A stretch of DNA of 64,000 bases from Methylacidiphilales bacterium (GTDB taxonomy: Bacteria; Verrucomicrobiota; Verrucomicrobiia; Methylacidiphilales; UBA1321), in the NCBI GenBank assembly GCA_021272165.1, contig JAJSLK010000063.1, positions 1 to 64,000 on the forward strand, given 5' to 3'. Under the pieces are notes generated by a model. That model worked only from the letters and a program-made list of their open reading frames with translations, searched no databases and was not told the origin of the DNA. A program made the position numbers and the translations under genes. Shown piece after piece: positions 1 to 64,000 of this stretch. Numbering within the stretch: position 1 is the stretch's first letter; each line of letters starts with the position of its first letter.

Positions 1-762
1 GATGCCGATGAGGCCGGCGGCACCGATGGCCATGTCGCAGAAGCCGGAGAAGTTGCAGTAGAGGTAGAGATAGAAGAAGAGGATGGCGATGGGGAGATCG
101 ATCGAGAGATGAGGATGATCATCCATCAGAAGGCCGGAATAAGTGAGCTGGTTGCAAAGAACACCGAGGAACTGGAACTTGACGAATCCAACGAGAATGC
201 GAAGCGCACACCGACCAATCGGAATCTCCCAAGGAATGGGCTCAAAACCACGGCGGTAATTGGCGTAGGTATTGATGGGGCCGACGGGCATGGTGGGAAG
301 GAAGAAGGAGAAATTGAGGTATTCCCAGAAGCCGGGCTTTTTGACGACGTCATTACGGACCTCAAGCGCAAGTCGGCTGGTGCGAAAGGCGAGATAGGAG
401 ATACCGACCAGTTCAAGCATTTCTCCCGAGTTGGCATGACCCAGTTTGGCAGAGAGCAAGCCGGGGAGGTAACGGACGATAATAAAGGCGCCGATAGGGG
501 TGAAGAAGGCGAGCCAGAATTTCCAATCTTTCGATTCAGAAAAAAGCCAGAGGGTAAGGTATTGAAAAACAATTAGGCCGACATAAAGACCAAAGCGGTC
601 GGCGTAATGAACACGATGTCCATAAAAGAGAAAAAAGTAGACACCGAGAAGATTCAGGATGGCAAAAACCACTTCCCGGGACAGGCCGGTTAGAGATCGC
701 ATGATGCCGCGACCGAGCAGAACATAAACAGCCAAGCCAGGAATAAAATAATTCCCGGACAT
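1..762 (-). CDS. MBOAT-family membrane O-acyltransferase (AlgI-like), 3' end runs off the window
   Basis: Minus-strand frame from ATG at 762 reads MSGNYFIPGLAVYVLLGRGIMRSL...IAILFFYLYLYCNFSGFCDMAIGAAGLIGI. It is open to the window edge, so it is missing from the ORF track. The YCNFSGFCDMAIG segment is MBOAT-like. Confidence 0.85.
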   Translation of the reverse strand, partial: MSGNYFIPGLAVYVLLGRGIMRSLTGLSREVVFAILNLLGVYFFLFYGHRVHYADRFGLYVGLIVFQYLTLWLFSESKDWKFWLAFFTPIGAFIIVRYLPGLLSAKLGHANSGEMLELVGISYLAFRTSRLALEVRNDVVKKPGFWEYLNFSFFLPTMPVGPINTYANYRRGFEPIPWEIPIGRCALRILVGFVKFQFLGVLCNQLTYSGLLMDDHPHLSIDLPIAILFFYLYLYCNFSGFCDMAIGAAGLIGI

Positions 763-764
763 GA

Positions 765-896
765 CTAGAAACCCTGATAAACGCTTTTATTCTCAGCAAA
801 ATGGGGCGGAGCCAGCACCATCAGCCCAGCCGCAATGAGTGGGAGGAGAATCACCAGAGCGTAAATCAGAAGCTCAATGAGAGTTCGGCGCGGCAT
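765..896 (-). CDS. Small single-pass membrane protein (MPRRTLIELLIYALVILLPLIAAGLMVLAPPHFAENKSVYQGF)
   Basis: Hydrophobic helix. Lies between the SGNH and MBOAT genes, overlapping the SGNH gene end. Confidence 0.5.
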   Translation of the reverse strand: MPRRTLIELLIYALVILLPLIAAGLMVLAPPHFAENKSVYQGF

Positions 897-1983
897 ATAA
901 CTCGACCAAGGCAGGGGTGACGAGAGTGGTGAAGTACTTCTGTCCATTTTCATTGAAATGACCGGGGTCTTCGTAGAGCTTCTCGATCTGTTCGTCGGTG
1001 AGATTTCCGAACAATTTCACGGAGGGGATTCCAACCATGTCGAGATTGAGTCCGAAGGCCCCGGGCCAAAATTCCTTTTCCCCAATTTTGGGATCATGCC
1101 GCTCGGCAAACATGGGTAGGTGCAGAAGCACGATCCGGCAGCCATATTGGCGGGACAAGTCGGCAAATTTCCGGGCGAAATGGAGCTGCCATGATGGCAG
1201 ATCATTGGTGAAGTAAAAATCGTCCTTGGTTGCCTCGGAATAGATACGAACGTCAGACGATGTCGCTGTGGTCAGGGGCGCATATTCTTCGAAGGACGTG
1301 CCGGAGGAAGTCGGGGTGGCCGTATAACCATTACGGGTGCGAAGCGAGCCGAGACGTTCGACGATGTCATCGGCGTGTTTGAGAGTTTCCCAAAGTGATT
1401 TTGTCCGTGAAGAAAAGTCCACCGGCTGATTGGAACGAACCATCGAAAGCAAATTCCGAGGCATGCCTAAAATGGAAGCCAGGTAATAATCGATTTTCTT
1501 AAGCAGGGGCAACCCACCAAGGTCGTGGGCATCGTCCGCAAATCGAAACAAGCGCGCGGCCTGGCCGTTGGGAACATCCCATACCTCATAAACATCGTAA
1601 TAGACGATCATGTGAACTTTTCGATGTTGGAGAAGGTCCTGAGTTACGAGGTAGAGCGTGTCGTATCCGGCGCCACCCCAACCGAAGGTGCGGACGGTGG
1701 CCGGCCGCCCCAGTCGTTGACTCAACTGGTTCTGCACGTATGGCGTATCGATGCCATTCCAAATATGGGAGGCACCTATGAATGCGATGTCGATGTCGCC
1801 TTTTTCTCGATAGATTTGCTCATCGATATAAGGGTAAGCGCCGTTAGCCCACCAGAAGGAGGAGTAAATTTGCTCGCGCGAGGGCAGGAGCGATTTACCG
1901 ACCAGGACAGGGGAGAGAAGGATGACCAGCAGAAGAAAGGCAAAGGCGGCGGCCTGCCGAACTGAACCGAAGGCGGGCCGCAT
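874..1983 (-). CDS. SGNH/GDSL-like hydrolase or acyltransferase partner of MBOAT (AlgJ/DltD-type context)
   Basis: 369 aa; N-terminal membrane anchor; DIAFIGASHIWNGID block and C-terminal DPGHFNENGQKYF block; next to the MBOAT gene. Confidence 0.7.
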   Translation of the reverse strand: MRPAFGSVRQAAAFAFLLLVILLSPVLVGKSLLPSREQIYSSFWWANGAYPYIDEQIYREKGDIDIAFIGASHIWNGIDTPYVQNQLSQRLGRPATVRTFGWGGAGYDTLYLVTQDLLQHRKVHMIVYYDVYEVWDVPNGQAARLFRFADDAHDLGGLPLLKKIDYYLASILGMPRNLLSMVRSNQPVDFSSRTKSLWETLKHADDIVERLGSLRTRNGYTATPTSSGTSFEEYAPLTTATSSDVRIYSEATKDDFYFTNDLPSWQLHFARKFADLSRQYGCRIVLLHLPMFAERHDPKIGEKEFWPGAFGLNLDMVGIPSVKLFGNLTDEQIEKLYEDPGHFNENGQKYFTTLVTPALVELYAAPNSH

Positions 1984-2228
1984 CAGCGCTCCTGCGTGCG
2001 TTTGGCGATAAGGTCGGCAAATTCTCCCACGTTGCGGGTGGCCTCAACTTCACCGACGCGAAAACGGACGTTGAAGGCTTTCTCAACGGCGACGACGAGG
2101 GAGATGTGCATGAGGGAATCCCATTCGGGCACGTCCTTGGCGGTGAGGGCCGGGATGAGGGTGACCGGTTCAAGAAAAAGGTCGTCGAAGATGGTCTGCA
2201 ACTTGGCGAGGACGTCAGCTTGGGTCAT
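1983..2228 (-). CDS. Acyl carrier protein
   Basis: 81 aa from ATG at 2228; DSL phosphopantetheine motif in VPEWDSLMHISLVVAVEKAFNVRF. Confidence 0.85.
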   Translation of the reverse strand: MTQADVLAKLQTIFDDLFLEPVTLIPALTAKDVPEWDSLMHISLVVAVEKAFNVRFRVGEVEATRNVGEFADLIAKRTQER

Positions 2229-4083
2229 AAGCGCGGCGTGTGATTTTGATCCTGGTGGGGGTGGGTTGAAAATTTTTGAGGGAGAGTTCAAACTGACGGG
2301 ATTTTTCGTCCTCGGCGACCAGAGTGAAGCCCATGCGGGAATAAAAGTCGCGCACCATTTCGTTCTTGGGCGTGGGGAGATAGAGGCCCTCGAGTTTGGA
2401 ACAATTGCGGGCGGCGGCGAGGCGGGCGAGTTCGTTGAGAACTTCGTCCTCGACCTGGCGCTTGAGGACGCGGCAGCTCATGAGCCAGGTGTCGATTTTC
2501 ATGATGCCATCGACAGCGTGGCCGATGACGATGGAGATGAGGCCGTGATCGCCGAAGCGGTCCTTGAGGCGGACGGAGAAGCCGATGTAGCCGGGCTCGC
2601 GCATGAGGGCCTGGACTTCGGCCTCGGTACGGCGGCGGGTGGTGAGGTTGAACTGGTTGCTTTTGTTGATGAGCTGGGAGAGGCGGGGGACATCGACGGG
2701 GACAAACTCGGTGATGACGGCTTCCATCTCGAGCGATTCAAGATAGACGTTCATGTCGGTGGCGGAAGCCTGGAGTTCCTTGCGACGGGCCTCGGAAAGA
2801 TACTGGCTGGTGCGCTCGGCGTCCTCGGCGGTGAGACTGCGGACCTCGAAGAAGCGGCAATCCTGGAGAAGCGTGGCGTATTCGGAAGGATCAGGGCCGA
2901 GGAGGATGGTGGCAACCTCAGGGACAAACTGGCGGACGATGTCGATCTCGGCGGGGTTGTCGTCGACGAAGACGAAGCTGTCGAGGCCGAGGTTCAGTTC
3001 GGCGGCGATCTGGCGGATGTTGTCGGACTTCGGATCCCAGTTCGCCTTGAAGGCGACGATGTCATCCATCTTGAGGATCATTTCGGGATGCTTTTCAAAG
3101 ACTTCGGCGGCGCGGTGGTGATCGTTTTTGCTGCTGACGGCGAGGAGGACACCGCGGTGCCTGAGCGAGGCGATGTAGCGCTGGAAGGCCTTGAAGGCCT
3201 CGCCGCGGGGCGAGGTGTCGCCGAGTTCGATGCCTTCGAGGCCGTCATCGGCCACGACGCCTCCCCAGAGGGTGTTGTCGAGGTCGAGGACGAGGACTTT
3301 TTTGGGCGCGCGGCGGAGTGAGGCGATGAGGTGGGCGGCCTCGCGGGCGAAATCGACGAGGAGAGCGGGCGAGCAGGGTTGCTTGCTTTCGAACCAGGAG
3401 CGTTCGTCGCGGGCCTGGATGCCGCCGAGGCGGTGGGCGAGGAACTCGAGGTCGCAGATATGAAGATAGGGCGGGGCCTTGAGGCCGAGTTCGAGATTGA
3501 CCCATTTGCGGAAGGTCCAGTCGGAGCCCATGGTGCGAGAGCGGAAAGCGCCGTGATCGTGGCGGGCGGGAAGGATATAATTGGTGGTGATGATTTCGGC
3601 GCTGGTTTTGTCGTGGGCGCGGGCGATGAGTTGCAGAAGGGAATCGACGACGCGGGTGGCCTCAGCCTGCTGCAATTCGCGCGGGTCGGTGAGCTTGCCG
3701 GGGTAGCGGCAGCGGTTTTCCGAGGGCATGAGCAGGACGACCCTGGGCGCGAAGGCATAGAGTCCGCTCGACTCGTCCATGATTTCGGAGATGTAGTTAT
3801 CGAAATCGCCTTTCCAGAGTTCGCAGGGGGAACCTTCGAGCTCGCAAATATGCTCGAGGAGTTCGTGGAATGGATAGAGGCTGTAGCCGCCGAGGAGGGC
3901 GACGCGGATTTTTTCGGACGCGGGCTTGGGCGGCGCGAGATGACGGGCATGGGCTTTTTTGCGCAGGGACGAGAGGATGAAAAGCTCGTCGAAAGCGCGG
4001 GCTTCACGGGTCTGCTGCCGGAGGAGTTCCCAAAATTCCGGAGCGCCGTCCAAAAGCAGTTTTTTGAGGCGGCTGGTGTCCAT
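2215..4083 (-). CDS. FkbH-like HAD-IIIC family protein
   Basis: 622 aa; HAD motif KKVLVLDLDNTLWGGVVADDG; C-terminal GNAT-like region; adjacent ACP. Confidence 0.88.
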   Translation of the reverse strand: MDTSRLKKLLLDGAPEFWELLRQQTREARAFDELFILSSLRKKAHARHLAPPKPASEKIRVALLGGYSLYPFHELLEHICELEGSPCELWKGDFDNYISEIMDESSGLYAFAPRVVLLMPSENRCRYPGKLTDPRELQQAEATRVVDSLLQLIARAHDKTSAEIITTNYILPARHDHGAFRSRTMGSDWTFRKWVNLELGLKAPPYLHICDLEFLAHRLGGIQARDERSWFESKQPCSPALLVDFAREAAHLIASLRRAPKKVLVLDLDNTLWGGVVADDGLEGIELGDTSPRGEAFKAFQRYIASLRHRGVLLAVSSKNDHHRAAEVFEKHPEMILKMDDIVAFKANWDPKSDNIRQIAAELNLGLDSFVFVDDNPAEIDIVRQFVPEVATILLGPDPSEYATLLQDCRFFEVRSLTAEDAERTSQYLSEARRKELQASATDMNVYLESLEMEAVITEFVPVDVPRLSQLINKSNQFNLTTRRRTEAEVQALMREPGYIGFSVRLKDRFGDHGLISIVIGHAVDGIMKIDTWLMSCRVLKRQVEDEVLNELARLAAARNCSKLEGLYLPTPKNEMVRDFYSRMGFTLVAEDEKSRQFELSLKNFQPTPTRIKITRRAYDPS

Positions 4084-4142
4084 GCGGGAGCTGAATTTTA
4101 TGATTCAGGAGGGTTCCAGCAAGGTTTTAATCCCAAGAGCGG

Positions 4143-5285
4143 CTAGGAAGCGCGGGTTGTTGCGCTTTTGTAACATGATTCGAGTTCGGCGGCGACGCGC
4201 AACCAGGGCCAAGCTTTGGCGTATTCAAATCCGCGCTTTCCCATTTCCGAGGCCAGCGGGGGATGATCGATCCATTGCTTCATCGCGGCGGCCTGCTCTT
4301 CAGCCGTGAGGCCGGCGGAGATGCCGATCCTGTTATCATGAACCCAGTCGCCGTAATTGCTGTCGTCCGAAGCGAGGACGGCAAGACCGGCGCCGGAGGC
4401 TTCGCGCGCAAGCTTGGCGATGCCTTCGAAGCGGGAGGGATGGAGAAAGACGTCGGAAGCGGCGAAGAGTTTGTCCTTTCCCTCGCCGTAGACGGGCGGA
4501 TGGAGGCTGACGTTGGTGAGTCCTTCCCGCCGGATGATGCGACCGATGCGCTCGAAGGCATGGTTCTCTTCGGGGCCGGCGAAGGTAACGGTGAAGTGGG
4601 ATGTGAGGCCCTGTTTATTGAGGAGAATCGCAGCCTGGAGAATGAGGTCGAGGCCTTTTTGGAAAATATCGACGCGGCCGACGAAGAGGAAGCGGACGGG
4701 TCGGGTCGCTTCCGGGCCCGAGAGACGCGCGGCCGTGAGCCATTCGGGATTGAAGCCCCAGGAGATGATTTGGGAATCGACGCCGAAGCGGGTATGCAAA
4801 TCATGGGCCTCGAAAGCGGAGAGACTGCGCACCTGTGCCGCGTGTTTGAGCATGGGGATATCATAGAAGGTCTGGTAAATGCGGCGACCGAGGCTGTGGA
4901 GGGGAGTGGACGGCTTTTCGGCAAAACGGTGATCGAGATGGACGCGAATGAGGTGGCCGCAGGGCTCAAGAACGTAGGGACGCTTCAGCCGCCGGAGAAC
5001 CGTGGAGACGCGGGCGTGAAAAGGGGTCCAGCAGGCGACGATATGGGTGACGTCGGGCTGGAATTCGCCAATGCGGTTGGCAATGGCGGGGGAAGATTTG
5101 CGCTCGGCGTAGGTGACGGGAAGGTGGGTCAACCGGGGATGCTGATCGGCATAAGCGGGGCCGTTCTGCACGTAGAGGGCACCGACCTCATGGCCGCACT
5201 CGAGCAGGGCCTGGATGGTGGACTTGACTTCAGTGGCCTCGGCCCGGTCGGCGGCGAGGCTGCTGATGACGAGAAGAATGCGCAT
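4143..5285 (-). CDS. Glycosyltransferase family 4
   Basis: From MRILLVISSLAADRAEATEVKS; contains RPVRFLFVGRVDIFQKGLDLIL and PSRFEGIAKLAREASGAGLAVLAS. Confidence 0.85.
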   Translation of the reverse strand: MRILLVISSLAADRAEATEVKSTIQALLECGHEVGALYVQNGPAYADQHPRLTHLPVTYAERKSSPAIANRIGEFQPDVTHIVACWTPFHARVSTVLRRLKRPYVLEPCGHLIRVHLDHRFAEKPSTPLHSLGRRIYQTFYDIPMLKHAAQVRSLSAFEAHDLHTRFGVDSQIISWGFNPEWLTAARLSGPEATRPVRFLFVGRVDIFQKGLDLILQAAILLNKQGLTSHFTVTFAGPEENHAFERIGRIIRREGLTNVSLHPPVYGEGKDKLFAASDVFLHPSRFEGIAKLAREASGAGLAVLASDDSNYGDWVHDNRIGISAGLTAEEQAAAMKQWIDHPPLASEMGKRGFEYAKAWPWLRVAAELESCYKSATTRAS

Positions 5286-5302
5286 GGGCGGCGATCCCTG
5301 TC

Positions 5303-6121
5303 CTAGATCACGTCGGCGAAGGTTTTCTCGGTTTTGCGGAAGTACCAAACGCCGAGGAGAGCGAAGAAGACGGTGACGGAAAGCGAGACGAGGAAGCTGG
5401 AGAACATGAAACCGCCACGGCCGTCGAGGAGGGCCCAGCGAAAGCCGTCGATGACGCCGACCATGGGGTTGAGGGAGTAGAGCCAGCGCCATTGGTCAGG
5501 CACCGCGGAACTGGGAAAGCCGACGGGCGAGACGTAGGTGCCGATCTGGACGATGAAGGGGATGATGTAACGGAAGTCGCGATATTTGACGTTGAGCGCG
5601 GTGAGGAGAAGGCCGGGGCCAAGTGCGGCGAGGAAAGCCATGATGATAAGAAGCGGGATGACAATGAAACGCCAGGTGGGAATGAACTGGTACCAGAGCA
5701 TGAGAATGAGCAGGAGCACGAAGGTGATGAGGAAATCGACGAGGGCGGTGATGACGGCGCCGGCCGGGATGATCATGCGGGGGAAGTAGACCTTGGAGAT
5801 GAGGTTGGAATTGGCCACGAGGCTCTGGCTGGAGCCGGTGAGCGAGGTGGAGAAGAATTGCCACGGGAGCATTCCGGCCATGACGAGGAGCGGATAGGGG
5901 ACACCGCCGGGCGGGATTTTGGCGAGCTTGCCGAAGATGACGGTGAAGATGATGGTGGCGAGGAGAGGCTGAAGAATGGCCCAGATGATGCCGATGGCGG
6001 TCTGCTTATAGCGGACGGAGATGTCGCGCCAGGCGAGGACGTAGAAGAGCTCGCGATAATGCCAGAGATCGCGCCAATACTGGCGCTCGATCCGTCCGGG
6101 TTCGATGATGATGCGGGCCAT
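5303..6121 (-). CDS. ABC-2 type polysaccharide export permease
   Basis: 272 aa from MARIIIEPGRIERQYWRDLWHYRELFYVLAWRDISVRYKQTAIGIIWAILQPL. The N-terminal part of ORF 5303..7144 is an out-of-frame extension. Confidence 0.9.
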   Translation of the reverse strand: MARIIIEPGRIERQYWRDLWHYRELFYVLAWRDISVRYKQTAIGIIWAILQPLLATIIFTVIFGKLAKIPPGGVPYPLLVMAGMLPWQFFSTSLTGSSQSLVANSNLISKVYFPRMIIPAGAVITALVDFLITFVLLLILMLWYQFIPTWRFIVIPLLIIMAFLAALGPGLLLTALNVKYRDFRYIIPFIVQIGTYVSPVGFPSSAVPDQWRWLYSLNPMVGVIDGFRWALLDGRGGFMFSSFLVSLSVTVFFALLGVWYFRKTEKTFADVI

Positions 6122-6155
6122 GGCGGGGGAGTATGGGGGCGGGGTGAAAGTATGG

Positions 6156-7430
6156 TCAATAAGCGAAGGCGGCGCGGCGGGTGGGCGCGGGATGGGCGGC
6201 GACGGCCTCCTCGTAGAACCGGCTGATAGCCGCGCCCATGGTGCGCATGGTGAATTTTTCGTGAACACGGGCGCGGGCCTGTTCAGAGAGTTTGGCAAGG
6301 AGTGCGCGGTCGCGGGAGACGCGGGTGAGAAAACCGGCCATGGCTTCGATGGCTTCCTGCGGATCGTGGATCGGCGCGACGAAGCCGGTCTCGGCGGTGA
6401 CCTGCGAGGCGGGTCCGCCGATGTCGAGGCAGACGACGGGCCGTCCGGCGGCCATCGCTTCCATGCAGACATTGCCGAAGGCTTCGTGGAGCGCGGGATG
6501 CATGAGAACATGGGCTTGGGCGAGCTTGGCCAGGACATCGGCGTAGGAGGGCAGATGGCCGAAGAAGCGGATGCGGTCGGCGACGCCGGTCCGGGCCGCG
6601 ATTTCCTCGAGGTTGGGGCGGAAGGGGCCGTTGTTGATGAGCCAGAGTTCGGCTTCGGGATCGTTTTTGGCGAAAAGGCCGAAGGCGCGGATGGCGAGAT
6701 GGAAGCCTTTCCAATGCAGGAGCCGGCCCATGCAGATGGCGCGAAAAGGCCCGGGCGGCGGCGACGGAAATTTGCCGAAAGTTTCGAGTTCGTCAGCGGC
6801 AAGGGCGGCCTGGGGGAGCTGCTCGACGCGGCGGACGCCGAGGTCGCGGATGGCTTCGCAGGCCTCACGGGAGACACCGATACCGATGGTGGCGGCGCGG
6901 GCGGTGGCGCGGAGGGCGGGATCGCGTTGCGAGACGGCGCGGATGAAATCGCGAACGAATTCAAACCAGCGCTCGCGGATGGGCAGCTCGGCCAGGAAGG
7001 CGGACGGAGCATACTCGGCCGCACCGACCGGGCCCCAGATGAAGGGGATGCCGAGATCGCGGATGCCGCAGGGCGACCAGTAGCGACCGAAGGTGACGTG
7101 ATGGACGAGGTCGAAGCCGATTTCGTCGTGCAATTTCTGGGCAATGCCGAGCATTTTGTGCTGCCAGAGATGATAATAGACGCAGCCGAGCATTCCCGGA
7201 CGGCGCAGAGCGCGGACCATCCAGTGGGGCAACTGGAAGAAGACGGGATGGAAGCGGGGCATGGGATTTTCGGCGAGGTAACTCATCATGCCGGGTTCGT
7301 ACTCGCTTTTTTCGATGAGGGCCCAGACTTCGTGGCCCTCGGCGAGGGCGTGGTTGACGGAACGCCAGGCGTTGCCGGGCTCGGAGGTTTTGCAGGGCGC
7401 GCAGGAATAGGCGGAGAGCAGAATCTTCAT
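6156..7430 (-). CDS. Glycosyltransferase family 4
   Basis: 424 aa; [25 protein letters not shown] start and C-terminal [31 protein letters not shown]. Confidence 0.88.
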
Positions 7431-8143
7431 GCGGCTTTTTCCGGAGCATGGGCATGGCCGCTTCTGGTGCCGACTTCCCGCGCGGGATTACCGGCAAAGA
7501 TGGCGTTGGCCGGGATGTTACGGGTCACGACGGCGCCGGCGCCGATGATGGCGTAGTCGCCGATCTCGACGCCCTTGAGGACGATGGCGCGGGCGCCAAT
7601 GAAGACGCTGCGGCCGATGCGGATGGGACGGGCGCCTTCGCTATATTCGTTGCGCCAGGTGCCATCGGGCTCGAGGACGTGGAAATCGTTGTCGATGATC
7701 ATGGCGCCGGAGCCGAGGATGGTGTCGTCGCCGATGGTGATTTCTTTTCCAGCACAAAGGACGGCGGCGCTGAGGCCGACGCGCGCGCCGAGACGGAGCT
7801 CGGCCCCGGGGGCAAGGGTGCGCAGGACGGAGGGTTGCGGGCAGCCGAGAGGATTGGAGCGGAGCGCGCTGACAATGCGAACGCCTTCAGAGAGGATGAT
7901 GCGGGAATTGGGCGCGACGCTGATCATGGGGCGACCGACAAAGACAATGCCCTGGCCACACTCGACGCCTTTGATGTCAGCTTCAGCCTGCCAAAGAAAA
8001 CTGGGGAAGGAACGGAGCCAGGAAACAAACCGGCCAAGGGCGTGCGCGGAATTCACAGATAAACTCTTTGCTTCGAGGATGCCATTCGTCCATTTTGACA
8101 GCGTGCGAGTGGCGATATTGGCAAACTTTCCCCTGCATGTCAT
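7427..8143 (-). CDS. Left-handed beta-helix (hexapeptide) acyltransferase; start uncertain
   Basis: C-terminal [50 protein letters not shown] is hexapeptide-repeat sequence. The annotated N-terminus overlaps the divergent GT gene, so the real start may be further downstream. Confidence 0.85.
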
Positions 8144-9224
8144 TCCTTCTTTGAGCAGCGGAAAAGCGCCGACGGGACATTACGCGACATGGTTACCGCC
8201 ACTGGCGGAGGCGAACGCGACTGGCGACGGGATCGAGCGGATCTGGATCACGCTTTGTGATGAAATAGAGAAGAAAACGGAGGGCGTTTTCTGGAACCAG
8301 CGGTTCATTATTTTACCGTCGCGAAAAACGGGGCGGGCGAGTTCGTTCTTCCGCGAGGATCGGGCGGCGATCCAGGCGGTACTGCGGGAAATTCGACCCG
8401 ACCTGGTGCACGGCTGGGGAACAGAAGACGTCTATGCGCTGGCGGCGGTGACATCGGGATTTCCGGCGGTGATTTCGATGCAGGGCATCCTGAGCCACTA
8501 CGTGCTGCATACGCAGTCCGACGCGCGAATGTGGTTCCAGGCGCTGCTGGAACTTTATCTTTTGCGACGGACACGGGCGTTGACGTGCGAAAGCCGGTGG
8601 GCGCGGCCGATCTTGCAACGGCGCGCGCCGCGGGCGGAGATCACGTGTATCGAATACGGCGCGCATCCCGATTTTTTCGAAGCGACGTGGACGCCCGATC
8701 CGGCCAACCCCGCGGCGATTTTTGTCGGGACGGTGGCGGCCCGAAAGGGAATCCAGGATGCGCTGAAGGCTTTTGCCACGCCGGAATTGAAGGAAACCGA
8801 GTTGTGGGTGGTGGGAAGCGGTCCGCTGGAGGACTGGGAAAACGCGCCGCCGAACGTCAAATGGCTGGGACGGCTCGACCGCGCGCGGCTGATCGAAAAA
8901 ATGTCGAAGGCGTGGTGTTTGGTGCTGCCGACGCGGGCCGATACGAGCCCGAACGTGGTGAAGGAGGGGCGGGTGATGGGCCTGCCGGTGGTGACGACGC
9001 CGTGCGGCGGGCAGAGCGATTATATCGAGGAGGGACGGAACGGATTTATCGTCAACCCGGGTGACATTGCCAATCTGACTTCCCGACTGCACCAGCTGCT
9101 TTCTGATTTTGATTTCTGCCGCCAGCGGGGTTTGGACGGTTGGGAGGCAGACCGGGCGATTTTCCGGACGGATGTCATGGCGGAAAAATTCCGTGCATTG
9201 TATCGTGAGGTAACAATCTTGTAA
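8079..9224 (+). CDS. Glycosyltransferase family 4
   Basis: [31 protein letters not shown] ... [20 protein letters not shown] ... [32 protein letters not shown]. Upstream part of ORF 7575..9224 is antisense to the acetyltransferase. Confidence 0.85.
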
Positions 9225-9279
9225 GGCGAAAGCGGGATTTAGCCTTGGATTTGGGAGTTGCGTCTCCTAGAGTGTAAGA

Positions 9280-10329
9280 GTGGTGAATTCGCCTTCTTCA
9301 CAATCTGTCGTGACCTTAAAGAACTTTCCGTGGACATGGCGGAACATTCTCGCGATTGCGGCGGCCCTGGTGATGTGCTGGGTGTTGCTGGATGCCGTCC
9401 TTTATTGCGACACTTCGTATCGCGCGACGTTCGGCAATAATCGATGCACGCTGGTGGGGCTTTTTCTCAGCACGTTCTGGGGTGATATCCGGGACCAGAT
9501 CAGTGGTTTCTTTTCCTCGACGCCGACGGGATCGCTGGCGGGAGAAATCACGGCGACGGAATGGACGCAATGCGTGCTGGTGCCACCGATCGTGTTCTAT
9601 CTGGTCTGGTGGCTGTGGCCCCGGCTGCGCGAATTGCCGGTGCGCGGATCGGTGACGGGATATTCGATCGTGGCGGCGGGGCTGGCGTTTTATGTGCTGG
9701 GGTACATGGCGGAAAATTATTATGTCGGCGTGATGTCGATGCAGCTTGTTTACGCAGGGCTGATCGTGCTTTTCCTCGGCTGGGTGATGATGCGGGCGCT
9801 GCTGTTTCCGTGGGCGTTTCTTTTTTTCATGTGGCCCTATGGTTTTTTCGAGGATGTGGCGTTCCAACTGCGGATGATCATGTCGAACCTGAGCCACCAC
9901 GTGCTGCTCTGGATGGGCGTGGGCAATGTGCTAAACGGGACGGCGATCATGTCGCCGCCGGGCACGAGCCCCTCCTTTGGGATCGATATCGCTGATCCAT
10001 GCAGCGGCATCCGTTCACTCTTCGCGCTGGTGATGATCGCGGCGCTCTACGCCTTTCTTTCCTTCCGTCACACGTGGCAGAAGGTGGTGATTGTCCTGGT
10101 GTCGTTGCCGCTGGTGATTCTGGGAAATCTGGTGCGCATCCTGATGCTGACGATCGCGAACATCCATTTCGGTGAGGCGTTCGCGCTCGGCACCAACGAC
10201 CATCCTTCGTGGTTTCATGAAGGTGCGGGTTATCTGGTTTACATCATCAATTTTGCCGGATTGATCGGCCTGGGCACGATTTTGTCGCGGTTGGGATCGC
10301 ATCCTGAAAAGGAGAAAACGGCTGCATGA
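9280..10329 (+). CDS. Exosortase/archaeosortase family protein
   Basis: Polytopic; catalytic-type motifs DPCSGIRSLFAL, NLVRILMLT and HEGAGYLVY. Confidence 0.88.
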   Translation: MVNSPSSQSVVTLKNFPWTWRNILAIAAALVMCWVLLDAVLYCDTSYRATFGNNRCTLVGLFLSTFWGDIRDQISGFFSSTPTGSLAGEITATEWTQCVLVPPIVFYLVWWLWPRLRELPVRGSVTGYSIVAAGLAFYVLGYMAENYYVGVMSMQLVYAGLIVLFLGWVMMRALLFPWAFLFFMWPYGFFEDVAFQLRMIMSNLSHHVLLWMGVGNVLNGTAIMSPPGTSPSFGIDIADPCSGIRSLFALVMIAALYAFLSFRHTWQKVVIVLVSLPLVILGNLVRILMLTIANIHFGEAFALGTNDHPSWFHEGAGYLVYIINFAGLIGLGTILSRLGSHPEKEKTAA

Positions 10330-11096
10330 GTTCTCCCTTCGAAATCAGCCCGGTAAAGAGCGTGATCGTTTTGGTGCTGGGCCTTTTGACTGTGATCGTT
10401 TGCTGGACGATTCCACCGGCCAAGGAGGCGGATGATACCGGGGTGGTGATGGATCTGCCGTTCCAGATCGGGCCGCTCTTCGGATTTCATGAGGATGTGA
10501 GCAAGGCGGAGCTGGAAATCCTGCCTCCGGACACGACGTTCGCCCGCAAGAGTTACGGGGCTATCGGTTCCGATCAACTGGACCGGATTCTTTGCTCAAT
10601 TGTTTTGAGCGGACGGGAAAAGCGAAGTATTCACCGGCCCGAGCGATGCCTGCCAGGTCAAGGCTGGAATGTGATCGGCTCGAACGTGGTCGACGTGCCT
10701 TTGGCCTCAGGTCATCCGCTGAAAGTGATGGCGTTGCTGTTGAACCGACCGGTGACCTTGTCCAACGGGACGATCTCGCACCTGGAGGCTTATTATCTCT
10801 ACTGGTATGTGGGGCGAAATGTGACGACGCCGTATAGTTTTCAGCGCGTGATGCTGACCAACTGGGACCTGATTGTGCACCGGGCCAACCAGCGCTGGGC
10901 CTATGTCATCGTGATGGCGCCCATCACCGAGGGTTTTTTACCGAACGGACGGACCGCCGACCAGACGCTGTTTATGCTCAAGCAATTCATCCGTGCGAGT
11001 GTCCCCTCTTTTGTGAAAATGGAGATGCCGAGTTTCCAGTCAGCCGGGATTTCCCCGAAGCAGGTTGAAGCCGGGCTTTACGCCACGGGCCACTAA
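10326..11096 (+). CDS. EpsI-domain (exosortase-associated) protein
   Basis: ATGA overlap with the exosortase gene; SIHRPERCLPGQGWNV matches the EpsI H-P-E-x-C-x-P-x-Q-G-W signature. Confidence 0.8.
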   Translation: MSSPFEISPVKSVIVLVLGLLTVIVCWTIPPAKEADDTGVVMDLPFQIGPLFGFHEDVSKAELEILPPDTTFARKSYGAIGSDQLDRILCSIVLSGREKRSIHRPERCLPGQGWNVIGSNVVDVPLASGHPLKVMALLLNRPVTLSNGTISHLEAYYLYWYVGRNVTTPYSFQRVMLTNWDLIVHRANQRWAYVIVMAPITEGFLPNGRTADQTLFMLKQFIRASVPSFVKMEMPSFQSAGISPKQVEAGLYATGH

Positions 11097-11962
11097 TTCA
11101 TCCGCGTGGACCAGTAGAAGGTGGGCCGCGCGACCTCGAAATGGACGCGCTTTTGCGGGCTGGTGCGGGTGTGGATGTCGTAAGTGAAAGGCTGGGGACG
11201 GTAGAGTCCGTGCCAGAGGCGGCGCAGGCGATGATGCAGCACCCATAGCCGGCTCAACGGCTGGCTCCAGCGCGGCGCCTCAGCCGCCAGGGCACGATGC
11301 TCCTCAACCGCACGCGGCAAGAGGCCAAGGTTTTCACCGTTATCAACAAAAGTGGCAAGATATCGGCGGAGAACATCCATCCGGGCACCCGACTGGATGA
11401 TTCGCAGCATGAGCGCGGCATCACCAGCCATGCGCCAGCGGGTGTCAAAGGTAGTGGCGTGATCGAGGAGAAATTGACGGCGAAAAAATGTGGCGCAACT
11501 GAGCGTGGCGAGATGACAGATCCAGGTGTGATAAAGATGAGGTACGAGGACCTGGCGGCTGCAGAGATAACCGCCATCCTCGTTCACAACAGCGGCGTCG
11601 CCGAAGAGAACATCCGTTTGGGGATGAACGCGAAAATAATCGGCCACGAGTGCCAGCGTGCCGGGCAGGTATTGCTCGTCGCAATTGAGCCAGCAGATGA
11701 TGTTGCCGGTAGCCTTGTCCCAACCGCGATTGATGGCGTCGTACATGCCACTGTCTTTTTCGCTGACGAGCCGGACGTTGGGGAAAGATTGGAGTGCCTC
11801 GGCAACTTCGGAGCCGGAGAGTGCATCCTGGACGATGTGCTCCACGGTGAAGCCGGGGCCGGATTGGTCAGCGACCGAGGCGGCGCAGAGCCGCAGCCAG
11901 TCGGCCTGCTTATAGCTGGGAGTGACGACGGAAATGGTAAGGGGAAGAAGGGACTGGGTCAT
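11093..11962 (-). CDS. Glycosyltransferase family 2
   Basis: From MTQSLLPLTISVVTPSYKQADWLRLCAASVADQ; SEKDSGMYDAINRGWDKATGNIICWLNCDEQY. Confidence 0.9.
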   Translation of the reverse strand: MTQSLLPLTISVVTPSYKQADWLRLCAASVADQSGPGFTVEHIVQDALSGSEVAEALQSFPNVRLVSEKDSGMYDAINRGWDKATGNIICWLNCDEQYLPGTLALVADYFRVHPQTDVLFGDAAVVNEDGGYLCSRQVLVPHLYHTWICHLATLSCATFFRRQFLLDHATTFDTRWRMAGDAALMLRIIQSGARMDVLRRYLATFVDNGENLGLLPRAVEEHRALAAEAPRWSQPLSRLWVLHHRLRRLWHGLYRPQPFTYDIHTRTSPQKRVHFEVARPTFYWSTRMN

Positions 11963-11964
11963 GA

Positions 11965-12744
11965 TCAGGAAGCACGGTCGAGTGGAAAGCGGCGCAGGCC
12001 GGTCCATTGGAGAAAGAGGCGTCCGACAAAAAGCGGGTTGTTTTTGAAGTACCGTTTCCAGAGCCGGCGCGGTTCCTGATAGAGGCGATAGAGCCATTCG
12101 AAGCCGCTGCGTTGAATCCAGCGCGGGGCTTGTTTAATGCGGCCGCTGAGGAGATCGAAGGCGGCGCCAACGCCGACCATGAGGGTAGTGTCGAGCCCGG
12201 GAAGGGCCTCGGCCATAAAGGTTTCCTGTTTCGGTGTGCTGAGGCCGACCCAGATGATGTCAGGTTTGCTCTGGGCAACCAGGGTGCGCAGCTCTTCTTT
12301 TTCAGCGTCGTTCAACGGGCGAAACGGAGGGGTGTAGGTGCCGACGACGTGGAGTTTCGGAAAGCGGGCGCGAAGGGAATCGGCGAGTTGAAGCGCGACG
12401 CCGGGAGCGCCGCCGTAGTAGAAATGGCGCCATTGGGTTTCCTCGGAGACACGACTGATTTCGAGCATGAGATCGGGGCCATAAACGCGGTTCATGTCGC
12501 GGTGGCCGTTCAGCCGACCCATCCAAACCATGGGCATGCCGTCGGGGGTGTTGAGGTAGGCGCCATTAAGAATGGTGCGGAAGCGGGGATTTTCCTGCGC
12601 CTCGGAAACGCCATGGACGCCGGTGACGCAAACATAGCCCTTGGCACGTGCGGCGATGGCGCGGCGAAAGGCTTCCACCGCCGAAGGGAGATTCAGCGGG
12701 CTGATGCGGACGCCCAAGACATTGACGCAGTTGTCCATGGTCAC
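11965..12744 (-). CDS. WecG/TagA/CpsF family glycosyltransferase (GT26)
   Basis: NTPDGMPMVWMGRLNG, FYYGGAPGVALQLADSLRARFP, PDIIWVGLSTPKQETFMAEALP. Confidence 0.92.
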   Translation of the reverse strand: MTMDNCVNVLGVRISPLNLPSAVEAFRRAIAARAKGYVCVTGVHGVSEAQENPRFRTILNGAYLNTPDGMPMVWMGRLNGHRDMNRVYGPDLMLEISRVSEETQWRHFYYGGAPGVALQLADSLRARFPKLHVVGTYTPPFRPLNDAEKEELRTLVAQSKPDIIWVGLSTPKQETFMAEALPGLDTTLMVGVGAAFDLLSGRIKQAPRWIQRSGFEWLYRLYQEPRRLWKRYFKNNPLFVGRLFLQWTGLRRFPLDRAS

Positions 12745-12786
12745 TCCATCGTAATAAGGGGGGCGTAGGATGTCGATTTCTGCGGG

Positions 12787-13959
12787 TCAGGCGAGCCAGG
12801 CAAAGAAGTTGCGAAATCTTTTTTCCCAGGTGTGGCAGGCGATGCTGCGCCGCCAGGCGGCCTGGGCGATTTTCAGGCATTCCCCGGGACGGCTGCGGTA
12901 ATAGCTGTAAATTTCGACGAGTTCCTCCAGGGAAGAGTAGCAGAGGATTTCCTTCCCCAGCTCGTAATGCTGGACCAGTTCCCAATTGAATTGCGTGAGA
13001 TAGCAGGAGCCGACGCCAGGACATTCGAAGTCCCGTCCCTTGGTGCAGGTGAGGCGCGACATGGGAACGGATGTGCCCATGCCGAGATTGATCATGGAGG
13101 AACGGAAAACGGAGTTGGCGTCGTCGACCCACCGGCTGTTGGGCCAGCCGGAACCGAAGCAGGTGACGGAAACACCGCGCGCGGCGAGATCGTCAATGAG
13201 CTGCTTGCGCTCCGCTTTCATGGCGCCGAGGAAAGTCATTTCATGGCGGAATTCATCGATGGACTTGGGGATGTCGAGGTTGTCGAACCGGCGTACGCCC
13301 TGGGGCATATAATAGACGGGAAGCTGGCGGCTGTAATACCAGTCGAGGGTCTTGTGGCCGTTGGTGAGGTTGATGTCGAAGAAGCGGGCCCAGTGGCCGT
13401 AGTTCTGCTCGGCGAAGAGATGGTAGTCGATGAAATGGGTTTGGTCATCAAGGCTCAGGCCGACGAGCGGACAGGAAAATTGTCTGCGGATGATCTGAAA
13501 GATTTCCTCGCTGAGAAATTGTGGCTTTAAATAGAGAAAGACGAGGGAGGGATCGACGTTTTTGATGCGGTCGACGTAATCGCGCAGGACGGGAACGATT
13601 TGCCGGCGCTGTTCGGCGAACGAGGCGTCCTTGATATGGGGATGCAGGTTAAGCGAATGGACTGGGCATATTTTTTCGAGCTCGGGGATGAGGTAGTAAT
13701 CTTCCCAGGTGATGTCGGCGATGAAAACGATGCTGGAGGGAACGGGCGCGCCCATCCGCCGAAGGGGCGGGGCGGGCGCGGGCTTTTTGTCCATCAGGAT
13801 ACGGGAGGCCTCGAGGAGGCTCCGGGTGTATTGCTCCGAAAAGGCCTGCCCCTTGCGGGCGAGCCACCAACGCTGCACGGGCCCGCGCAGCAGGAATCTC
13901 ATCAGCCAGGAGCGAATGAATTTTACCACGGGGGATGGATAGTCGGAATCAGGGGCCAA
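12787..13959 (-). CDS. CgeB-like glycosyltransferase (GT1 group)
   Basis: 390 aa; C-terminal TCTKGRDFECPGVGSCYLTQFNWELVQHYELGKEILCYSSLEELVEIYSYYRSRPGECLKIAQAA. Confidence 0.75.
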   Translation of the reverse strand: MAPDSDYPSPVVKFIRSWLMRFLLRGPVQRWWLARKGQAFSEQYTRSLLEASRILMDKKPAPAPPLRRMGAPVPSSIVFIADITWEDYYLIPELEKICPVHSLNLHPHIKDASFAEQRRQIVPVLRDYVDRIKNVDPSLVFLYLKPQFLSEEIFQIIRRQFSCPLVGLSLDDQTHFIDYHLFAEQNYGHWARFFDINLTNGHKTLDWYYSRQLPVYYMPQGVRRFDNLDIPKSIDEFRHEMTFLGAMKAERKQLIDDLAARGVSVTCFGSGWPNSRWVDDANSVFRSSMINLGMGTSVPMSRLTCTKGRDFECPGVGSCYLTQFNWELVQHYELGKEILCYSSLEELVEIYSYYRSRPGECLKIAQAAWRRSIACHTWEKRFRNFFAWLA

Positions 13960-13998
13960 GTCTATTCTGAAACTCGGGAAACGGGGGCGTGCTCGGCC

Positions 13999-14811
13999 CT
14001 ATTTCCAGGGAGTGTTATCCCGCGGCCGTTGAGAACCATAATAACTGCCGAGCGTCTGCGCCCAACGACGAAGAAGCGTGCCCAACGGCATTTTGCCGTA
14101 GAGGTATCGCTTGGTCAGCGAGCTAAAGCCCAGGGCAAGATCGCGGAGGGTTTGAGGTTGAGGCATACCGGCGAGAGCATCGGAATAGCCCTTGCGGAAC
14201 ATGTAACGCAGCGAGTACTTGGTCAGATTGATGGTGAGGGCGCGGGGAATGAGAGCGATCTGAAAACCACGGGCCATGATTGCATCGAGCCAGGCGCGAT
14301 CTTCGGCCGTGCGGATGGTTTCGTCAAACGGGACTTCCTGCCAGGCACTGCGGCGGTAAAGGGCATTGCCATTCCCACAAATGGCTTCGACCTGCCGGTA
14401 AGTCTCCCGGGTAAAATAACGGATGGTTTCGTCGTTGTAGGCTTTCTTGCCGTCAAAGGTATTGGGACCATAACCCGCGACCACCTGCGCAGGAAACTCG
14501 CGGGCGGCCGAGCGGATAATTTCCAGAAATTGGGGCGCCGTGGGGATGGAATGTGAACTGATGACGTGAACCCAGGGATTACGCGCGGCCTGAAAACCCA
14601 GGTTGAGCGATTTGCTGTAGCTGAACGGCGGCGGAGCATGAACGATCCGGGCACCCCGCTCGGCGGCGATGGACAGCGTGGCATCGGTCGAGCCGGAATC
14701 GACGATCACATATTCGTCGGCGGGCGTGAGTTCGATGCCGGAAAGGACACGGTCCAGCGTCCGGGCGGAGTTGAAGGTGCGGATTAAAATGGAAATGCCG
14801 TAGGGCTCCAT
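13999..14811 (-). CDS. Glycosyltransferase family 2 (rhamnosyltransferase-like)
   Basis: MEPYGISILIRTFNSARTLDRVLSGI...DEYVIVDSGSTDATLSIA. The longer ORF to 15093 overlaps the divergent DUF268 gene. Confidence 0.85.
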   Translation of the reverse strand: MEPYGISILIRTFNSARTLDRVLSGIELTPADEYVIVDSGSTDATLSIAAERGARIVHAPPPFSYSKSLNLGFQAARNPWVHVISSHSIPTAPQFLEIIRSAAREFPAQVVAGYGPNTFDGKKAYNDETIRYFTRETYRQVEAICGNGNALYRRSAWQEVPFDETIRTAEDRAWLDAIMARGFQIALIPRALTINLTKYSLRYMFRKGYSDALAGMPQPQTLRDLALGFSSLTKRYLYGKMPLGTLLRRWAQTLGSYYGSQRPRDNTPWK

Positions 14812-14938
14812 GTGCCTCATTGGAACAGAAAATCGAACCCAGCGCACGCCGTCTCCCGAAGAGAAGCCAATATCGGCCCCCTTTCGGGCGTGACCCGCAC
14901 AGGTTTTTCGGCCAGCCTTTTCCGGCATTTGGTCACCC

Positions 14939-15745
14939 TTGAAATCCATGCTCCGCAAGATCCTGACCCGGCTGACCCATCTCGGTTTCAACACCCGAAA
15001 GTTCCGCGTGAGCCTCCGCAACTGGGGCGGCTTCAGGCGAGACCTGCGCGAATTCAAGCGGCAGCAGGCGGTATCATCCATCGTTTTCGCCAATGGGCCG
15101 CTTTATCCGTGCCTGGCCGACAAGGAGGAGTCAGGGGGCACGGCCAAGGGGCACTATTTTCACCTGGACCTGTTGATCGCGCGAAAAATTTACCAGCGAA
15201 AACCGCGACGTCATCTCGACGTTGGATCGAGAATCGACGGGTTCGTCGCGCATGTCGCCGCTTTCCGGGAAATCGAGATCATCGACATCCGTCCGCTGGA
15301 AAAAGGCGTGACCCATATCAAAGTGCAGTGCGCCGATCTGACCGGGGACCTGCCGCCGGAATTGATCGGCTGTTGCGATTCGCTCTCCTGCCTGCACGCC
15401 TTGGAGCATTTCGGCCTCGGGCGCTACGGCGATCCGATCAAATACACCGGCTATCTGGACGGCTTGATCAACATTCATCATATCCTGGAGCCGGGTGGAA
15501 AATTTTATTTTGGAACTCCGATGGGACCGCAGCGGGTGGAGTTCAATGCCCATCGCGTTTTTTCCGCGCGCTATCTTTGGGAGCTGCTGATGCCCTCCTA
15601 TCGAATCGATACGTTTTCCTTTGTTGACGACGCCGGAGACCTGCACGAGGACATCGACCTCAAGACGCCCGATTTGCAGAAGAAGATCGACGATAATTTC
15701 GGCTGCGACCATGGCTGCGGAATTTTTGAGCTCACGAGGCGCTAA
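14939..15745 (+). CDS. DUF268-type protein with methyltransferase-like fold
   Basis: HLDVGSRIDGFVAHVAAFREIEIIDIRPLE...LSCLHALEHFGLGRYGDPIKYTGY...EPGGKFYFGTPMG. Confidence 0.75.
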   Translation: MKSMLRKILTRLTHLGFNTRKFRVSLRNWGGFRRDLREFKRQQAVSSIVFANGPLYPCLADKEESGGTAKGHYFHLDLLIARKIYQRKPRRHLDVGSRIDGFVAHVAAFREIEIIDIRPLEKGVTHIKVQCADLTGDLPPELIGCCDSLSCLHALEHFGLGRYGDPIKYTGYLDGLINIHHILEPGGKFYFGTPMGPQRVEFNAHRVFSARYLWELLMPSYRIDTFSFVDDAGDLHEDIDLKTPDLQKKIDDNFGCDHGCGIFELTRR

Positions 15746-15951
15746 GAGGCGGGCAACCGGGACAGGTGCCTGAGACAAGTGCTTGCCCGAAAGGTCGTTC
15801 CGAGCCGGGCACGACATTTCTGTATACTGGGCAAAGTACCGTCAAAGTTTCGCAACGGAACGACAACCTCAAAACGGGGTTCTGTTAGGTTAATTGTAAT
15901 GAATTCCGTCTCCGGCCATCTCGATCCTTGCGGCGAAGAAATGAGAGAGGG

Positions 15952-16185
15952 ATGAAAACACCCGCCCTGGCATCGTTGAAAGCCGGGCAAAAAGGCCGTA
16001 TTGCGTCCATTGGACTGGAATCGCGAAACCGGCGGCGGCTGCTGGAGATGGGGCTGATCGCGGGAAGGGAATTTACGCTGGTGCGATTTGCGCCGCTGGG
16101 CGATCCGATGGAATTGAAGATCGGCGGGTCGCATCTTTCCCTGCGCAAGGACGAGGCCCGGCACATTCTGGTGGAGGTTTTATGA
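15952..16185 (+). CDS. feoA: FeoA-family protein
   Basis: MKTPALASLKAGQKGRIASIGLESRNRRRLLEMGLIAGREFTLVRFAPLGDPMELKIGGSHLSLRKDEARHILVEVL, then overlapping feoB. Confidence 0.9.
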   Translation: MKTPALASLKAGQKGRIASIGLESRNRRRLLEMGLIAGREFTLVRFAPLGDPMELKIGGSHLSLRKDEARHILVEVL

Positions 16186-18305
16186 GGCTGCCGACGGTGG
16201 AATCACTGGCGGAGATCGCCAACCCGGTGGGCGGAGTTGCCCTGGCAGGAAACCCAAATTCGGGGAAGTCGACGCTTTTCAATGCGCTGACCGGCCTGCG
16301 GCAGAAGGTGGCAAATTATCCGGGAGTAACGGTGGAGAAAAAGACAGGGCGTTTTTACGGCATCCACGGCCGGGCGATGGATCTGCTCGACCTGCCGGGC
16401 ACTTATAGTTTGCAGACACGCTCGCCGGACGAGGAAGTGAGCCGCGACGTATTGCTGGGCCGCCGGGCGGATACACCGCCGCCGCGGGCGATCGTTTGCG
16501 TGGCCGATGCGACCAATCTGGAGCGAAATCTTTACCTGGTGGCGCAATTGGCGGAACTCGACGTGCCGCTGGTGTTGGCGTTGAATATGGTCGATCTGGC
16601 GGAAAAGCAGGGCATCCGGATCGATGTGAATTTGCTGGAGAAAAATCTGGGTATTCCCGTGGTGCCGGCCGTGGCAAGCGCGGGTGTGGGCCTGCAGGAG
16701 ATCAAGCAGCTTCTCTCCGGGGAAAAGCTTTTGCTGCCGAAATTCCGCGCACCGATGCCGGAAGCGGTCGCGGCGGAAGCGGAGGAGTTGGTGGAAAGAC
16801 TTCTGCTGAGCCCCCTGCCGGTGCCGTTGGGTCGAGCCTATTCGGAGGCGCTGCTTTTGCTGAGCCTCGACAATGAGGCCGAACTGCTGGACGTGGCGCC
16901 GTCGGCTGTACTCGCCGCCGCGGCCGAAGCGGCGCAGGGACGGCTAAAGGCAACGGGAATCGATCCGGCGTCGGCGATCATTGAGGCGCGCTACGCCTGG
17001 ATCCACCAGGCCTGCGCCGAGGCGGTGCGGAAACCGACGGAGCAGCCTGCGACATTTTCCGACACGATCGACAATGTGCTGACACACAAGGTCTGGGGCT
17101 GGTTGGCGCTGGCGGTGGTTTTCGGGCTGATGTTTTTCTGCATTTTCACCGTGGCGAATTATCCGATGAACTGGATCAACGCGGCCGTGAGCTGGTTGGC
17201 CGGTACGGCGCGGGCGCTGATGCCGCCGGGCGACCTGCGCAGCCTGATCACGGACGGGGTGATCGCGGGGGTGGGCGGCGTGGTGGTGTTCCTGCCGCAA
17301 ATCCTGATTCTTTTCTTTTTCCTGGGACTGCTCGAGGACACCGGCTACATGGCGCGGGCGGCATTCATCATGGACCGGGTGATGAGCCGCGTGGGGCTGC
17401 ACGGAAAATCGTTCATTCCGCTGCTGAGTTCGTTTGCGTGCGCGATCCCGGGCATCATGGCGACGCGGACAATCGAGAACAAAAAGGACCGGCTGGTGAC
17501 GATCCTGATCGCACCGCTGATGAGCTGCTCGGCCCGGCTGCCCGTTTACAGCCTACTGATCGGCGCGATGATCCCCGACGACAAGGTGCCGTCGCTGGCC
17601 AAGGCGGGAATCATGCTGGCGATGTATTTCTTCGGCATCGCCGCGGCGTTCATGATGGCGAGCCTGTTCAAGAGCACGCTCTTCCGGAATGAGACGCCGC
17701 TCCTGCTGCTCGAATTGCCGCCGTACCGGATGCCGCAACTGCGGACCATCGCGATGCGGATGTGGGAGCGGGCGACTATTTTCCTGAAACGCGCCGGGAC
17801 GGTGATCCTGGCGATTTCGATCCTGCTCTGGGCGCTGGCGACTTATCCGAAGCCAACCGATCCGAATGCCGGCAAGGCGGAGGCTCTTTCCCACAGCATG
17901 GCGGGCCAGATCGGTCATGTGATGGAGCCGGTGATCCGGCCTCTCGGTTACGACTGGAAGATCGGGATCGGGCTGCTCTCCTCCTTCGCGGCGCGAGAGG
18001 CGTTCGTGGGGACGATGGCCGTGGTCTACAATGTGGGCGAGGATGACGCGAATTCGGTTTCGCTGCGGCACGCCCTCCAGAGCCAGCAACGCCCCGACGG
18101 CTCGCCCGTTTTCTCGCCGCTGGTCTGTGTGAGCCTGATGGTCTATTACGCGCTGGCGATGCAGTGCATGAGCACGGTGGCTGTGGTCCGCCGCGAAACC
18201 AACGGCTGGAAGTGGCCGCTCTTCCTGGTCGCCTACATGACCGGGCTGGCTTACCTCGCGGCGCTTTTCATCTATCAGATCGGACATCTTTTTCACCTGG
18301 GATAA
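16182..18305 (+). CDS. feoB: Ferrous iron transporter FeoB
   Basis: G1 GNPNSGKSTLFNAL, DLPGTYSL, NMVD; C-terminal Nucleoside_recog/FeoB membrane region with SCSARLPVYSLLIGAM. Confidence 0.97.
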   Translation: MRLPTVESLAEIANPVGGVALAGNPNSGKSTLFNALTGLRQKVANYPGVTVEKKTGRFYGIHGRAMDLLDLPGTYSLQTRSPDEEVSRDVLLGRRADTPPPRAIVCVADATNLERNLYLVAQLAELDVPLVLALNMVDLAEKQGIRIDVNLLEKNLGIPVVPAVASAGVGLQEIKQLLSGEKLLLPKFRAPMPEAVAAEAEELVERLLLSPLPVPLGRAYSEALLLLSLDNEAELLDVAPSAVLAAAAEAAQGRLKATGIDPASAIIEARYAWIHQACAEAVRKPTEQPATFSDTIDNVLTHKVWGWLALAVVFGLMFFCIFTVANYPMNWINAAVSWLAGTARALMPPGDLRSLITDGVIAGVGGVVVFLPQILILFFFLGLLEDTGYMARAAFIMDRVMSRVGLHGKSFIPLLSSFACAIPGIMATRTIENKKDRLVTILIAPLMSCSARLPVYSLLIGAMIPDDKVPSLAKAGIMLAMYFFGIAAAFMMASLFKSTLFRNETPLLLLELPPYRMPQLRTIAMRMWERATIFLKRAGTVILAISILLWALATYPKPTDPNAGKAEALSHSMAGQIGHVMEPVIRPLGYDWKIGIGLLSSFAAREAFVGTMAVVYNVGEDDANSVSLRHALQSQQRPDGSPVFSPLVCVSLMVYYALAMQCMSTVAVVRRETNGWKWPLFLVAYMTGLAYLAALFIYQIGHLFHLG

Positions 18306-18308
18306 GAC

Positions 18309-18482
18309 ATGAATATTCAGGACGTCGTCGTGGCCGTGATTGTGTCGCTGGCGCTGCTTTATCTGGTGCGCTACTTCTGGCCGCGGAAAAAGGGCGGTGC
18401 CTGCCAGTGCGACTGCGGGCTTAATAAGCACACCCTGACAAAGAGCCCGGCGGAACGTATTCAGGACTCACGTCCAGAGTAG
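18309..18482 (+). CDS. FeoB-associated Cys-rich small membrane protein
   Basis: 57-aa ORF below the ORF-track cutoff: MNIQDVVVAVIVSLALLYLVRYFWPRKKGGACQCDCGLNKHTLTKSPAERIQDSRPE. Starts 3 nt after the feoB stop; CQCDC cluster after one TM helix. Confidence 0.8.
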   Translation: MNIQDVVVAVIVSLALLYLVRYFWPRKKGGACQCDCGLNKHTLTKSPAERIQDSRPE

Positions 18483-18581
18483 GCAAGGGCCACTGGTGGA
18501 TGATGCTTTTGGGTAGCGTCCCTATTTGGAAAAAACTACGCTCTGGGATTCCAGTGGAGGAGCCGGACTTCGCGAAAGAAA

Positions 18582-20843
18582 TCAGGATTTTCCAGAAATT
18601 GCTCTACGGTAGCGGGGAGAGTTTTTAAACCTGCCAGGTGGGCGGAAAAAGGGAAGACGGATCACCGTCACTCCGTCCGCTTGGCGCAGGACAATCACGA
18701 AGTTGCTCCAGTTGAAGCAGGGATCGACTCTGTCCGGAACATCGGGAGAGACGAACATGAAGGCGTGCGAACCCGGTTTAAGGCTGGGGGGAAGTAGCGG
18801 CGTGAGAGGGACAGGCAATGACGACAATTTCCATTCCTTGCCCGTAACGGCATCGATAAGAAAGAAGCTGTCCTGGGTAGAGGGAAGAAAAGGGGAACAG
18901 ATGGTAATCATCTGAGGATGGACAACCTGTCCCGGCCATTCGGGCAGGTAAAATGCTCCATAGTCGATCGGAATGGGACTTGATCCGATCGGTACATTAC
19001 AGAGGTTAAAGCCGCCGACCTCCGCGTAGCCACGGGTTGTTTTGGTGGCAAAATCGTAGAGGGGACTCGAGGTGATAGGCCTGCCTTGAGACCAATAACC
19101 AACGAAGCCGGCATTGAAGACAACTGCAAACGGCGGATGAGATTCGAGTATTTGCAGAATGCGTTTCTGTTCCGCAAGGGGAATGACACTGTAGTTGGCG
19201 GTGATGTTATTATCGGTGGGAGGCGCGTGCCGCGACCAACAGTAAAGGCTGTTGACACCCGGCACGGAGATGAAGCCGGAATAGAAATGATCGACGTTAT
19301 AGACGAGGCTTGAGTAAGCACTTTGAATCCTTTGATCAACCCGAAAAAGAGAGGCACCTGGAAGATTGAGCGGAACTCCGTTTCTGTAGATAACGGCGGC
19401 GGTCACGAAAATCCCCACACCGGACAGGATGCACCACAGGTAGGCCCCCTTGAGGATGTAGACGCTAAGCCTTTCGCGGAATTCAAGGTGGTGCGGAATC
19501 ATGCTGATGCTCTTGAGCAAGGCAAAGGGAGCAACCAACGAAATAAGGAAATTGGGAAGGCAGGATTGCGAGCCGAAGACGGGATAGCCGCTGAGCGTTT
19601 CACAGATGCCGAGGAGACATAAAAAGAAGAGGCAGAAGGAAACACGGGGAGCAGTGGACTCACGTTCCGAAACGGGTTCCCAGAGCACCGCCCAGAAGAG
19701 GATAAGGCAGTAAAAAATGCCCGACCGGCTGTGTTGAGTGGAGGTAACGACCGTGTAGCAGACGAAACCGACTAGAAGAAAGACCTGCATGAGTCGCAGT
19801 ATTCGCTGAAGTCGAGACGAGAGGCTGGGAAACTTCTGGATTGCGACGCTCCCGGCTAGGCCAACCAGAAACAAGGCACTGGAAGGCAAGATATCCAGGG
19901 GAGGCTGCACGACGAAGACCTGGCCCAGTGTCATGGCCCGAAAGATCATCGCGTCAAGCAGCGCAGATAAGCTCGTGCCGCCTAGAAGGCATATTCCCAT
20001 GCTGGAAGCGAGAGCGATAATGGCGCCAAATGCCGCGGCCAGCAGTTCTGTCCATCCAAAGAGAGGTTTCCTTAGCGGACGAATGGCCAGAAGACAGGGC
20101 AAGGTGGCGGCCAGGAGCAACAGGCAAAATTCCCAACGAACAAGATTAGTCCAGATACCCCGGACAAGCGCGAAGGGAAGCAGCAACAGGGCTGCTGCCG
20201 CGATAAAAAAAAGCCGCCCGGCCAATCCGCGGCAAAAAGCGGAAATCGAAACAAAAAGAGCAATCAAGCAGAAAACCCCGATATTGATCTTCAACGCGCA
20301 TAGCAAGCCACCCATTACACCGGCGAGGGCAAAAAAGGGTGCGGAACGTTCGTTGCGGGAGGCACCAAGTACGGCAAAAGCCATGAACGTCAGCAGGAGA
20401 ATGCAAAGGGAAACGGGATGGCCCGGCTCATCCTCCAGGACCTGAAGGGCGAAGAAAGAGACGAGTTGGCCAAAGATTCCTGCCGCAACACGACCGGTCA
20501 GTAAAAGCGAGAGTAATCCGGCCAAGAGAGAACATAAGATCCAAAGCGAGAGAACGAAGAGGGCCATCCGATCGTGCGTAAAGATGAAACGCCCACCACC
20601 GCTGAGCAGATAGAAAAATTGGGAATGAAGGGGGCCGTAGACGCTGAAGACATCTTCATAAATCCTCTTTCCAGAATTGGTCGCATTAATCTGGACCAGT
20701 ATGGTGCCGACATCGTCATAAAACTTGAGGGTTGAGAAAATCGAGAGATACCCCGTGACCAGATAGATGGGCAGCAGCAAGCCACTGGCTAGCAGGTAAA
20801 GGTGCAAGGGACTATGCACGGAAGGGCGAAAGACTGGATTCAT
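18582..20843 (-). CDS. Large polytopic membrane protein, function unknown (GT-C-like topology)
   Basis: 753 aa with many hydrophobic segments and a C-terminal extracytoplasmic domain; no clear catalytic motif read. Confidence 0.7.
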   Translation of the reverse strand: MNPVFRPSVHSPLHLYLLASGLLLPIYLVTGYLSIFSTLKFYDDVGTILVQINATNSGKRIYEDVFSVYGPLHSQFFYLLSGGGRFIFTHDRMALFVLSLWILCSLLAGLLSLLLTGRVAAGIFGQLVSFFALQVLEDEPGHPVSLCILLLTFMAFAVLGASRNERSAPFFALAGVMGGLLCALKINIGVFCLIALFVSISAFCRGLAGRLFFIAAAALLLLPFALVRGIWTNLVRWEFCLLLLAATLPCLLAIRPLRKPLFGWTELLAAAFGAIIALASSMGICLLGGTSLSALLDAMIFRAMTLGQVFVVQPPLDILPSSALFLVGLAGSVAIQKFPSLSSRLQRILRLMQVFLLVGFVCYTVVTSTQHSRSGIFYCLILFWAVLWEPVSERESTAPRVSFCLFFLCLLGICETLSGYPVFGSQSCLPNFLISLVAPFALLKSISMIPHHLEFRERLSVYILKGAYLWCILSGVGIFVTAAVIYRNGVPLNLPGASLFRVDQRIQSAYSSLVYNVDHFYSGFISVPGVNSLYCWSRHAPPTDNNITANYSVIPLAEQKRILQILESHPPFAVVFNAGFVGYWSQGRPITSSPLYDFATKTTRGYAEVGGFNLCNVPIGSSPIPIDYGAFYLPEWPGQVVHPQMITICSPFLPSTQDSFFLIDAVTGKEWKLSSLPVPLTPLLPPSLKPGSHAFMFVSPDVPDRVDPCFNWSNFVIVLRQADGVTVIRLPFFRPPGRFKNSPRYRRAISGKS

Positions 20844-20870
20844 GCTCAGTCGATCAAGGATCGGAAGGGT

Positions 20871-21779
20871 TCACTTTTCGGCAGAGGTTTTGACCTTGGC
20901 AACGATGTGAATGCCGGTTCGTTCATCCGGTACCCAGTCTTTGAGCGAGCTGCCGTTGCCACGGACGAAGTCCTCCATGGCAAAGCCGTGGTTGGTGCAA
21001 ATCGTGAAGCCTTGACCCTGAAATTTATCCCGCCACCAAGCTGCGGGACGGAGGGTCTTGTGATAGACAGCGCCGGTGAGAGGATTGCCGTCAGGAAGAA
21101 GATCAATGGAGCAGATGAAGTAGCCTTCAGGGCGCAACTTCCGAGCAATGCGCTGGAGCAGGCCATCTATATCTTCCTCGGCAATGTGTTCCAGTACCTC
21201 CCATGCCGTGATGACATCAAAAGAGACTGGTTGTGCCGCGGCATCAACCACCGTGAAGTCCTTGGTGATATCTCCCGTAAAGAGATGGCGCGGAATATTA
21301 CCCCATTCGCCGAGCAGGGCTCGCCTAGCCCCATCCGACCCTTCCAGCCCAATAGCCTGATGCCCATCTTCCAGCATGGAACGCACAAAACCGCCGCCCG
21401 CACAGCCAAGATCCATGAGCCGAATTTTTCGGGGGTAACCTAGAAAGGCATAAAGCCGGGAATTAAAGCGCGGATTGCGGGAATTGTCGTTAATGGCGCC
21501 CCGAGGGAGACGATGATCATCGCTCGCATATGCGAGGGGATGATTGGTCTGGACGTAGAGACGTTCGGAGGAATTCTCTCCAAAGCGGGAGAAATAACCC
21601 TGTCGCCACAGTACATCGGTCAAGCGCTCGAATTTGTCTTGCTGGCGGTAGGCCATGCGCTTGTCGAGAAACTGTACCAGCGTGAAAAAAACCGGGGTAA
21701 TGACGGGCGGACGATTTAGCAGGAGCCCAGTCTTGATCTTGCGATAAAGCTGATTAAGCGGGCGCAAAAGAAAAGGCAT
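20871..21779 (-). CDS. Class I SAM-dependent methyltransferase
   Basis: IRLMDLGCAGGGFVRSMLEDGHQAIGLEGSDG ... VITAWEVLEHI. Confidence 0.85.
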   Translation of the reverse strand: MPFLLRPLNQLYRKIKTGLLLNRPPVITPVFFTLVQFLDKRMAYRQQDKFERLTDVLWRQGYFSRFGENSSERLYVQTNHPLAYASDDHRLPRGAINDNSRNPRFNSRLYAFLGYPRKIRLMDLGCAGGGFVRSMLEDGHQAIGLEGSDGARRALLGEWGNIPRHLFTGDITKDFTVVDAAAQPVSFDVITAWEVLEHIAEEDIDGLLQRIARKLRPEGYFICSIDLLPDGNPLTGAVYHKTLRPAAWWRDKFQGQGFTICTNHGFAMEDFVRGNGSSLKDWVPDERTGIHIVAKVKTSAEK

Positions 21780-21839
21780 AAGGAAACATTGGAAACCGCC
21801 CCTTTATTTCCAAGACAAAAAGGCGGAACGGTACGAAAC

Positions 21840-23336
21840 TCAGTTGACGCTGGTTTCTTTCAGGCGCAGGTCGAGATCAACCTGGTCATGACTGACGGCC
21901 TTGGCTGTGCGCACTTTCTCGCGGTGTTTGCGAAAGGCTTCCGAGGCGAGATAGGGAACGTGCGGACGGTTGCCGGAACTGACGCTGTTATCGTCGAGCT
22001 TGTAGGCGGCATTGCCGACGTACTCGTAGGCAAATTCGTGCAATTCGAGCAGACGCTCGGTCGGGACGGCGGAAAGGTTGCAGCCAATCTCGTGGTAATA
22101 GAGGAACTTGCTGAAATCCATATGGTCATGAACCTTGCCCATCTGCTTGGCAACCGCCCAGAGTGGGCTATCCGGGTAGGGGACCAAAATGGAAAAGGCG
22201 TTTTCGTCAGCGCCAAGTTCTTTGGCGAACTCGATCGTCTCCATGATCTGCTCTTCCGTTTCATCCACCATGCCAAAGACATAGGAGCAACGAACCTTCC
22301 AGTCATACTCCTGAAGCAGGCGGATTTTTTTTCGCATATGCTCCTTGGATTCACGGGGCCCCTTGCCGATAGCCTTGATGATTGTTTCGTTACCCGACTC
22401 AATGCCGGGGCCAACATAGCGGACGCCGCTTTCAAAAATAGCATCACAGACTTCTCGGTCGATCTGATCGAGACGGAGCTGGACACTGAGATTGAGTTTG
22501 ATGCCGCGTTCAACGATGGCCTTGGAAAGTTCAAGCACCCGCTTCTTGTTGCTGGTATAGGTGTCATCCATGATGAACAGGTTGGGGATGCCCATGTTCT
22601 GGACGGCCTCGAGTTCATCAACGATATTTTCAATGTGACGCCAGCGGACGAGAGTGTCGGCAGCCCCGCAGAAAGCGCATTTGCCGGGGCAGCCGCGGCT
22701 GAACATGGCGCCGGACTGGGGTTCGCGGATGTCGCGGGAATAATCCATATATTCCTTGTATTCAAAGAGACGTCGGGCCGGAACGGGGCATTTGTTCAGG
22801 TCGATGGCCTTAGCCGTGGTAACGGAAGATTGATGAAGGCGTAACCGGTACTCTTTGGTATGCCCGGTATATTCTCCCCAGCGGTAGGCAATTCCGGTAA
22901 TACCAGCGGGATCTTTTTTGGCGAGCACATGCTCGACGATGGCAACGACTGATTCCTCTGCTTCACCGATGCAAATGAAATCGGCCTTGCTGGTTTCCAG
23001 AGTTGCTTCAGGCAGGGCACTGACATGAGGTCCACCGAAAATGACGACGGTGGAGGGTGAGAGTTGCTTGACCCGGTTGATAATGGCAATCGCCTGGTGA
23101 TACAGAGGCGTCGTACAACCGATGCCGAGAAACTCGGGATCATTGGAGAGAGCTTGGTTGACCGTCTCTTCGATGTCCAAGTCATGCAGGGCGGCGTCCG
23201 TTACCTTGACACTGTGTCCGGCCTGTTCGAGTGCGGCACCGATGTAGGCAAGACCTAGCGGCATACGGCGCGTGCGTGCGCGAGCGAATTTATAACATAG
23301 TCCGTCGCTAGGATATACAAGGCTAATGCGAGCCAT
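21840..23336 (-). CDS. B12-binding-domain radical SAM protein
   Basis: SRGCPGKCAFCGAADT is the CxxxCxxC cluster; N-terminal B12-binding-like domain. Confidence 0.93.
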   Translation of the reverse strand: MARISLVYPSDGLCYKFARARTRRMPLGLAYIGAALEQAGHSVKVTDAALHDLDIEETVNQALSNDPEFLGIGCTTPLYHQAIAIINRVKQLSPSTVVIFGGPHVSALPEATLETSKADFICIGEAEESVVAIVEHVLAKKDPAGITGIAYRWGEYTGHTKEYRLRLHQSSVTTAKAIDLNKCPVPARRLFEYKEYMDYSRDIREPQSGAMFSRGCPGKCAFCGAADTLVRWRHIENIVDELEAVQNMGIPNLFIMDDTYTSNKKRVLELSKAIVERGIKLNLSVQLRLDQIDREVCDAIFESGVRYVGPGIESGNETIIKAIGKGPRESKEHMRKKIRLLQEYDWKVRCSYVFGMVDETEEQIMETIEFAKELGADENAFSILVPYPDSPLWAVAKQMGKVHDHMDFSKFLYYHEIGCNLSAVPTERLLELHEFAYEYVGNAAYKLDDNSVSSGNRPHVPYLASEAFRKHREKVRTAKAVSHDQVDLDLRLKETSVN

Positions 23337-23464
23337 AATCGGGTATGAATTGATTATTAGGGGTGACGGTTAACCGGCCCTTTGCGCTGCTAGTTTGCCT
23401 TCTTAAGGCAAAAGTACAACATTTATTGTGCCAACCCGTTATCGGGAAACGACTATTGAAGCCT

Positions 23465-24232
23465 TCAGGGTTTGTGATCGGGATGAAAATCGGGATTAAC
23501 CCGATAGCTTTCCTTGATCTTTAGGAGGCCTTTCACCGCGAGCAGTGAATCCCACAGGAAACGGTTGGTCGGCAGCCCGCGACTGATCCCGAAACGCCGT
23601 TCCCGGTGGAGAACGTAAATCTGTTTGATACGGAAGTTTTCCAATTCGGCCCGCAAAAGAAGTTCTGCGTTCAGGAGCTTGGGCATGCAGTTGACCTGCG
23701 GAAGCGTGCGCTGGACCACTTCTTTCCGCATTAGTCGAAAAGCCGAGTTGATATCGGAATAGGTGACGGCAAAAAGGAATTCGCTGAGCTTGTTAAAAAT
23801 GGAGGAGGCATACCGGCGCAAGGCGGGATCTTTGCGTCCGATTTTGGCACCATGGATAAGATCATGAGATTCCATATACGGAGCAAGCTTCCAAAAATCG
23901 CTGGCGACATACTGGCCGTCAGAGTCAGTGAAGAACAGGAAGGGACATTTCGCCCTTAAGTATAAGCGGCGGGCGGCGGCACTGAAGCCATCACGGGTGG
24001 TGTTGGTGATCAATTGGATGTACGGGTACTTCTCGGTCATCTTTTGAATGACCTCAATGGTGCCGTCCGTGCTGTTGCCATCATCGAGAATAAATTCAGA
24101 ACCCTCCGGCAGGTACTGCAGCACATCATTCACCCACTCCTGGATGACGAACCCTATAACGTCGACTTCATTGTACACCGGCATGAGAATCGAAACGGGC
24201 GAGGCGAGTTTGATGATGGGCGCTCGGTACAT
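23465..24232 (-). CDS. Glycosyltransferase family 2
   Basis: SILMPVYNEVDVIGFVIQEWVNDV...EFILDDGNSTDGTIEVI...FLFFTDSDGQY. Confidence 0.88.
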   Translation of the reverse strand: MYRAPIIKLASPVSILMPVYNEVDVIGFVIQEWVNDVLQYLPEGSEFILDDGNSTDGTIEVIQKMTEKYPYIQLITNTTRDGFSAAARRLYLRAKCPFLFFTDSDGQYVASDFWKLAPYMESHDLIHGAKIGRKDPALRRYASSIFNKLSEFLFAVTYSDINSAFRLMRKEVVQRTLPQVNCMPKLLNAELLLRAELENFRIKQIYVLHRERRFGISRGLPTNRFLWDSLLAVKGLLKIKESYRVNPDFHPDHKP

Positions 24233-24267
24233 GCCGGAGAGTAGAAATGGCCCCGCCGGGTGGCAAC

Positions 24268-25254
24268 TTATTTGGAGAAATGAATCAGGCGGGTGCCGTC
24301 TTCCTCGAACTCAAAGGGAACGTGGAGCAAACCGGGAATACTGGCGATCAGTTCTTCCTGCTTCTCTGGTGACACGAAGAGCAGAAGAAAGCCGCCGCCG
24401 CCCGCACCCAACAACTTTCCGCCGATGGCGCCCTTTTCGCGCGCGCGCGCATAGGCGTCGTCGATGAAGGTATTGCTAACGCGAGAGGAAAGGCTGCGTT
24501 TCAACGTCCAAGCCTCATGCAGGAGCTCTCCGAATTCACGCAGATCGCGGGTCCGATCACAGAGAATCTGGATGCCCTGCGTAACCTGTTGCCGCATTTG
24601 TTTGAGGGCCGGGACGTTCACCTGGACTTTCTGGCATTGCTCCTCGACAATCTCATGGGTCGACCTGGAGATGCTGGTGAAGAAGAGCATGAGATGCTGA
24701 TTCAGGGCGTGCTTTCTCTCGGGATCGAAGGGCAGTGGCTCCACGCGGAACGTCGATTTCCGGTCGAAGAAAATGCGGTTGAATCCCCCGAATGCCGCTA
24801 CCACCTGATCCTGTGATCCGACCCGCTCACAGATGATATTCTGTTCGATATGGATGGCCTCGCGCGCGAGGAAATCCTTGCTCACCAGCCGATGCTGGAA
24901 GGCATGCAGGCTTTGCAGAAGACCGACCGTAAAGGCTGAGCTGGAACCGAGGCCAGTCCTAGCCGGCAGGTCGGACATGACAAAAATTTCGACGCCGTGC
25001 AGAATCTTCAGATGGCTCAGGCAGCAGCGGACGCTGGGATGCTGGATCTCGCCAACTTCGTTGACTAACTCGGATTTCGAGTAGCCGATATGAAAGCGGT
25101 GATCGAAGAATGGGTTGAGTTTGTTGACGGTGATATATAGGTATTTATCGATGCTGGTGCTAAGCACCTCGCCGCCGTGTTCCTCATAAAAGCCAGGGTA
25201 GTCGGTGCCGCCTCCGAAGAAGCTGATGCGCAGGGGAGTTCGGGAAATGACCAT
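24268..25254 (-). CDS. hddA: GHMP-family sugar kinase, D-glycero-alpha-D-manno-heptose-7-phosphate kinase-like
   Basis: MVISRTPLRISFFGGGTDYPGFYEEHGGEVLSTSIDKYLY, LPARTGLGSSSAFTVGLL, GGKLLGAGGGGFLLLF. Confidence 0.82.
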   Translation of the reverse strand: MVISRTPLRISFFGGGTDYPGFYEEHGGEVLSTSIDKYLYITVNKLNPFFDHRFHIGYSKSELVNEVGEIQHPSVRCCLSHLKILHGVEIFVMSDLPARTGLGSSSAFTVGLLQSLHAFQHRLVSKDFLAREAIHIEQNIICERVGSQDQVVAAFGGFNRIFFDRKSTFRVEPLPFDPERKHALNQHLMLFFTSISRSTHEIVEEQCQKVQVNVPALKQMRQQVTQGIQILCDRTRDLREFGELLHEAWTLKRSLSSRVSNTFIDDAYARAREKGAIGGKLLGAGGGGFLLLFVSPEKQEELIASIPGLLHVPFEFEEDGTRLIHFSK

Positions 25255-25261
25255 GGGGCGT

Positions 25262-26191
25262 TCAGGAAGGCGGGGGCAGCGTCGTCTCCCGGTTTTCGAT
25301 GAACCAGGAGATCGTTTCGCGCAGGCCTGTGTTAAGATCGGTAGAGCAAAGATCAGGCCGCAGTCTCCTTAGTTTGTCAATGCGCAGGCACTTTGATTTT
25401 GCCCCCACATAGCGGCTCGTGTCGTAGGAGATCAGGGATTCGTCGTAACCGGTCTGTTCACAAATCAAGTGAGCGAAATGACGGATGCTGAATTCCTCAC
25501 CTGTACCGATGTTGACCAAATCGTTGTCATGTTCTTCCGCCAGCGCGACGGCCATGCGGACGAAATCGCCCACCAGCATGACCTCGCGGCTCTGGTGGCC
25601 GTCACCCCAGAATACCACCGGTTCGCTATAAAACTTTGCGCGCAAGATCTTGCGGATGAGGTCGAAGATAAAGTGCATTTGCCGCCCGTCCGTGTGATAA
25701 CCGCCACCGTAAAGCGTCGAAGGAACAAGGCAGAGATACCGCATCCCGAATTGCCGGTGCAGTGCTAGTTGGCCAGCATAAAGCATTCGTTTCGTCATCG
25801 CATAGGTAAACAGCGAGTCGATCGGCTTTCCCGCCAGGTAATTCTCCTCGGAAAGTTCCAGGTCCGGTGCATACGCGCAGCTGGTTCCAATGGAAATAAG
25901 CTTGGCCTGCGGTTGGTTTTGGCGCCACCACGCCAGCACCTGAGTGTTCATTTGTTGGTTGATCAGCCATTGCTCGCCGGAATGATGGAGGCAGAAGTCG
26001 CCGGCCTGGGTCCATGCGGCCAAATGAAAGACAAGGTCGTAAGAGAATGAATTGAACTGGTCAAGTGATCCTGCCATCCGCAAATCCGCGTCCCTGGAGC
26101 CGATGGCGGTGACCTCCAATCCGTGTTCACGGAGGGCCGGTACGAGATACTGCCCCAAATATCCGGTTGCGCCTGTGACCAGTGCCTTCAT
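25262..26191 (-). CDS. NAD-dependent epimerase/reductase (GDP-fucose-synthase-like)
   Basis: MKALVTGATGYLGQYLVPAL; SCAYAPDLELSEENYLAGKPIDSLFTYAMTKRM. Confidence 0.85.
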   Translation of the reverse strand: MKALVTGATGYLGQYLVPALREHGLEVTAIGSRDADLRMAGSLDQFNSFSYDLVFHLAAWTQAGDFCLHHSGEQWLINQQMNTQVLAWWRQNQPQAKLISIGTSCAYAPDLELSEENYLAGKPIDSLFTYAMTKRMLYAGQLALHRQFGMRYLCLVPSTLYGGGYHTDGRQMHFIFDLIRKILRAKFYSEPVVFWGDGHQSREVMLVGDFVRMAVALAEEHDNDLVNIGTGEEFSIRHFAHLICEQTGYDESLISYDTSRYVGAKSKCLRIDKLRRLRPDLCSTDLNTGLRETISWFIENRETTLPPPS

Positions 26192-26194
26192 GCG

Positions 26195-27397
26195 TCAGCT
26201 TCCCGGTGCATCAACCGGAAAATAAAACTCCACACCCTGTTGCAGCAAAGCCCGGTTGCGACTGAGTATCTCCTTACGAAAATTCCACGCTAGGACGTAA
26301 TAGACGTCGGGTGTGTCGGTCCATTCGCCCTCGATCACTACGGGGATATGCCGTCCGGGCGAGAAAAGGCCGCGCCGCAATTCATTCTTCTCCACGAGAA
26401 CTTCGATGGTCTCCGGTCCCAGCCCGAAGTAGTTGAGCAGCGTATTACCTTTGACCGGGGCGCCCATGCCGAAAATCCGTTTTCCCTCTGCACGCCGGGC
26501 GTGCAGATAGGAGATGTTTTTTTCCTTCATTGCCTCGATCCTGTGCGCGAACTCGCGGTATATCTCCAGTGTATTGCAGCCGGAGTTTTGTTCCTCCTGT
26601 TTCATGCGTTGCAATTGTTCACTGGGACGCCGCCGTCCGGGATGGGAGACGAATGCGATTATTGATCCCCCGTGGATCGGGGCGAGATAGGCATCGAACA
26701 GTTCCAGTCCATGGCGCTGCAGCAACTTTCCCAGCGTCGTCAGCGTGTAATAGAGGAGATGCTCGTGATAAATCTGGTCGAACGCACAGTTCTCCATGAT
26801 CGACTTCATATAGAGAAACTGCACGACAAATACGCCGTTACCGTCGAGCGATTGCTTGATCCCCTCCGTTACCGAGTGAAGTTCCTCCAGATGAAAGAAA
26901 ACGCCCGAGGCGTTGATCACATCGAATTTTTCCCCGATAGACCGAGCCGTCTCGAGATTGAAAAAAGCATGCCGCGTGGGAATGCCGCGGGCCTGCGCCT
27001 TTTCCCACGGGATGTGTGACGACTCCACTCCCAGCACTCGGTAGCCAAGCTGCTGGTAATGAGCCAGCTGCGTACCGTCATTCGAGCCGATGTCCAGCAC
27101 CGACTTGCCCTGCGTTTCAGGAAAAAATCTCGTCGTTACTTCCTCTGCGATCCGGCTGAAGTGTTCGCTCAATGTTTTCGTCGTTCCGGAAAGATAGGTG
27201 TGATCGGCGAACATCACCTCTTTTTTCACCGTGTAGTCCAACTGGGCTGTGGCGCAATCGTGGCAATAGACCACGCGCAGCGGATAAAAGGGTTCCTTGC
27301 CCACCTCTTCGCGCGTCAGAAAATGATTGCACCAGGGCTGATGGCCCAGATCGATAACAGGCTCAAGCCGGGCGGAATCGCAGACGCGGCAGATCAT
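26195..27397 (-). CDS. NDP-sugar C-methyltransferase family (zinc-binding N-terminus, SAM domain, C-terminal domain)
   Basis: MICRVCDSARLEPVIDLGHQPWCNHFL...VYCHDCATAQL; SVLDIGSNDGTQLAHY; IFGMGAPVKGNTLLNYFG. Confidence 0.85.
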   Translation of the reverse strand: MICRVCDSARLEPVIDLGHQPWCNHFLTREEVGKEPFYPLRVVYCHDCATAQLDYTVKKEVMFADHTYLSGTTKTLSEHFSRIAEEVTTRFFPETQGKSVLDIGSNDGTQLAHYQQLGYRVLGVESSHIPWEKAQARGIPTRHAFFNLETARSIGEKFDVINASGVFFHLEELHSVTEGIKQSLDGNGVFVVQFLYMKSIMENCAFDQIYHEHLLYYTLTTLGKLLQRHGLELFDAYLAPIHGGSIIAFVSHPGRRRPSEQLQRMKQEEQNSGCNTLEIYREFAHRIEAMKEKNISYLHARRAEGKRIFGMGAPVKGNTLLNYFGLGPETIEVLVEKNELRRGLFSPGRHIPVVIEGEWTDTPDVYYVLAWNFRKEILSRNRALLQQGVEFYFPVDAPGS

Positions 27398-28164
27398 GAC
27401 AGGATCGCGGATGGCTCAGCGTGATTCTCCGCAGGTGAAAAGAAAGCGGGATTCCCGGCAATAAAGCGTTCCGCTAGACCGAATGTTTTCGGAGTGCCAA
27501 TATCCAGAAAGGGGCCGGTGGCAGGTACAACGTGCAGCTTGGCCTTGTCGGCCAGGAGACGGGGAAATACATCTTTTTCGAAACTAAGAGGCAGACCGTC
27601 GGGAAAGCCGTTGCACGGGTTGCAGCGAAACAGGTACACACCCGCATTCACCAGCCCGCGACCGGGCCGCTTCTCCGCAAAGCGATGCAAAGTGCCTTGT
27701 GAATCGCACTCCAATGTTCCGTAGTTGGATGCATCGCCCACCGGTATACCCAGCAACGCTCCGGCGACAGTCTGCATCCGTAGTGTTTCAAACAGAGGAC
27801 CCAGGGAAGTAAGAACCAGCGAATCCCCATTGCAAATCAGCCAGGCGTCGGGCGTGGCTGCTCCGGCTATCGCCTCCAGAAAGCCGCCTGCCGTGCCACG
27901 AGGTATCTTTTCGCGGACGCAGCGGATCGTTGCACCCGGAATCTGGCTTGCGCCAAAATGGGATTCAATCTGTTCCGCCTTGTAGCCGGTGGAAAGGATG
28001 ATGTCTCGAATCCCTTGAAGGATCAGAAAACGTACAATCCACTCCAAGAAAGGGCGCCCCAGCACCAGCGCCATCGGTTTTGGACACTCGGGCAGGAGAT
28101 GCCGGATGCGCGTTCCCTGCCCACCGGCTAGAATCACCGCCGTGATTTGGGAAGGTGTTCTCAT
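27394..28164 (-). CDS. hddC: Nucleotidyltransferase, heptose-1-phosphate guanylyltransferase-like
   Basis: ITAVILAGGQGTRIRHLLPECPKPMALVLGRPFLEW. Symbol inferred mainly from co-occurrence with hddA-like gene. Confidence 0.72.
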   Translation of the reverse strand: MRTPSQITAVILAGGQGTRIRHLLPECPKPMALVLGRPFLEWIVRFLILQGIRDIILSTGYKAEQIESHFGASQIPGATIRCVREKIPRGTAGGFLEAIAGAATPDAWLICNGDSLVLTSLGPLFETLRMQTVAGALLGIPVGDASNYGTLECDSQGTLHRFAEKRPGRGLVNAGVYLFRCNPCNGFPDGLPLSFEKDVFPRLLADKAKLHVVPATGPFLDIGTPKTFGLAERFIAGNPAFFSPAENHAEPSAILS

Positions 28165-29097
28165 TTAGACATTGGAGTAAATACTGTTGCGCAGGATGAC
28201 AAAGCCCTTGATTAATTCCTGAATGCCCCGATCCAGGCCCCATTCCGTCTTGAAACCGGTCGAGGCGATGCGAGTGTTCGAGATGATGTAGTCGCGTTTG
28301 TCCGGATCCTCACCAATGGGTGCTTCCAGAAAAACGAATGCAGGGAGATGTTCCTTGATCTTTGCGCAAAGTTCCAGCTTAGAGAGATTGGCGTCATCGA
28401 GCCCTACGTTGTAGGGGCGGCCGCGCATTGTCTCGTAATTCCGGATGCCGTAAATGAAGACCCGGGCCACGTCGCGGATGTGGATATAATTACGCTTGAA
28501 GTGGCCCTCAAAGATCACCACCGCCCGATCCATCACCGCCCGGTGGACAAAATCGTTGACCAACAAATCAATCCGCATCCGCGCCGACATCCCGAACACC
28601 GTCGCGAGCCGGAAGCTCATCCCGTTCTTCTCCAGCACCGCCGACTCCGCCTCCATTTTGGACGTGCCATACAGGGAGATGGGCCTCAGGGGGGATTCTT
28701 CCGTGCAGAATTTTCCCTTTTCGCCGATGCCATAACCACTATTCGTTGTCGGATAGAGCAGCAATTGCTGCGGGGAAAGCAGGCGCACAATCATCCGCAC
28801 CGCCTCCGAGTTGATCGATTGAGCCGAAAGCGGGTCCGTCTTGCAAAGCGGTGCGCCCACCAGCGCGGCCAGCGGGATGACGACGTCTGCCCTCGCGAGC
28901 AGCTTCTTCATCAAGGCCTCATCCCGGCAATCGCCGCGGACAACGGTGAAATGCTCCGAGGCGCAACATTCCAGCAAGCTGTTTTGCTTCCAGAGAAAGG
29001 AATCCAGAACCGTTACCGCGAAGCCCTCGCGCAACAGGGCAGGGACCAGGATGGAACCGAGGTAACCCGCCCCGCCGGTGACAAGAACGTGCGTCAT
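28165..29097 (-). CDS. NAD-dependent epimerase/dehydratase
   Basis: MTHVLVTGGAGYLGSILVPALL; Rossmann fold and YGTSKMEAE. Confidence 0.88.
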   Translation of the reverse strand: MTHVLVTGGAGYLGSILVPALLREGFAVTVLDSFLWKQNSLLECCASEHFTVVRGDCRDEALMKKLLARADVVIPLAALVGAPLCKTDPLSAQSINSEAVRMIVRLLSPQQLLLYPTTNSGYGIGEKGKFCTEESPLRPISLYGTSKMEAESAVLEKNGMSFRLATVFGMSARMRIDLLVNDFVHRAVMDRAVVIFEGHFKRNYIHIRDVARVFIYGIRNYETMRGRPYNVGLDDANLSKLELCAKIKEHLPAFVFLEAPIGEDPDKRDYIISNTRIASTGFKTEWGLDRGIQELIKGFVILRNSIYSNV

Positions 29098-29143
29098 AAG
29101 ATTTTGTAAACCAAAAAATCCGTTTGGAATTAAGCCGCAGTCC

Positions 29144-30340
29144 TCATTCTTTGTCGAGTCTCGCCAGGATTTCTGAGGCGATCGCCAGCGAGGCAGTTGC
29201 CGCTGGCGAGGGGGAGTTGATCACATGGAGAGCGTTCCGGATTCGCACCAGCACAAAGTCCTGCACCAGTTCTCCCGAAGGTGTCATCGCCTGGGCGCGC
29301 ACACCAGATCCTCCCGGCAGCAGATCCTCCATTCGCACTTCCGGCACCAGCCGTTGCAGGGCTGCGCAGAAAAGCGGCTTGCTCCATGATCGGCAAAATT
29401 CATTCCAGCACATTTTCCGGTGTCGGGCCAGGAACCGCCAAAGACCGTCAAAGCCAAGCGATTCTGCTAGGTCGCGCACATTCACATCCTGCTTGCGATA
29501 TCCCTCGCGCGCAAAAGCCAGCACCGCATTCGGTCCCGCTTCGATGCCTCCGCAGATCAGCCGCGTGAAGTGAACGCCCAGGAAGGGGAACGTCGGATCG
29601 GGAACGGGGTAGATCAGGTTTTTCACTAAAAACTGCCGTTCCGGACGAAGCTTAAAATATTCCCCCCGGAACGGCACGATCTTTGTCTTCAACTTTTCAC
29701 CCGCCGCCTGTGCCATACGGTCGGAATAAAGTCCTGCACAATTGATCAGGAAATCGGCCTGCATCGTTTCCCGTTCCGACGCTTGAATGTGCCAACCCGT
29801 GTCCGCTTCCGTGAGGCCCGTTACGCGGGTTTTGAACAGGAGCGTTCCGCCAAGTTCCTGGATCTTTTGCGCTAGGCAGGCGCATACCTGGGCATAGTCA
29901 ACGATCCCCTCCTCGGGCACATGCAGCGCCGCACATCCCACGGCGTACGGCTCAATTTCCCGCAGTTCCTTCCGCCCCAGCAACCGCAGGCCCAAAAGGC
30001 CATTTTTCAGCCCCCGCCGATGCAGTGCCTGCAAGCGTCCTTCTTCCTCCGGCGAGGTCGCCACCACCAGTTTCCCGCAAATTTCGTGAGCTATCCCGTT
30101 ATCCCTGCAAAAGCGAACCATCTCCCGGATGCCCGAAACCGCCAGCAACGCTTTCAGCGAACCTGGCTTATAATAAAGGCCCGCGTGCAGAACCCCGCTG
30201 TTGTGCGTCGTCTGGTGCCGCCCCGGCCCCGCCTCCTTCTCGACAACCGCTACTTCAGTGCCCGGATGCACCTGCAACAGGCGGTACGCCGTCGCCAGAC
30301 CCACGATCCCCCCGCCAATGATGACAACTTTTTTGCTCAA
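29144..30340 (-). CDS. lhgO: L-2-hydroxyglutarate oxidase-like FAD protein
   Basis: MSKKVVIIGGGIVGLATAYRLL; THNSGVLHAGLYYKPGSLKA; GGSGVRAQAM. Confidence 0.88.
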   Translation of the reverse strand: MSKKVVIIGGGIVGLATAYRLLQVHPGTEVAVVEKEAGPGRHQTTHNSGVLHAGLYYKPGSLKALLAVSGIREMVRFCRDNGIAHEICGKLVVATSPEEEGRLQALHRRGLKNGLLGLRLLGRKELREIEPYAVGCAALHVPEEGIVDYAQVCACLAQKIQELGGTLLFKTRVTGLTEADTGWHIQASERETMQADFLINCAGLYSDRMAQAAGEKLKTKIVPFRGEYFKLRPERQFLVKNLIYPVPDPTFPFLGVHFTRLICGGIEAGPNAVLAFAREGYRKQDVNVRDLAESLGFDGLWRFLARHRKMCWNEFCRSWSKPLFCAALQRLVPEVRMEDLLPGGSGVRAQAMTPSGELVQDFVLVRIRNALHVINSPSPAATASLAIASEILARLDKE

Positions 30341-30406
30341 AGCATTCCTTACAAAACCATCAAGCAGTGATCCTACGAGCTTTCGTTAGCAAGAAACTCG
30401 ACGGGT

Positions 30407-31120
30407 TTGTTTATGAAGTGCACTTCCCAGATTTGGAATTTATGGATCTGGTTTCCGATCCTGATGTGGTCCGTGGCGAGGGCCGATACCGAGATAGATC
30501 AGACATGGCAGAGTATACGGGATCATCAGCCATCTGGTTTGCAATTGAAACTGACCTTGCCCAAGGACCATTTTTTCCAGGGAGAGGAAATCAACGGGAC
30601 GGTCGAATTCATCAACAACTCCCAAGTTCCTTACTATCTCTGGACTGGCAGCGCGAGTCGATTTGGGCGCGCCTCCGGCATCGCCTTTTTCGCCGAGAGC
30701 GCCAGCGGCCACGCCGTCATCGATCCACTCAAATGGGCGTCGATGGCCTTGCAAGATTTGGGTGGCATGGGGACATTCAAGGATTTGGGGACATGGGACA
30801 TCACATTGCCGACGTCGTATTGGCTGCGGTTTGATCAACCCGGTACTTATACCCTTTATGCTTGGTCGGATCGTGCGCAAGCAGGATCCCAACCCAAGCC
30901 AGGGGTTCAGAATGGCCCATCGACTCGGGTCCCACTGGTTTCCGATAAAATCACGATCACGATTGAACCGCTGACACCCGAGCTGGAACAACAGACACTC
31001 GCCGAGGCCAAAGCGAAGTTAGCTACAAGTGCCGATAGAGCAGAGGGAGCAGTGGAACTTAATGCATTGCAAACACCTTCGGCGAGGGAGGCATTAGCGA
31101 GCAGAGGCGACGTCACATGA
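30407..31120 (+). CDS. Secreted protein of unknown function, C-terminus probably truncated
   Basis: Signal-peptide-like start; Ig-like LTLPKDHFFQGEEINGTVEFINNSQVPYYLWTG; ends abruptly after AVELNALQTPSAREALASRGDVT at the border of mobile debris. Confidence 0.55.
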   Translation: MFMKCTSQIWNLWIWFPILMWSVARADTEIDQTWQSIRDHQPSGLQLKLTLPKDHFFQGEEINGTVEFINNSQVPYYLWTGSASRFGRASGIAFFAESASGHAVIDPLKWASMALQDLGGMGTFKDLGTWDITLPTSYWLRFDQPGTYTLYAWSDRAQAGSQPKPGVQNGPSTRVPLVSDKITITIEPLTPELEQQTLAEAKAKLATSADRAEGAVELNALQTPSAREALASRGDVT

Positions 31121-31217
31121 ATGAAGACGCCGGAACTAGAGCGCTCAGCGTATATGCCTGGCGGTAAAGATTCATCGGGCGAAAATAGTACCATGCGCAC
31201 ACCGGCACTCTGATCAT

Positions 31218-32074
31218 GTGCCTGCTGAAACTGCTCATCAGAGGTCAATTCTCCGAAGTATAAACGATTCGGATCACCTCCACGCCGTGATGTTGAATAT
31301 GTCGCGGGACGAAGTTGACCTCAAATGGAAGGCGGGGCAGTTCGGTCGAATGCTTGAGCAAGCGCCGTACTTTCAAGAGGTTTTCGACAGTCACTTCGCC
31401 AAGGGCCTGGCCGGTATCGGCTATGCCATGGAGCGCCGGGAAAAGAAGCTGGAAATAAAGGGAGTGCCAGAAGAGGTCGTGCAGAAATTCTCACGTCGTT
31501 CCAAGGAGATCGAGGAGAAGGCCAAGGAATTGAAAATCACGGATCCAAAGGAAAAAGCACAGTTGTCTTTATCGACCCGGGACAATAAGCGCGACGGTCT
31601 AACCGGAAATAAACTCAAGGAACGTTGGCGTGCAGAGTTAACCGACGAGGAATATAAGGTTCTTGAGGCCGCTGTTGCCGCCGCACAAAAGGGCCCTGTT
31701 GCCCCGGACCATAAAAGCGCCCGGGAGATGATCGATTATGCCAGTCGCCACCTTTTCGAAAGAGCCTCGGTCATACCGGAACACATGCTCCTCATGGCGG
31801 CGCTCAAAGCCGGAACTGGCTTGGTCAGCCTAGAGGATTTGAAAAAGGCTCTCAATGAATCCGACATTATCCAGGAGAAAATGGATGGTGAAATGACCGG
31901 GAAATTCTCCAGCAGGTGGAGAAGTTGTTTCCCAATCAAGTCAATGCCGTGGTGGAAGAGAACGGGAAGGTTGATCTTTCAATTGCTCAGTCCGCTACCA
32001 ACCCCACCGAGCGAGATCTAAGGGTCGCAAGGGCCGTCACATCGGATGCCCTGTCGGTCCCGCCGGACGCCAAA
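31218..32074 (+). pseudogene. 5'-truncated, frameshifted MobF/TrwC-like relaxase fragment
   Basis: HAVMLNMSRDEVDLKWKAGQFGRMLEQAPYFQEVFDSHFAKGLAGIGYAMERREKKLEIKGVPEEVVQKFSRRSKEIEEKA reads as the relaxase core without its N-terminal catalytic Tyr region. After ~31900 sense continues in another frame (EILQQVEKLFPNQVNAVVEENGKVDLSIAQSATNPTERDLRVARAVTSDALSVPPDAK*). Confidence 0.6.
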
Positions 32075-33060
32075 TAATGATATTCATCTGCATGGATTAC
32101 ACACAGGCGTTGGTTCCGGACTTGCGGGCGTCCCTGTAATGCCACGTAGAGGCGAGATTTTAAGATTCTACCCAATAACGAAGCTGATTCAAGGTTCCGC
32201 CCCGCTGCAAGGGAAAAGACCATGATCTTGCCGGAGACAATGTCTTCGGGCACGAAGGACAGGCCTCTCGAAGGGTCCAAATAGCGCCGGGTTTCAAGTG
32301 AAATAAGCGGGCCAAGAGCATCGAGCAGGCAGCTATTTAAGATTCCCTTGGTTCGTGGATCGAGCTTGTTCCACATATCGATTGTTGCCCTGACATGCTC
32401 AATCTTGCCGAGGAGGTTCGAGTTAACGTGACCAGAAGCGACAGTCGCCATCGCTTCGAATCCGGTCAACAGTGCGTTGTCATCCGGTGAAGGACGTTTG
32501 GCCACTAACCAATTCATCAGGAATCTTACCGCCATGTCAGTTTCCAACCGGCCACGCACAATCAGGCAAATACTGAGCGCCGCGTCGATTAAAGTCCTTG
32601 TGGTTTCCTGCCAGTAACCATTGTCCGAGTCATCGGTCCATGCGCCGTGAAAGAACTGAGCTGTGGCCGCAGGTACCTCATGGTATTTTCTTTTGGATTC
32701 ACGGGCCTCCGCCAACAGGATCCGTTGGCGCGTCTGCTCAATGTCCTCCTCCACAGTCGTGTTCGCCAGAGTCTTTGCAACGGACTCTGGTGAGTCGGAC
32801 GAAACTTCGTCCTCCTCCTGAGCAGCGGCTTCTTCCTGAGCCGAGGCGTGAAGCAGTTCGTGGTGCAGTTTGACTAGGTTTTCCCGGATAGATTCTTCAT
32901 CACGACCGTTTGCACGGATCTTGATTTCCAATTCGGAGAGCTTCACCCATAAAGCTGACTCCGACCGGCCCAATATTTCAGCGATTTCCGCCCATTTACG
33001 TCTCTGTAAGCGGAGTTCAATCGCCCGGGCCAACTCCTTCTTCGTCCATATTTTGATCAT
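31987..33060 (-). CDS. Chimeric or truncated conjugative coupling-protein-like ORF with unusual N-terminal helical domain
   Basis: C-terminal GRNLESASLLGRILKSRLYVALQGRP..VIHADEYHYLASGGTDRASDVTALATLRSRSVGLVA resembles TraD/TraG-type ATPases. No Walker A loop seen; ends tail-to-tail with the relaxase fragment. Confidence 0.5.
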   Translation of the reverse strand: MIKIWTKKELARAIELRLQRRKWAEIAEILGRSESALWVKLSELEIKIRANGRDEESIRENLVKLHHELLHASAQEEAAAQEEDEVSSDSPESVAKTLANTTVEEDIEQTRQRILLAEARESKRKYHEVPAATAQFFHGAWTDDSDNGYWQETTRTLIDAALSICLIVRGRLETDMAVRFLMNWLVAKRPSPDDNALLTGFEAMATVASGHVNSNLLGKIEHVRATIDMWNKLDPRTKGILNSCLLDALGPLISLETRRYLDPSRGLSFVPEDIVSGKIMVFSLAAGRNLESASLLGRILKSRLYVALQGRPQVRNQRLCVIHADEYHYLASGGTDRASDVTALATLRSRSVGLVAD

Positions 33061-33365
33061 TATTTTTCCTCCTGATTGTTGTTCTCGGCGATTACCTGTT
33101 TGACGAAAAGATCGTCGGCGGCCGTCACGCATTGCGTCGCGAGTGCCACGAGAAGGTCGAGCAATACTTCTGGTTCACGCCGCAGCCTCGCGCCATGCCA
33201 AAACGCATCGAGCCTTTCGGCCAACAAGGCATAGGCCTCATGGGGTGAACTGACGATTTGTCCGGTTTCGCGGGCTTCCGCGACGGAAGTTCCCAGCAGA
33301 TCGAGAAACAGAGTTTCAGGTGAAGGTTTTGTTTGTTCCATAGATGAAGGCGATGTCTTCACCAT
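33060..33365 (-). CDS. Small hypothetical protein of the mobile remnant
   Basis: MVKTSPSSMEQTKPSPETLFLDLLGTSVAEARETGQIVSS...; stop/start overlap (TAATG) with the downstream ORF suggests translational coupling. Confidence 0.5.
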   Translation of the reverse strand: MVKTSPSSMEQTKPSPETLFLDLLGTSVAEARETGQIVSSPHEAYALLAERLDAFWHGARLRREPEVLLDLLVALATQCVTAADDLFVKQVIAENNNQEEK

Positions 33366-33412
33366 ATAAACGATTCTCGATGCCCGATTGGTGAATTTCA
33401 GCTCACAAAAGT

Positions 33413-34000
33413 TTGAAAAAAGTCCGGTCGGTTTTTTCACGACAACAAAAAAAAGTCGTGAAAACAACAACCACTAGTCCGTCGGGCTCTTTCAAAAATT
33501 GGGAGAGCGAAACCTTGAAACTCCTTGGCAACTATGAAGACGGGGTAGGTTCCCGGCTTCCCCGGGGAGAACTAACCTCGGGCGTCTTTCATCGGCTAGG
33601 CCGTGCCACGATCCGTGACGTCGGGCATTTGCAAAAATTGCTCCCACGCGTGGTTCGTCAAGTGCTGATTGATTACAGTCGTGAGAAATCACGGGATCTT
33701 CAGCTCTTCGTGTATGATTACGCGTTTGACGTTCCCGCGTGCTCGAATGCTTCCTCTGAAATTATTGAAGAGCACAAGGAGATGCTGCTTGGTGACGATT
33801 CACCGTTGGACCAATCCGAAAAGACGTTGATCCGGTTGGCATTGGAAGATCCTGCCCAATTCATCAACCCGGATGGCCAACTGGCGCAGCGAGCCGTCGG
33901 TCGTCACTTGGGTGTCGATCATGCCACCGTTCGCAATTGGTGGCTGAGGATACTGGAAAAAGTAGCAGCCATGGGCGAGGGGCCGGACTTTTCCATCTAG
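33413..34000 (+). CDS. Hypothetical protein with C-terminal HTH-like segment
   Basis: 195 aa; QRAVGRHLGVDHATVRNWWLRILEKV resembles an HTH; divergent from 33060..33365. Confidence 0.5.
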   Translation: MKKVRSVFSRQQKKVVKTTTTSPSGSFKNWESETLKLLGNYEDGVGSRLPRGELTSGVFHRLGRATIRDVGHLQKLLPRVVRQVLIDYSREKSRDLQLFVYDYAFDVPACSNASSEIIEEHKEMLLGDDSPLDQSEKTLIRLALEDPAQFINPDGQLAQRAVGRHLGVDHATVRNWWLRILEKVAAMGEGPDFSI

Positions 34001-34129
34001 AACCTCAGAGAAGCGCCTCACGTCGGGTGTGGCGCTTCCCTCCTCTTTCGCCGCTGAACGCGGCGGCACTCCAGCCCCAAAGATTGAAACAAACATCGCG
34101 ATGGACGTGCTCGAACAAAAAAATACCTC

Positions 34130-35284
34130 ATGAAATCGATCATCCTCCATCCCGATGCCGCAATCCGCGAAATCATACGAACTCAGCTCGAACATCTCCA
34201 TCATGTCGTTGTCCATGAGGACACGAACATCGCTCAGATCTTGGTTGCAGTGGCCAAGTATCGTCCTCACTTCGTCGTGGCGGAAGACCCCGAACAGATT
34301 CATCGCGGAAGAATTGTCACCCTCTTTGAGGCACTGTCTCTCCGTGTACCGATTTTGTGGTATCCGCCCGGATTTATTGGGGCTGCCGGCGAAGGATGGC
34401 TCACGGCCGAAATCTCTCGCTTGCTTGAGGGATCGAGCGCCCATGGGTTTGCGCATTACTCCGGCGAATCCCGAAGTGTCCTCCGAGACCTCGGGTACGC
34501 ACCATTTGAAGATGGGGCCAAAAGGAATTTTCCCGCTTTTGGAGATGCTTCCTCGCTGGGTCTCGCCCGAGAAATGGCAGCCTTCGCCCAGCAAGTGGAA
34601 TGTGCGCTGACTCATCATGCTACTGCCCGACGCTACCTGCGTCAGTGTCTGTTGACGGATAGAGGGCTCCGAAGGGAAGTGGCCTACCGCGCAGTCCATT
34701 CAAGTCACAAAATTTACTGGTTGAGAGAACATGTCTTTCGATTGGTAGGCGTTCTTTCGCACTACCTGAATGGTGTCGAACCAGCCTACCTGCCGCCGCC
34801 CGCACCACCGTCGCCCAAACTCGATTTTCTGCACCATACGTCAATCGCCGAGAATTATTACGCGGCGACGTCGCTGCTTATGCAAGGCATCAAGCCGAGT
34901 TGGATGTCGCCGTTGCGTTCGGTCTTGAACATGAAGTTCACCGGGCAGGATGAAGCGGCCTTGTTGGAAGAAACTCTCACCCTGGCTGGCTGGTCCTTGC
35001 TTTTGCGAGAGATCGCCATCGCCCAGGTACGCGTGATGGAATGCGCATTGCGTCCCGAACAGCCTTGGTACTCGACAGGCCTTCCCTCGCGCGCCCTCCA
35101 TCGCGCTACTCAGACCTTCTGCGATTTCTGGGATTTGCGCCAGTTACGGACGAATCCCGAACACCTTCGTCTCATCGCCGATGGGATCGTGGTCGATGGT
35201 GTTAGGTCGCCCAGAGCGCTTTCGGTTGTGCCGCCTTTTGGCCACTACGTCGAGACCCGGACCAACAATTCTTCCCAAACATAA
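34130..35284 (+). CDS. Hypothetical protein with receiver-like N-terminus
   Basis: MKSIILHPDAAIREIIRTQLEHLHHVVVHEDTNIAQILVAVAKYRPHFVVAEDPEQIHRG...LSLRVPILWYPPG; 384 aa continuous. Confidence 0.6.
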   Translation: MKSIILHPDAAIREIIRTQLEHLHHVVVHEDTNIAQILVAVAKYRPHFVVAEDPEQIHRGRIVTLFEALSLRVPILWYPPGFIGAAGEGWLTAEISRLLEGSSAHGFAHYSGESRSVLRDLGYAPFEDGAKRNFPAFGDASSLGLAREMAAFAQQVECALTHHATARRYLRQCLLTDRGLRREVAYRAVHSSHKIYWLREHVFRLVGVLSHYLNGVEPAYLPPPAPPSPKLDFLHHTSIAENYYAATSLLMQGIKPSWMSPLRSVLNMKFTGQDEAALLEETLTLAGWSLLLREIAIAQVRVMECALRPEQPWYSTGLPSRALHRATQTFCDFWDLRQLRTNPEHLRLIADGIVVDGVRSPRALSVVPPFGHYVETRTNNSSQT

Positions 35285-35325
35285 AAGCGACTCTTGAACC
35301 ACAAACCAATACTGAAAGAAATACG

Positions 35326-35877
35326 ATGAAAATGGAATCTGACTACGAACCAATCACAGGAACCCTGCAACTTCAATACGACGCGCAAGCTCAGAAAATC
35401 TTCGACGAGGCGTCGAAGAAAATGGCCCCGCGTTTTGATTTCAGCAGCTCGCCCATACGCAAGATGATGGGTGAGGAGGCTGACGAGGATATTGGCAAAC
35501 CACTTCGTCTCTTGGCGGAATTGGGCGCTTCATCTTCGAGGACGATACAGGTCAGGCCTATGGCAATGCAGTCTTTACTGAACCTGACCTGCTGGATGGC
35601 TCTTCGCTTGAGCGACGACCAGCAGCCGATCAAAATCTACACCCCGGATCAAATGCAGCGGCTTCTGGATGCAGCTTGGGGAATGGCCTCTCCGGGCGCT
35701 GCTCCTATGGCGTTCAGTGGTTTTGGCTACATTCGAGCAGAGGAAAGCTGCCGAACTGACCCCGACGATCCTGCACGATGTGACCCACTTCATGCAGGAC
35801 AGCAAACCCTGCAGCTCCGAGGAATAGCTCGTTTGCCAACCGGCTTGGCATCTCCGTTGGGGCTGCCTCGGGTTTAG
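35326..35877 (+). CDS. Hypothetical protein, probably 3'-truncated and read into foreign sequence
   Basis: Plausible coding to ~35720 (MKMESDYEPITGTLQLQYDAQAQKIFDEASKKMAPRFDF...). The rest is antisense to the convergent HEVGHI ORF. Confidence 0.5.
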   Translation: MKMESDYEPITGTLQLQYDAQAQKIFDEASKKMAPRFDFSSSPIRKMMGEEADEDIGKPLRLLAELGASSSRTIQVRPMAMQSLLNLTCWMALRLSDDQQPIKIYTPDQMQRLLDAAWGMASPGAAPMAFSGFGYIRAEESCRTDPDDPARCDPLHAGQQTLQLRGIARLPTGLASPLGLPRV

Positions 35878-36259
35878 GAACATCGTTCGGCCACTCAGCA
35901 GGATCGCCATCTTTGACCCCCGCGACGGCCCAATCGAGCAGTTTCGCAACGCGGCGTCCCTCCTCGTCAACGGTAAGCCTCGTGGCTTGAAACCCATTTG
36001 CTTGAAAGGCCCGGTACGCGTGCATCGCGCCATAACAGAGCGCCCAGAAATGCTCCAAACCACGAACCCCAACATAAACGAGACCCAAACCGCCGAATAA
36101 ATCCGCTCCCTCGAAGCGCATGCGCATGGCTTCCCGATCAAAGCTATACTTGATGTTCTTTTCGTCGAAGATCGCCTTCAGCTTATCTCTACGTTCGGGC
36201 GCAAGCCGGAATGGGGCGTCTTCGATGTCGGGGAAAAGAACTTCAATCGGCGAGGCCAT
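35714..36259 (-). CDS. Truncated zincin, possibly peptidase U49/Lit-like
   Basis: From MASPIEVLFPDIEDAPFRLAPERRDK; ANELFLGAAGFAVLHEVGHIVQDRRG carries HExxH; ORF ends shortly after the motif. Confidence 0.5.
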   Translation of the reverse strand: MASPIEVLFPDIEDAPFRLAPERRDKLKAIFDEKNIKYSFDREAMRMRFEGADLFGGLGLVYVGVRGLEHFWALCYGAMHAYRAFQANGFQATRLTVDEEGRRVAKLLDWAVAGVKDGDPAEWPNDVPKPEAAPTEMPSRLANELFLGAAGFAVLHEVGHIVQDRRGQFGSFPLLECSQNH

Positions 36260-36372
36260 AGGGTTGTCCAACGAGGGGCTGATCAGGCTCCACATTTTGA
36301 ATAATTCGACGAGCTTTTCATGGAGAAATCAAAGAATTTGTCGGATTTGTCGGCAAATGGACTACTCAGCCC

Positions 36373-36396
36373 CCCCTTTTTAGAGGTAAAAAGGGG
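36373..36396. terminator. Perfect inverted repeat CCCCTTTTTA-GAGG-TAAAAAGGGG just 3' of tRNA-Leu; possible terminator
   Basis: 10-bp perfect arms, 4-nt loop, 3 nt from the tRNA 3' end. Confidence 0.5.
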
Positions 36397-36398
36397 TG

Positions 36399-36481
36399 TG
36401 CCGGTGGAGGGACTTGAACCCCCACTTACTTGCGTAAAACAGATTTTGAGTCTGTCGCGTCTGCCATTTCGCCACACCGGC
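36399..36481 (-). tRNA. tRNA-Leu (anticodon CAA)
   Basis: GCCGGTG TG GCGAAATGGCAGACGC G ACAGA-CTCAAAA-TCTGT TTTACGCAAGTAAGT GGGGG-TTCAAGT-CCCTC CACCGGC A; acceptor, anticodon, long variable and T arms pair. Confidence 0.95.
36444..36481. repeat. Left copy of tRNA-Leu 5'-half direct repeat (candidate att site)
   Basis: ttttgagtctgtcgcgtctgccatttcgccacaccggc; 36/38 identical to 53744-53781 in the same orientation. Confidence 0.8.
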
Positions 36482-36659
36482 CTATTTGATAATCAATGAC
36501 TTACACGGAATCCTAGCGCAGATAAATCGATTATGCAAGTGCCTGTCGCGTCTGGCTCATAACTAGTTACAACTAATTTTTGTGCAATGGCATCCAAACT
36601 TCATTTGCGTATCGTTCACGGTTTACTCGGAAAGTAAGCAAAAATAGTAACTGGTCGTT

Positions 36660-36802
36660 TATCGACAGTCTCCGGCTAGCAGCAATGCGAAAGCCCCAAC
36701 CGCTTTGGGATTTTTGGCGTAGAGTTGATGTAAGGCGAGCCGTGCATCGCGATTCAATTCCTTAGCCGTGGCGGCGTGGAGGGCACTGGAAAAGCAGACC
36801 AT
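36660..36802 (-). pseudogene. Truncated SYLF (YSC84-like) domain protein remnant
   Basis: MVCFSSALHAATAKELNRDARLALHQLYAKNPKAVGAFALLLAGDCR*; the AKELNRDARLALHQLYAKNPKA part resembles the start of SYLF domains, then stops. Confidence 0.45.
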
Positions 36803-36878
36803 TGAGCAGAACGCGAGAAGGGCCGGTGGCGAACTGATGATGGAGCTTCATAAGTTTGTGAAGACGAAAAAGCCCCTT

Positions 36879-38159
36879 TTAGCGCTGGAGCCTTCCGCCG
36901 CCGCCGCCACCGGCGTTGCTGGAGGAAGCGGGGCGAGATGCAGGTGCGGATTGGTTGCCAGCGGGACGCTGTTTGGTTCCTTCACGCGAGAAGTTGGGGG
37001 TTTGTGACGGAGCAGACCGGGTCGAGTGTTGGGCAGGCTTGGTCGTGGGCCTTTGCTGGCCTCCCTGTCCGGGGTTGGTCTGGGGTTTGGTCGGCAGGGT
37101 TGATGGTCTTTGCTGGGCCCCATTGCCCGGCAGTCTGTTGTTGCCGTTGGCAGGCAATTGGATCGGTTTATTGGCAGGGTTGCCACTCCCGCTGCCGGGC
37201 CGATTGCCGTTGTTCGATCCGTTGCCGATGTTTCCGCCACCGGGCCGGTTGCCATTATTTGACCCATTACCGATATTCCCGCTGCCGGGTCGATTGCCAT
37301 TATTCGATCCGTTGCCGCCGAAGGCCGGGAGTTGTTCCGGCTTCGGTTTGGTTTGTGGTTTCCAAACTGAACCTCCCCCACCGTTGCCAGGGCGGTTTCC
37401 ATTGCCATTGCCGTTCCCAATATTGATATTCTTACTGTTGTCGATATTGATGTTGTTGTTGCCACCGTAATAGTTGCCACCGCCGTGATAGTGGTTGTTC
37501 CACCCGTAGTTGTGATAGTAGATATTACGATTGTACCAATTCAATTCGTTGTGGATCCATATCCCCAGCGCCAGGCCGGCTCCAAATGTGATAACGGGTG
37601 CCACGACAGTGGCCGGTTGCTGGACATAAACGACTTGGGGTGAGTATTGGGGGACGTAGATGATCTGTGGATCGGCGGGCATGATCTTGATGACTTCCTT
37701 TTCCACCACGATCACCTGCTGCGGAGTGTCCTTCAGGTTTCCAACGACCTGGGCCTTGGCCCGGAGCCGCTGTACCGAATTGTAGACATCGTCCGGTTGG
37801 GCGATAAACGCCTGGCCCAACTCTGTGGTCCAGTCGAGCTTTTCGTCCATCATCTGGAGCACCTCAGGATAGCGTGCCAGGGCCTTCACGCTTTCTTCCC
37901 AAGGCTGCGTGTCGATTTTATCCGGATCCTTTTTCGCCGCCACATAACGGGAGGCTATGACCACATCACTCGGCACGGTGGAAGCGGGCAGAATCTGCGC
38001 CAGCAACGGATCGGGATAAAGTGCGATGGGAGCCAGAAGCGTATCGAGTTGTTCGTCGGAGAGCTTGGATTCGACAGATTGCGCCAAAAGGGGTATTGGG
38101 CCGCTGACAATGCCGAGCAAAGTGATCCACGCAAGTGAAAATTGAAGGTATTTGAGCAT
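36879..38159 (-). CDS. DUF3300-type secreted protein with Gly/Asn-rich repeats
   Basis: LSDEQLDTLLAPIALYPDPLLAQILPASTVPSDVVIASRYVAAKK...; signal peptide; NYYGGNNNINIDNSKNINIGNGNGNGN low-complexity tail. Confidence 0.85.
   Translation of the reverse strand: MLKYLQFSLAWITLLGIVSGPIPLLAQSVESKLSDEQLDTLLAPIALYPDPLLAQILPASTVPSDVVIASRYVAAKKDPDKIDTQPWEESVKALARYPEVLQMMDEKLDWTTELGQAFIAQPDDVYNSVQRLRAKAQVVGNLKDTPQQVIVVEKEVIKIMPADPQIIYVPQYSPQVVYVQQPATVVAPVITFGAGLALGIWIHNELNWYNRNIYYHNYGWNNHYHGGGNYYGGNNNINIDNSKNINIGNGNGNGNRPGNGGGGSVWKPQTKPKPEQLPAFGGNGSNNGNRPGSGNIGNGSNNGNRPGGGNIGNGSNNGNRPGSGSGNPANKPIQLPANGNNRLPGNGAQQRPSTLPTKPQTNPGQGGQQRPTTKPAQHSTRSAPSQTPNFSREGTKQRPAGNQSAPASRPASSSNAGGGGGGRLQR
37190..37320. 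repeat. About three 45-bp tandem repeats encoding GNGSNNGNRPG(S/G)GNI
   Basis: Visible at both DNA and protein level within the DUF3300 gene. Confidence 0.75.
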
Positions 38160-38326
38160 GATTATGTGGGGTTATGGTTAACCGATTGTCCGCCGGCCCA
38201 GAGGAATGCTCTTGCCGACGGGCTGCGGAAAAGTGGTCTTCCCTCGTATCGCATCTGGCTCATTTTTAGTCCGATCTCGAAGTCTGGCTATTGTACTAAA
38301 GTGCAATGGCCATGCGGCGCGGGTAA

Positions 38327-40054
38327 GTGAATGATGCCATCCGTTTGGTAAAGCATTTCACCATGTTCGCATCCCCGCAACTTAAGTTTCCTTTTCATTC
38401 ATTCGCCAAGGCGGGAAAAGTTCAGTCGAAGATAGCTCTGATTGTTCTGTTTCTTGCATCGCTGACGGGATGCGCGCCCCTGGCTACTGTCAACTCTGTC
38501 GAGCCGCCGCAGCCCGTGGCTTTTGTGGTTAATCAGGATAACCCTAAACTCAAGGTGGCCCGGATGCAGGCGCTGTCGTCGGCGCAGTTGGTCAATTCCA
38601 ATCCGCAGGAAGCGATGCGAGAGAGCATCAACGCCGCCCGGTTAAGCCTCGATGAGATGGGCGAATTGTCGGGACGCCGCGCGGATGAGGCCATTGAGAT
38701 ATACAACTTCTCGGTCGGTCGGCTGATCGATGCAGTTAATGCATCAAAGATGCAGCCATGGTTGAGTGTGGTTAAGCTCGATAGTCCCAGCGGCCCAATC
38801 TGGCTGAAGATGACGAGTGATTCTGACGCGACCTGGAACCCGACCACCGATCAACTGGAAGCCACCGACCGTCTGATTATCGGAGGGCAGTACTTCCCGG
38901 AACGGGTCCATCTTCATGGCGTGGGAGCGCCGCTGGTCAGCAAAGGTCCCGGTCGAACGACACCCCCGTGGTCTCCAATGTTTAATTGCGTACCGGCAAC
39001 CGGGCTGGTTATTTTTGAGGGCAACCAGGCTACCCTTCGGATTCTTAGCCCGTGCGTCACAACGCAGGCTTTCCTCGCCGGGAAAACACGCCCTGTTGCC
39101 GCCGACCTTTCCGCGCCACTCGCGGTTAATATTGTCGAGAACAAGCCTGAGTTCATCGGGATCAAGGCCCTCCTAAACGCGAGTAAATACCAAAGGGACG
39201 CCAAGCTGGTGATGAGAGAGCCCTATCATCCGGGGCTTCAGCCGGTGATTCTGATTCATGGCTTAATGGATTCTCCCTTGAGCTGGGTGCCGGAAATCAA
39301 CGCCTTCAACGCGAACCCGGAACTACGCAAGAGATATCAAATTTGGCATTTTCAATATTCCAGCGCACCTCCGTTCCCTATCTCAGCAGAAATCTTGCGG
39401 GAAAATCTTGCTGCGGTTTACAAACAATTCCCCGACACGCCCAAAGCCATTCTTGTGGGACACAGCATGGGCGGGCTTCTTTGCCACATGTTGATGTGCG
39501 ATTCCGGCACGCAATACTGCAAAGATATTTTGGGCAAGACGGTGTCCGAGCTCAATTTGCCGCCTGATGCAAAGCTGATAAGGGGGGCCTTGGAGTTCAA
39601 GGCCTGCCCCTATATTGCCAAGGTGATCTTTGAAGCTACGCCGCATCGTGGCGCGAACATGGCGGCTAATCCTCTCGGACGTCTCGGATCCATGTTGGTG
39701 CGTCTTCCCGTGTCGATGGTCTCCATGAGCTCCGACCTACTTTCCGATGCAAAGGAAAAAAACGGTGATGTGGTGCTGGACCATTTCCCGAACAGTATCG
39801 ATACATTTCGACCTAAGGCCCTGGCCATTGTTGCGATGAATAAGCTGACGCTCAATCCTCGAGTGCCATTCTATTCCATTATCGGCGATTGTGGTCGCGG
39901 AGATTCGCCGAACAGTTCAGACAAGGTTGTGGCTTACTGGAGCTCGCACCTGGATGGCGCGGTGTCCGAAAAAATTGTCCCTTATTGGCATTCCGACGTT
40001 TTGAAAGGCCCGGAAACCATCGCCGAAGTCCAACGCATCCTTTTGGAACCATAA
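38327..40054 (+). CDS. Alpha/beta hydrolase (lipase/esterase), lipoprotein-like
   Basis: LTGCAPLATV lipobox-like; PVILIHGLMDSPLSWVPEI; AILVGHSMGGLLCHML. Confidence 0.82.
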   Translation: MNDAIRLVKHFTMFASPQLKFPFHSFAKAGKVQSKIALIVLFLASLTGCAPLATVNSVEPPQPVAFVVNQDNPKLKVARMQALSSAQLVNSNPQEAMRESINAARLSLDEMGELSGRRADEAIEIYNFSVGRLIDAVNASKMQPWLSVVKLDSPSGPIWLKMTSDSDATWNPTTDQLEATDRLIIGGQYFPERVHLHGVGAPLVSKGPGRTTPPWSPMFNCVPATGLVIFEGNQATLRILSPCVTTQAFLAGKTRPVAADLSAPLAVNIVENKPEFIGIKALLNASKYQRDAKLVMREPYHPGLQPVILIHGLMDSPLSWVPEINAFNANPELRKRYQIWHFQYSSAPPFPISAEILRENLAAVYKQFPDTPKAILVGHSMGGLLCHMLMCDSGTQYCKDILGKTVSELNLPPDAKLIRGALEFKACPYIAKVIFEATPHRGANMAANPLGRLGSMLVRLPVSMVSMSSDLLSDAKEKNGDVVLDHFPNSIDTFRPKALAIVAMNKLTLNPRVPFYSIIGDCGRGDSPNSSDKVVAYWSSHLDGAVSEKIVPYWHSDVLKGPETIAEVQRILLEP

Positions 40055-40194
40055 GAGGCGAAGGTCGTGGAACCACTGAAGCAACTCCGCCACCCTCCAA
40101 ATTTGCCTGCCGACCGTCTTAGGTCATTTAAATTGACTTATGACGAAATTTTGCCCTGTTTTGAAACCACGCCTTGTGCTACGGCATCCCTGAA

Positions 40195-40959
40195 ATGAGT
40201 TCTATCGCAGCAAGTTTGATCGGTTTTGGCAGCATATCGGTTGGGATTCTCCTGGGCTTCTTTATTAACCGCCTCCTGCCCGACCACCATTTGAGCAGTG
40301 ACTCGAAGGACGCCATCAAAATGGCGTGGGGCATCGTCGCGACCATGGCGGCGCTTGTGCTTAGCTTGCTGGTCGCTTCGGCCAAAAATACCTTCGATAC
40401 GATAAACAACGAAACCACCGGGATCGGAGCGAAAATAATGGTGCTGGATCACGATCTTGCCCGGTATGGGCCCGAAACAAAGGCGACCCGCGAGGAGTTG
40501 CGCCAGGTGGTCGCCGCAAGGATGCAAAAAATCTGGCCGGGAGATGCCACCACCGGACCGGCATCGGCCGAACTTGAGCAGGGCAACGGCATGGAAGGCG
40601 TTGAGGACCAGATCAGCAAACTTGTACCGCAAACGGATGACCAACGCGCGCTTCTGGCACAGGCAAAGCAGATTTGTGGCGATCTTCTCATGGCCCGGTG
40701 GCTGATCATTGAGCAATCGCACGCGGGCCTGCCGAATATTCTTTTGGTGGTGCTTGTCTTATGGCTGACGCTGCTCTTTTTCGGCATCGGCTTGCTTGCT
40801 CCCCGAAACAAGACGGTTCTTGTCGCGCTATTTCTATGTAATCTCTCTTTTTCAACGGCCATTTTCCTCATCGACGAGATGGACCGTCCCTTGGATGGTG
40901 TGATGAAGATTTCGAGCGCTCCGCTGTCCAAGGTGCTTGAGCATCTGAACCAGCCTTAG
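40195..40959 (+). CDS. DUF4239-like (bestrophin-like) membrane protein
   Basis: Two N-terminal and two C-terminal hydrophobic segments; MAWGIVATMAALVLSLLVASAKNTFD. Confidence 0.65.
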   Translation: MSSIAASLIGFGSISVGILLGFFINRLLPDHHLSSDSKDAIKMAWGIVATMAALVLSLLVASAKNTFDTINNETTGIGAKIMVLDHDLARYGPETKATREELRQVVAARMQKIWPGDATTGPASAELEQGNGMEGVEDQISKLVPQTDDQRALLAQAKQICGDLLMARWLIIEQSHAGLPNILLVVLVLWLTLLFFGIGLLAPRNKTVLVALFLCNLSFSTAIFLIDEMDRPLDGVMKISSAPLSKVLEHLNQP

Positions 40960-41244
40960 AACTTTTCAGCAGAGCTCATTTCTCCGTCTTGCGCCTTATG
41001 GGCACTGTTGGACTAAAGCACAATAGACGACTGGCTAAACGGTGGGAAAACCCGCTCAATCAGGAATGGCTGCCTGCTCCCCGGAATAAAACCGTCCTCA
41101 CGGAAATCTCCCGTTCATTTCTCCGATAATCCAAGCTGGGCTGATCCCAAGTTGCTTGTTAGCCTCATTATTGGATGAGCTGGGTTACGATGCTTTGGTC
41201 AATGAACGCCGGGGCCTGTCTGGTTTTGGCTGGCGAGCATCTCG

Positions 41245-41880
41245 TTGTCTGGTTTAACACGCGTAAGGAATGGGCTCATCATGCAGGACAAGTCTCCAGA
41301 CCTTGATGAGATTAAGGCTATTATTGCCGATATCCACAAGGATGACCAGCGGGCCGGCGCAGTCATCGACCGGATGCGTGCCCTATTACGACGTCAGACA
41401 TCCGAAGTAAGAAAGCTCGACGTTGCCGAGATGATCGGCGATGTCGTGGCACTCGTGCGACCCGATGCCATGACTCGACACGTCAAGTTCACGGTCGAAA
41501 TGCCGACGGATTTGCCTCCCGTGCTTGCTGACCGTGTGCAACTCCAGCAGGTGTTGCTCAATCTTGTTCTTAACGCCATGGACGCAATAGGTGATATCCG
41601 CGACAGGGAACGGATGGTCGCTGTGCGGGCGCGTGTCGATGACGCTGGAGGAGTCGAGATCGCGGTTGGCGACAATGGCCCCGGCATCGCCGCCGACAAG
41701 TTGGCCCACATTTTTGAACCTTTTTTTACGACCAAGCTGAGTGGCTTGGGCATGGGTTTGGCGATCTCGCATTCGATCATCGCAGCGCATGGCGGACGCC
41801 TCTGGGCGGAAAATAACAATGGTGAAGGTGCAACGTTTCGCTTTACCCTCAAGACGTCCGAGGAGGCTGCCGCTTCATGA
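41245..41880 (+). CDS. 5'-truncated sensor histidine kinase (C-terminal HATPase part)
   Basis: QQVLLNLVLNAMDAI (N box), GDNGPGIAADKLAHIFEPFFTTKLSGLGMGLAISHSIIAAHGG (G1/F/G2). No sensor domain or His box seen. Confidence 0.8.
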   Translation: MSGLTRVRNGLIMQDKSPDLDEIKAIIADIHKDDQRAGAVIDRMRALLRRQTSEVRKLDVAEMIGDVVALVRPDAMTRHVKFTVEMPTDLPPVLADRVQLQQVLLNLVLNAMDAIGDIRDRERMVAVRARVDDAGGVEIAVGDNGPGIAADKLAHIFEPFFTTKLSGLGMGLAISHSIIAAHGGRLWAENNNGEGATFRFTLKTSEEAAAS

Positions 41881-42521
41881 GTGCGTCCATTCCTGTGGTT
41901 CATCTCGTGGATGATGATTCGTCATTTCTTGCCGCCACCTCGCGCCTCCTGCGCACGTCGCGATTGCAGGTAAAGACATTTTCTTCGGCACAGGATTTTC
42001 TCGCTCAGATCACCCCCGAGGCCCCGGGATGCGCTGTAGTGGACTTGCAAATGCCTGGCATGAATGGCTTGGAATTGCAGGCGGCGCTCGCGCGTACGAA
42101 CAAGAAAATGCCCATCGTCTTCCTCACCGGCCACGGAAACATCGCCTCCACCGTCTCCGCAATGCGCGATGGTGCGGAAGACTTTTTGGAAAAGCTTGCG
42201 CCAAAGGAAAAATTGCTCGGCGCAGTGAGGCGCGCCCTGGCCCGTGACGCCATCGAACGCGAAACTCGCGCGAAGCAAAGCGAGTTGCGAGCGCGATTCG
42301 AGGACCTTACCGAACGTGAGTTGGAAGTACTGGAGCATGTAGTCCATGGCCAGCTTAACAAACAAATTGCCGACGATCTCGGCATTCATGAGCGCACCGT
42401 AAAGGCCCACCGCACCGCAATTACGACAAAACTGGGCGTGCCTTCCGTCGCGGAACTCACACGATTGGCAATGAATTCGGGCATCTTTAACAAATCTTCA
42501 CCCCTCCCCAAAGGGCAGTAG
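41877..42521 (+). CDS. FixJ/LuxR-type response regulator
   Basis: VVHLVDDDSSFLAATSRLLR...VVDLQMPGMNGLEL...LTERELEVLEHVVHGQLNKQIADDLGIHERTVKAHR. Confidence 0.92.
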   Translation: MSASIPVVHLVDDDSSFLAATSRLLRTSRLQVKTFSSAQDFLAQITPEAPGCAVVDLQMPGMNGLELQAALARTNKKMPIVFLTGHGNIASTVSAMRDGAEDFLEKLAPKEKLLGAVRRALARDAIERETRAKQSELRARFEDLTERELEVLEHVVHGQLNKQIADDLGIHERTVKAHRTAITTKLGVPSVAELTRLAMNSGIFNKSSPLPKGQ

Positions 42522-42565
42522 TCGGCGCGCAACCTGTCCGATAAAGTGCGGTACTCGCCATCTCG

Positions 42566-43450
42566 ATGAGCCGACCACCTCAGATTTACGTCGCCGTTGT
42601 CGACGATGATGAAAGCCTTTGCCGTTCCCTCGGTCGCCTTCTCCGTATCGCCGGTATTCAACCTATTACCTATCTGTCGGCCGAAGCATTCCTCGAAGAC
42701 GCTAAGCATCCGAAGTTCGATTGTCTGGTATTCGACCTCCAGCTCGGTGGCATGTCCGGCATGGATTTGTTTCAAAAGCTCTCCAAGACAAAAAGCAAAG
42801 TGCCTGTGATCCGCCCGAAGCGGCTCAAGTCTGTCGCCTTCACCAACAATCCTAATCTCCCGGTTCAGCCACTGGCCAATGATGCGAACGGCCTGACCGT
42901 TGAAGCCGCAGACGATTCCGCCGATCTGCTCATCACCACATTTATTGAACTCGGCATCCTCCAGAATTCCGACCGGGATGAATGGAAGGGTTATTTTGCG
43001 GAAGACTTCAAAACCGCCGCGTGGTGCCTGGCCAATTATGGGACGAGCGACGGCGCAAGGAAGGGCCGGGAAACCCGTCGCGGAAACATGGCTAAGAAGG
43101 ACCCGGCCAATGTTGCCGCGAAAGTCGCGGCGAAAACGATGCGAGGATCACGTCCCATTCCTCCCCGTGGTTCAGCGATCACGAAACATCCCGCTTACAA
43201 AAAGGCGATCAATGAGGGCGCATCACATGAGGTAGCCATTGCGGAAGCGCGTGGCGATATCGATCACGAGAAGCAGATGTCTCAGATGCAGACGAATGCG
43301 GACAAGGCGAAAGCGGCGCTGCCGCTCAAGCTCACGCCGAAGCCAATTAACCCCGCCGTGAAAGTCGCTGCCGCGACCGCTCGTTCCACGCCTCCTCCAC
43401 TTCCAAAACTCGGTACGCCCGAACGGGCGGCGCTCCTGGCCCGGAAATAA
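42566..43450 (+). CDS. Chimeric ORF: truncated receiver domain fused to phage protease/scaffold (Mu gpI-like) C-terminal sequence
   Basis: Residues 1-81 are receiver-like (VAVVDDDESLCRSLGRLLR...FDCLVFDLQLGGMSGMDLFQKL...KVPVI). They switch to RPKRLKSVAFTNNPNLPVQPLANDANG and DEWKGYFAEDF, phage-protease-like. Confidence 0.6.
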   Translation: MSRPPQIYVAVVDDDESLCRSLGRLLRIAGIQPITYLSAEAFLEDAKHPKFDCLVFDLQLGGMSGMDLFQKLSKTKSKVPVIRPKRLKSVAFTNNPNLPVQPLANDANGLTVEAADDSADLLITTFIELGILQNSDRDEWKGYFAEDFKTAAWCLANYGTSDGARKGRETRRGNMAKKDPANVAAKVAAKTMRGSRPIPPRGSAITKHPAYKKAINEGASHEVAIAEARGDIDHEKQMSQMQTNADKAKAALPLKLTPKPINPAVKVAAATARSTPPPLPKLGTPERAALLARK

Positions 43451-43488
43451 TTTGTCAGTCAACCCACAACCAAAACGAAAAGGAACCC

Positions 43489-44202
43489 ATGAATAAAATC
43501 AAGTTAATGGTCCTCGGTCTGGCCTCACTCCTCGTGGGCCTTTACCGTGGAGAAACCCCGCTGATCGCTAATGAGGCGACCAGCCGCAGTGCCGATCACT
43601 GGAAGCGCAAAACCGCAATGGCCATCGGCAAGCCCGCCCTGGCTGAGGCGAGTGACGAAGACCTGGAAAAGGCACACGACGCCCATATGACCGCGATGAA
43701 TGCGGCATTGGCCAACGATGAAACGGATGCTCCTCCTGGACCGGCTGAAGCCATGGCGGAAAACGAAAAGAAGGAGCTTGAGGCCAAGCTCGCCAATGCC
43801 GCGAGCGAAACGGAAAAGGCAAAGAAGCTCTTGGCCGATGAACGGAAGTCTCGCGCCGATCTCCTGATTGCCAATGCGTTGAGCGAAGGCCGCATTCTTC
43901 CCGCATCCAAGAATGAATGGACGGGCAAATTCGCCAACGATTTCTCCGCTGGGGAGACCGCCCTGGCGGCTGAAACCAAAAAGCTCAAGACCGATTCCAA
44001 GACCGGGAACCTCGGTCATCAGAGCACGGCGGCAATGGCGAACGCCGCCGAACGCCGTGAACGCGTCGAGCAACTCGTCCAGGAAGCGCTTCCGATGTGC
44101 GGAAACGACCGCGACCGCGCCTTCCTCAAGGTCCAGAAAGACCCGAAGAACGCCGCTCTCTTTCAGGCGATGAAAGACCCTCTCGCCAAGAAGGACGCCT
44201 AA
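43489..44202 (+). CDS. Phage-derived protease/scaffold-like protein
   Basis: LLIANALSEGRILPASKNEWTGKFANDF parallels LITTFIELGILQNSDRDEWKGYFAEDF in the preceding ORF; coiled-coil AENEKKELEAKLANAASETEKAK. Confidence 0.5.
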   Translation: MNKIKLMVLGLASLLVGLYRGETPLIANEATSRSADHWKRKTAMAIGKPALAEASDEDLEKAHDAHMTAMNAALANDETDAPPGPAEAMAENEKKELEAKLANAASETEKAKKLLADERKSRADLLIANALSEGRILPASKNEWTGKFANDFSAGETALAAETKKLKTDSKTGNLGHQSTAAMANAAERRERVEQLVQEALPMCGNDRDRAFLKVQKDPKNAALFQAMKDPLAKKDA

Positions 44203-44229
44203 CCCCGAAACCATCAACCCAAAAAAATC

Positions 44230-44433
44230 ATGGCTGAAAAAAACACCAAGGGCGAGGCATTGAGCTTCGCGGAACTCGTGAAACAAAAAATCGCGGAGAG
44301 CAACAACCAGCTCACGCGGGCGCAGGCCGAGCAGATCATCAAGGATCAGCTCGCCCACGACAAACATCTTGCGGAGGAAGCTGAAGCAGCTGCCGCCCCC
44401 GAGAAAGGCAAATCCAAAACCGACAAGGCCTAA
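44230..44433 (+). CDS. Small hypothetical protein, phage-associated
   Basis: 67 aa MAEKNTKGEALSFAELVKQKIAESNNQLTRAQAEQIIKDQ...; collinear with preceding phage-like ORF. Confidence 0.45.
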   Translation: MAEKNTKGEALSFAELVKQKIAESNNQLTRAQAEQIIKDQLAHDKHLAEEAEAAAAPEKGKSKTDKA

Positions 44434-44543
44434 AGCCAAGTCACCAACCAAAGGACAACAACCATGACAGCACTCCTGTTACTAGCGATGGTCCTCGGTC
44501 TCGGCCTGGTGGCCTTGGCCTGGGGAATTACGCGGGACCGCAG

Positions 44544-45110
44544 ATGCCGCAGCAAATCTATGTCGAAGGATTTGATACGACCCAGGGTGAATGGAACGTA
44601 GATCGGCAGGGCACAGAACTGGTCGATTTCCAACAGAACCTCCAGACGATGCTAACAACCGGCGTCTCGTCGGACCTCACCAACAAGCTGGTGCCAGCTT
44701 CTGCAACCCCATCAGCGCAATCGCTTCCAGCCCAAAATGCCTGGGTAATCCGGGGCGAATTCGTGCGGGTGAACCAAGGCAGCCGCGCATTGCGGGCTCT
44801 CGTTGGCTTTGGTGCGGGCGGAACGAAGCTGGAAACCATCGTTCACGTCTATGATTTGCAGAATGGGTATACCGGCACGCCATTCATGAGCTTCACCACG
44901 ACGGGCGGAAGTGGCGCGATGCCGGGAGGTCTCGCTTCTATAGGTCCCATTGGGGCGGTCATCAAGGGCGTTGCAGGTGCGGCAAAAGGCTTGACCCAGG
45001 ATACCGCGCGCACCTCTCGCATGATTACAGCGCAAATCTCGGAGCACATGTACCGCAGCGGCTGGATCGGCAAAGACAAGTACATTCCTCCGAAGACTCT
45101 CGGCGATTGA
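44544..45110 (+). CDS. DUF4410-like protein lacking its signal peptide
   Basis: QQIYVEGFDTTQGEWNVDRQG...NAWVIRGEFVRVNQGSRALRALVGFGAGGTKLETIVHVYDL; starts right at the domain. Confidence 0.7.
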   Translation: MPQQIYVEGFDTTQGEWNVDRQGTELVDFQQNLQTMLTTGVSSDLTNKLVPASATPSAQSLPAQNAWVIRGEFVRVNQGSRALRALVGFGAGGTKLETIVHVYDLQNGYTGTPFMSFTTTGGSGAMPGGLASIGPIGAVIKGVAGAAKGLTQDTARTSRMITAQISEHMYRSGWIGKDKYIPPKTLGD

Positions 45111-45156
45111 CCCCGATTTTTTTGAGACCGAAACCTAATCCACGCCGGAACAATCT

Positions 45157-45747
45157 ATGAAAACCTCACAACTCCTGAAAATCACTCGTGAAACTTTGAT
45201 CGGTCTCGGCGCAGGCATTCTGCTGCTTGGAGCATCCGGCTTTCTTCAAGCGGAAACCGTTACGATGTATCTCCCGGAAGGGAACTATGCGACGCATATC
45301 GGTACGCGAACCATCTCGGATCCTTCGGGTGCGACCCATACCAAGAAGGAAGTTGCCGGCAAAGTAGTTGTCGCCATCTTTTCTGCTCCCAATATGAGCC
45401 AAGGCGGCCGGCAGGAAAAATGGTCCGATCTCCTTGCCAACCAGCCTGCCACCAAATTATCTGATGATGTAGCGCTTTTCCTTGTCGAGGATATGTCCCA
45501 AGCGGGAATGTTCAAGGGCATGGCTCTTGACCAAATGAAAAAAGAGTTCACGCCAAAATCTCGTCCCTTCCTGATTCTAGACCAAGACGGAAGCGTCCTC
45601 AAACGGTTCGGAGTGCCGCGCGGAAGCACTCAAATCCTAATCTACGATAAAAACGGGACCTTGCGAGACGTAGAAACCGATCTCGATAATCAGGACAAAA
45701 CAATTTACCGACTCAAGAGCATCACCAAGAGACTCCTTGCAGAGTAG
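45157..45747 (+). CDS. DUF4174/thioredoxin-like secreted protein
   Basis: Signal-peptide-like start; KVVVAIFSAPNMSQGGRQEKWSDLL...FLILDQDGSVLKRFGVPRGSTQILIYDKNGTLRDVETDLD. Confidence 0.5.
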   Translation: MKTSQLLKITRETLIGLGAGILLLGASGFLQAETVTMYLPEGNYATHIGTRTISDPSGATHTKKEVAGKVVVAIFSAPNMSQGGRQEKWSDLLANQPATKLSDDVALFLVEDMSQAGMFKGMALDQMKKEFTPKSRPFLILDQDGSVLKRFGVPRGSTQILIYDKNGTLRDVETDLDNQDKTIYRLKSITKRLLAE

Positions 45748-45937
45748 CGGTCCCCGCAAATGCAGGGCCGAGCAACTGCTCATGAGGAGGTGACGTGCGC
45801 GGGAATAGAAACAAAAAGCAGATGGATACGGAGAGAACATGAACACTGAAAAGCCCCGCACCCAGATCGTAGTCATAGGTGCCGCTAACGGCTTCGTCGC
45901 CAGTTCGACTTGGCAGTAACACCCAATGCAGTGCCTG

Positions 45938-46045
45938 CAAAAGATTCGGCGTACCCCGCGATATACCCAGATTCTCACTTACGACAAGAACGGCACGTTG
46001 CGCGATGTGGAAACCGATCTTGATGACCAGGACCAGACCGTTCCC
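45938..46045 (+). pseudogene. Diverged duplicate fragment of the C-terminus of the preceding gene
   Basis: aaaagattcggcgtaccccgcga..acccagattctcacttacgacaagaacggcacgttgcgcgatgtggaaaccgatcttgatgaccaggaccag aligns with 45601-45704. Confidence 0.75.
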
Positions 46046-46328
46046 GGGAAAGGCTGAAATGTCCTCCTACGCCTCTATGGTTCGCTTGAGCCTTGGTTTG
46101 ACAAGACATGGAAGCCGGGGGAATTCGAATTGGCGCAATGATTCTTTTTGAAACGTGTGGGCTGCTTCACTGGAGGCGCCCCGCGACTTAACCAGCAAAA
46201 GAACGAAAACGAAACCTAACTTCCCCGCCGCCGTGCTCATAGGTGCGCTGGGATTCTGGAGAACAATAACCGGAACCGACGGCAGCATTGAATAGAACCG
46301 CGAAAATCCACCCCACTGCCGATTTCAT

Positions 46329-46877
46329 TTGCCGATCCCTATAGCAACCGACCCTCATCCCCCTATGAGAAAACTATTCCACATCATCAAGAAAGAGTTT
46401 TTTGAACTGCTTCCCCCGACGATCTTTTTTTTCATCACACTGCATATCGTCGCGTTCGTTCATGTGTTAATGTTAAAGGGAACGGGGATTTCGCCGGTGT
46501 CTTCCATATCGATGGGAATCGCCGCCGTGATTTTGGGCAAGTCGGTGCTGATCGCTGATCTCTTGCCAATAATCAATCGTTTCCCGCATAAGCCGCTGAT
46601 CTACAATGTCGTCTGGAAGACTGTGGGCTACCTGCTTTTGGCCACCTTCATTCACTACCTGGAACATCTGGTCGATTTCTGGCGACAGACCGGGGGCATT
46701 GTTGCAGCTAACAGTAAATTGCTGGCGGAATTGGTCTGGCCCCATTTCTGGGCTATTGAGATCGTTTTGTTCATGCTCATTGTCATGTACTGCACGATGC
46801 GCGAACTGGTGCGAATCATTGGAAGGGAAAAGGTGATGTGGCTATTCTTCGGCCCGATGCCACTTCCCGAATTCTGA
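46329..46877 (+). CDS. Hypothetical polytopic membrane protein
   Basis: MRKLFHIIKKEFFELLPPTIFFFITLHIVAFVHVLML...; four hydrophobic segments. Confidence 0.65.
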   Translation: MPIPIATDPHPPMRKLFHIIKKEFFELLPPTIFFFITLHIVAFVHVLMLKGTGISPVSSISMGIAAVILGKSVLIADLLPIINRFPHKPLIYNVVWKTVGYLLLATFIHYLEHLVDFWRQTGGIVAANSKLLAELVWPHFWAIEIVLFMLIVMYCTMRELVRIIGREKVMWLFFGPMPLPEF

Positions 46878-46927
46878 ATAGCGACCAAAATCCATGGCTA
46901 ATATCCCCCTTGAATTGAGAAAACACC

Positions 46928-47683
46928 ATGCCCTCCAAGAAAACCGAGCCTCCCACACCCAAGGGCAGAGGTATTCGCTGGAGGCGCTGGCTTGCCAGCG
47001 TCATTCTCGGCTTGGCGGTCTTGTTCGTGGCGCTTTTCGTCGCGGCCCGCTTTTACGGTTACGACATCGCTAAAAATTGGGTCGAGAGTCCCGCCGGTCC
47101 TCGCGTGGCGGCGCGGGAGTTGGACAAAGCAATTAAGGTGGATGGGGCTTTCGCGCCGATTCATCTCAACGGGTGGACGATTCAGACGGATTCTTTCACG
47201 AGTACGGGGTGGCCGGGAGAGGCCATCGGCGGTCTCGACGCTTACAATGTCCGCGCTCAATTTGATCCTTCAGCCGTTTGGCATCGGGCTTGGCGGTTCA
47301 GTAGCATTCAGATCGATCATGCGACCATCCGACTTCTGGCCCCGGATGACGCGCTGAAAAGGAAGATGCCGCCCAAAAAACCGCCGCCATGGTATGCGGT
47401 ATTCCTTCCGGACCATTTTGAATGCGGGCCGATTGTGTCGCAAAAAAGTCAGATCAACTTCGTCTTCCAAGGAATCGACTCGGGCATCCATGACGCGCAT
47501 GTGCAAGCCGATCTGATCGGGAAAGACCTGAAATATACGGTGACATCAGGCCAGCTCGATTTTCCGTATCTACCTACTCTCCAGATCAACAGGCTCGAAA
47601 TGTTGGTGACTAGGCCTGCCATCACCATCTACACAGCGCAACTGGCGGGAATTGATCCGCAAGATCCGGCCCGGCTGACTTGA
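46928..47683 (+). CDS. N-terminal part of an AsmA-like protein, split by a frameshift
   Basis: N-terminal TM; ends IYTAQLAGIDPQDPARLT*; the next ORF continues in the -1 frame with LSGRVGMREDKSIDANVEVNEMSLEKIL. Confidence 0.6.
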   Translation: MPSKKTEPPTPKGRGIRWRRWLASVILGLAVLFVALFVAARFYGYDIAKNWVESPAGPRVAARELDKAIKVDGAFAPIHLNGWTIQTDSFTSTGWPGEAIGGLDAYNVRAQFDPSAVWHRAWRFSSIQIDHATIRLLAPDDALKRKMPPKKPPPWYAVFLPDHFECGPIVSQKSQINFVFQGIDSGIHDAHVQADLIGKDLKYTVTSGQLDFPYLPTLQINRLEMLVTRPAITIYTAQLAGIDPQDPARLT

Positions 47684-49116
47684 GCGGACGAGTCGGCATG
47701 CGCGAGGACAAGTCAATCGACGCCAATGTGGAGGTCAATGAGATGTCCCTCGAGAAGATTCTGCCCGAAAACCTCCGTCAGCGGATTCAGGGCAAAATCT
47801 CGGGCAAGCTGACGTGGCAGCGTAACAAGTCCGGGGATGACATTGCCAGCGAAGGTGACTTAAACCTGACCGGGGCAAGCCTACACGACCTTTCCATCTT
47901 CAAGGAATTGACCGACTTGCACGAAAATCCAGACTTGCAGGATTTCACGCTCGATCAGGCCAGCTTTCACTACGTCCTGCACGGCGGCCGGCTGGTTCTT
48001 AACCTTCATGCGCGAGCGACGGGCAAGTTCAACCTGACCGGGACGATCACCTACGACTTGAAAAGCAAGGTCGCTGACCTCGATTTATCGGTCGACGAAT
48101 TGCCGTTGAAGATCTGGATGCCGAGTGAATTCAAGCCTCGCTACTCGGGCGTGGCGAAAGCGGCTTTGAAATGGCACGGGCAACTCGATACGGTAAAAGA
48201 TTCAATCGCGACGATGGCGCTCAACCTTGACGGCACCCACATTTCGAACCCGGTGCTGTTGCGGCGTTTTTTGGCAAAGCAAGGTTTTCGAGCGCCGGAC
48301 GAAATTCAATTGGACAAGGCGCAATTCACCTTCAACTACCAGAATGAAACATTCAGTTTGATGCAGGCCGACTTGGTCGCGCCGGGCATCATGAACGCCC
48401 AATTATCCGGCAGCCTGACGAATGAGAAAGCCTTGACGGCGACCATGGATTGGCAAGGGATGAAGCTGCAGGATTGGCTTCCGGTCAAGTTCGCAAACCA
48501 TCTGTCGGGTGACCTCGATGGGCACCTGACGCTCGCGGTTAGAAAATGGAAATTCGGGGACGGCTCTTACGGCGGGGATGTTCATTTGTTGAACGGAGAA
48601 TTGAGCTACACGTCGATTCAGTCGGTTCTGGCAAGGTTTCTGAATGCACGGCCGCTTTTGAAGATGCCTCTGACCCGCACGCAATTGACATGGACCTGGG
48701 ACAAAAGAACCCTGAACGTGAACGGAATCGCTATCCGGGGAGCGAATGACATTGGGGTCAAGGGCGACTTTGCCATCGGCGGAGACGGCGAGCTGTTCGG
48801 CCTGTTGTGGGTCGGGACAAAGCCGGAATACCTGAAATGGCTTCCGGATGCGGAAACAACGGTCTTCACCCATAAGGAAGATGGGCTGGCTTGGGCGAAG
48901 GTGAAGCTTTCGGGCACCATGAAGAAACCCGGGCAGGATCTGGGCACCCAAGTGCTGGCGCAACTCAAATGGCATCCGCTGGCCATGGCAGCCTTGGGTG
49001 TCAAGCTGGTAAGTTGGTACGTGGGAGACTGGTTCGGCGCAGCCGAGGAATGGAAGCGACCGGAGCAAGCAAGCGTCAAGGTAAAGTCTGCGATTACTCC
49101 AGCGAAGGCGAATTAG
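47680..49116 (+). CDS. C-terminal part of the AsmA-like protein
   Basis: 478 aa; repeats typical of AsmA C-termini (GDLNLTGASL, GKFNLTGTITYDL, AKVKLSGTMKKPGQDLGTQVLAQL). Confidence 0.6.
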   Translation: MSGRVGMREDKSIDANVEVNEMSLEKILPENLRQRIQGKISGKLTWQRNKSGDDIASEGDLNLTGASLHDLSIFKELTDLHENPDLQDFTLDQASFHYVLHGGRLVLNLHARATGKFNLTGTITYDLKSKVADLDLSVDELPLKIWMPSEFKPRYSGVAKAALKWHGQLDTVKDSIATMALNLDGTHISNPVLLRRFLAKQGFRAPDEIQLDKAQFTFNYQNETFSLMQADLVAPGIMNAQLSGSLTNEKALTATMDWQGMKLQDWLPVKFANHLSGDLDGHLTLAVRKWKFGDGSYGGDVHLLNGELSYTSIQSVLARFLNARPLLKMPLTRTQLTWTWDKRTLNVNGIAIRGANDIGVKGDFAIGGDGELFGLLWVGTKPEYLKWLPDAETTVFTHKEDGLAWAKVKLSGTMKKPGQDLGTQVLAQLKWHPLAMAALGVKLVSWYVGDWFGAAEEWKRPEQASVKVKSAITPAKAN

Positions 49117-49474
49117 GATCATAATCGCCATTTGGTGAGTCCGAGGGGGCTAATAAAAGCAGCCCCCTCTTATTGCCCTTTAGTGCAATGGGCACTTTGC
49201 GAGTAATAGCCTTGAATGTTCTTATGCAAGGTTCCGCTAAAACAGCGTTTACGGTCTCGGAGGCAAAACTTCCAATTTTATCTGCACTGGTCTCACTCTT
49301 GGTTTTCACTTCAGCTATGCGGCCTCGCATGGGTGCATTCGTCTGCCCCTGGGCATGGTTAAGGAACTCTATTGCCTCATCGCTTCCTGCACTCCGGTCC
49401 AAGTCATTGCCGAACCAGTCGATCCCGGCTATGCGGCGACCAAAAGCCCTTCGTTTTTCCCCAAGACTTGATTT

Positions 49475-52400
49475 ATGAGTGGAGATACTCGTCCCGATCA
49501 GGAGCGCCAGCCGGAAAATCTCCCGGAGATGCCGATGACAGGATCTGGCAACTTAGAGCACCGGGAGCCTCAAATCGGCGGCAAACGGAGCCTGGTCTGG
49601 CGGATCACGCCTATTCTCGCCCTAACCGCAGGTGCGCTCCTCTGGCTCGGCTGGCAGTTCTGGTCTCTTCATGTTGAGACCGAACACATCCGTTCCCACG
49701 ATTTCCGTCTGGTGGAACTGGCCGGTGAGATCATCCACCTCGATGAAGTTCTGACCATGTCCGCGCGCATGGCTGCAGCCACCCTCGATCCGAATTGGGA
49801 GGCCCGCTATCGGCGATACGACCCGAAGTTGGATGACGCCATCGCGGAATGTTCCCAGCTTGATCCGCAAGTCATGGGTGCATTTGTCGCGCAGACCGAT
49901 TTGGCCAACCGAAAGCTGGAAGATATGGAGAACCAGGCGTTTGATCGGGTTCATCGAAAGGATTCACTCGGGGCCTCAGCTATCCTTTCCAGTCCTGAAT
50001 ATGCACGGCAAAAGCAGATCTACGCCAACGGGATACAGAAACTGAACGCAACGGTTCTCGCCCGGGCGAATGCCGCCATGGAGACCCAGCGCACACGTGT
50101 GTTGGTGGTGTTTATCACGCTTCTCTGCGTGATGGTGGTGCTCTCCCTGTTTTGGGCGGCTCTCTTGCGTTCAAGCAAACGGCAGACCGAAGCGGAGCAA
50201 CAAGAAAGAGACGGCATGGCGGCCAAGAAAAGGGCCGAGGAAGCCACGCAGATGAAATCCATGTTCCTCGCGAATATGAGCCATGAGATTCGCACGCCGA
50301 TGAACGCTATTATCGGCCTCTCCCATTTGGCGTTGAAAACGCCGCTCAACCCCAAGCAGCGGGATTACATCAGCAAAGTCCACAACGCCGGCACGTCGCT
50401 GCTGGCAATCATCAATGACATCCTCGACTTCTCGAAAATTGAGGCGGGCAAGCTCAATATCGAGACCACCGACTTCCAGATCGATGAAGTGATTGCTTCA
50501 GTCACCACACTCACGGCCCAGAAGGCACACGACAAGGGGCTGGAGTTTCTCGCGCATGTGTCGGCGGCGATTCCGGAGCACTTGCGCGGCGATCCACTCC
50601 GACTCGGCCAGATTCTGACCAACCTGGTCAACAACGCGGTGAAGTTTACCGAGCGCGGCGAAGTCCGACTCAAAATCGAGTTACTTGAACGTACCGGAGA
50701 TAAAGTGCAGTTGAAGTTCTCGGTGCATGACACGGGCATCGGCATGACCAAAGAGCAGGTGTCCCGGCTGTTCCAGGCCTTTTCGCAGGCGGACATGTCC
50801 ACCACGCGCAAGCACGGCGGCACGGGGCTCGGCCTGACCATCTGCCGGCGGCTGGTCGAGTTAATGGGTGGACAAATCTGGCTGGAGAGCGAGCCCGGTG
50901 TGGGCAGCAGCTTCATCTTCACGATTTGGCTCGAGGTGAGTGACGCCGTCGCGACAGGAAGAGTCATCCCCGCCCAGTTCCAGAGCCTGCGAGTGCTCGT
51001 GGCGGACGACAATTCCGCAGCCCGTGAGATCCTCACTGAATCTCTCGGCTTCCTGGCGCAACAGGTCGATGCTGTCAGTTCTGGCCAAGAGGCGCTTGCA
51101 GCCATCAAAGAGCGTGATGCAAACACGCCTTACGACGTGGTATTCATGGATTGGCAGATGCCGGGGATGGACGGCTTGCAGGCCGCGCGGCTAATCAAGA
51201 ACGACAGCCAGCTCCACAAGCAACCCATCATCATCATCGTCACCGCGTTCGGGCGTGAGGAAGTGCGGGAGGAAGCGGAGAAACTCCACGTCGACGGCTT
51301 CCTCGTCAAGCCGGTCACCAAGTCCATGCTCGTGGATTCGCTGGTCAATGTTTTCGCCGCGACCACAAGCGAAACGAAAGAGTTCACTGGCAACTCGATC
51401 GAGGAGACCACGCGATTTCAGGGGCTGCACGTCCTATTGGTGGAGGACAACGAGATCAACCAGCAAATCGCGGTGGAACTGCTCGAAGGTGTCGGTGCAA
51501 AGGTGGAGGTGGCGGGCAATGGCCGCTTGGCCGTCGAAAGGTTGTTCGAAGAGAAGTTCCCACCGCCGTATGACCTCGTACTCATGGACTTGCAGATGCC
51601 TGAAATGGATGGCTATCAGGCCACGGCCAGGATTCGCGGCGATAGCCGCTTTGCCAAACTACCTATTATTGCCATGACCGCACACGCCACCATGGAAGAG
51701 CGTCAACGCTGCCTTGATGCGGGGATGAACAACCACGTCTCCAAACCGATTGATCCGGCGCTGCTTTACACCACCGTGGGACGCTATTTCAAGCCATCGA
51801 CCGATGATGGAGTGGCTGCCTCAGAATCCAAGCCTGGTGTGGCTGCCCAGGAGCCAGTCTCCATTCCATCGATAGAAGGTCTCGATATTAAAGCTGGCCT
51901 TGGCCGAGTGGCCGGTAATCGAAAACTCTATCTAAAATTGCTTCGTCAATTCGCGGAGCAACAGGGCCCCGCGGCTGCGCAAATCAAGGAAGCACTGACG
52001 CGCCAAGATACCGCTCTGGCTGAACGTCTGGCCCACACGGTCAAAGGTGTCGCCGGCAGTCTTGGTCTGGGCGCTCTTCAAAATGTCGCAGCCACCCTCG
52101 AGAGGGCCATTGCCGCCAAGACTGATTCCTCAGCACTGGCACCTCTGCTGGAAGATTTCCGTGCGGGACTGGATGACTTCATTACGCGTCTTCGTGCTGC
52201 GCTGCCACCAGCGGAAGCCGTGTCGTCTTCTGTCGCTCCTGATGCCCCTCTTGATCTGGAAAAGGCGAAAAAGATCGTGCAAGAAATGATTGGATATTTG
52301 AACAACTTTGACCCCGCTGGCAGCGATTGCCTCGAAGCCAATCGGAAACTGTTCCAGTCGTTGTTGCCCGGCGAAGCCTTCAGCGCGTTCGAGCAACAAG

Positions 52401-52477
52401 TGAACGGTTTCGTCTTCAGCGATGCGCTTGTCGTTTTGCAAAAGGTCGCAGCCGAGAAAAGAATTTTTTCCTTATGA
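49475..52477 (+). CDS. Hybrid sensor histidine kinase with two receivers and Hpt domain
   Basis: [18 protein letters not shown] (H box); HATPase; receivers at [17 protein letters not shown] and [19 protein letters not shown]; Hpt-like [13 protein letters not shown]. Confidence 0.95.
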
Positions 52478-53490
52478 GCGCCACATCTCCCGCTGCTGAA
52501 AATCGCATCCTCATCGTTGATGACACGCCGGCCAATATCCAGACACTGACCGCCACGCTGAAGGAGAAGGGTTACCAGATTAGCGTTGCCTTGAACGGCA
52601 AACAGGCGCTGGAAGTCCTCACCCGCGTGGTGCCCGATCTTATTTTGCTGGACGTCATGATGCCGGAAATGGACGGTTTCGAAACTTGCCAGAGGATTAA
52701 GGCATCCGAAAAGTGGAGCCAGATTCCGATCATTTTTCTGACGGCCAAGACCGAGACGGACGATATTGTCCGAGGCTTCGAATTGGGCGCGGTCGATTAT
52801 GTGGCCAAGCCCTTTAACGCCCATGAATTGCTGGCCCGTGTCCACACCCACCTGACCATCGACCGGCTCCACCGTGAAAACGAGCGTCTCTTGCTCAATA
52901 TTCTGCCTGCCGCCATTGCTGTCCGATTGAAGGCGGGAGACGAACAGATCGCTGACAAGTTTGCCGAGGTAACGGTTTTGTTCTCTGACATCGTCGACTT
53001 TACCCCTCTTGCGGCCTCCATGCCGGCGCACGCCGTGGTCGAACTGTTGAATGATCTCTTTTCGCGCTTCGACCTTGCGGCGCACGAGTTGGGCATTGAA
53101 AAGATCAAGACCATCGGCGATGCCTACATGGCAGTCTGCGGCTTGCCGGAAAAATGCGCCGACCACTGTGAGCGCATGTTGAAGATGGCGCAACGAATGA
53201 TGCAGATCGCGCGTGAGTTCACCGTCGAGCGCAAGGTGGCGTTGCATCTTCGGATCGGGATGAACTCCGGGCCGGTAGTTGCGGGGATCATTGGGCGCAG
53301 GAAATTTATCTACGATCTTTGGGGTGATACGGTAAATCTCGCCAGCCGCATGGAGTCCCACGGGGTACCCGACGCCATCCAGGTGACGCGCGCGGTCTTC
53401 GATAGCCTGGGAGATCGTTATCCGTTTGAAGCACGCGGTCTGGTCGAGGTCAAAGGCAAGGGCCAAATCGAAGCTTGGCTCCACAAATAA
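52474..53490 (+). CDS. Receiver-class III adenylate/guanylate cyclase
   Basis: ATGA overlap with the hybrid kinase; [19 protein letters not shown]; cyclase core [19 protein letters not shown]...[15 protein letters not shown]...[37 protein letters not shown]. Confidence 0.95.
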
Positions 53491-53600
53491 TTCCGCCTGC
53501 CGCTTAATTCTAACTTGTGCGACTATTACCTCTGTGAGCAATAGAATTCGAGCCCTAGAACTCATTGCAAAAGTAGCCAGGGTCGCGTTTAGACAAAAAA

Positions 53601-53637
53601 TTCACGGTTGATGCCCAAAGACGTGCAAAACCGTGAA
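53601..53637. repeat. Perfect 9-bp inverted repeat TTCACGGTT...AACCGTGAA
   Basis: Arms 53601-53609 and 53629-53637; one arm sequence recurs at 36615-36623 near the other island end. Confidence 0.6.
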
Positions 53638-53743
53638 CAATGGCGAAAACCCATGAAAATTACATTTGGCCTAACACACTAATCACGAGCTTCTTGAAAA
53701 GAAGTGGAAATTGGCGGAAACCTATAGAGACTCAAAATCTGAG

Positions 53744-53781
53744 TTTTGAGTCTGTGGCGTCTGCCATTTCGCCACACTGGC
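53744..53781. repeat. Right copy of tRNA-Leu 5'-half direct repeat (candidate att site)
   Basis: ttttgagtctgtggcgtctgccatttcgccacactggc; 36/38 match to 36444-36481, same orientation; no complete tRNA can be folded here. Confidence 0.8.
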
Positions 53782-53843
53782 GCGCAATCTTCATTATGCC
53801 GCAGTCCCGCATCGGGACAAGGAAAGGCGGGCGTCCCGACTGG

Positions 53844-55163
53844 CTAAATCCGGCTCTGGAAGAACCGTCCGATGCGGTTGGCGACGAATTCGAGCATCGG
53901 CGGCGTGAGGCCGGGATAGACGCCGATGAAGAGCGTCTGGTTCATGATGGTGTCGGTGCCGATGAGCTCGCCGTGGACGCGGCGCGGGATGTCCTGGAAG
54001 CCGGGCTGCTTGAGGATGTTGCCGCCGAAGACGAGGCGCGTTTCGATCTTGGCTTCCTCGAGCCAGAGGATGAAGTCGCGGCGATTGATATGGGGCTTGA
54101 GCGTAATGGGAAACCCGAACCACGAGGGATCGGCCTTCGCTGGGACCGTGGGCAGGATGAGATGCTCCTCCCAAACCTTGAGCCGCTCAAAATAAAACGC
54201 GGCGTTTTTGCGGCGCGCGGCGATGAAGGAGGGAAGCTTGTTGAATTGGGCGCAGCCGATGGCGGCCTGCATTTCGCTGACTTTGAGATTATAGCCGAGA
54301 TTGGAGTAGATGTACTTGTGGTCGTAGCCAAACGGGAGGGAGCCGAGCTGCCAGCCAAAGCGCTTGCCGCAGGTGTCGCTGACGCCCGGTTCGCACCAGC
54401 AGTCGCGGCCCCAGTCGCGGACGGAGAGGCAGGTTTTGCGAACGCCGCCCTGGTTGACGATGACCATGCCGCCCTCGCCGAGGGTCATGTGATGCGCGGG
54501 ATAAAAGGAGATCGATGACATGGCACCGAAGGTGCCGACGAACTTGCCGTCCCAAGTCGAGCCGAGCGCATCGCAGCCGTCCTCGAGGAGCCAGAGGTTG
54601 TGCTTTTGGGCGATGGCAACGAGCGCGTCCATGTCGCAGGGGATGCCGACGGTGTGAGGCACGAAGATCGCGCGGGTTTTCGGTCCGATGGCCGCTTCGA
54701 CCTGGCTGACGTCGATGTCGTAAACGCCGGGCTGGCAATCAACGAAGACCGGAACGAGGCCGTTCTGGACGAGCGGCGTGAGCGTGGTGGGAAAGGTGAC
54801 GGCGGGTGTGATGACCTCGTCGCCGCGGCGCAGGCCGTCCTTGATCTGCGGGCTGAGGAGCGTGGCGATCATGAGGAGATTCGCGGATGAGCCCGAATTG
54901 ACGAGGTAGGCGGCGTTGCTGCCGAAGTAGTCGCGCATCAATTTCTCGAAGCGATTGGCGAAGGGGCCCGCAGTCAGCCAGAAATCGAGGATACTCTCGG
55001 CGCCGAGCCGCAGCTCCTCGTCATCGTAAACGCGGCCGGCATAGGGCACCTTGGTCTCGCCGGGGACAAAAGGCTTCGGGGCGTGGGCCACCTCGTAGTA
55101 CCGGGCGACCAGGCGCAGGATTTCCTCGCGCAATTGCGCAGCGGTGGGATCGGGAGAATTCAT
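53844..55163 (-). CDS. rfbH: CDP-4-keto-6-deoxyglucose 3-dehydrase-like aminotransferase-fold enzyme
   Basis: LVNSGSSANLLMIATLLSP; TPAVTFPTTLTPLVQNGLVPVFVD; FYPAHHMTLGEGGMV. The His at the usual PLP-Lys position is RfbH-like. Confidence 0.92.
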   Translation of the reverse strand: MNSPDPTAAQLREEILRLVARYYEVAHAPKPFVPGETKVPYAGRVYDDEELRLGAESILDFWLTAGPFANRFEKLMRDYFGSNAAYLVNSGSSANLLMIATLLSPQIKDGLRRGDEVITPAVTFPTTLTPLVQNGLVPVFVDCQPGVYDIDVSQVEAAIGPKTRAIFVPHTVGIPCDMDALVAIAQKHNLWLLEDGCDALGSTWDGKFVGTFGAMSSISFYPAHHMTLGEGGMVIVNQGGVRKTCLSVRDWGRDCWCEPGVSDTCGKRFGWQLGSLPFGYDHKYIYSNLGYNLKVSEMQAAIGCAQFNKLPSFIAARRKNAAFYFERLKVWEEHLILPTVPAKADPSWFGFPITLKPHINRRDFILWLEEAKIETRLVFGGNILKQPGFQDIPRRVHGELIGTDTIMNQTLFIGVYPGLTPPMLEFVANRIGRFFQSRI

Positions 55164-55193
55164 GATCGTCGCGAGGGACTGAAGCTACTATAT

Positions 55194-55213
55194 AGAGGCT
55201 ATCCGAAAATTAG
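55194..55213. repeat. Solo terminal-repeat fragment related to the MITE at 59390-59653
   Basis: agaggctatccgaaaattag vs agaggct(g/a)tccgaaaaatag. Confidence 0.6.
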
Positions 55214-55246
55214 GCGGCCTTGCGATGCAAAAGCCGCCTCTGGGTT

Positions 55247-56344
55247 ATGCCTTTCGATTTTTCCATCTATTCCGGCAGGCGCGTGCTGGTGACCGGCCAC
55301 ACCGGCTTCAAAGGCGCGTGGCTTTGCGAATGGCTGCTTGGTCTCGGAGCAGAGGTGCACGGGTTGGCGTTGCCTGCCGCGGAACCGTCTCTCTTTTTCG
55401 CGCTCGAATTGGATCGTCGGATAAAGCATGCGATCCAGGACATCCGTCATTTTGCCGAACTGGCCGAAACGGTACGGCGGCTGAAGCCCGATTTCATTTT
55501 CCATCTTGCGGCACAGGCGCTTGTGCGCGTTTCCTACCGCGAACCGGTGCCGACTTTTGCCACCAATGCACTCGGCACGGCGCATCTTCTGGAAGCGGTT
55601 CGCACGGCCCATTTTCCCTGCACGATCGTGGCGATCACGACCGACAAATGCTACGAAAACGACGGGCGCCCGCGCCGGTTCAAGGAAAGCGATCCGCTGG
55701 GCGGGCACGATCCCTACAGCGCCAGCAAGGCCGCGGCGGAAATCGTCATCGCCTCCTATCGCGATTCCCTCTTTGCCCACGGAACAGACGTAGCGCTCGC
55801 GTCGGCCCGGGCGGGAAATGTGATCGGCGGCGGCGACTGGGCGGAAGACCGGCTCGTGCCCGACTGCATCCGCGCCTTGTCTGTCAACAACCCTATTCCG
55901 GTGCGCAATCCCGGCTTCACGCGGCCCTGGCAGCATGTGCTCGAGCCAGTCAGCGGTTATCTGCTCCTTGGCGCCAAGCTCGAGGCGGCACGCGCTAAAA
56001 AGGATGCAGCGGAGGTCGCGCGTTATGCGCAGGCTTTTAACTTCGGACCCGAACCTGAGGCGAATCGCACCGTGTGCGATTTGACCGAGGAGGTTCTGCG
56101 TCACTGGCCAGGCCGTTGGGAACAGGCGACACAGGAAAAACATCTCAGGGAAGCACCGCTGCTGAGTCTGGACATCGCCAAGGCGAAGGAAATCCTCGGC
56201 TGGCATCCGCGTTGGAATTTCTCCGAGACGGTCGCACAGACGATGGCGTGGTATCGGGAATACGAGGCAAAAAAATCAGCCGCCGCCTCGATGATTGATT
56301 TTACGCAGAAGCAGCTTCGCGCCTATACTGAACGCACCGATTAG
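55247..56344 (+). CDS. rfbG: CDP-glucose 4,6-dehydratase
   Basis: FSIYSGRRVLVTGHTGFKGAWLCEWL; ITTDKCYEND; DPYSASKAAAEIVI. Confidence 0.93.
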   Translation: MPFDFSIYSGRRVLVTGHTGFKGAWLCEWLLGLGAEVHGLALPAAEPSLFFALELDRRIKHAIQDIRHFAELAETVRRLKPDFIFHLAAQALVRVSYREPVPTFATNALGTAHLLEAVRTAHFPCTIVAITTDKCYENDGRPRRFKESDPLGGHDPYSASKAAAEIVIASYRDSLFAHGTDVALASARAGNVIGGGDWAEDRLVPDCIRALSVNNPIPVRNPGFTRPWQHVLEPVSGYLLLGAKLEAARAKKDAAEVARYAQAFNFGPEPEANRTVCDLTEEVLRHWPGRWEQATQEKHLREAPLLSLDIAKAKEILGWHPRWNFSETVAQTMAWYREYEAKKSAAASMIDFTQKQLRAYTERTD

Positions 56345-56411
56345 GTGACTAAACTGACTCTATCCATTAATCGATCCCTCCACGTTGTAACCGGCCAGCC
56401 TAAGGGGTGGG

Positions 56412-57002
56412 CTACCTAGGCCGAAAATATCCCAGTATACTTATTTTGGGATTTCGTACACACCATTGAAGGTGAGTCATCGAATGGAGTTTTGAGCCTT
56501 CAAAGAGAAAGCCTCCCTCCATAAAGGGTGCTCTTACAGTATCGAATGAAGGCTGTTTCTCTCTCGCTCTCATCGAATGAAGGTAATTAATAACTGCGCA
56601 ATCGAGCTTCCGCTTTACCAAATCCACATCCGTTGGATCACCCGGTTCGTTTTTGGGCATTTTCATTTTGGCAAGCCTAAAGGATTCTTGGCAGGGAGCA
56701 TAGGCTCCCTTTAGAATTTCCAAGGATTCATATTGAGTTAGGTCCAGACAATTTCCCGGATCAATAATAGCGCCAATCACAAACGGTCTTTTAATCCGGC
56801 TCTTGGATGAGCCGGGAGTATCCTTGAGAAAATTGGCCCAATGAAGTGCACGGGAATAAGAATTTTCCCAGAAATATGCTCCTTCTCCGAGCCAATCAAA
56901 CCTATTGGTGCTTACACGAATCTCATCCTGTCCGCGAAGAATGGATTCGCCGGTCGTTTCATCGCAACCGTGATACCCCAAAACCCAAGCGGCGTGCCGC
57001 AT
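56412..57002 (-). CDS. Putative ADP-ribosyltransferase-fold (PARP-like) toxin-like protein
   Basis: GYHGCDETTGESILRGQDEIRVSTNRFDWLGEGAYFWENSYSRALHWA ... FDTVRAPFMEGG gives an H-Y-E-like order (YHG, GAYF, MEG). Confidence 0.65.
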   Translation of the reverse strand: MRHAAWVLGYHGCDETTGESILRGQDEIRVSTNRFDWLGEGAYFWENSYSRALHWANFLKDTPGSSKSRIKRPFVIGAIIDPGNCLDLTQYESLEILKGAYAPCQESFRLAKMKMPKNEPGDPTDVDLVKRKLDCAVINYLHSMRAREKQPSFDTVRAPFMEGGFLFEGSKLHSMTHLQWCVRNPKISILGYFRPR

Positions 57003-57006
57003 TTTC

Positions 57007-57177
57007 TTAACGATATTGAGCGGTTAGGTGCTTACCATCCTTCGAAAGAATCCCCGCAGAAATCAGGAAGGCTCGTGCTCTTTTCGGACTGGAATTGACC
57101 TTTGCAGCGGCACGTTTCATCACTCGAATCTCACGAAGTGCTTCCTGCTTGGTTATGGTCGAGTATCCAGTTGTCAT
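57007..57177 (-). CDS. Small antitoxin-like protein upstream of the ART-like gene (not in ORF track)
   Basis: 56 aa: MTTGYSTITKQEALREIRVMKRAAAKVNSSPKRARAFLISAGILSKDGKHLTAQYR; stop is 4 nt before the ART-like ORF start on the same strand. Confidence 0.65.
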   Translation of the reverse strand: MTTGYSTITKQEALREIRVMKRAAAKVNSSPKRARAFLISAGILSKDGKHLTAQYR

Positions 57178-57334
57178 CGGTTTATTTCCTTAAGCAACTC
57201 ATAAGCCACATTCAACCGCATCGCCCATCGGGACTTATTACCGAGGCAAGATCGGCCCGAAAAGCTAAAATTCAATTTATTTCAGTCTCTTGGCGGTACT
57301 GAAAAATCCATTTTGCCTTGACGTAACGCCGGGT

Positions 57335-57375
57335 ACAAGAAGAATCCTATTAGAATCTAATTAGACTCTTCTTGT
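57335..57375. promoter_or_regulatory. Imperfect palindrome overlapping the start of 57374..57568, candidate operator
   Basis: ACAAGAAGAATC (57335-57346) vs GACTCTTCTTGT (57364-57375), 11/12 complementary; AT-rich centre. Confidence 0.45.
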
Positions 57376-57568
57376 GCCTAAAATCCAAGTGATCATAAAT
57401 GAGACTGTTAACCGGGTTTTAACCCAGATGAAGGATGCTAACTTGAGAGGAACAAGCAAGTCGGAGGTCGCCTCAACCATCCTTGACGAATGGGTCTGGC
57501 ACAATAGCAATCACCTCAAGGGATGGGGCATTTCTTTGACAAAGTCCACGAAAAGGCGCGGCAAATGA
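57374..57568 (+). CDS. Ribbon-helix-helix-like small protein
   Basis: MPKIQVIINETVNRVLTQMKDANLRGTSKSEVASTILDEWVWHN: beta strand plus GTSKSEVA helix pattern of RHH proteins. Confidence 0.5.
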   Translation: MPKIQVIINETVNRVLTQMKDANLRGTSKSEVASTILDEWVWHNSNHLKGWGISLTKSTKRRGK

Positions 57569-57592
57569 ACGCCTCTGGAAGCTTGAAAATAA

Positions 57593-58375
57593 TTATACAT
57601 CCTTCCAGAGTTTCCACGGCGGATTGCCCTGGGCCCAAAGCTTGTTGAGCACCTCGACTTCGCGCAGGTTGTCCATGCATTGCCAATAGCCGTCATGCCG
57701 GAAGGCCTGGAGCTTGCCCGCCTCGGCGACCTTGGGCAGCGCATCGAATTCGAAAATTGTGCCGTCGCCGGGAAGGTAGTCGACGATTTTCTTGTTCAGG
57801 ACAAAGAATCCGCCGTTGATGTAGCCGGCCTCGGTGTCGGGTTTTTCGCGGAAGCTGGTGACCGCGTCACCGGAAAGGCTCAATTCGCCAAACCGGCCGG
57901 TGGGCCGGACGGCGGTGAGCGTCGCCAGACCCTGATGGGCGCGATGAAATTTGATCAGCTCGGGCAGGTTGATGTTGCTCAAACCATCGCCGTAGGTGAG
58001 AAGAAATTCGTCATCGGGAATGTGGGCGAGGGCGCGTTTAACGCGGCCGCCGGTAAGCGTTTCCTGCCCCGTATCGAGCAGCGTGACCTGCCAGTCTTCC
58101 TCCCCATGCTGGTTGTGCCAGGTGACCTCCGGAATCGGCCCGAGCCGCAGCGTGACGTCGCTGCTGTACCACTGATAATTGCGGAAGTAGTCCTTGATGA
58201 CCTCGCCCTTGTAGCCGAGGCAGAGGATGAATTCCTTGAATCCATAATGGGCGTAGAACTTCATGATGTGCCAGAGAATCGGGCGGTTGCCGATCGGCAC
58301 CATCGGCTTGGGGCGAAATTCGGTCTCCTCGCGCAGGCGCGTGCCGAGTCCGCCACAAAGAATTACGACTTTCAT
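57593..58375 (-). CDS. rfbF: Glucose-1-phosphate cytidylyltransferase
   Basis: MKVVILCGGLGTRLREETEFRPKPMVPIGNRPILWHIMKFYAHYGFKEFILCLGYKG. Confidence 0.95.
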   Translation of the reverse strand: MKVVILCGGLGTRLREETEFRPKPMVPIGNRPILWHIMKFYAHYGFKEFILCLGYKGEVIKDYFRNYQWYSSDVTLRLGPIPEVTWHNQHGEEDWQVTLLDTGQETLTGGRVKRALAHIPDDEFLLTYGDGLSNINLPELIKFHRAHQGLATLTAVRPTGRFGELSLSGDAVTSFREKPDTEAGYINGGFFVLNKKIVDYLPGDGTIFEFDALPKVAEAGKLQAFRHDGYWQCMDNLREVEVLNKLWAQGNPPWKLWKDV

Positions 58376-58381
58376 GATGCG

Positions 58382-59374
58382 TCAGGGTTCAAAGTTGATC
58401 CGTTCCAGCTCGACCACATATGGCCGTTTCTGGACCTGGGTGTGGATCGCGCCGATATACTCGCCAAGAATGCCGATAAAGAAAAGCTGCACGGAGCCGA
58501 AAAAGAAGAGGCCGATTTCGAGCGGCGCCAGGCCGAGGCTGAACTTGTCCCAGTAAAGCAGCTTGAAAACAAAGTAGCCAAGCGCGATGCAAAGACTCAT
58601 CAGCGATACGGCAAAGCCAAGCATGGTGGCGAGCCGCAACGGCACCTTTGAGTGGTTGGTGATGCCGAGCATGGCCATGTCGTAGAGCCGGTAAAAATTG
58701 TTGCTGGTGATGCCACGCTTCCGCACCGGCTGATGATAGGGAATCTTGGCGGCGGGAAATCCGATTTCCGAGACGAGCCCGCGGAAATAGGGATAGGGAT
58801 CCTCCATCTCGGCGAGAATATCGACGAAACGGCGGTCATAGAGGCCGAACCCGGTCGCGTTCTTGTTGAGCTCGATCTCGGCCAACCGCGTGACCAGCTC
58901 GTAATAGAGCCGGCGGATGGTGAAAAAGATGATCGATTCCTCGCTGTCCTGCTTGACCGCCACGACAATCAGAAATCCCTCCTCCCACTTCTTGAGGAAT
59001 TCCTTGATCAGCTCGGGCGGGTCCTGCAAATCAGAAACGAGGCTGATGACGGCATCGCCTTTCGCCTGCAACATCGCGTGATAAGGCGAGCGGATGTGGC
59101 CAAAGTTGCGCGCGTTGACGATGACCTTGACGTTTTTGTCCTGCGCGGCGATCTCCCGCAAAATGGCCACCGTGCGGTCCTGCGATGCGTTGTCGATGAA
59201 GATGTGCTCGTAGCGGTAGCGGCCGATCTCCTGGAAGATTTTTTTGACCTGCTCGTAGCATTCGCGGACGTTGCCCTCCTCATTGTAGCAGCCGCTGACG
59301 ACACTGATGAGCTTGGGCTTCCCGTCGGACGCGGAAATTGAAGAAGGGACAATGCAGGCGGAGGTTCGTTCCAT
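58382..59374 (-). CDS. Glycosyltransferase family 2, polyprenyl-phosphate type with C-terminal TM helices
   Basis: LISVVSGCYNEEGNVRECYEQVKKIF...HIFIDNASQDRTVAIL; C-terminal hydrophobic pair. Longer ORF start lies inside the MITE-like element. Confidence 0.9.
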   Translation of the reverse strand: MERTSACIVPSSISASDGKPKLISVVSGCYNEEGNVRECYEQVKKIFQEIGRYRYEHIFIDNASQDRTVAILREIAAQDKNVKVIVNARNFGHIRSPYHAMLQAKGDAVISLVSDLQDPPELIKEFLKKWEEGFLIVVAVKQDSEESIIFFTIRRLYYELVTRLAEIELNKNATGFGLYDRRFVDILAEMEDPYPYFRGLVSEIGFPAAKIPYHQPVRKRGITSNNFYRLYDMAMLGITNHSKVPLRLATMLGFAVSLMSLCIALGYFVFKLLYWDKFSLGLAPLEIGLFFFGSVQLFFIGILGEYIGAIHTQVQKRPYVVELERINFEP

Positions 59375-59389
59375 CCTTCTGTCTTTCCT

Positions 59390-59653
59390 AGAGGCTGTCC
59401 GAAAAATAGGCAAGGGTCGCGCCGAAAGATTTTTTGTTTTCCGGCGAGGAGTCGAATGAGGAGCATAGCCATCGCTACGTGACGAGCAAACGACAAAGCC
59501 GAAAGGCAAAAAGGCTTCGGTCCGAAGGGTAACGGCGAATTTGGAGCCGAGCTCTTCGTTGCTCACTCCTTACAAACCGCGGAGGGTATGCTCGTCGTTC
59601 GGGCCTCGATTCGACCCATCACGCGACCCCTGTCTATTTTTCGGATAGCCTCT
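59390..59653. mobile_element. 264-bp MITE-like element with 32-bp terminal inverted repeats
   Basis: Left end agaggctgtccgaaaaataggcaagggtcgcg; reverse complement of right end agaggctatccgaaaaatagacaggggtcgcg (29/32). No coding capacity. Confidence 0.75.
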
Positions 59654-59684
59654 GGCAAAGGATTTCAAACCGCAACGCATGTCG

Positions 59685-61424
59685 TCATGGCATGCCCTTT
59701 ACTTTGGGCACATAGGGGGTCAAATCGACGGTCGGACCATCGCGGGAGCTAAGGGTGATCCTGAGCGGGACAAGGCTTTCCAGCGTGATGAATTTGAGCT
59801 CGGGCCGCTCGGCCATCAGGCGCTCCTTTTGATCGTAGGGCGGCTCCGGGTTGTAGGCGCCGAACGGATAATAGGCATAAGTTCGCGTATATAGCTGGTC
59901 CCCCTGGGCCGTGGGCGAATAGCCCCAGGTATTGGTGATGTGGGCCACGATGGCGTAGTTGTAAGTGCCGAGCAAACTGTAAGGGATGGCGAACCGGTTC
60001 AAATTGTAAACTTTTTCCGGAATCAGCACAGCCACCCGGTCGCCCGGTTGCAGCATCGGACGGACTTGGTCCCAATAGCGGTCCATGCCGCCGGTGAAGA
60101 GAAGTTCACGGTCGATATTCATCGCATTGAACGACGGCGGCAGGGGACAAATCAGCATGGGAACGACCATGGTCGCGGCGCTGGCAAAGGCGGTGATTCG
60201 CCGGCCCCGCAGCGTGAAGCCCGGCGGCCGCAACAGCAGAAAAAGATGAAAGAAGAACTGAAACTGAAGCAGCTCGCGAAAAGGCCAGCGCATCGATTTG
60301 AAAAGCGGCAGATGGATCATGATTCGCGTGATCCAGAGGGGGCGCCAGATCAAAACTCCCACGAAGATCATCATGCCGAACGTGACCAGCTCCAGGCCGC
60401 GCCATTTCCATGAGCCGGTCAGGGCCGGAAGCAGACACCAGGCCGCGGCGGATGCACCCAGGGCCAGGGTGTAGGTCGTTTGGATGTCCCAATCCGGTTG
60501 AATCAACCAGACCGCGGTGCCGATGAAGAAGGCGATCGGCATTTGTCCCAGCGGGATGTTGTATGACTGCATGTCGTCCAGGCTCACGCCGTGCGCGCGC
60601 CAACTGGTGAAGAATCCTTCGACCATCGGGACGAGCAGCGGCAGCATGATGATAATGGCCAGGCCGTATCCGAGCAGCCAGCAACCGATGGGCATGATCG
60701 ACCGCCGCTCCAAGCTGACGCCGAGGGCAAAAAGCGTGAAGAGGATGCTACCCGAGACGGTGGGCGAGAGATGCCCCGCCAACACCGAATGGAGCGAGGC
60801 CAGCATCACGATGATAATTCCCCGCCGCCAGGTCCGCTGCAGAATGCCGAGGGCCAGCCAGGGCAGCCCGCTGTGATTGCCGAGAAAGTTGAGCCAGCTC
60901 GCCCCCGTGGTCAGCGCCATCACGCTGTAAGTGAAGCTCAGCGTGAAAAACATGATCCAGCCGTCATTGATTTCCAGCGCCATATCGCCCCGGAGATAGT
61001 GGGCCAGACAGACGAATCCGGCCGTGGCCAGCATGAAAAAGACGAAGGCATCGACGTCGATGATGAAGAAATGAAAAGGCGTGCCGGCCAGAAGCGAGAC
61101 AAGCAGATAAAGCGGATGCCACGAAAAGAAGGTCGGATCGCGCAACAAATCGTAATGGCCGCCGAAAAGGTAATCGGAAATGAAGGGCGACCGTCCCGAG
61201 AGCAATCGGTGGCCCATCCCCATGAAAAACGGGTACCCGCCATCGAGATTATCGTCGGTCAGGAAAAAGCAGGGCCGCCAGCATTGAAGCAGCGCAAAGA
61301 TAAGCGCCGAGGCAAGCAGGTTGTTCCGCAATAGAATGCCCAGATGGGTTTGCCTCTTGATTCCCTCCTCGGCTTCTGGCGCAATCACCTCGCAGTAATA
61401 GCTGCATATCGTCATGGTGGGCAA
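59685..61424 (-). CDS. Large polytopic membrane protein (YfhO/GT-C-like), function unknown
   Basis: 579 aa; many TM segments; actual start uncertain (ATG at 61415 or downstream). Confidence 0.75.
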   Translation of the reverse strand: MPTMTICSYYCEVIAPEAEEGIKRQTHLGILLRNNLLASALIFALLQCWRPCFFLTDDNLDGGYPFFMGMGHRLLSGRSPFISDYLFGGHYDLLRDPTFFSWHPLYLLVSLLAGTPFHFFIIDVDAFVFFMLATAGFVCLAHYLRGDMALEINDGWIMFFTLSFTYSVMALTTGASWLNFLGNHSGLPWLALGILQRTWRRGIIIVMLASLHSVLAGHLSPTVSGSILFTLFALGVSLERRSIMPIGCWLLGYGLAIIIMLPLLVPMVEGFFTSWRAHGVSLDDMQSYNIPLGQMPIAFFIGTAVWLIQPDWDIQTTYTLALGASAAAWCLLPALTGSWKWRGLELVTFGMMIFVGVLIWRPLWITRIMIHLPLFKSMRWPFRELLQFQFFFHLFLLLRPPGFTLRGRRITAFASAATMVVPMLICPLPPSFNAMNIDRELLFTGGMDRYWDQVRPMLQPGDRVAVLIPEKVYNLNRFAIPYSLLGTYNYAIVAHITNTWGYSPTAQGDQLYTRTYAYYPFGAYNPEPPYDQKERLMAERPELKFITLESLVPLRITLSSRDGPTVDLTPYVPKVKGMP

Positions 61425-62454
61425 ATCTCAAAAAAATCCTTTTGCACTACCCGCTGACGATCTCGCGCGAATTCTCCGCCAGGCTTCCGGCAATTTCGAT
61501 CTACTGCGCGGCAAAAGTCTTTTTCTCACCGGGGGCACCGGCTTTTTCGGCAAATGGCTCCTTGGCGCGCTGATCCACGCCAACGCCGAACTCGGCCTTG
61601 GGCTGAAGCTGACGGTGCTTTCCCGGAATCCGACCGGCTTCCGGCAAAAATATCCCGAATTGGATAATTCATCCATTGTCCGCTTTATGCCGGGCCACGT
61701 CGCCGATTTCGCGTTGCCTGCCGACCATTTTGATTACGTTATTCACGCCGCCGCCGACACGGTCATTGTCTCCTCGGAGGCGGAGGAACGGGAACGAAGC
61801 CGCGCCATTGTCCAGGGAACCCGGCACATGCTCGAGCTGGCCCGAAAAAACGGTGCCCGATTTCTCAATGTCAGTTCCGGGGCGGTTTATGGTTCTCTTG
61901 CCGGGCAACCTGGCGGCGCGAAGGAAGATGATTATGCCGGGGCCACGCCGCTGATTCCCTATGCCGAGGCCAAACGGGAAGCCGAGGAGCTCTGCGCCGA
62001 TTCGGACGTCGATTTCGTCACCGCCCGCGCCTTCGCCTTTCTCGGGCCCTGCCTGCCGCTCGAGGCCCATTTCGCCGCGGGAAATTTCCTGCGCGATGTG
62101 CTACGGGGCGGCCCGATCCAGGTTCGCGGCGACGGCACCGCTCTCCGTTCTTATCTTTACCCCACCGATCTCGTCGCCTGGCTTCTGCGGATTCTTCTGC
62201 GCGGCGAGCGCGGCCGTGCCTACAATGTCGGCTCGGCCGAAACCGTTTCGACCGCCCAACTGGCCCGCCTGATCGCGGACGCCGTCAATCCCGCCATGGA
62301 GGTGACGATCCAATCGATTCAGCCGCTGGGCCCGCAAAACATCTACCTGCCCGACGTCACCCGCGCCCGAACTGAGTTGAGTCTCGAGGTGACGATTCCC
62401 TTGCGCGAAGCCATCGCGCGCACTCTGGCTTTCCTAAGAGACGCCCACAGTTAA
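61414..62454 (+). CDS. NAD-dependent epimerase/dehydratase
   Basis: SLFLTGGTGFFGKWLLGALI; SSGAVYGS; YAEAKREAE; RSYLYPTDL. Confidence 0.9.
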   Translation: MVGKSQKNPFALPADDLARILRQASGNFDLLRGKSLFLTGGTGFFGKWLLGALIHANAELGLGLKLTVLSRNPTGFRQKYPELDNSSIVRFMPGHVADFALPADHFDYVIHAAADTVIVSSEAEERERSRAIVQGTRHMLELARKNGARFLNVSSGAVYGSLAGQPGGAKEDDYAGATPLIPYAEAKREAEELCADSDVDFVTARAFAFLGPCLPLEAHFAAGNFLRDVLRGGPIQVRGDGTALRSYLYPTDLVAWLLRILLRGERGRAYNVGSAETVSTAQLARLIADAVNPAMEVTIQSIQPLGPQNIYLPDVTRARTELSLEVTIPLREAIARTLAFLRDAHS

Positions 62455-63479
62455 CGCTTTTCGGCCAGCAATTCCTCGCAGGCCGCAATCACGTCGCGGG
62501 CCTCGATCTCCGCCATCGAGCGTTTTTTCACCTGCGCGTAACGTTCGCGCGTGTCCGTAACCGGGATGTATCCATGGCTCGTCACGATCCGGTAAGGCAC
62601 CTGCCACGGGTACCAATAATCCTCGATCGACGGGCCAAACAACGCGACCACGGGGCAGCCGCAGGCAGCGGCCAGGTGCATCGCGGCGGTGTTCGGGCCC
62701 ACGTAAAGTTTCGCCCGGGAAAAAAGCCACGCCATCTCGGGCCAGGTGGTTTTTCCCTCGGTATTGAGCAGGGACGACCCCAATTCCCGCCGCACCCACG
62801 CCGCCTCTTCGATCTCATGCGCGACGGGCCCGCAGGCAATCACAACTCGGGAAAATCGTTTGAGCAAGGCACGACAGACCTCACGCCAACCCTCGCGATG
62901 CCACCGGTTGAATGCCTGTCGCGAGCCGACCTGCACGACACAAAAATCGTCCAGTTTTTCCGCGGGCTTCCAGGCTTTCATGAATGGCGGATCGAAACGC
63001 AACGGCGGGATCGGCTGGGCCAACGACAAAAATTTGGAGACGGAATGAAAATCCTTTTCCACGCGATGGCATGTCTCCCAGTCGAAGCCGGACATGGCAG
63101 TGAATCGCCGTCGTTCGAGCCAGTTCAAGGGACTCGCCGTTTTGACCGAATAGCGTTTCCGTCCCCGGCACAACATCGCAAAGAGCCGCGCCCGATGCCC
63201 GTCGCCCAGCTCGAAAATATAGTCAAAGGTCACGCTCCGGAGCTTCAGCAATACGCCCACCTGCCGCCAGAAATCACCACGTTTTCGACTGTCTTTATCA
63301 ATACCAGTCAGCGTGAAAATGCGATGGATCTCCGGGCAACCGGCCAGGATCGATTCGCCACCCCGGCGCACCACAACCCAGATTTCCGCGTCGGGATAAT
63401 CGCGTTTGATCGCCGTGATGGTCGGCGTCAGGATCAGGGAATCGCCGATGTGCTTCGGCTTGATCAGCAGGACGCGCAT
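62451..63479 (-). CDS. Glycosyltransferase family 9 (heptosyltransferase-like)
   Basis: MRVLLIKPKHIGDSLILTPTITAIKRDYPDAEIWVVV; KLYVGPNTAAMHLAAACGCPVVALFGPS. Confidence 0.93.
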   Translation of the reverse strand: MRVLLIKPKHIGDSLILTPTITAIKRDYPDAEIWVVVRRGGESILAGCPEIHRIFTLTGIDKDSRKRGDFWRQVGVLLKLRSVTFDYIFELGDGHRARLFAMLCRGRKRYSVKTASPLNWLERRRFTAMSGFDWETCHRVEKDFHSVSKFLSLAQPIPPLRFDPPFMKAWKPAEKLDDFCVVQVGSRQAFNRWHREGWREVCRALLKRFSRVVIACGPVAHEIEEAAWVRRELGSSLLNTEGKTTWPEMAWLFSRAKLYVGPNTAAMHLAAACGCPVVALFGPSIEDYWYPWQVPYRIVTSHGYIPVTDTRERYAQVKKRSMAEIEARDVIAACEELLAEKR

Positions 63480-63485
63480 ACGCGC

Positions 63486-64000
<515 letters not shown>

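Follow-up and report, generated by a model that had tools for sequence, protein, structure and literature searches.

An FkbH-type enzyme, an acyl carrier protein and a DltX-like microprotein encoded with an MBOAT/SGNH pair in a Methylacidiphilales exopolysaccharide locus: a proposed Dlt-like glycerylation relay

The window, a 64,000-nucleotide stretch of DNA from a Methylacidiphilales bacterium, carries on its minus strand a compact operon encoding an FkbH-type HAD enzyme, an acyl carrier protein (ACP), an SGNH-like protein, a microprotein and a DltB-like MBOAT (Table 1). A preliminary description had recognized an FkbH–ACP–SGNH–MBOAT cassette here, and profile and fold matches confirmed that all four genes are present on that strand in one operon. 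The inventory was nevertheless incomplete, as it missed both the microprotein gene and a VOC-family gene that directly follows the MBOAT gene on contig C54. These two overlooked genes are the ones of greatest weight for the mechanism. Contig C54 also contains the 3' end of the MBOAT gene (residues matching 365–404 of a relative's MBOAT) and a Wzt gene with a Wzt_C domain; the middle of the MBOAT gene, including the codon for the catalytic His, is absent from the assembly.

Table 1. Positions of the cassette genes and of a neighbouring exporter gene in the window.
Feature	Position	Strand	Basis and remarks
DltB-type MBOAT, N-terminal 254 residues	1..762	-	TIGR04091 1e-19 on the fragment; contig start cuts the gene
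DltX-like microprotein, 43 aa	765..896	-	Single membrane span; C-terminal SVYQGF; between SGNH and MBOAT
Membrane-anchored SGNH-type protein, 369 aa	874..1983	-	Alignment of 40 relatives, AF2 model, DltD folds
ACP, 81 aa	1983..2228	-	Pfam PP-binding above cut-off; DSL motif
FkbH-type enzyme, 622 aa	2215..4083	-	Three domains: N-terminal, HAD-IIIC phosphatase, and C-terminal with a GNAT fold and the invariant Cys537
Wzm-like polysaccharide ABC exporter permease	5303..6100	-	NF050109 7e-14, KpsM 2e-12, both under curated cut-offs

The FkbH-type enzyme matched NCBIfam model TIGR01686 (E=1e-96; 323.9 bits, passing the curated cut-off of 146.65) and, in a sequence search, PDB entry 3SLR (E=2e-56); Foldseek returned 3SLR (2e-31) together with GNAT folds (4e-8). 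Residues D267, D269, T271, S318, K319, K352, D374, D375 and C537 were invariant among 83 FkbH sequences, three of which come from polyketide-type clusters. C537 was the sole Cys invariant throughout this set and is the presumed acyl acceptor. The FkbH proteins of the cassettes fall into a distinct clade, and their HAD residues and Cys are common to the three polyketide-type enzymes. FkbH proteins make glyceryl-ACP from 1,3-BPG (PMC7489565, PMC3679948, PMC13122637), and we propose that the cassette enzyme likewise puts glyceryl on its ACP; retention of the HAD residues and of the one invariant Cys makes glyceryl, by homology with these enzymes, the likeliest cargo. In the ACP the predicted phosphopantetheine site is Ser38 of the DSL motif, and Ser38, Trp36 and Phe18 were invariant among 73 relatives. 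A longer TTG frame extending to position 2291 is less likely for the ACP gene, as the ATG at 2228 fits the length of most relatives. The FkbH/glyceryl-ACP modules of tetronate, methoxymalonate and glycerate-NRPS pathways resemble the cassette in that an FkbH with a HAD site and invariant Cys is followed by a discrete ACP. In those modules, however, glyceryl-ACP feeds a PKS or NRPS, whereas the cassette has no KS, FabH-like or dehydrogenase gene and continues instead with an MBOAT/SGNH relay.

Full-length relatives of the MBOAT matched the DltB model with E-values from 2e-32 to 3e-60. The full-length members tested scored 112 to 204 bits against the DltB equivalog TIGR04091, under its cut-off of 375 bits, and are thus homologous to DltB without reaching equivalog level. 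Catalytic His327 and other residues were invariant among 53 relatives, in the region that is unassembled in the window's genome. The SGNH-like protein gave no match to Pfam or NCBIfam and none in a single-sequence PDB search; a profile search placed PatB best, at E=1.1. Its AF2 model has a mean pLDDT of 93, and the three best PDB folds for that model were all DltD, as weak matches (E ~3e-3, TM ~0.3). Among 40 aligned relatives Ser72 was conserved in 98% and His342 was invariant. We propose that this protein is the final O-acyltransferase, in the role of DltD or PatB.

The microprotein gave no match to Pfam, including DltX (PF12459), at E-values up to 10, nor to NCBIfam. PF12459 was also silent across the window's genome, in a search that found the B. 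subtilis and L. lactis controls, and the likeness of the microprotein to DltX may therefore be convergent. Homology among the microproteins, assessed with no condition on the motif, reached E-values down to 6e-10, and pN was below pS in 28 of 28 close pairs, consistent with purifying selection; in a control for the microprotein search, 1.7% of random anchors passed. The first Phe of the F-x-Y-x-x-F motif is mostly L, V or I in the microproteins. Microproteins of this kind are encoded beside 44 FkbH/ACP-linked MBOATs with no C-terminal F-x-Y-x-x-F of their own, the MBOAT of the nearest relative, L003, included, and one more is displaced inside its cassette. In 14 other FkbH/ACP-linked MBOATs the motif is fused to the MBOAT C-terminus, and the two forms were never found together. 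These 14 comprise eight from the same set, all five in loci fetched later, and that of S. meliloti; since the five later-extended loci are all of the fused-motif kind, they probe the either/or rule and not the microprotein itself. Use of a carrier protein evidently does not force a separate microprotein, as some FkbH/ACP-linked MBOATs bear the motif themselves.

In a survey of related loci, the block recurred beyond this genome: the complete five-gene arrangement occurs in 34 of 80 loci, 30 of them collinear, and spans at least six phyla, so the arrangement is not due to chance. FkbH matches in other Verrucomicrobiota that fall within frames of ~3,500 to 4,200 codons were excluded as probable megasynthases. 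The literature search, which covered few subscription papers and whose silence is weak evidence, returned no description of this cassette and no biochemistry of any member.

The closest likeness is to the Dlt pathway (DltX-A-B-C-D), which D-alanylates teichoic acids in Gram-positive bacteria. Both systems have a carrier protein, a DltB-like MBOAT and a membrane SGNH protein, whose predicted fold in the cassette weakly resembles DltD. In Dlt, a single-span microprotein of ~43 aa, bearing a Tyr motif at its C-terminus, is encoded beside the MBOAT in the same operon, and this Tyr takes D-alanine from DltB to DltD (PMC12148441); the cassette is alike, with the first Phe relaxed. Unlike in Dlt, the adenylating DltA is replaced by the FkbH-type HAD/GNAT enzyme, and glyceryl, not D-Ala, is the expected cargo. 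No TIGR01734 (DltA) match above cut-off was found in the genome, which is 88% complete, where there are weak adenylate-forming relatives only and none in the cassette. The cassette also differs from Dlt in a microprotein that lies outside the DltX family, in hosts that belong mostly to Gram-negative phyla, and in its place within a locus for polysaccharide export. PatA/PatB and AlgI/AlgX(J) share with the cassette an MBOAT and an extracytoplasmic SGNH protein that acylate an envelope polymer, as well as a C-terminal Tyr motif, but they use acetyl-CoA as donor, have no carrier protein and bear the Tyr motif on the C-terminus of the MBOAT itself. A 2025 study described non-Dlt MBOAT/SGNH pathways as having neither a carrier protein nor a DltX-like microprotein (PMC12148441); the present cassette lies outside Dlt and has both.

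Taken together, the cassette probably encodes a Dlt-like transmembrane relay in which FkbH stands in for DltA and an exported polysaccharide is glycerylated. The anatomy of this relay is well supported. Observed features are the genes themselves, how they are conserved and ordered, the residues of the active sites, and the microprotein, which never accompanies a motif-bearing MBOAT; the chemistry is drawn by analogy from Dlt and PatAB. FkbH would transfer glyceryl from 1,3-bisphosphoglycerate onto Cys537, the HAD domain would strip the phosphate, and the ACP would be loaded. The VOC protein, where present, may epimerize C2 of the acyl thioester, a role suggested for a family that weakly matches methylmalonyl-CoA epimerase and has invariant H/E/H/E. 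On the cytoplasmic side, the ACP would give up its acyl group to the MBOAT, which would hand it to Tyr40 of the microprotein, the proposed acyl shuttle, on the outer face. Tyr40 would then pass it to the SGNH serine, and the SGNH protein would join it by an ester bond to a hydroxyl group on the polysaccharide that the locus exports. It is rather unlikely, though conceivable, that the same relay moves other cargo: lactyl, phosphoglyceryl, or glyceryl after modification by the VOC protein or by a methyltransferase. A VOC gene adjoins FkbH-ACP at 14 loci, the split locus holds FkbM and other methyltransferases, and the Paroceanicella FkbH is adjoined by a methyltransferase and a VOC gene. The complete sharing of HAD and Cys residues with FkbH of polyketide-type clusters argues against such other cargo, however, as does the window's lack of a tailoring gene between FkbH and the MBOAT; the local methyltransferase genes run convergently to the cassette, and their products may have sugars as targets.

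For glycerylation by this relay, the exopolysaccharide of the locus is the putative acceptor, because glycosyltransferase, Wzm/Wzt and exosortase genes flank the cassette. A different envelope molecule (lipid, lipid A or protein) is an unlikely acceptor in the window, where the cassette sits amid these and epimerase genes; this alternative concerns the last step only and overlaps the others. The S. meliloti pSymB cassette, a stand-alone VOC-MBOAT-SGNH-ACP-FkbH arrangement with no flanking polysaccharide genes, favours it and indicates that the acceptor may vary by host. That the MBOAT/SGNH pair performs plain CoA-dependent O-acetylation beside an unrelated FkbH-ACP pathway is improbable: most characterized MBOAT/SGNH pairs do move acetyl from acetyl-CoA (PMC12148441), and FkbH-ACP pairs with no detected MBOAT occur, for example in Acetobacteraceae, but overlapping reading frames and identical gene order are kept across at least six phyla, the MBOAT is DltB-type with no fused motif and has a DltX-like microprotein as partner, and the cassette FkbH proteins keep to their own clade. 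The earlier proposal that an ACP delivers an unusual acyl group, in place of plain O-acetylation, is well supported, with an ACP alongside FkbH in 74 of 80 loci, the catalytic residues kept and, as partner of the MBOAT, a DltX-like microprotein of a kind previously known from the carrier-protein-dependent Dlt pathway alone (PMC12148441).

We tentatively suggest, as a possibility that goes further than the reading of this one locus, that MBOAT/SGNH relays which depend on a carrier protein and are DltX-like make up a widespread class, so far undescribed. They would put glycerate on surface polysaccharides, in its L-form in some lineages through a VOC epimerase acting on glyceryl-ACP. The cassette is known from cultured strains of Edaphobacter, from the cultured S. 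meliloti 2011, which has the fused form, and from Lachnospiraceae of the gut, and is therefore testable now. Such relays would extend the acyl-Tyr shuttle with separate microprotein and carrier protein past D-alanylation, and would bring a carrier-loading enzyme known from polyketide and peptide antibiotic pathways into the chemistry of the cell surface. If this is true, the acyl-shuttle peptide would be a general module, occurring as a separate microprotein or an MBOAT fusion, the origin of glyceryl esters on bacterial polysaccharides would be explained, and there would be a genetic handle on these substituents.

All four genes named in the preliminary description (FkbH, ACP, SGNH-like protein and MBOAT) indeed read on the minus strand within bases 1-4,083, the MBOAT being truncated. 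A fifth gene, missed in that description, lies between the SGNH and MBOAT genes and encodes a microprotein, MPRRTLIELLIYALVILLPLIAAGLMVLAPPHFAENKSVYQGF. End overlaps join the FkbH, ACP, SGNH and microprotein genes, and 2 bases separate the microprotein stop from the MBOAT start, an arrangement like that of translationally coupled operons. The window comes from the start of contig C7 in a draft genome of 2.87 Mb; the 3' end of the MBOAT, absent here, was found at the start of a second contig, C54, followed within 9 bases by a VOC-family gene. From the two MBOAT halves we infer that C7 adjoins C54.

Coordinates of the cassette and associated features (L-numbers, fetched loci; L095 is on C54)
Feature	Position	Strand
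FkbH	2215-4083	minus
ACP	1983-2228	minus
SGNH-like protein	874-1983	minus
Microprotein, 43 residues	765-896	minus
MBOAT, truncated	1-762	minus
VOC-family protein	L095:131-556	
Hexapeptide-repeat acetyltransferase	7427-8143	
Exosortase + EpsI pair, same polysaccharide locus	9280-11096	
tRNA-Leu (caa)	36398-36481	
Tandem SGNH copies	L012:10325-12829	
Tandem SGNH copies	L006:3629-7221	
Tandem SGNH copies	L013:10052-12568	
S. meliloti pSymB cassette (also L083)	L090:3291-9311	

In the Dlt (D-alanylation) pathway of Gram-positives, the MBOAT DltB transfers D-Ala from a carrier protein to the Tyr within a C-terminal F-x-Y-x-x-F; this motif belongs to the microprotein DltX, from which D-Ala goes on to DltD, an SGNH protein. 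In CoA-dependent systems the motif is part of the MBOAT, and neither a carrier protein nor a DltX-like microprotein is said to occur (PMC12148441). The window microprotein resembles DltX: it is similar in size, spans the membrane once and has a Tyr motif at its C-terminus. Around 55 MBOAT matches in 80 FkbH loci, the neighbourhoods were surveyed for ORFs with a Y-x-x-F ending. Forty-four MBOATs had no motif of their own and an adjoining DltX-like ORF, 8 had a fused motif and no microprotein, and none of the 55 had both. Three had neither: in one the microprotein was displaced to between ACP and SGNH, and the remaining two were either chimeric or truncated at the edge of a contig. On random anchors, 1.7% passed the same search. 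Because the search demanded this ending, Tyr invariance is partly by construction; phmmer with the window microprotein as query and no motif condition also revealed ORFs at the same place in relatives (E down to 6e-10). pN was below pS in 28 of 28 comparable pairs, which are not independent. The microprotein gene follows the MBOAT in Lachnospiraceae, Planctomycetota and Rhizobacter, and the motif is fused in all 5 FkbH/ACP/MBOAT loci fetched later and in S. meliloti. On the FkbH tree the two forms interchanged at least five times, and two sister Melainabacteria differ in form.

FkbH scored above the curated cut-off of TIGR01686 and is closest to Verrucomicrobiota (80% identity to L003, the nearest relative), in agreement with its tree placement. 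Among 83 aligned relatives, 3 of them from plasmid-borne polyketide-type clusters, HAD residues D267, D269, T271, S318, K319, K352, D374 and D375 were conserved, and C537 was the sole invariant Cys. In the predicted structure, C537 falls within a GNAT-fold domain, and a domain pair matching 3SLR precedes that domain. Conversion of 1,3-bisphosphoglycerate to glyceryl-ACP has been assigned to FkbH-type proteins (PMC7489565; PMC3679948), a role also put forward as a proposal (PMC13122637). Ser38 of the ACP was invariant among relatives, Ser72 and His342 of the SGNH-like protein were conserved, and catalytic His327 of the MBOAT was invariant in full-length relatives. A confident predicted model of the SGNH-like protein best resembled DltD, and profile comparison best matched PatB, both weakly. 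Tandem SGNH copies occur within three relative cassettes, one of which (L012) has a second microprotein, ending HAVYQGF.

The survey of other genomes called for in the preliminary description found the full five-gene block in 34 of 80 loci, 30 of them collinear, in Acidobacteriota, Verrucomicrobiota, Pseudomonadota, Melainabacteria, Myxococcota and Armatimonadota. ACP accompanies FkbH in 74 of the 80, and FkbH scored above cut-off in 43 of 289 genomes of the window's phylum. On S. meliloti pSymB the cassette stands alone: it consists of VOC, an MBOAT to which FLYQGF is fused, SGNH-like protein, ACP and FkbH, has no polysaccharide genes next to it, and its SGNH-like protein is annotated as a TonB-dependent receptor. 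FkbH-ACP pairs with no detected MBOAT (L061, L064, L067, L069-L072, L079-L082, L084), from Acetobacteraceae and relatives and including Niveispirillum with a WcbI-like gene, possibly feed other acyltransferases. In Verrucomicrobiota L096, L101, L107, L110 and L116, the FkbH domain lies within open frames of ~3,500-4,200 codons, probably PKS/NRPS megasynthases.

A VOC protein adjoins FkbH-ACP at 14 loci (L095, L003, L004, L006, L007, L008, L024, L025, L031, L038, L068, L073, L086 and L090), plus further loci. His14, Glu61, His86 and Glu137 are invariant, and methylmalonyl-CoA epimerase is a weak match. Glyoxalase I/epimerase-type VOC enzymes work on C-H bonds adjacent to thioesters, chemistry that would suit C2 of glyceryl-ACP; the protein is a candidate epimerase or isomerase of that intermediate.

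The window encodes a Wzm-like permease, glycosyltransferases, an exosortase and EpsI. Beyond the VOC gene, C54 encodes glycosyltransferases, FkbM methyltransferases, a sugar epimerase and a Wzt ATPase with a C-terminal sugar-binding domain. The cassette therefore belongs to a locus for a polysaccharide exported by an ABC transporter, and an assembly gap divides that locus between the two contigs. The locus also encodes a hexapeptide-repeat acetyltransferase, which makes it likely that the glycan undergoes ordinary acetylation too. The tRNA-Leu gene is the only tRNA gene in the 64 kb.

The anatomy of the cassette is that of a Dlt-like relay with FkbH in place of DltA. It is not Dlt itself, because a ligase family search of the genome (88% complete) found no DltA above the cut-off, the microprotein did not match the DltX family, the MBOAT scored below the equivalog cut-off of DltB, its nearest curated model, and the SGNH-like protein matched no Pfam/NCBIfam family, DltD included. 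The microprotein may share ancestry with DltX or may have converged on its layout. By analogy, the relay would work in the Dlt manner, its carrier loaded by FkbH; the cargo is most likely glyceryl, and the acceptor most likely the polysaccharide of the locus.
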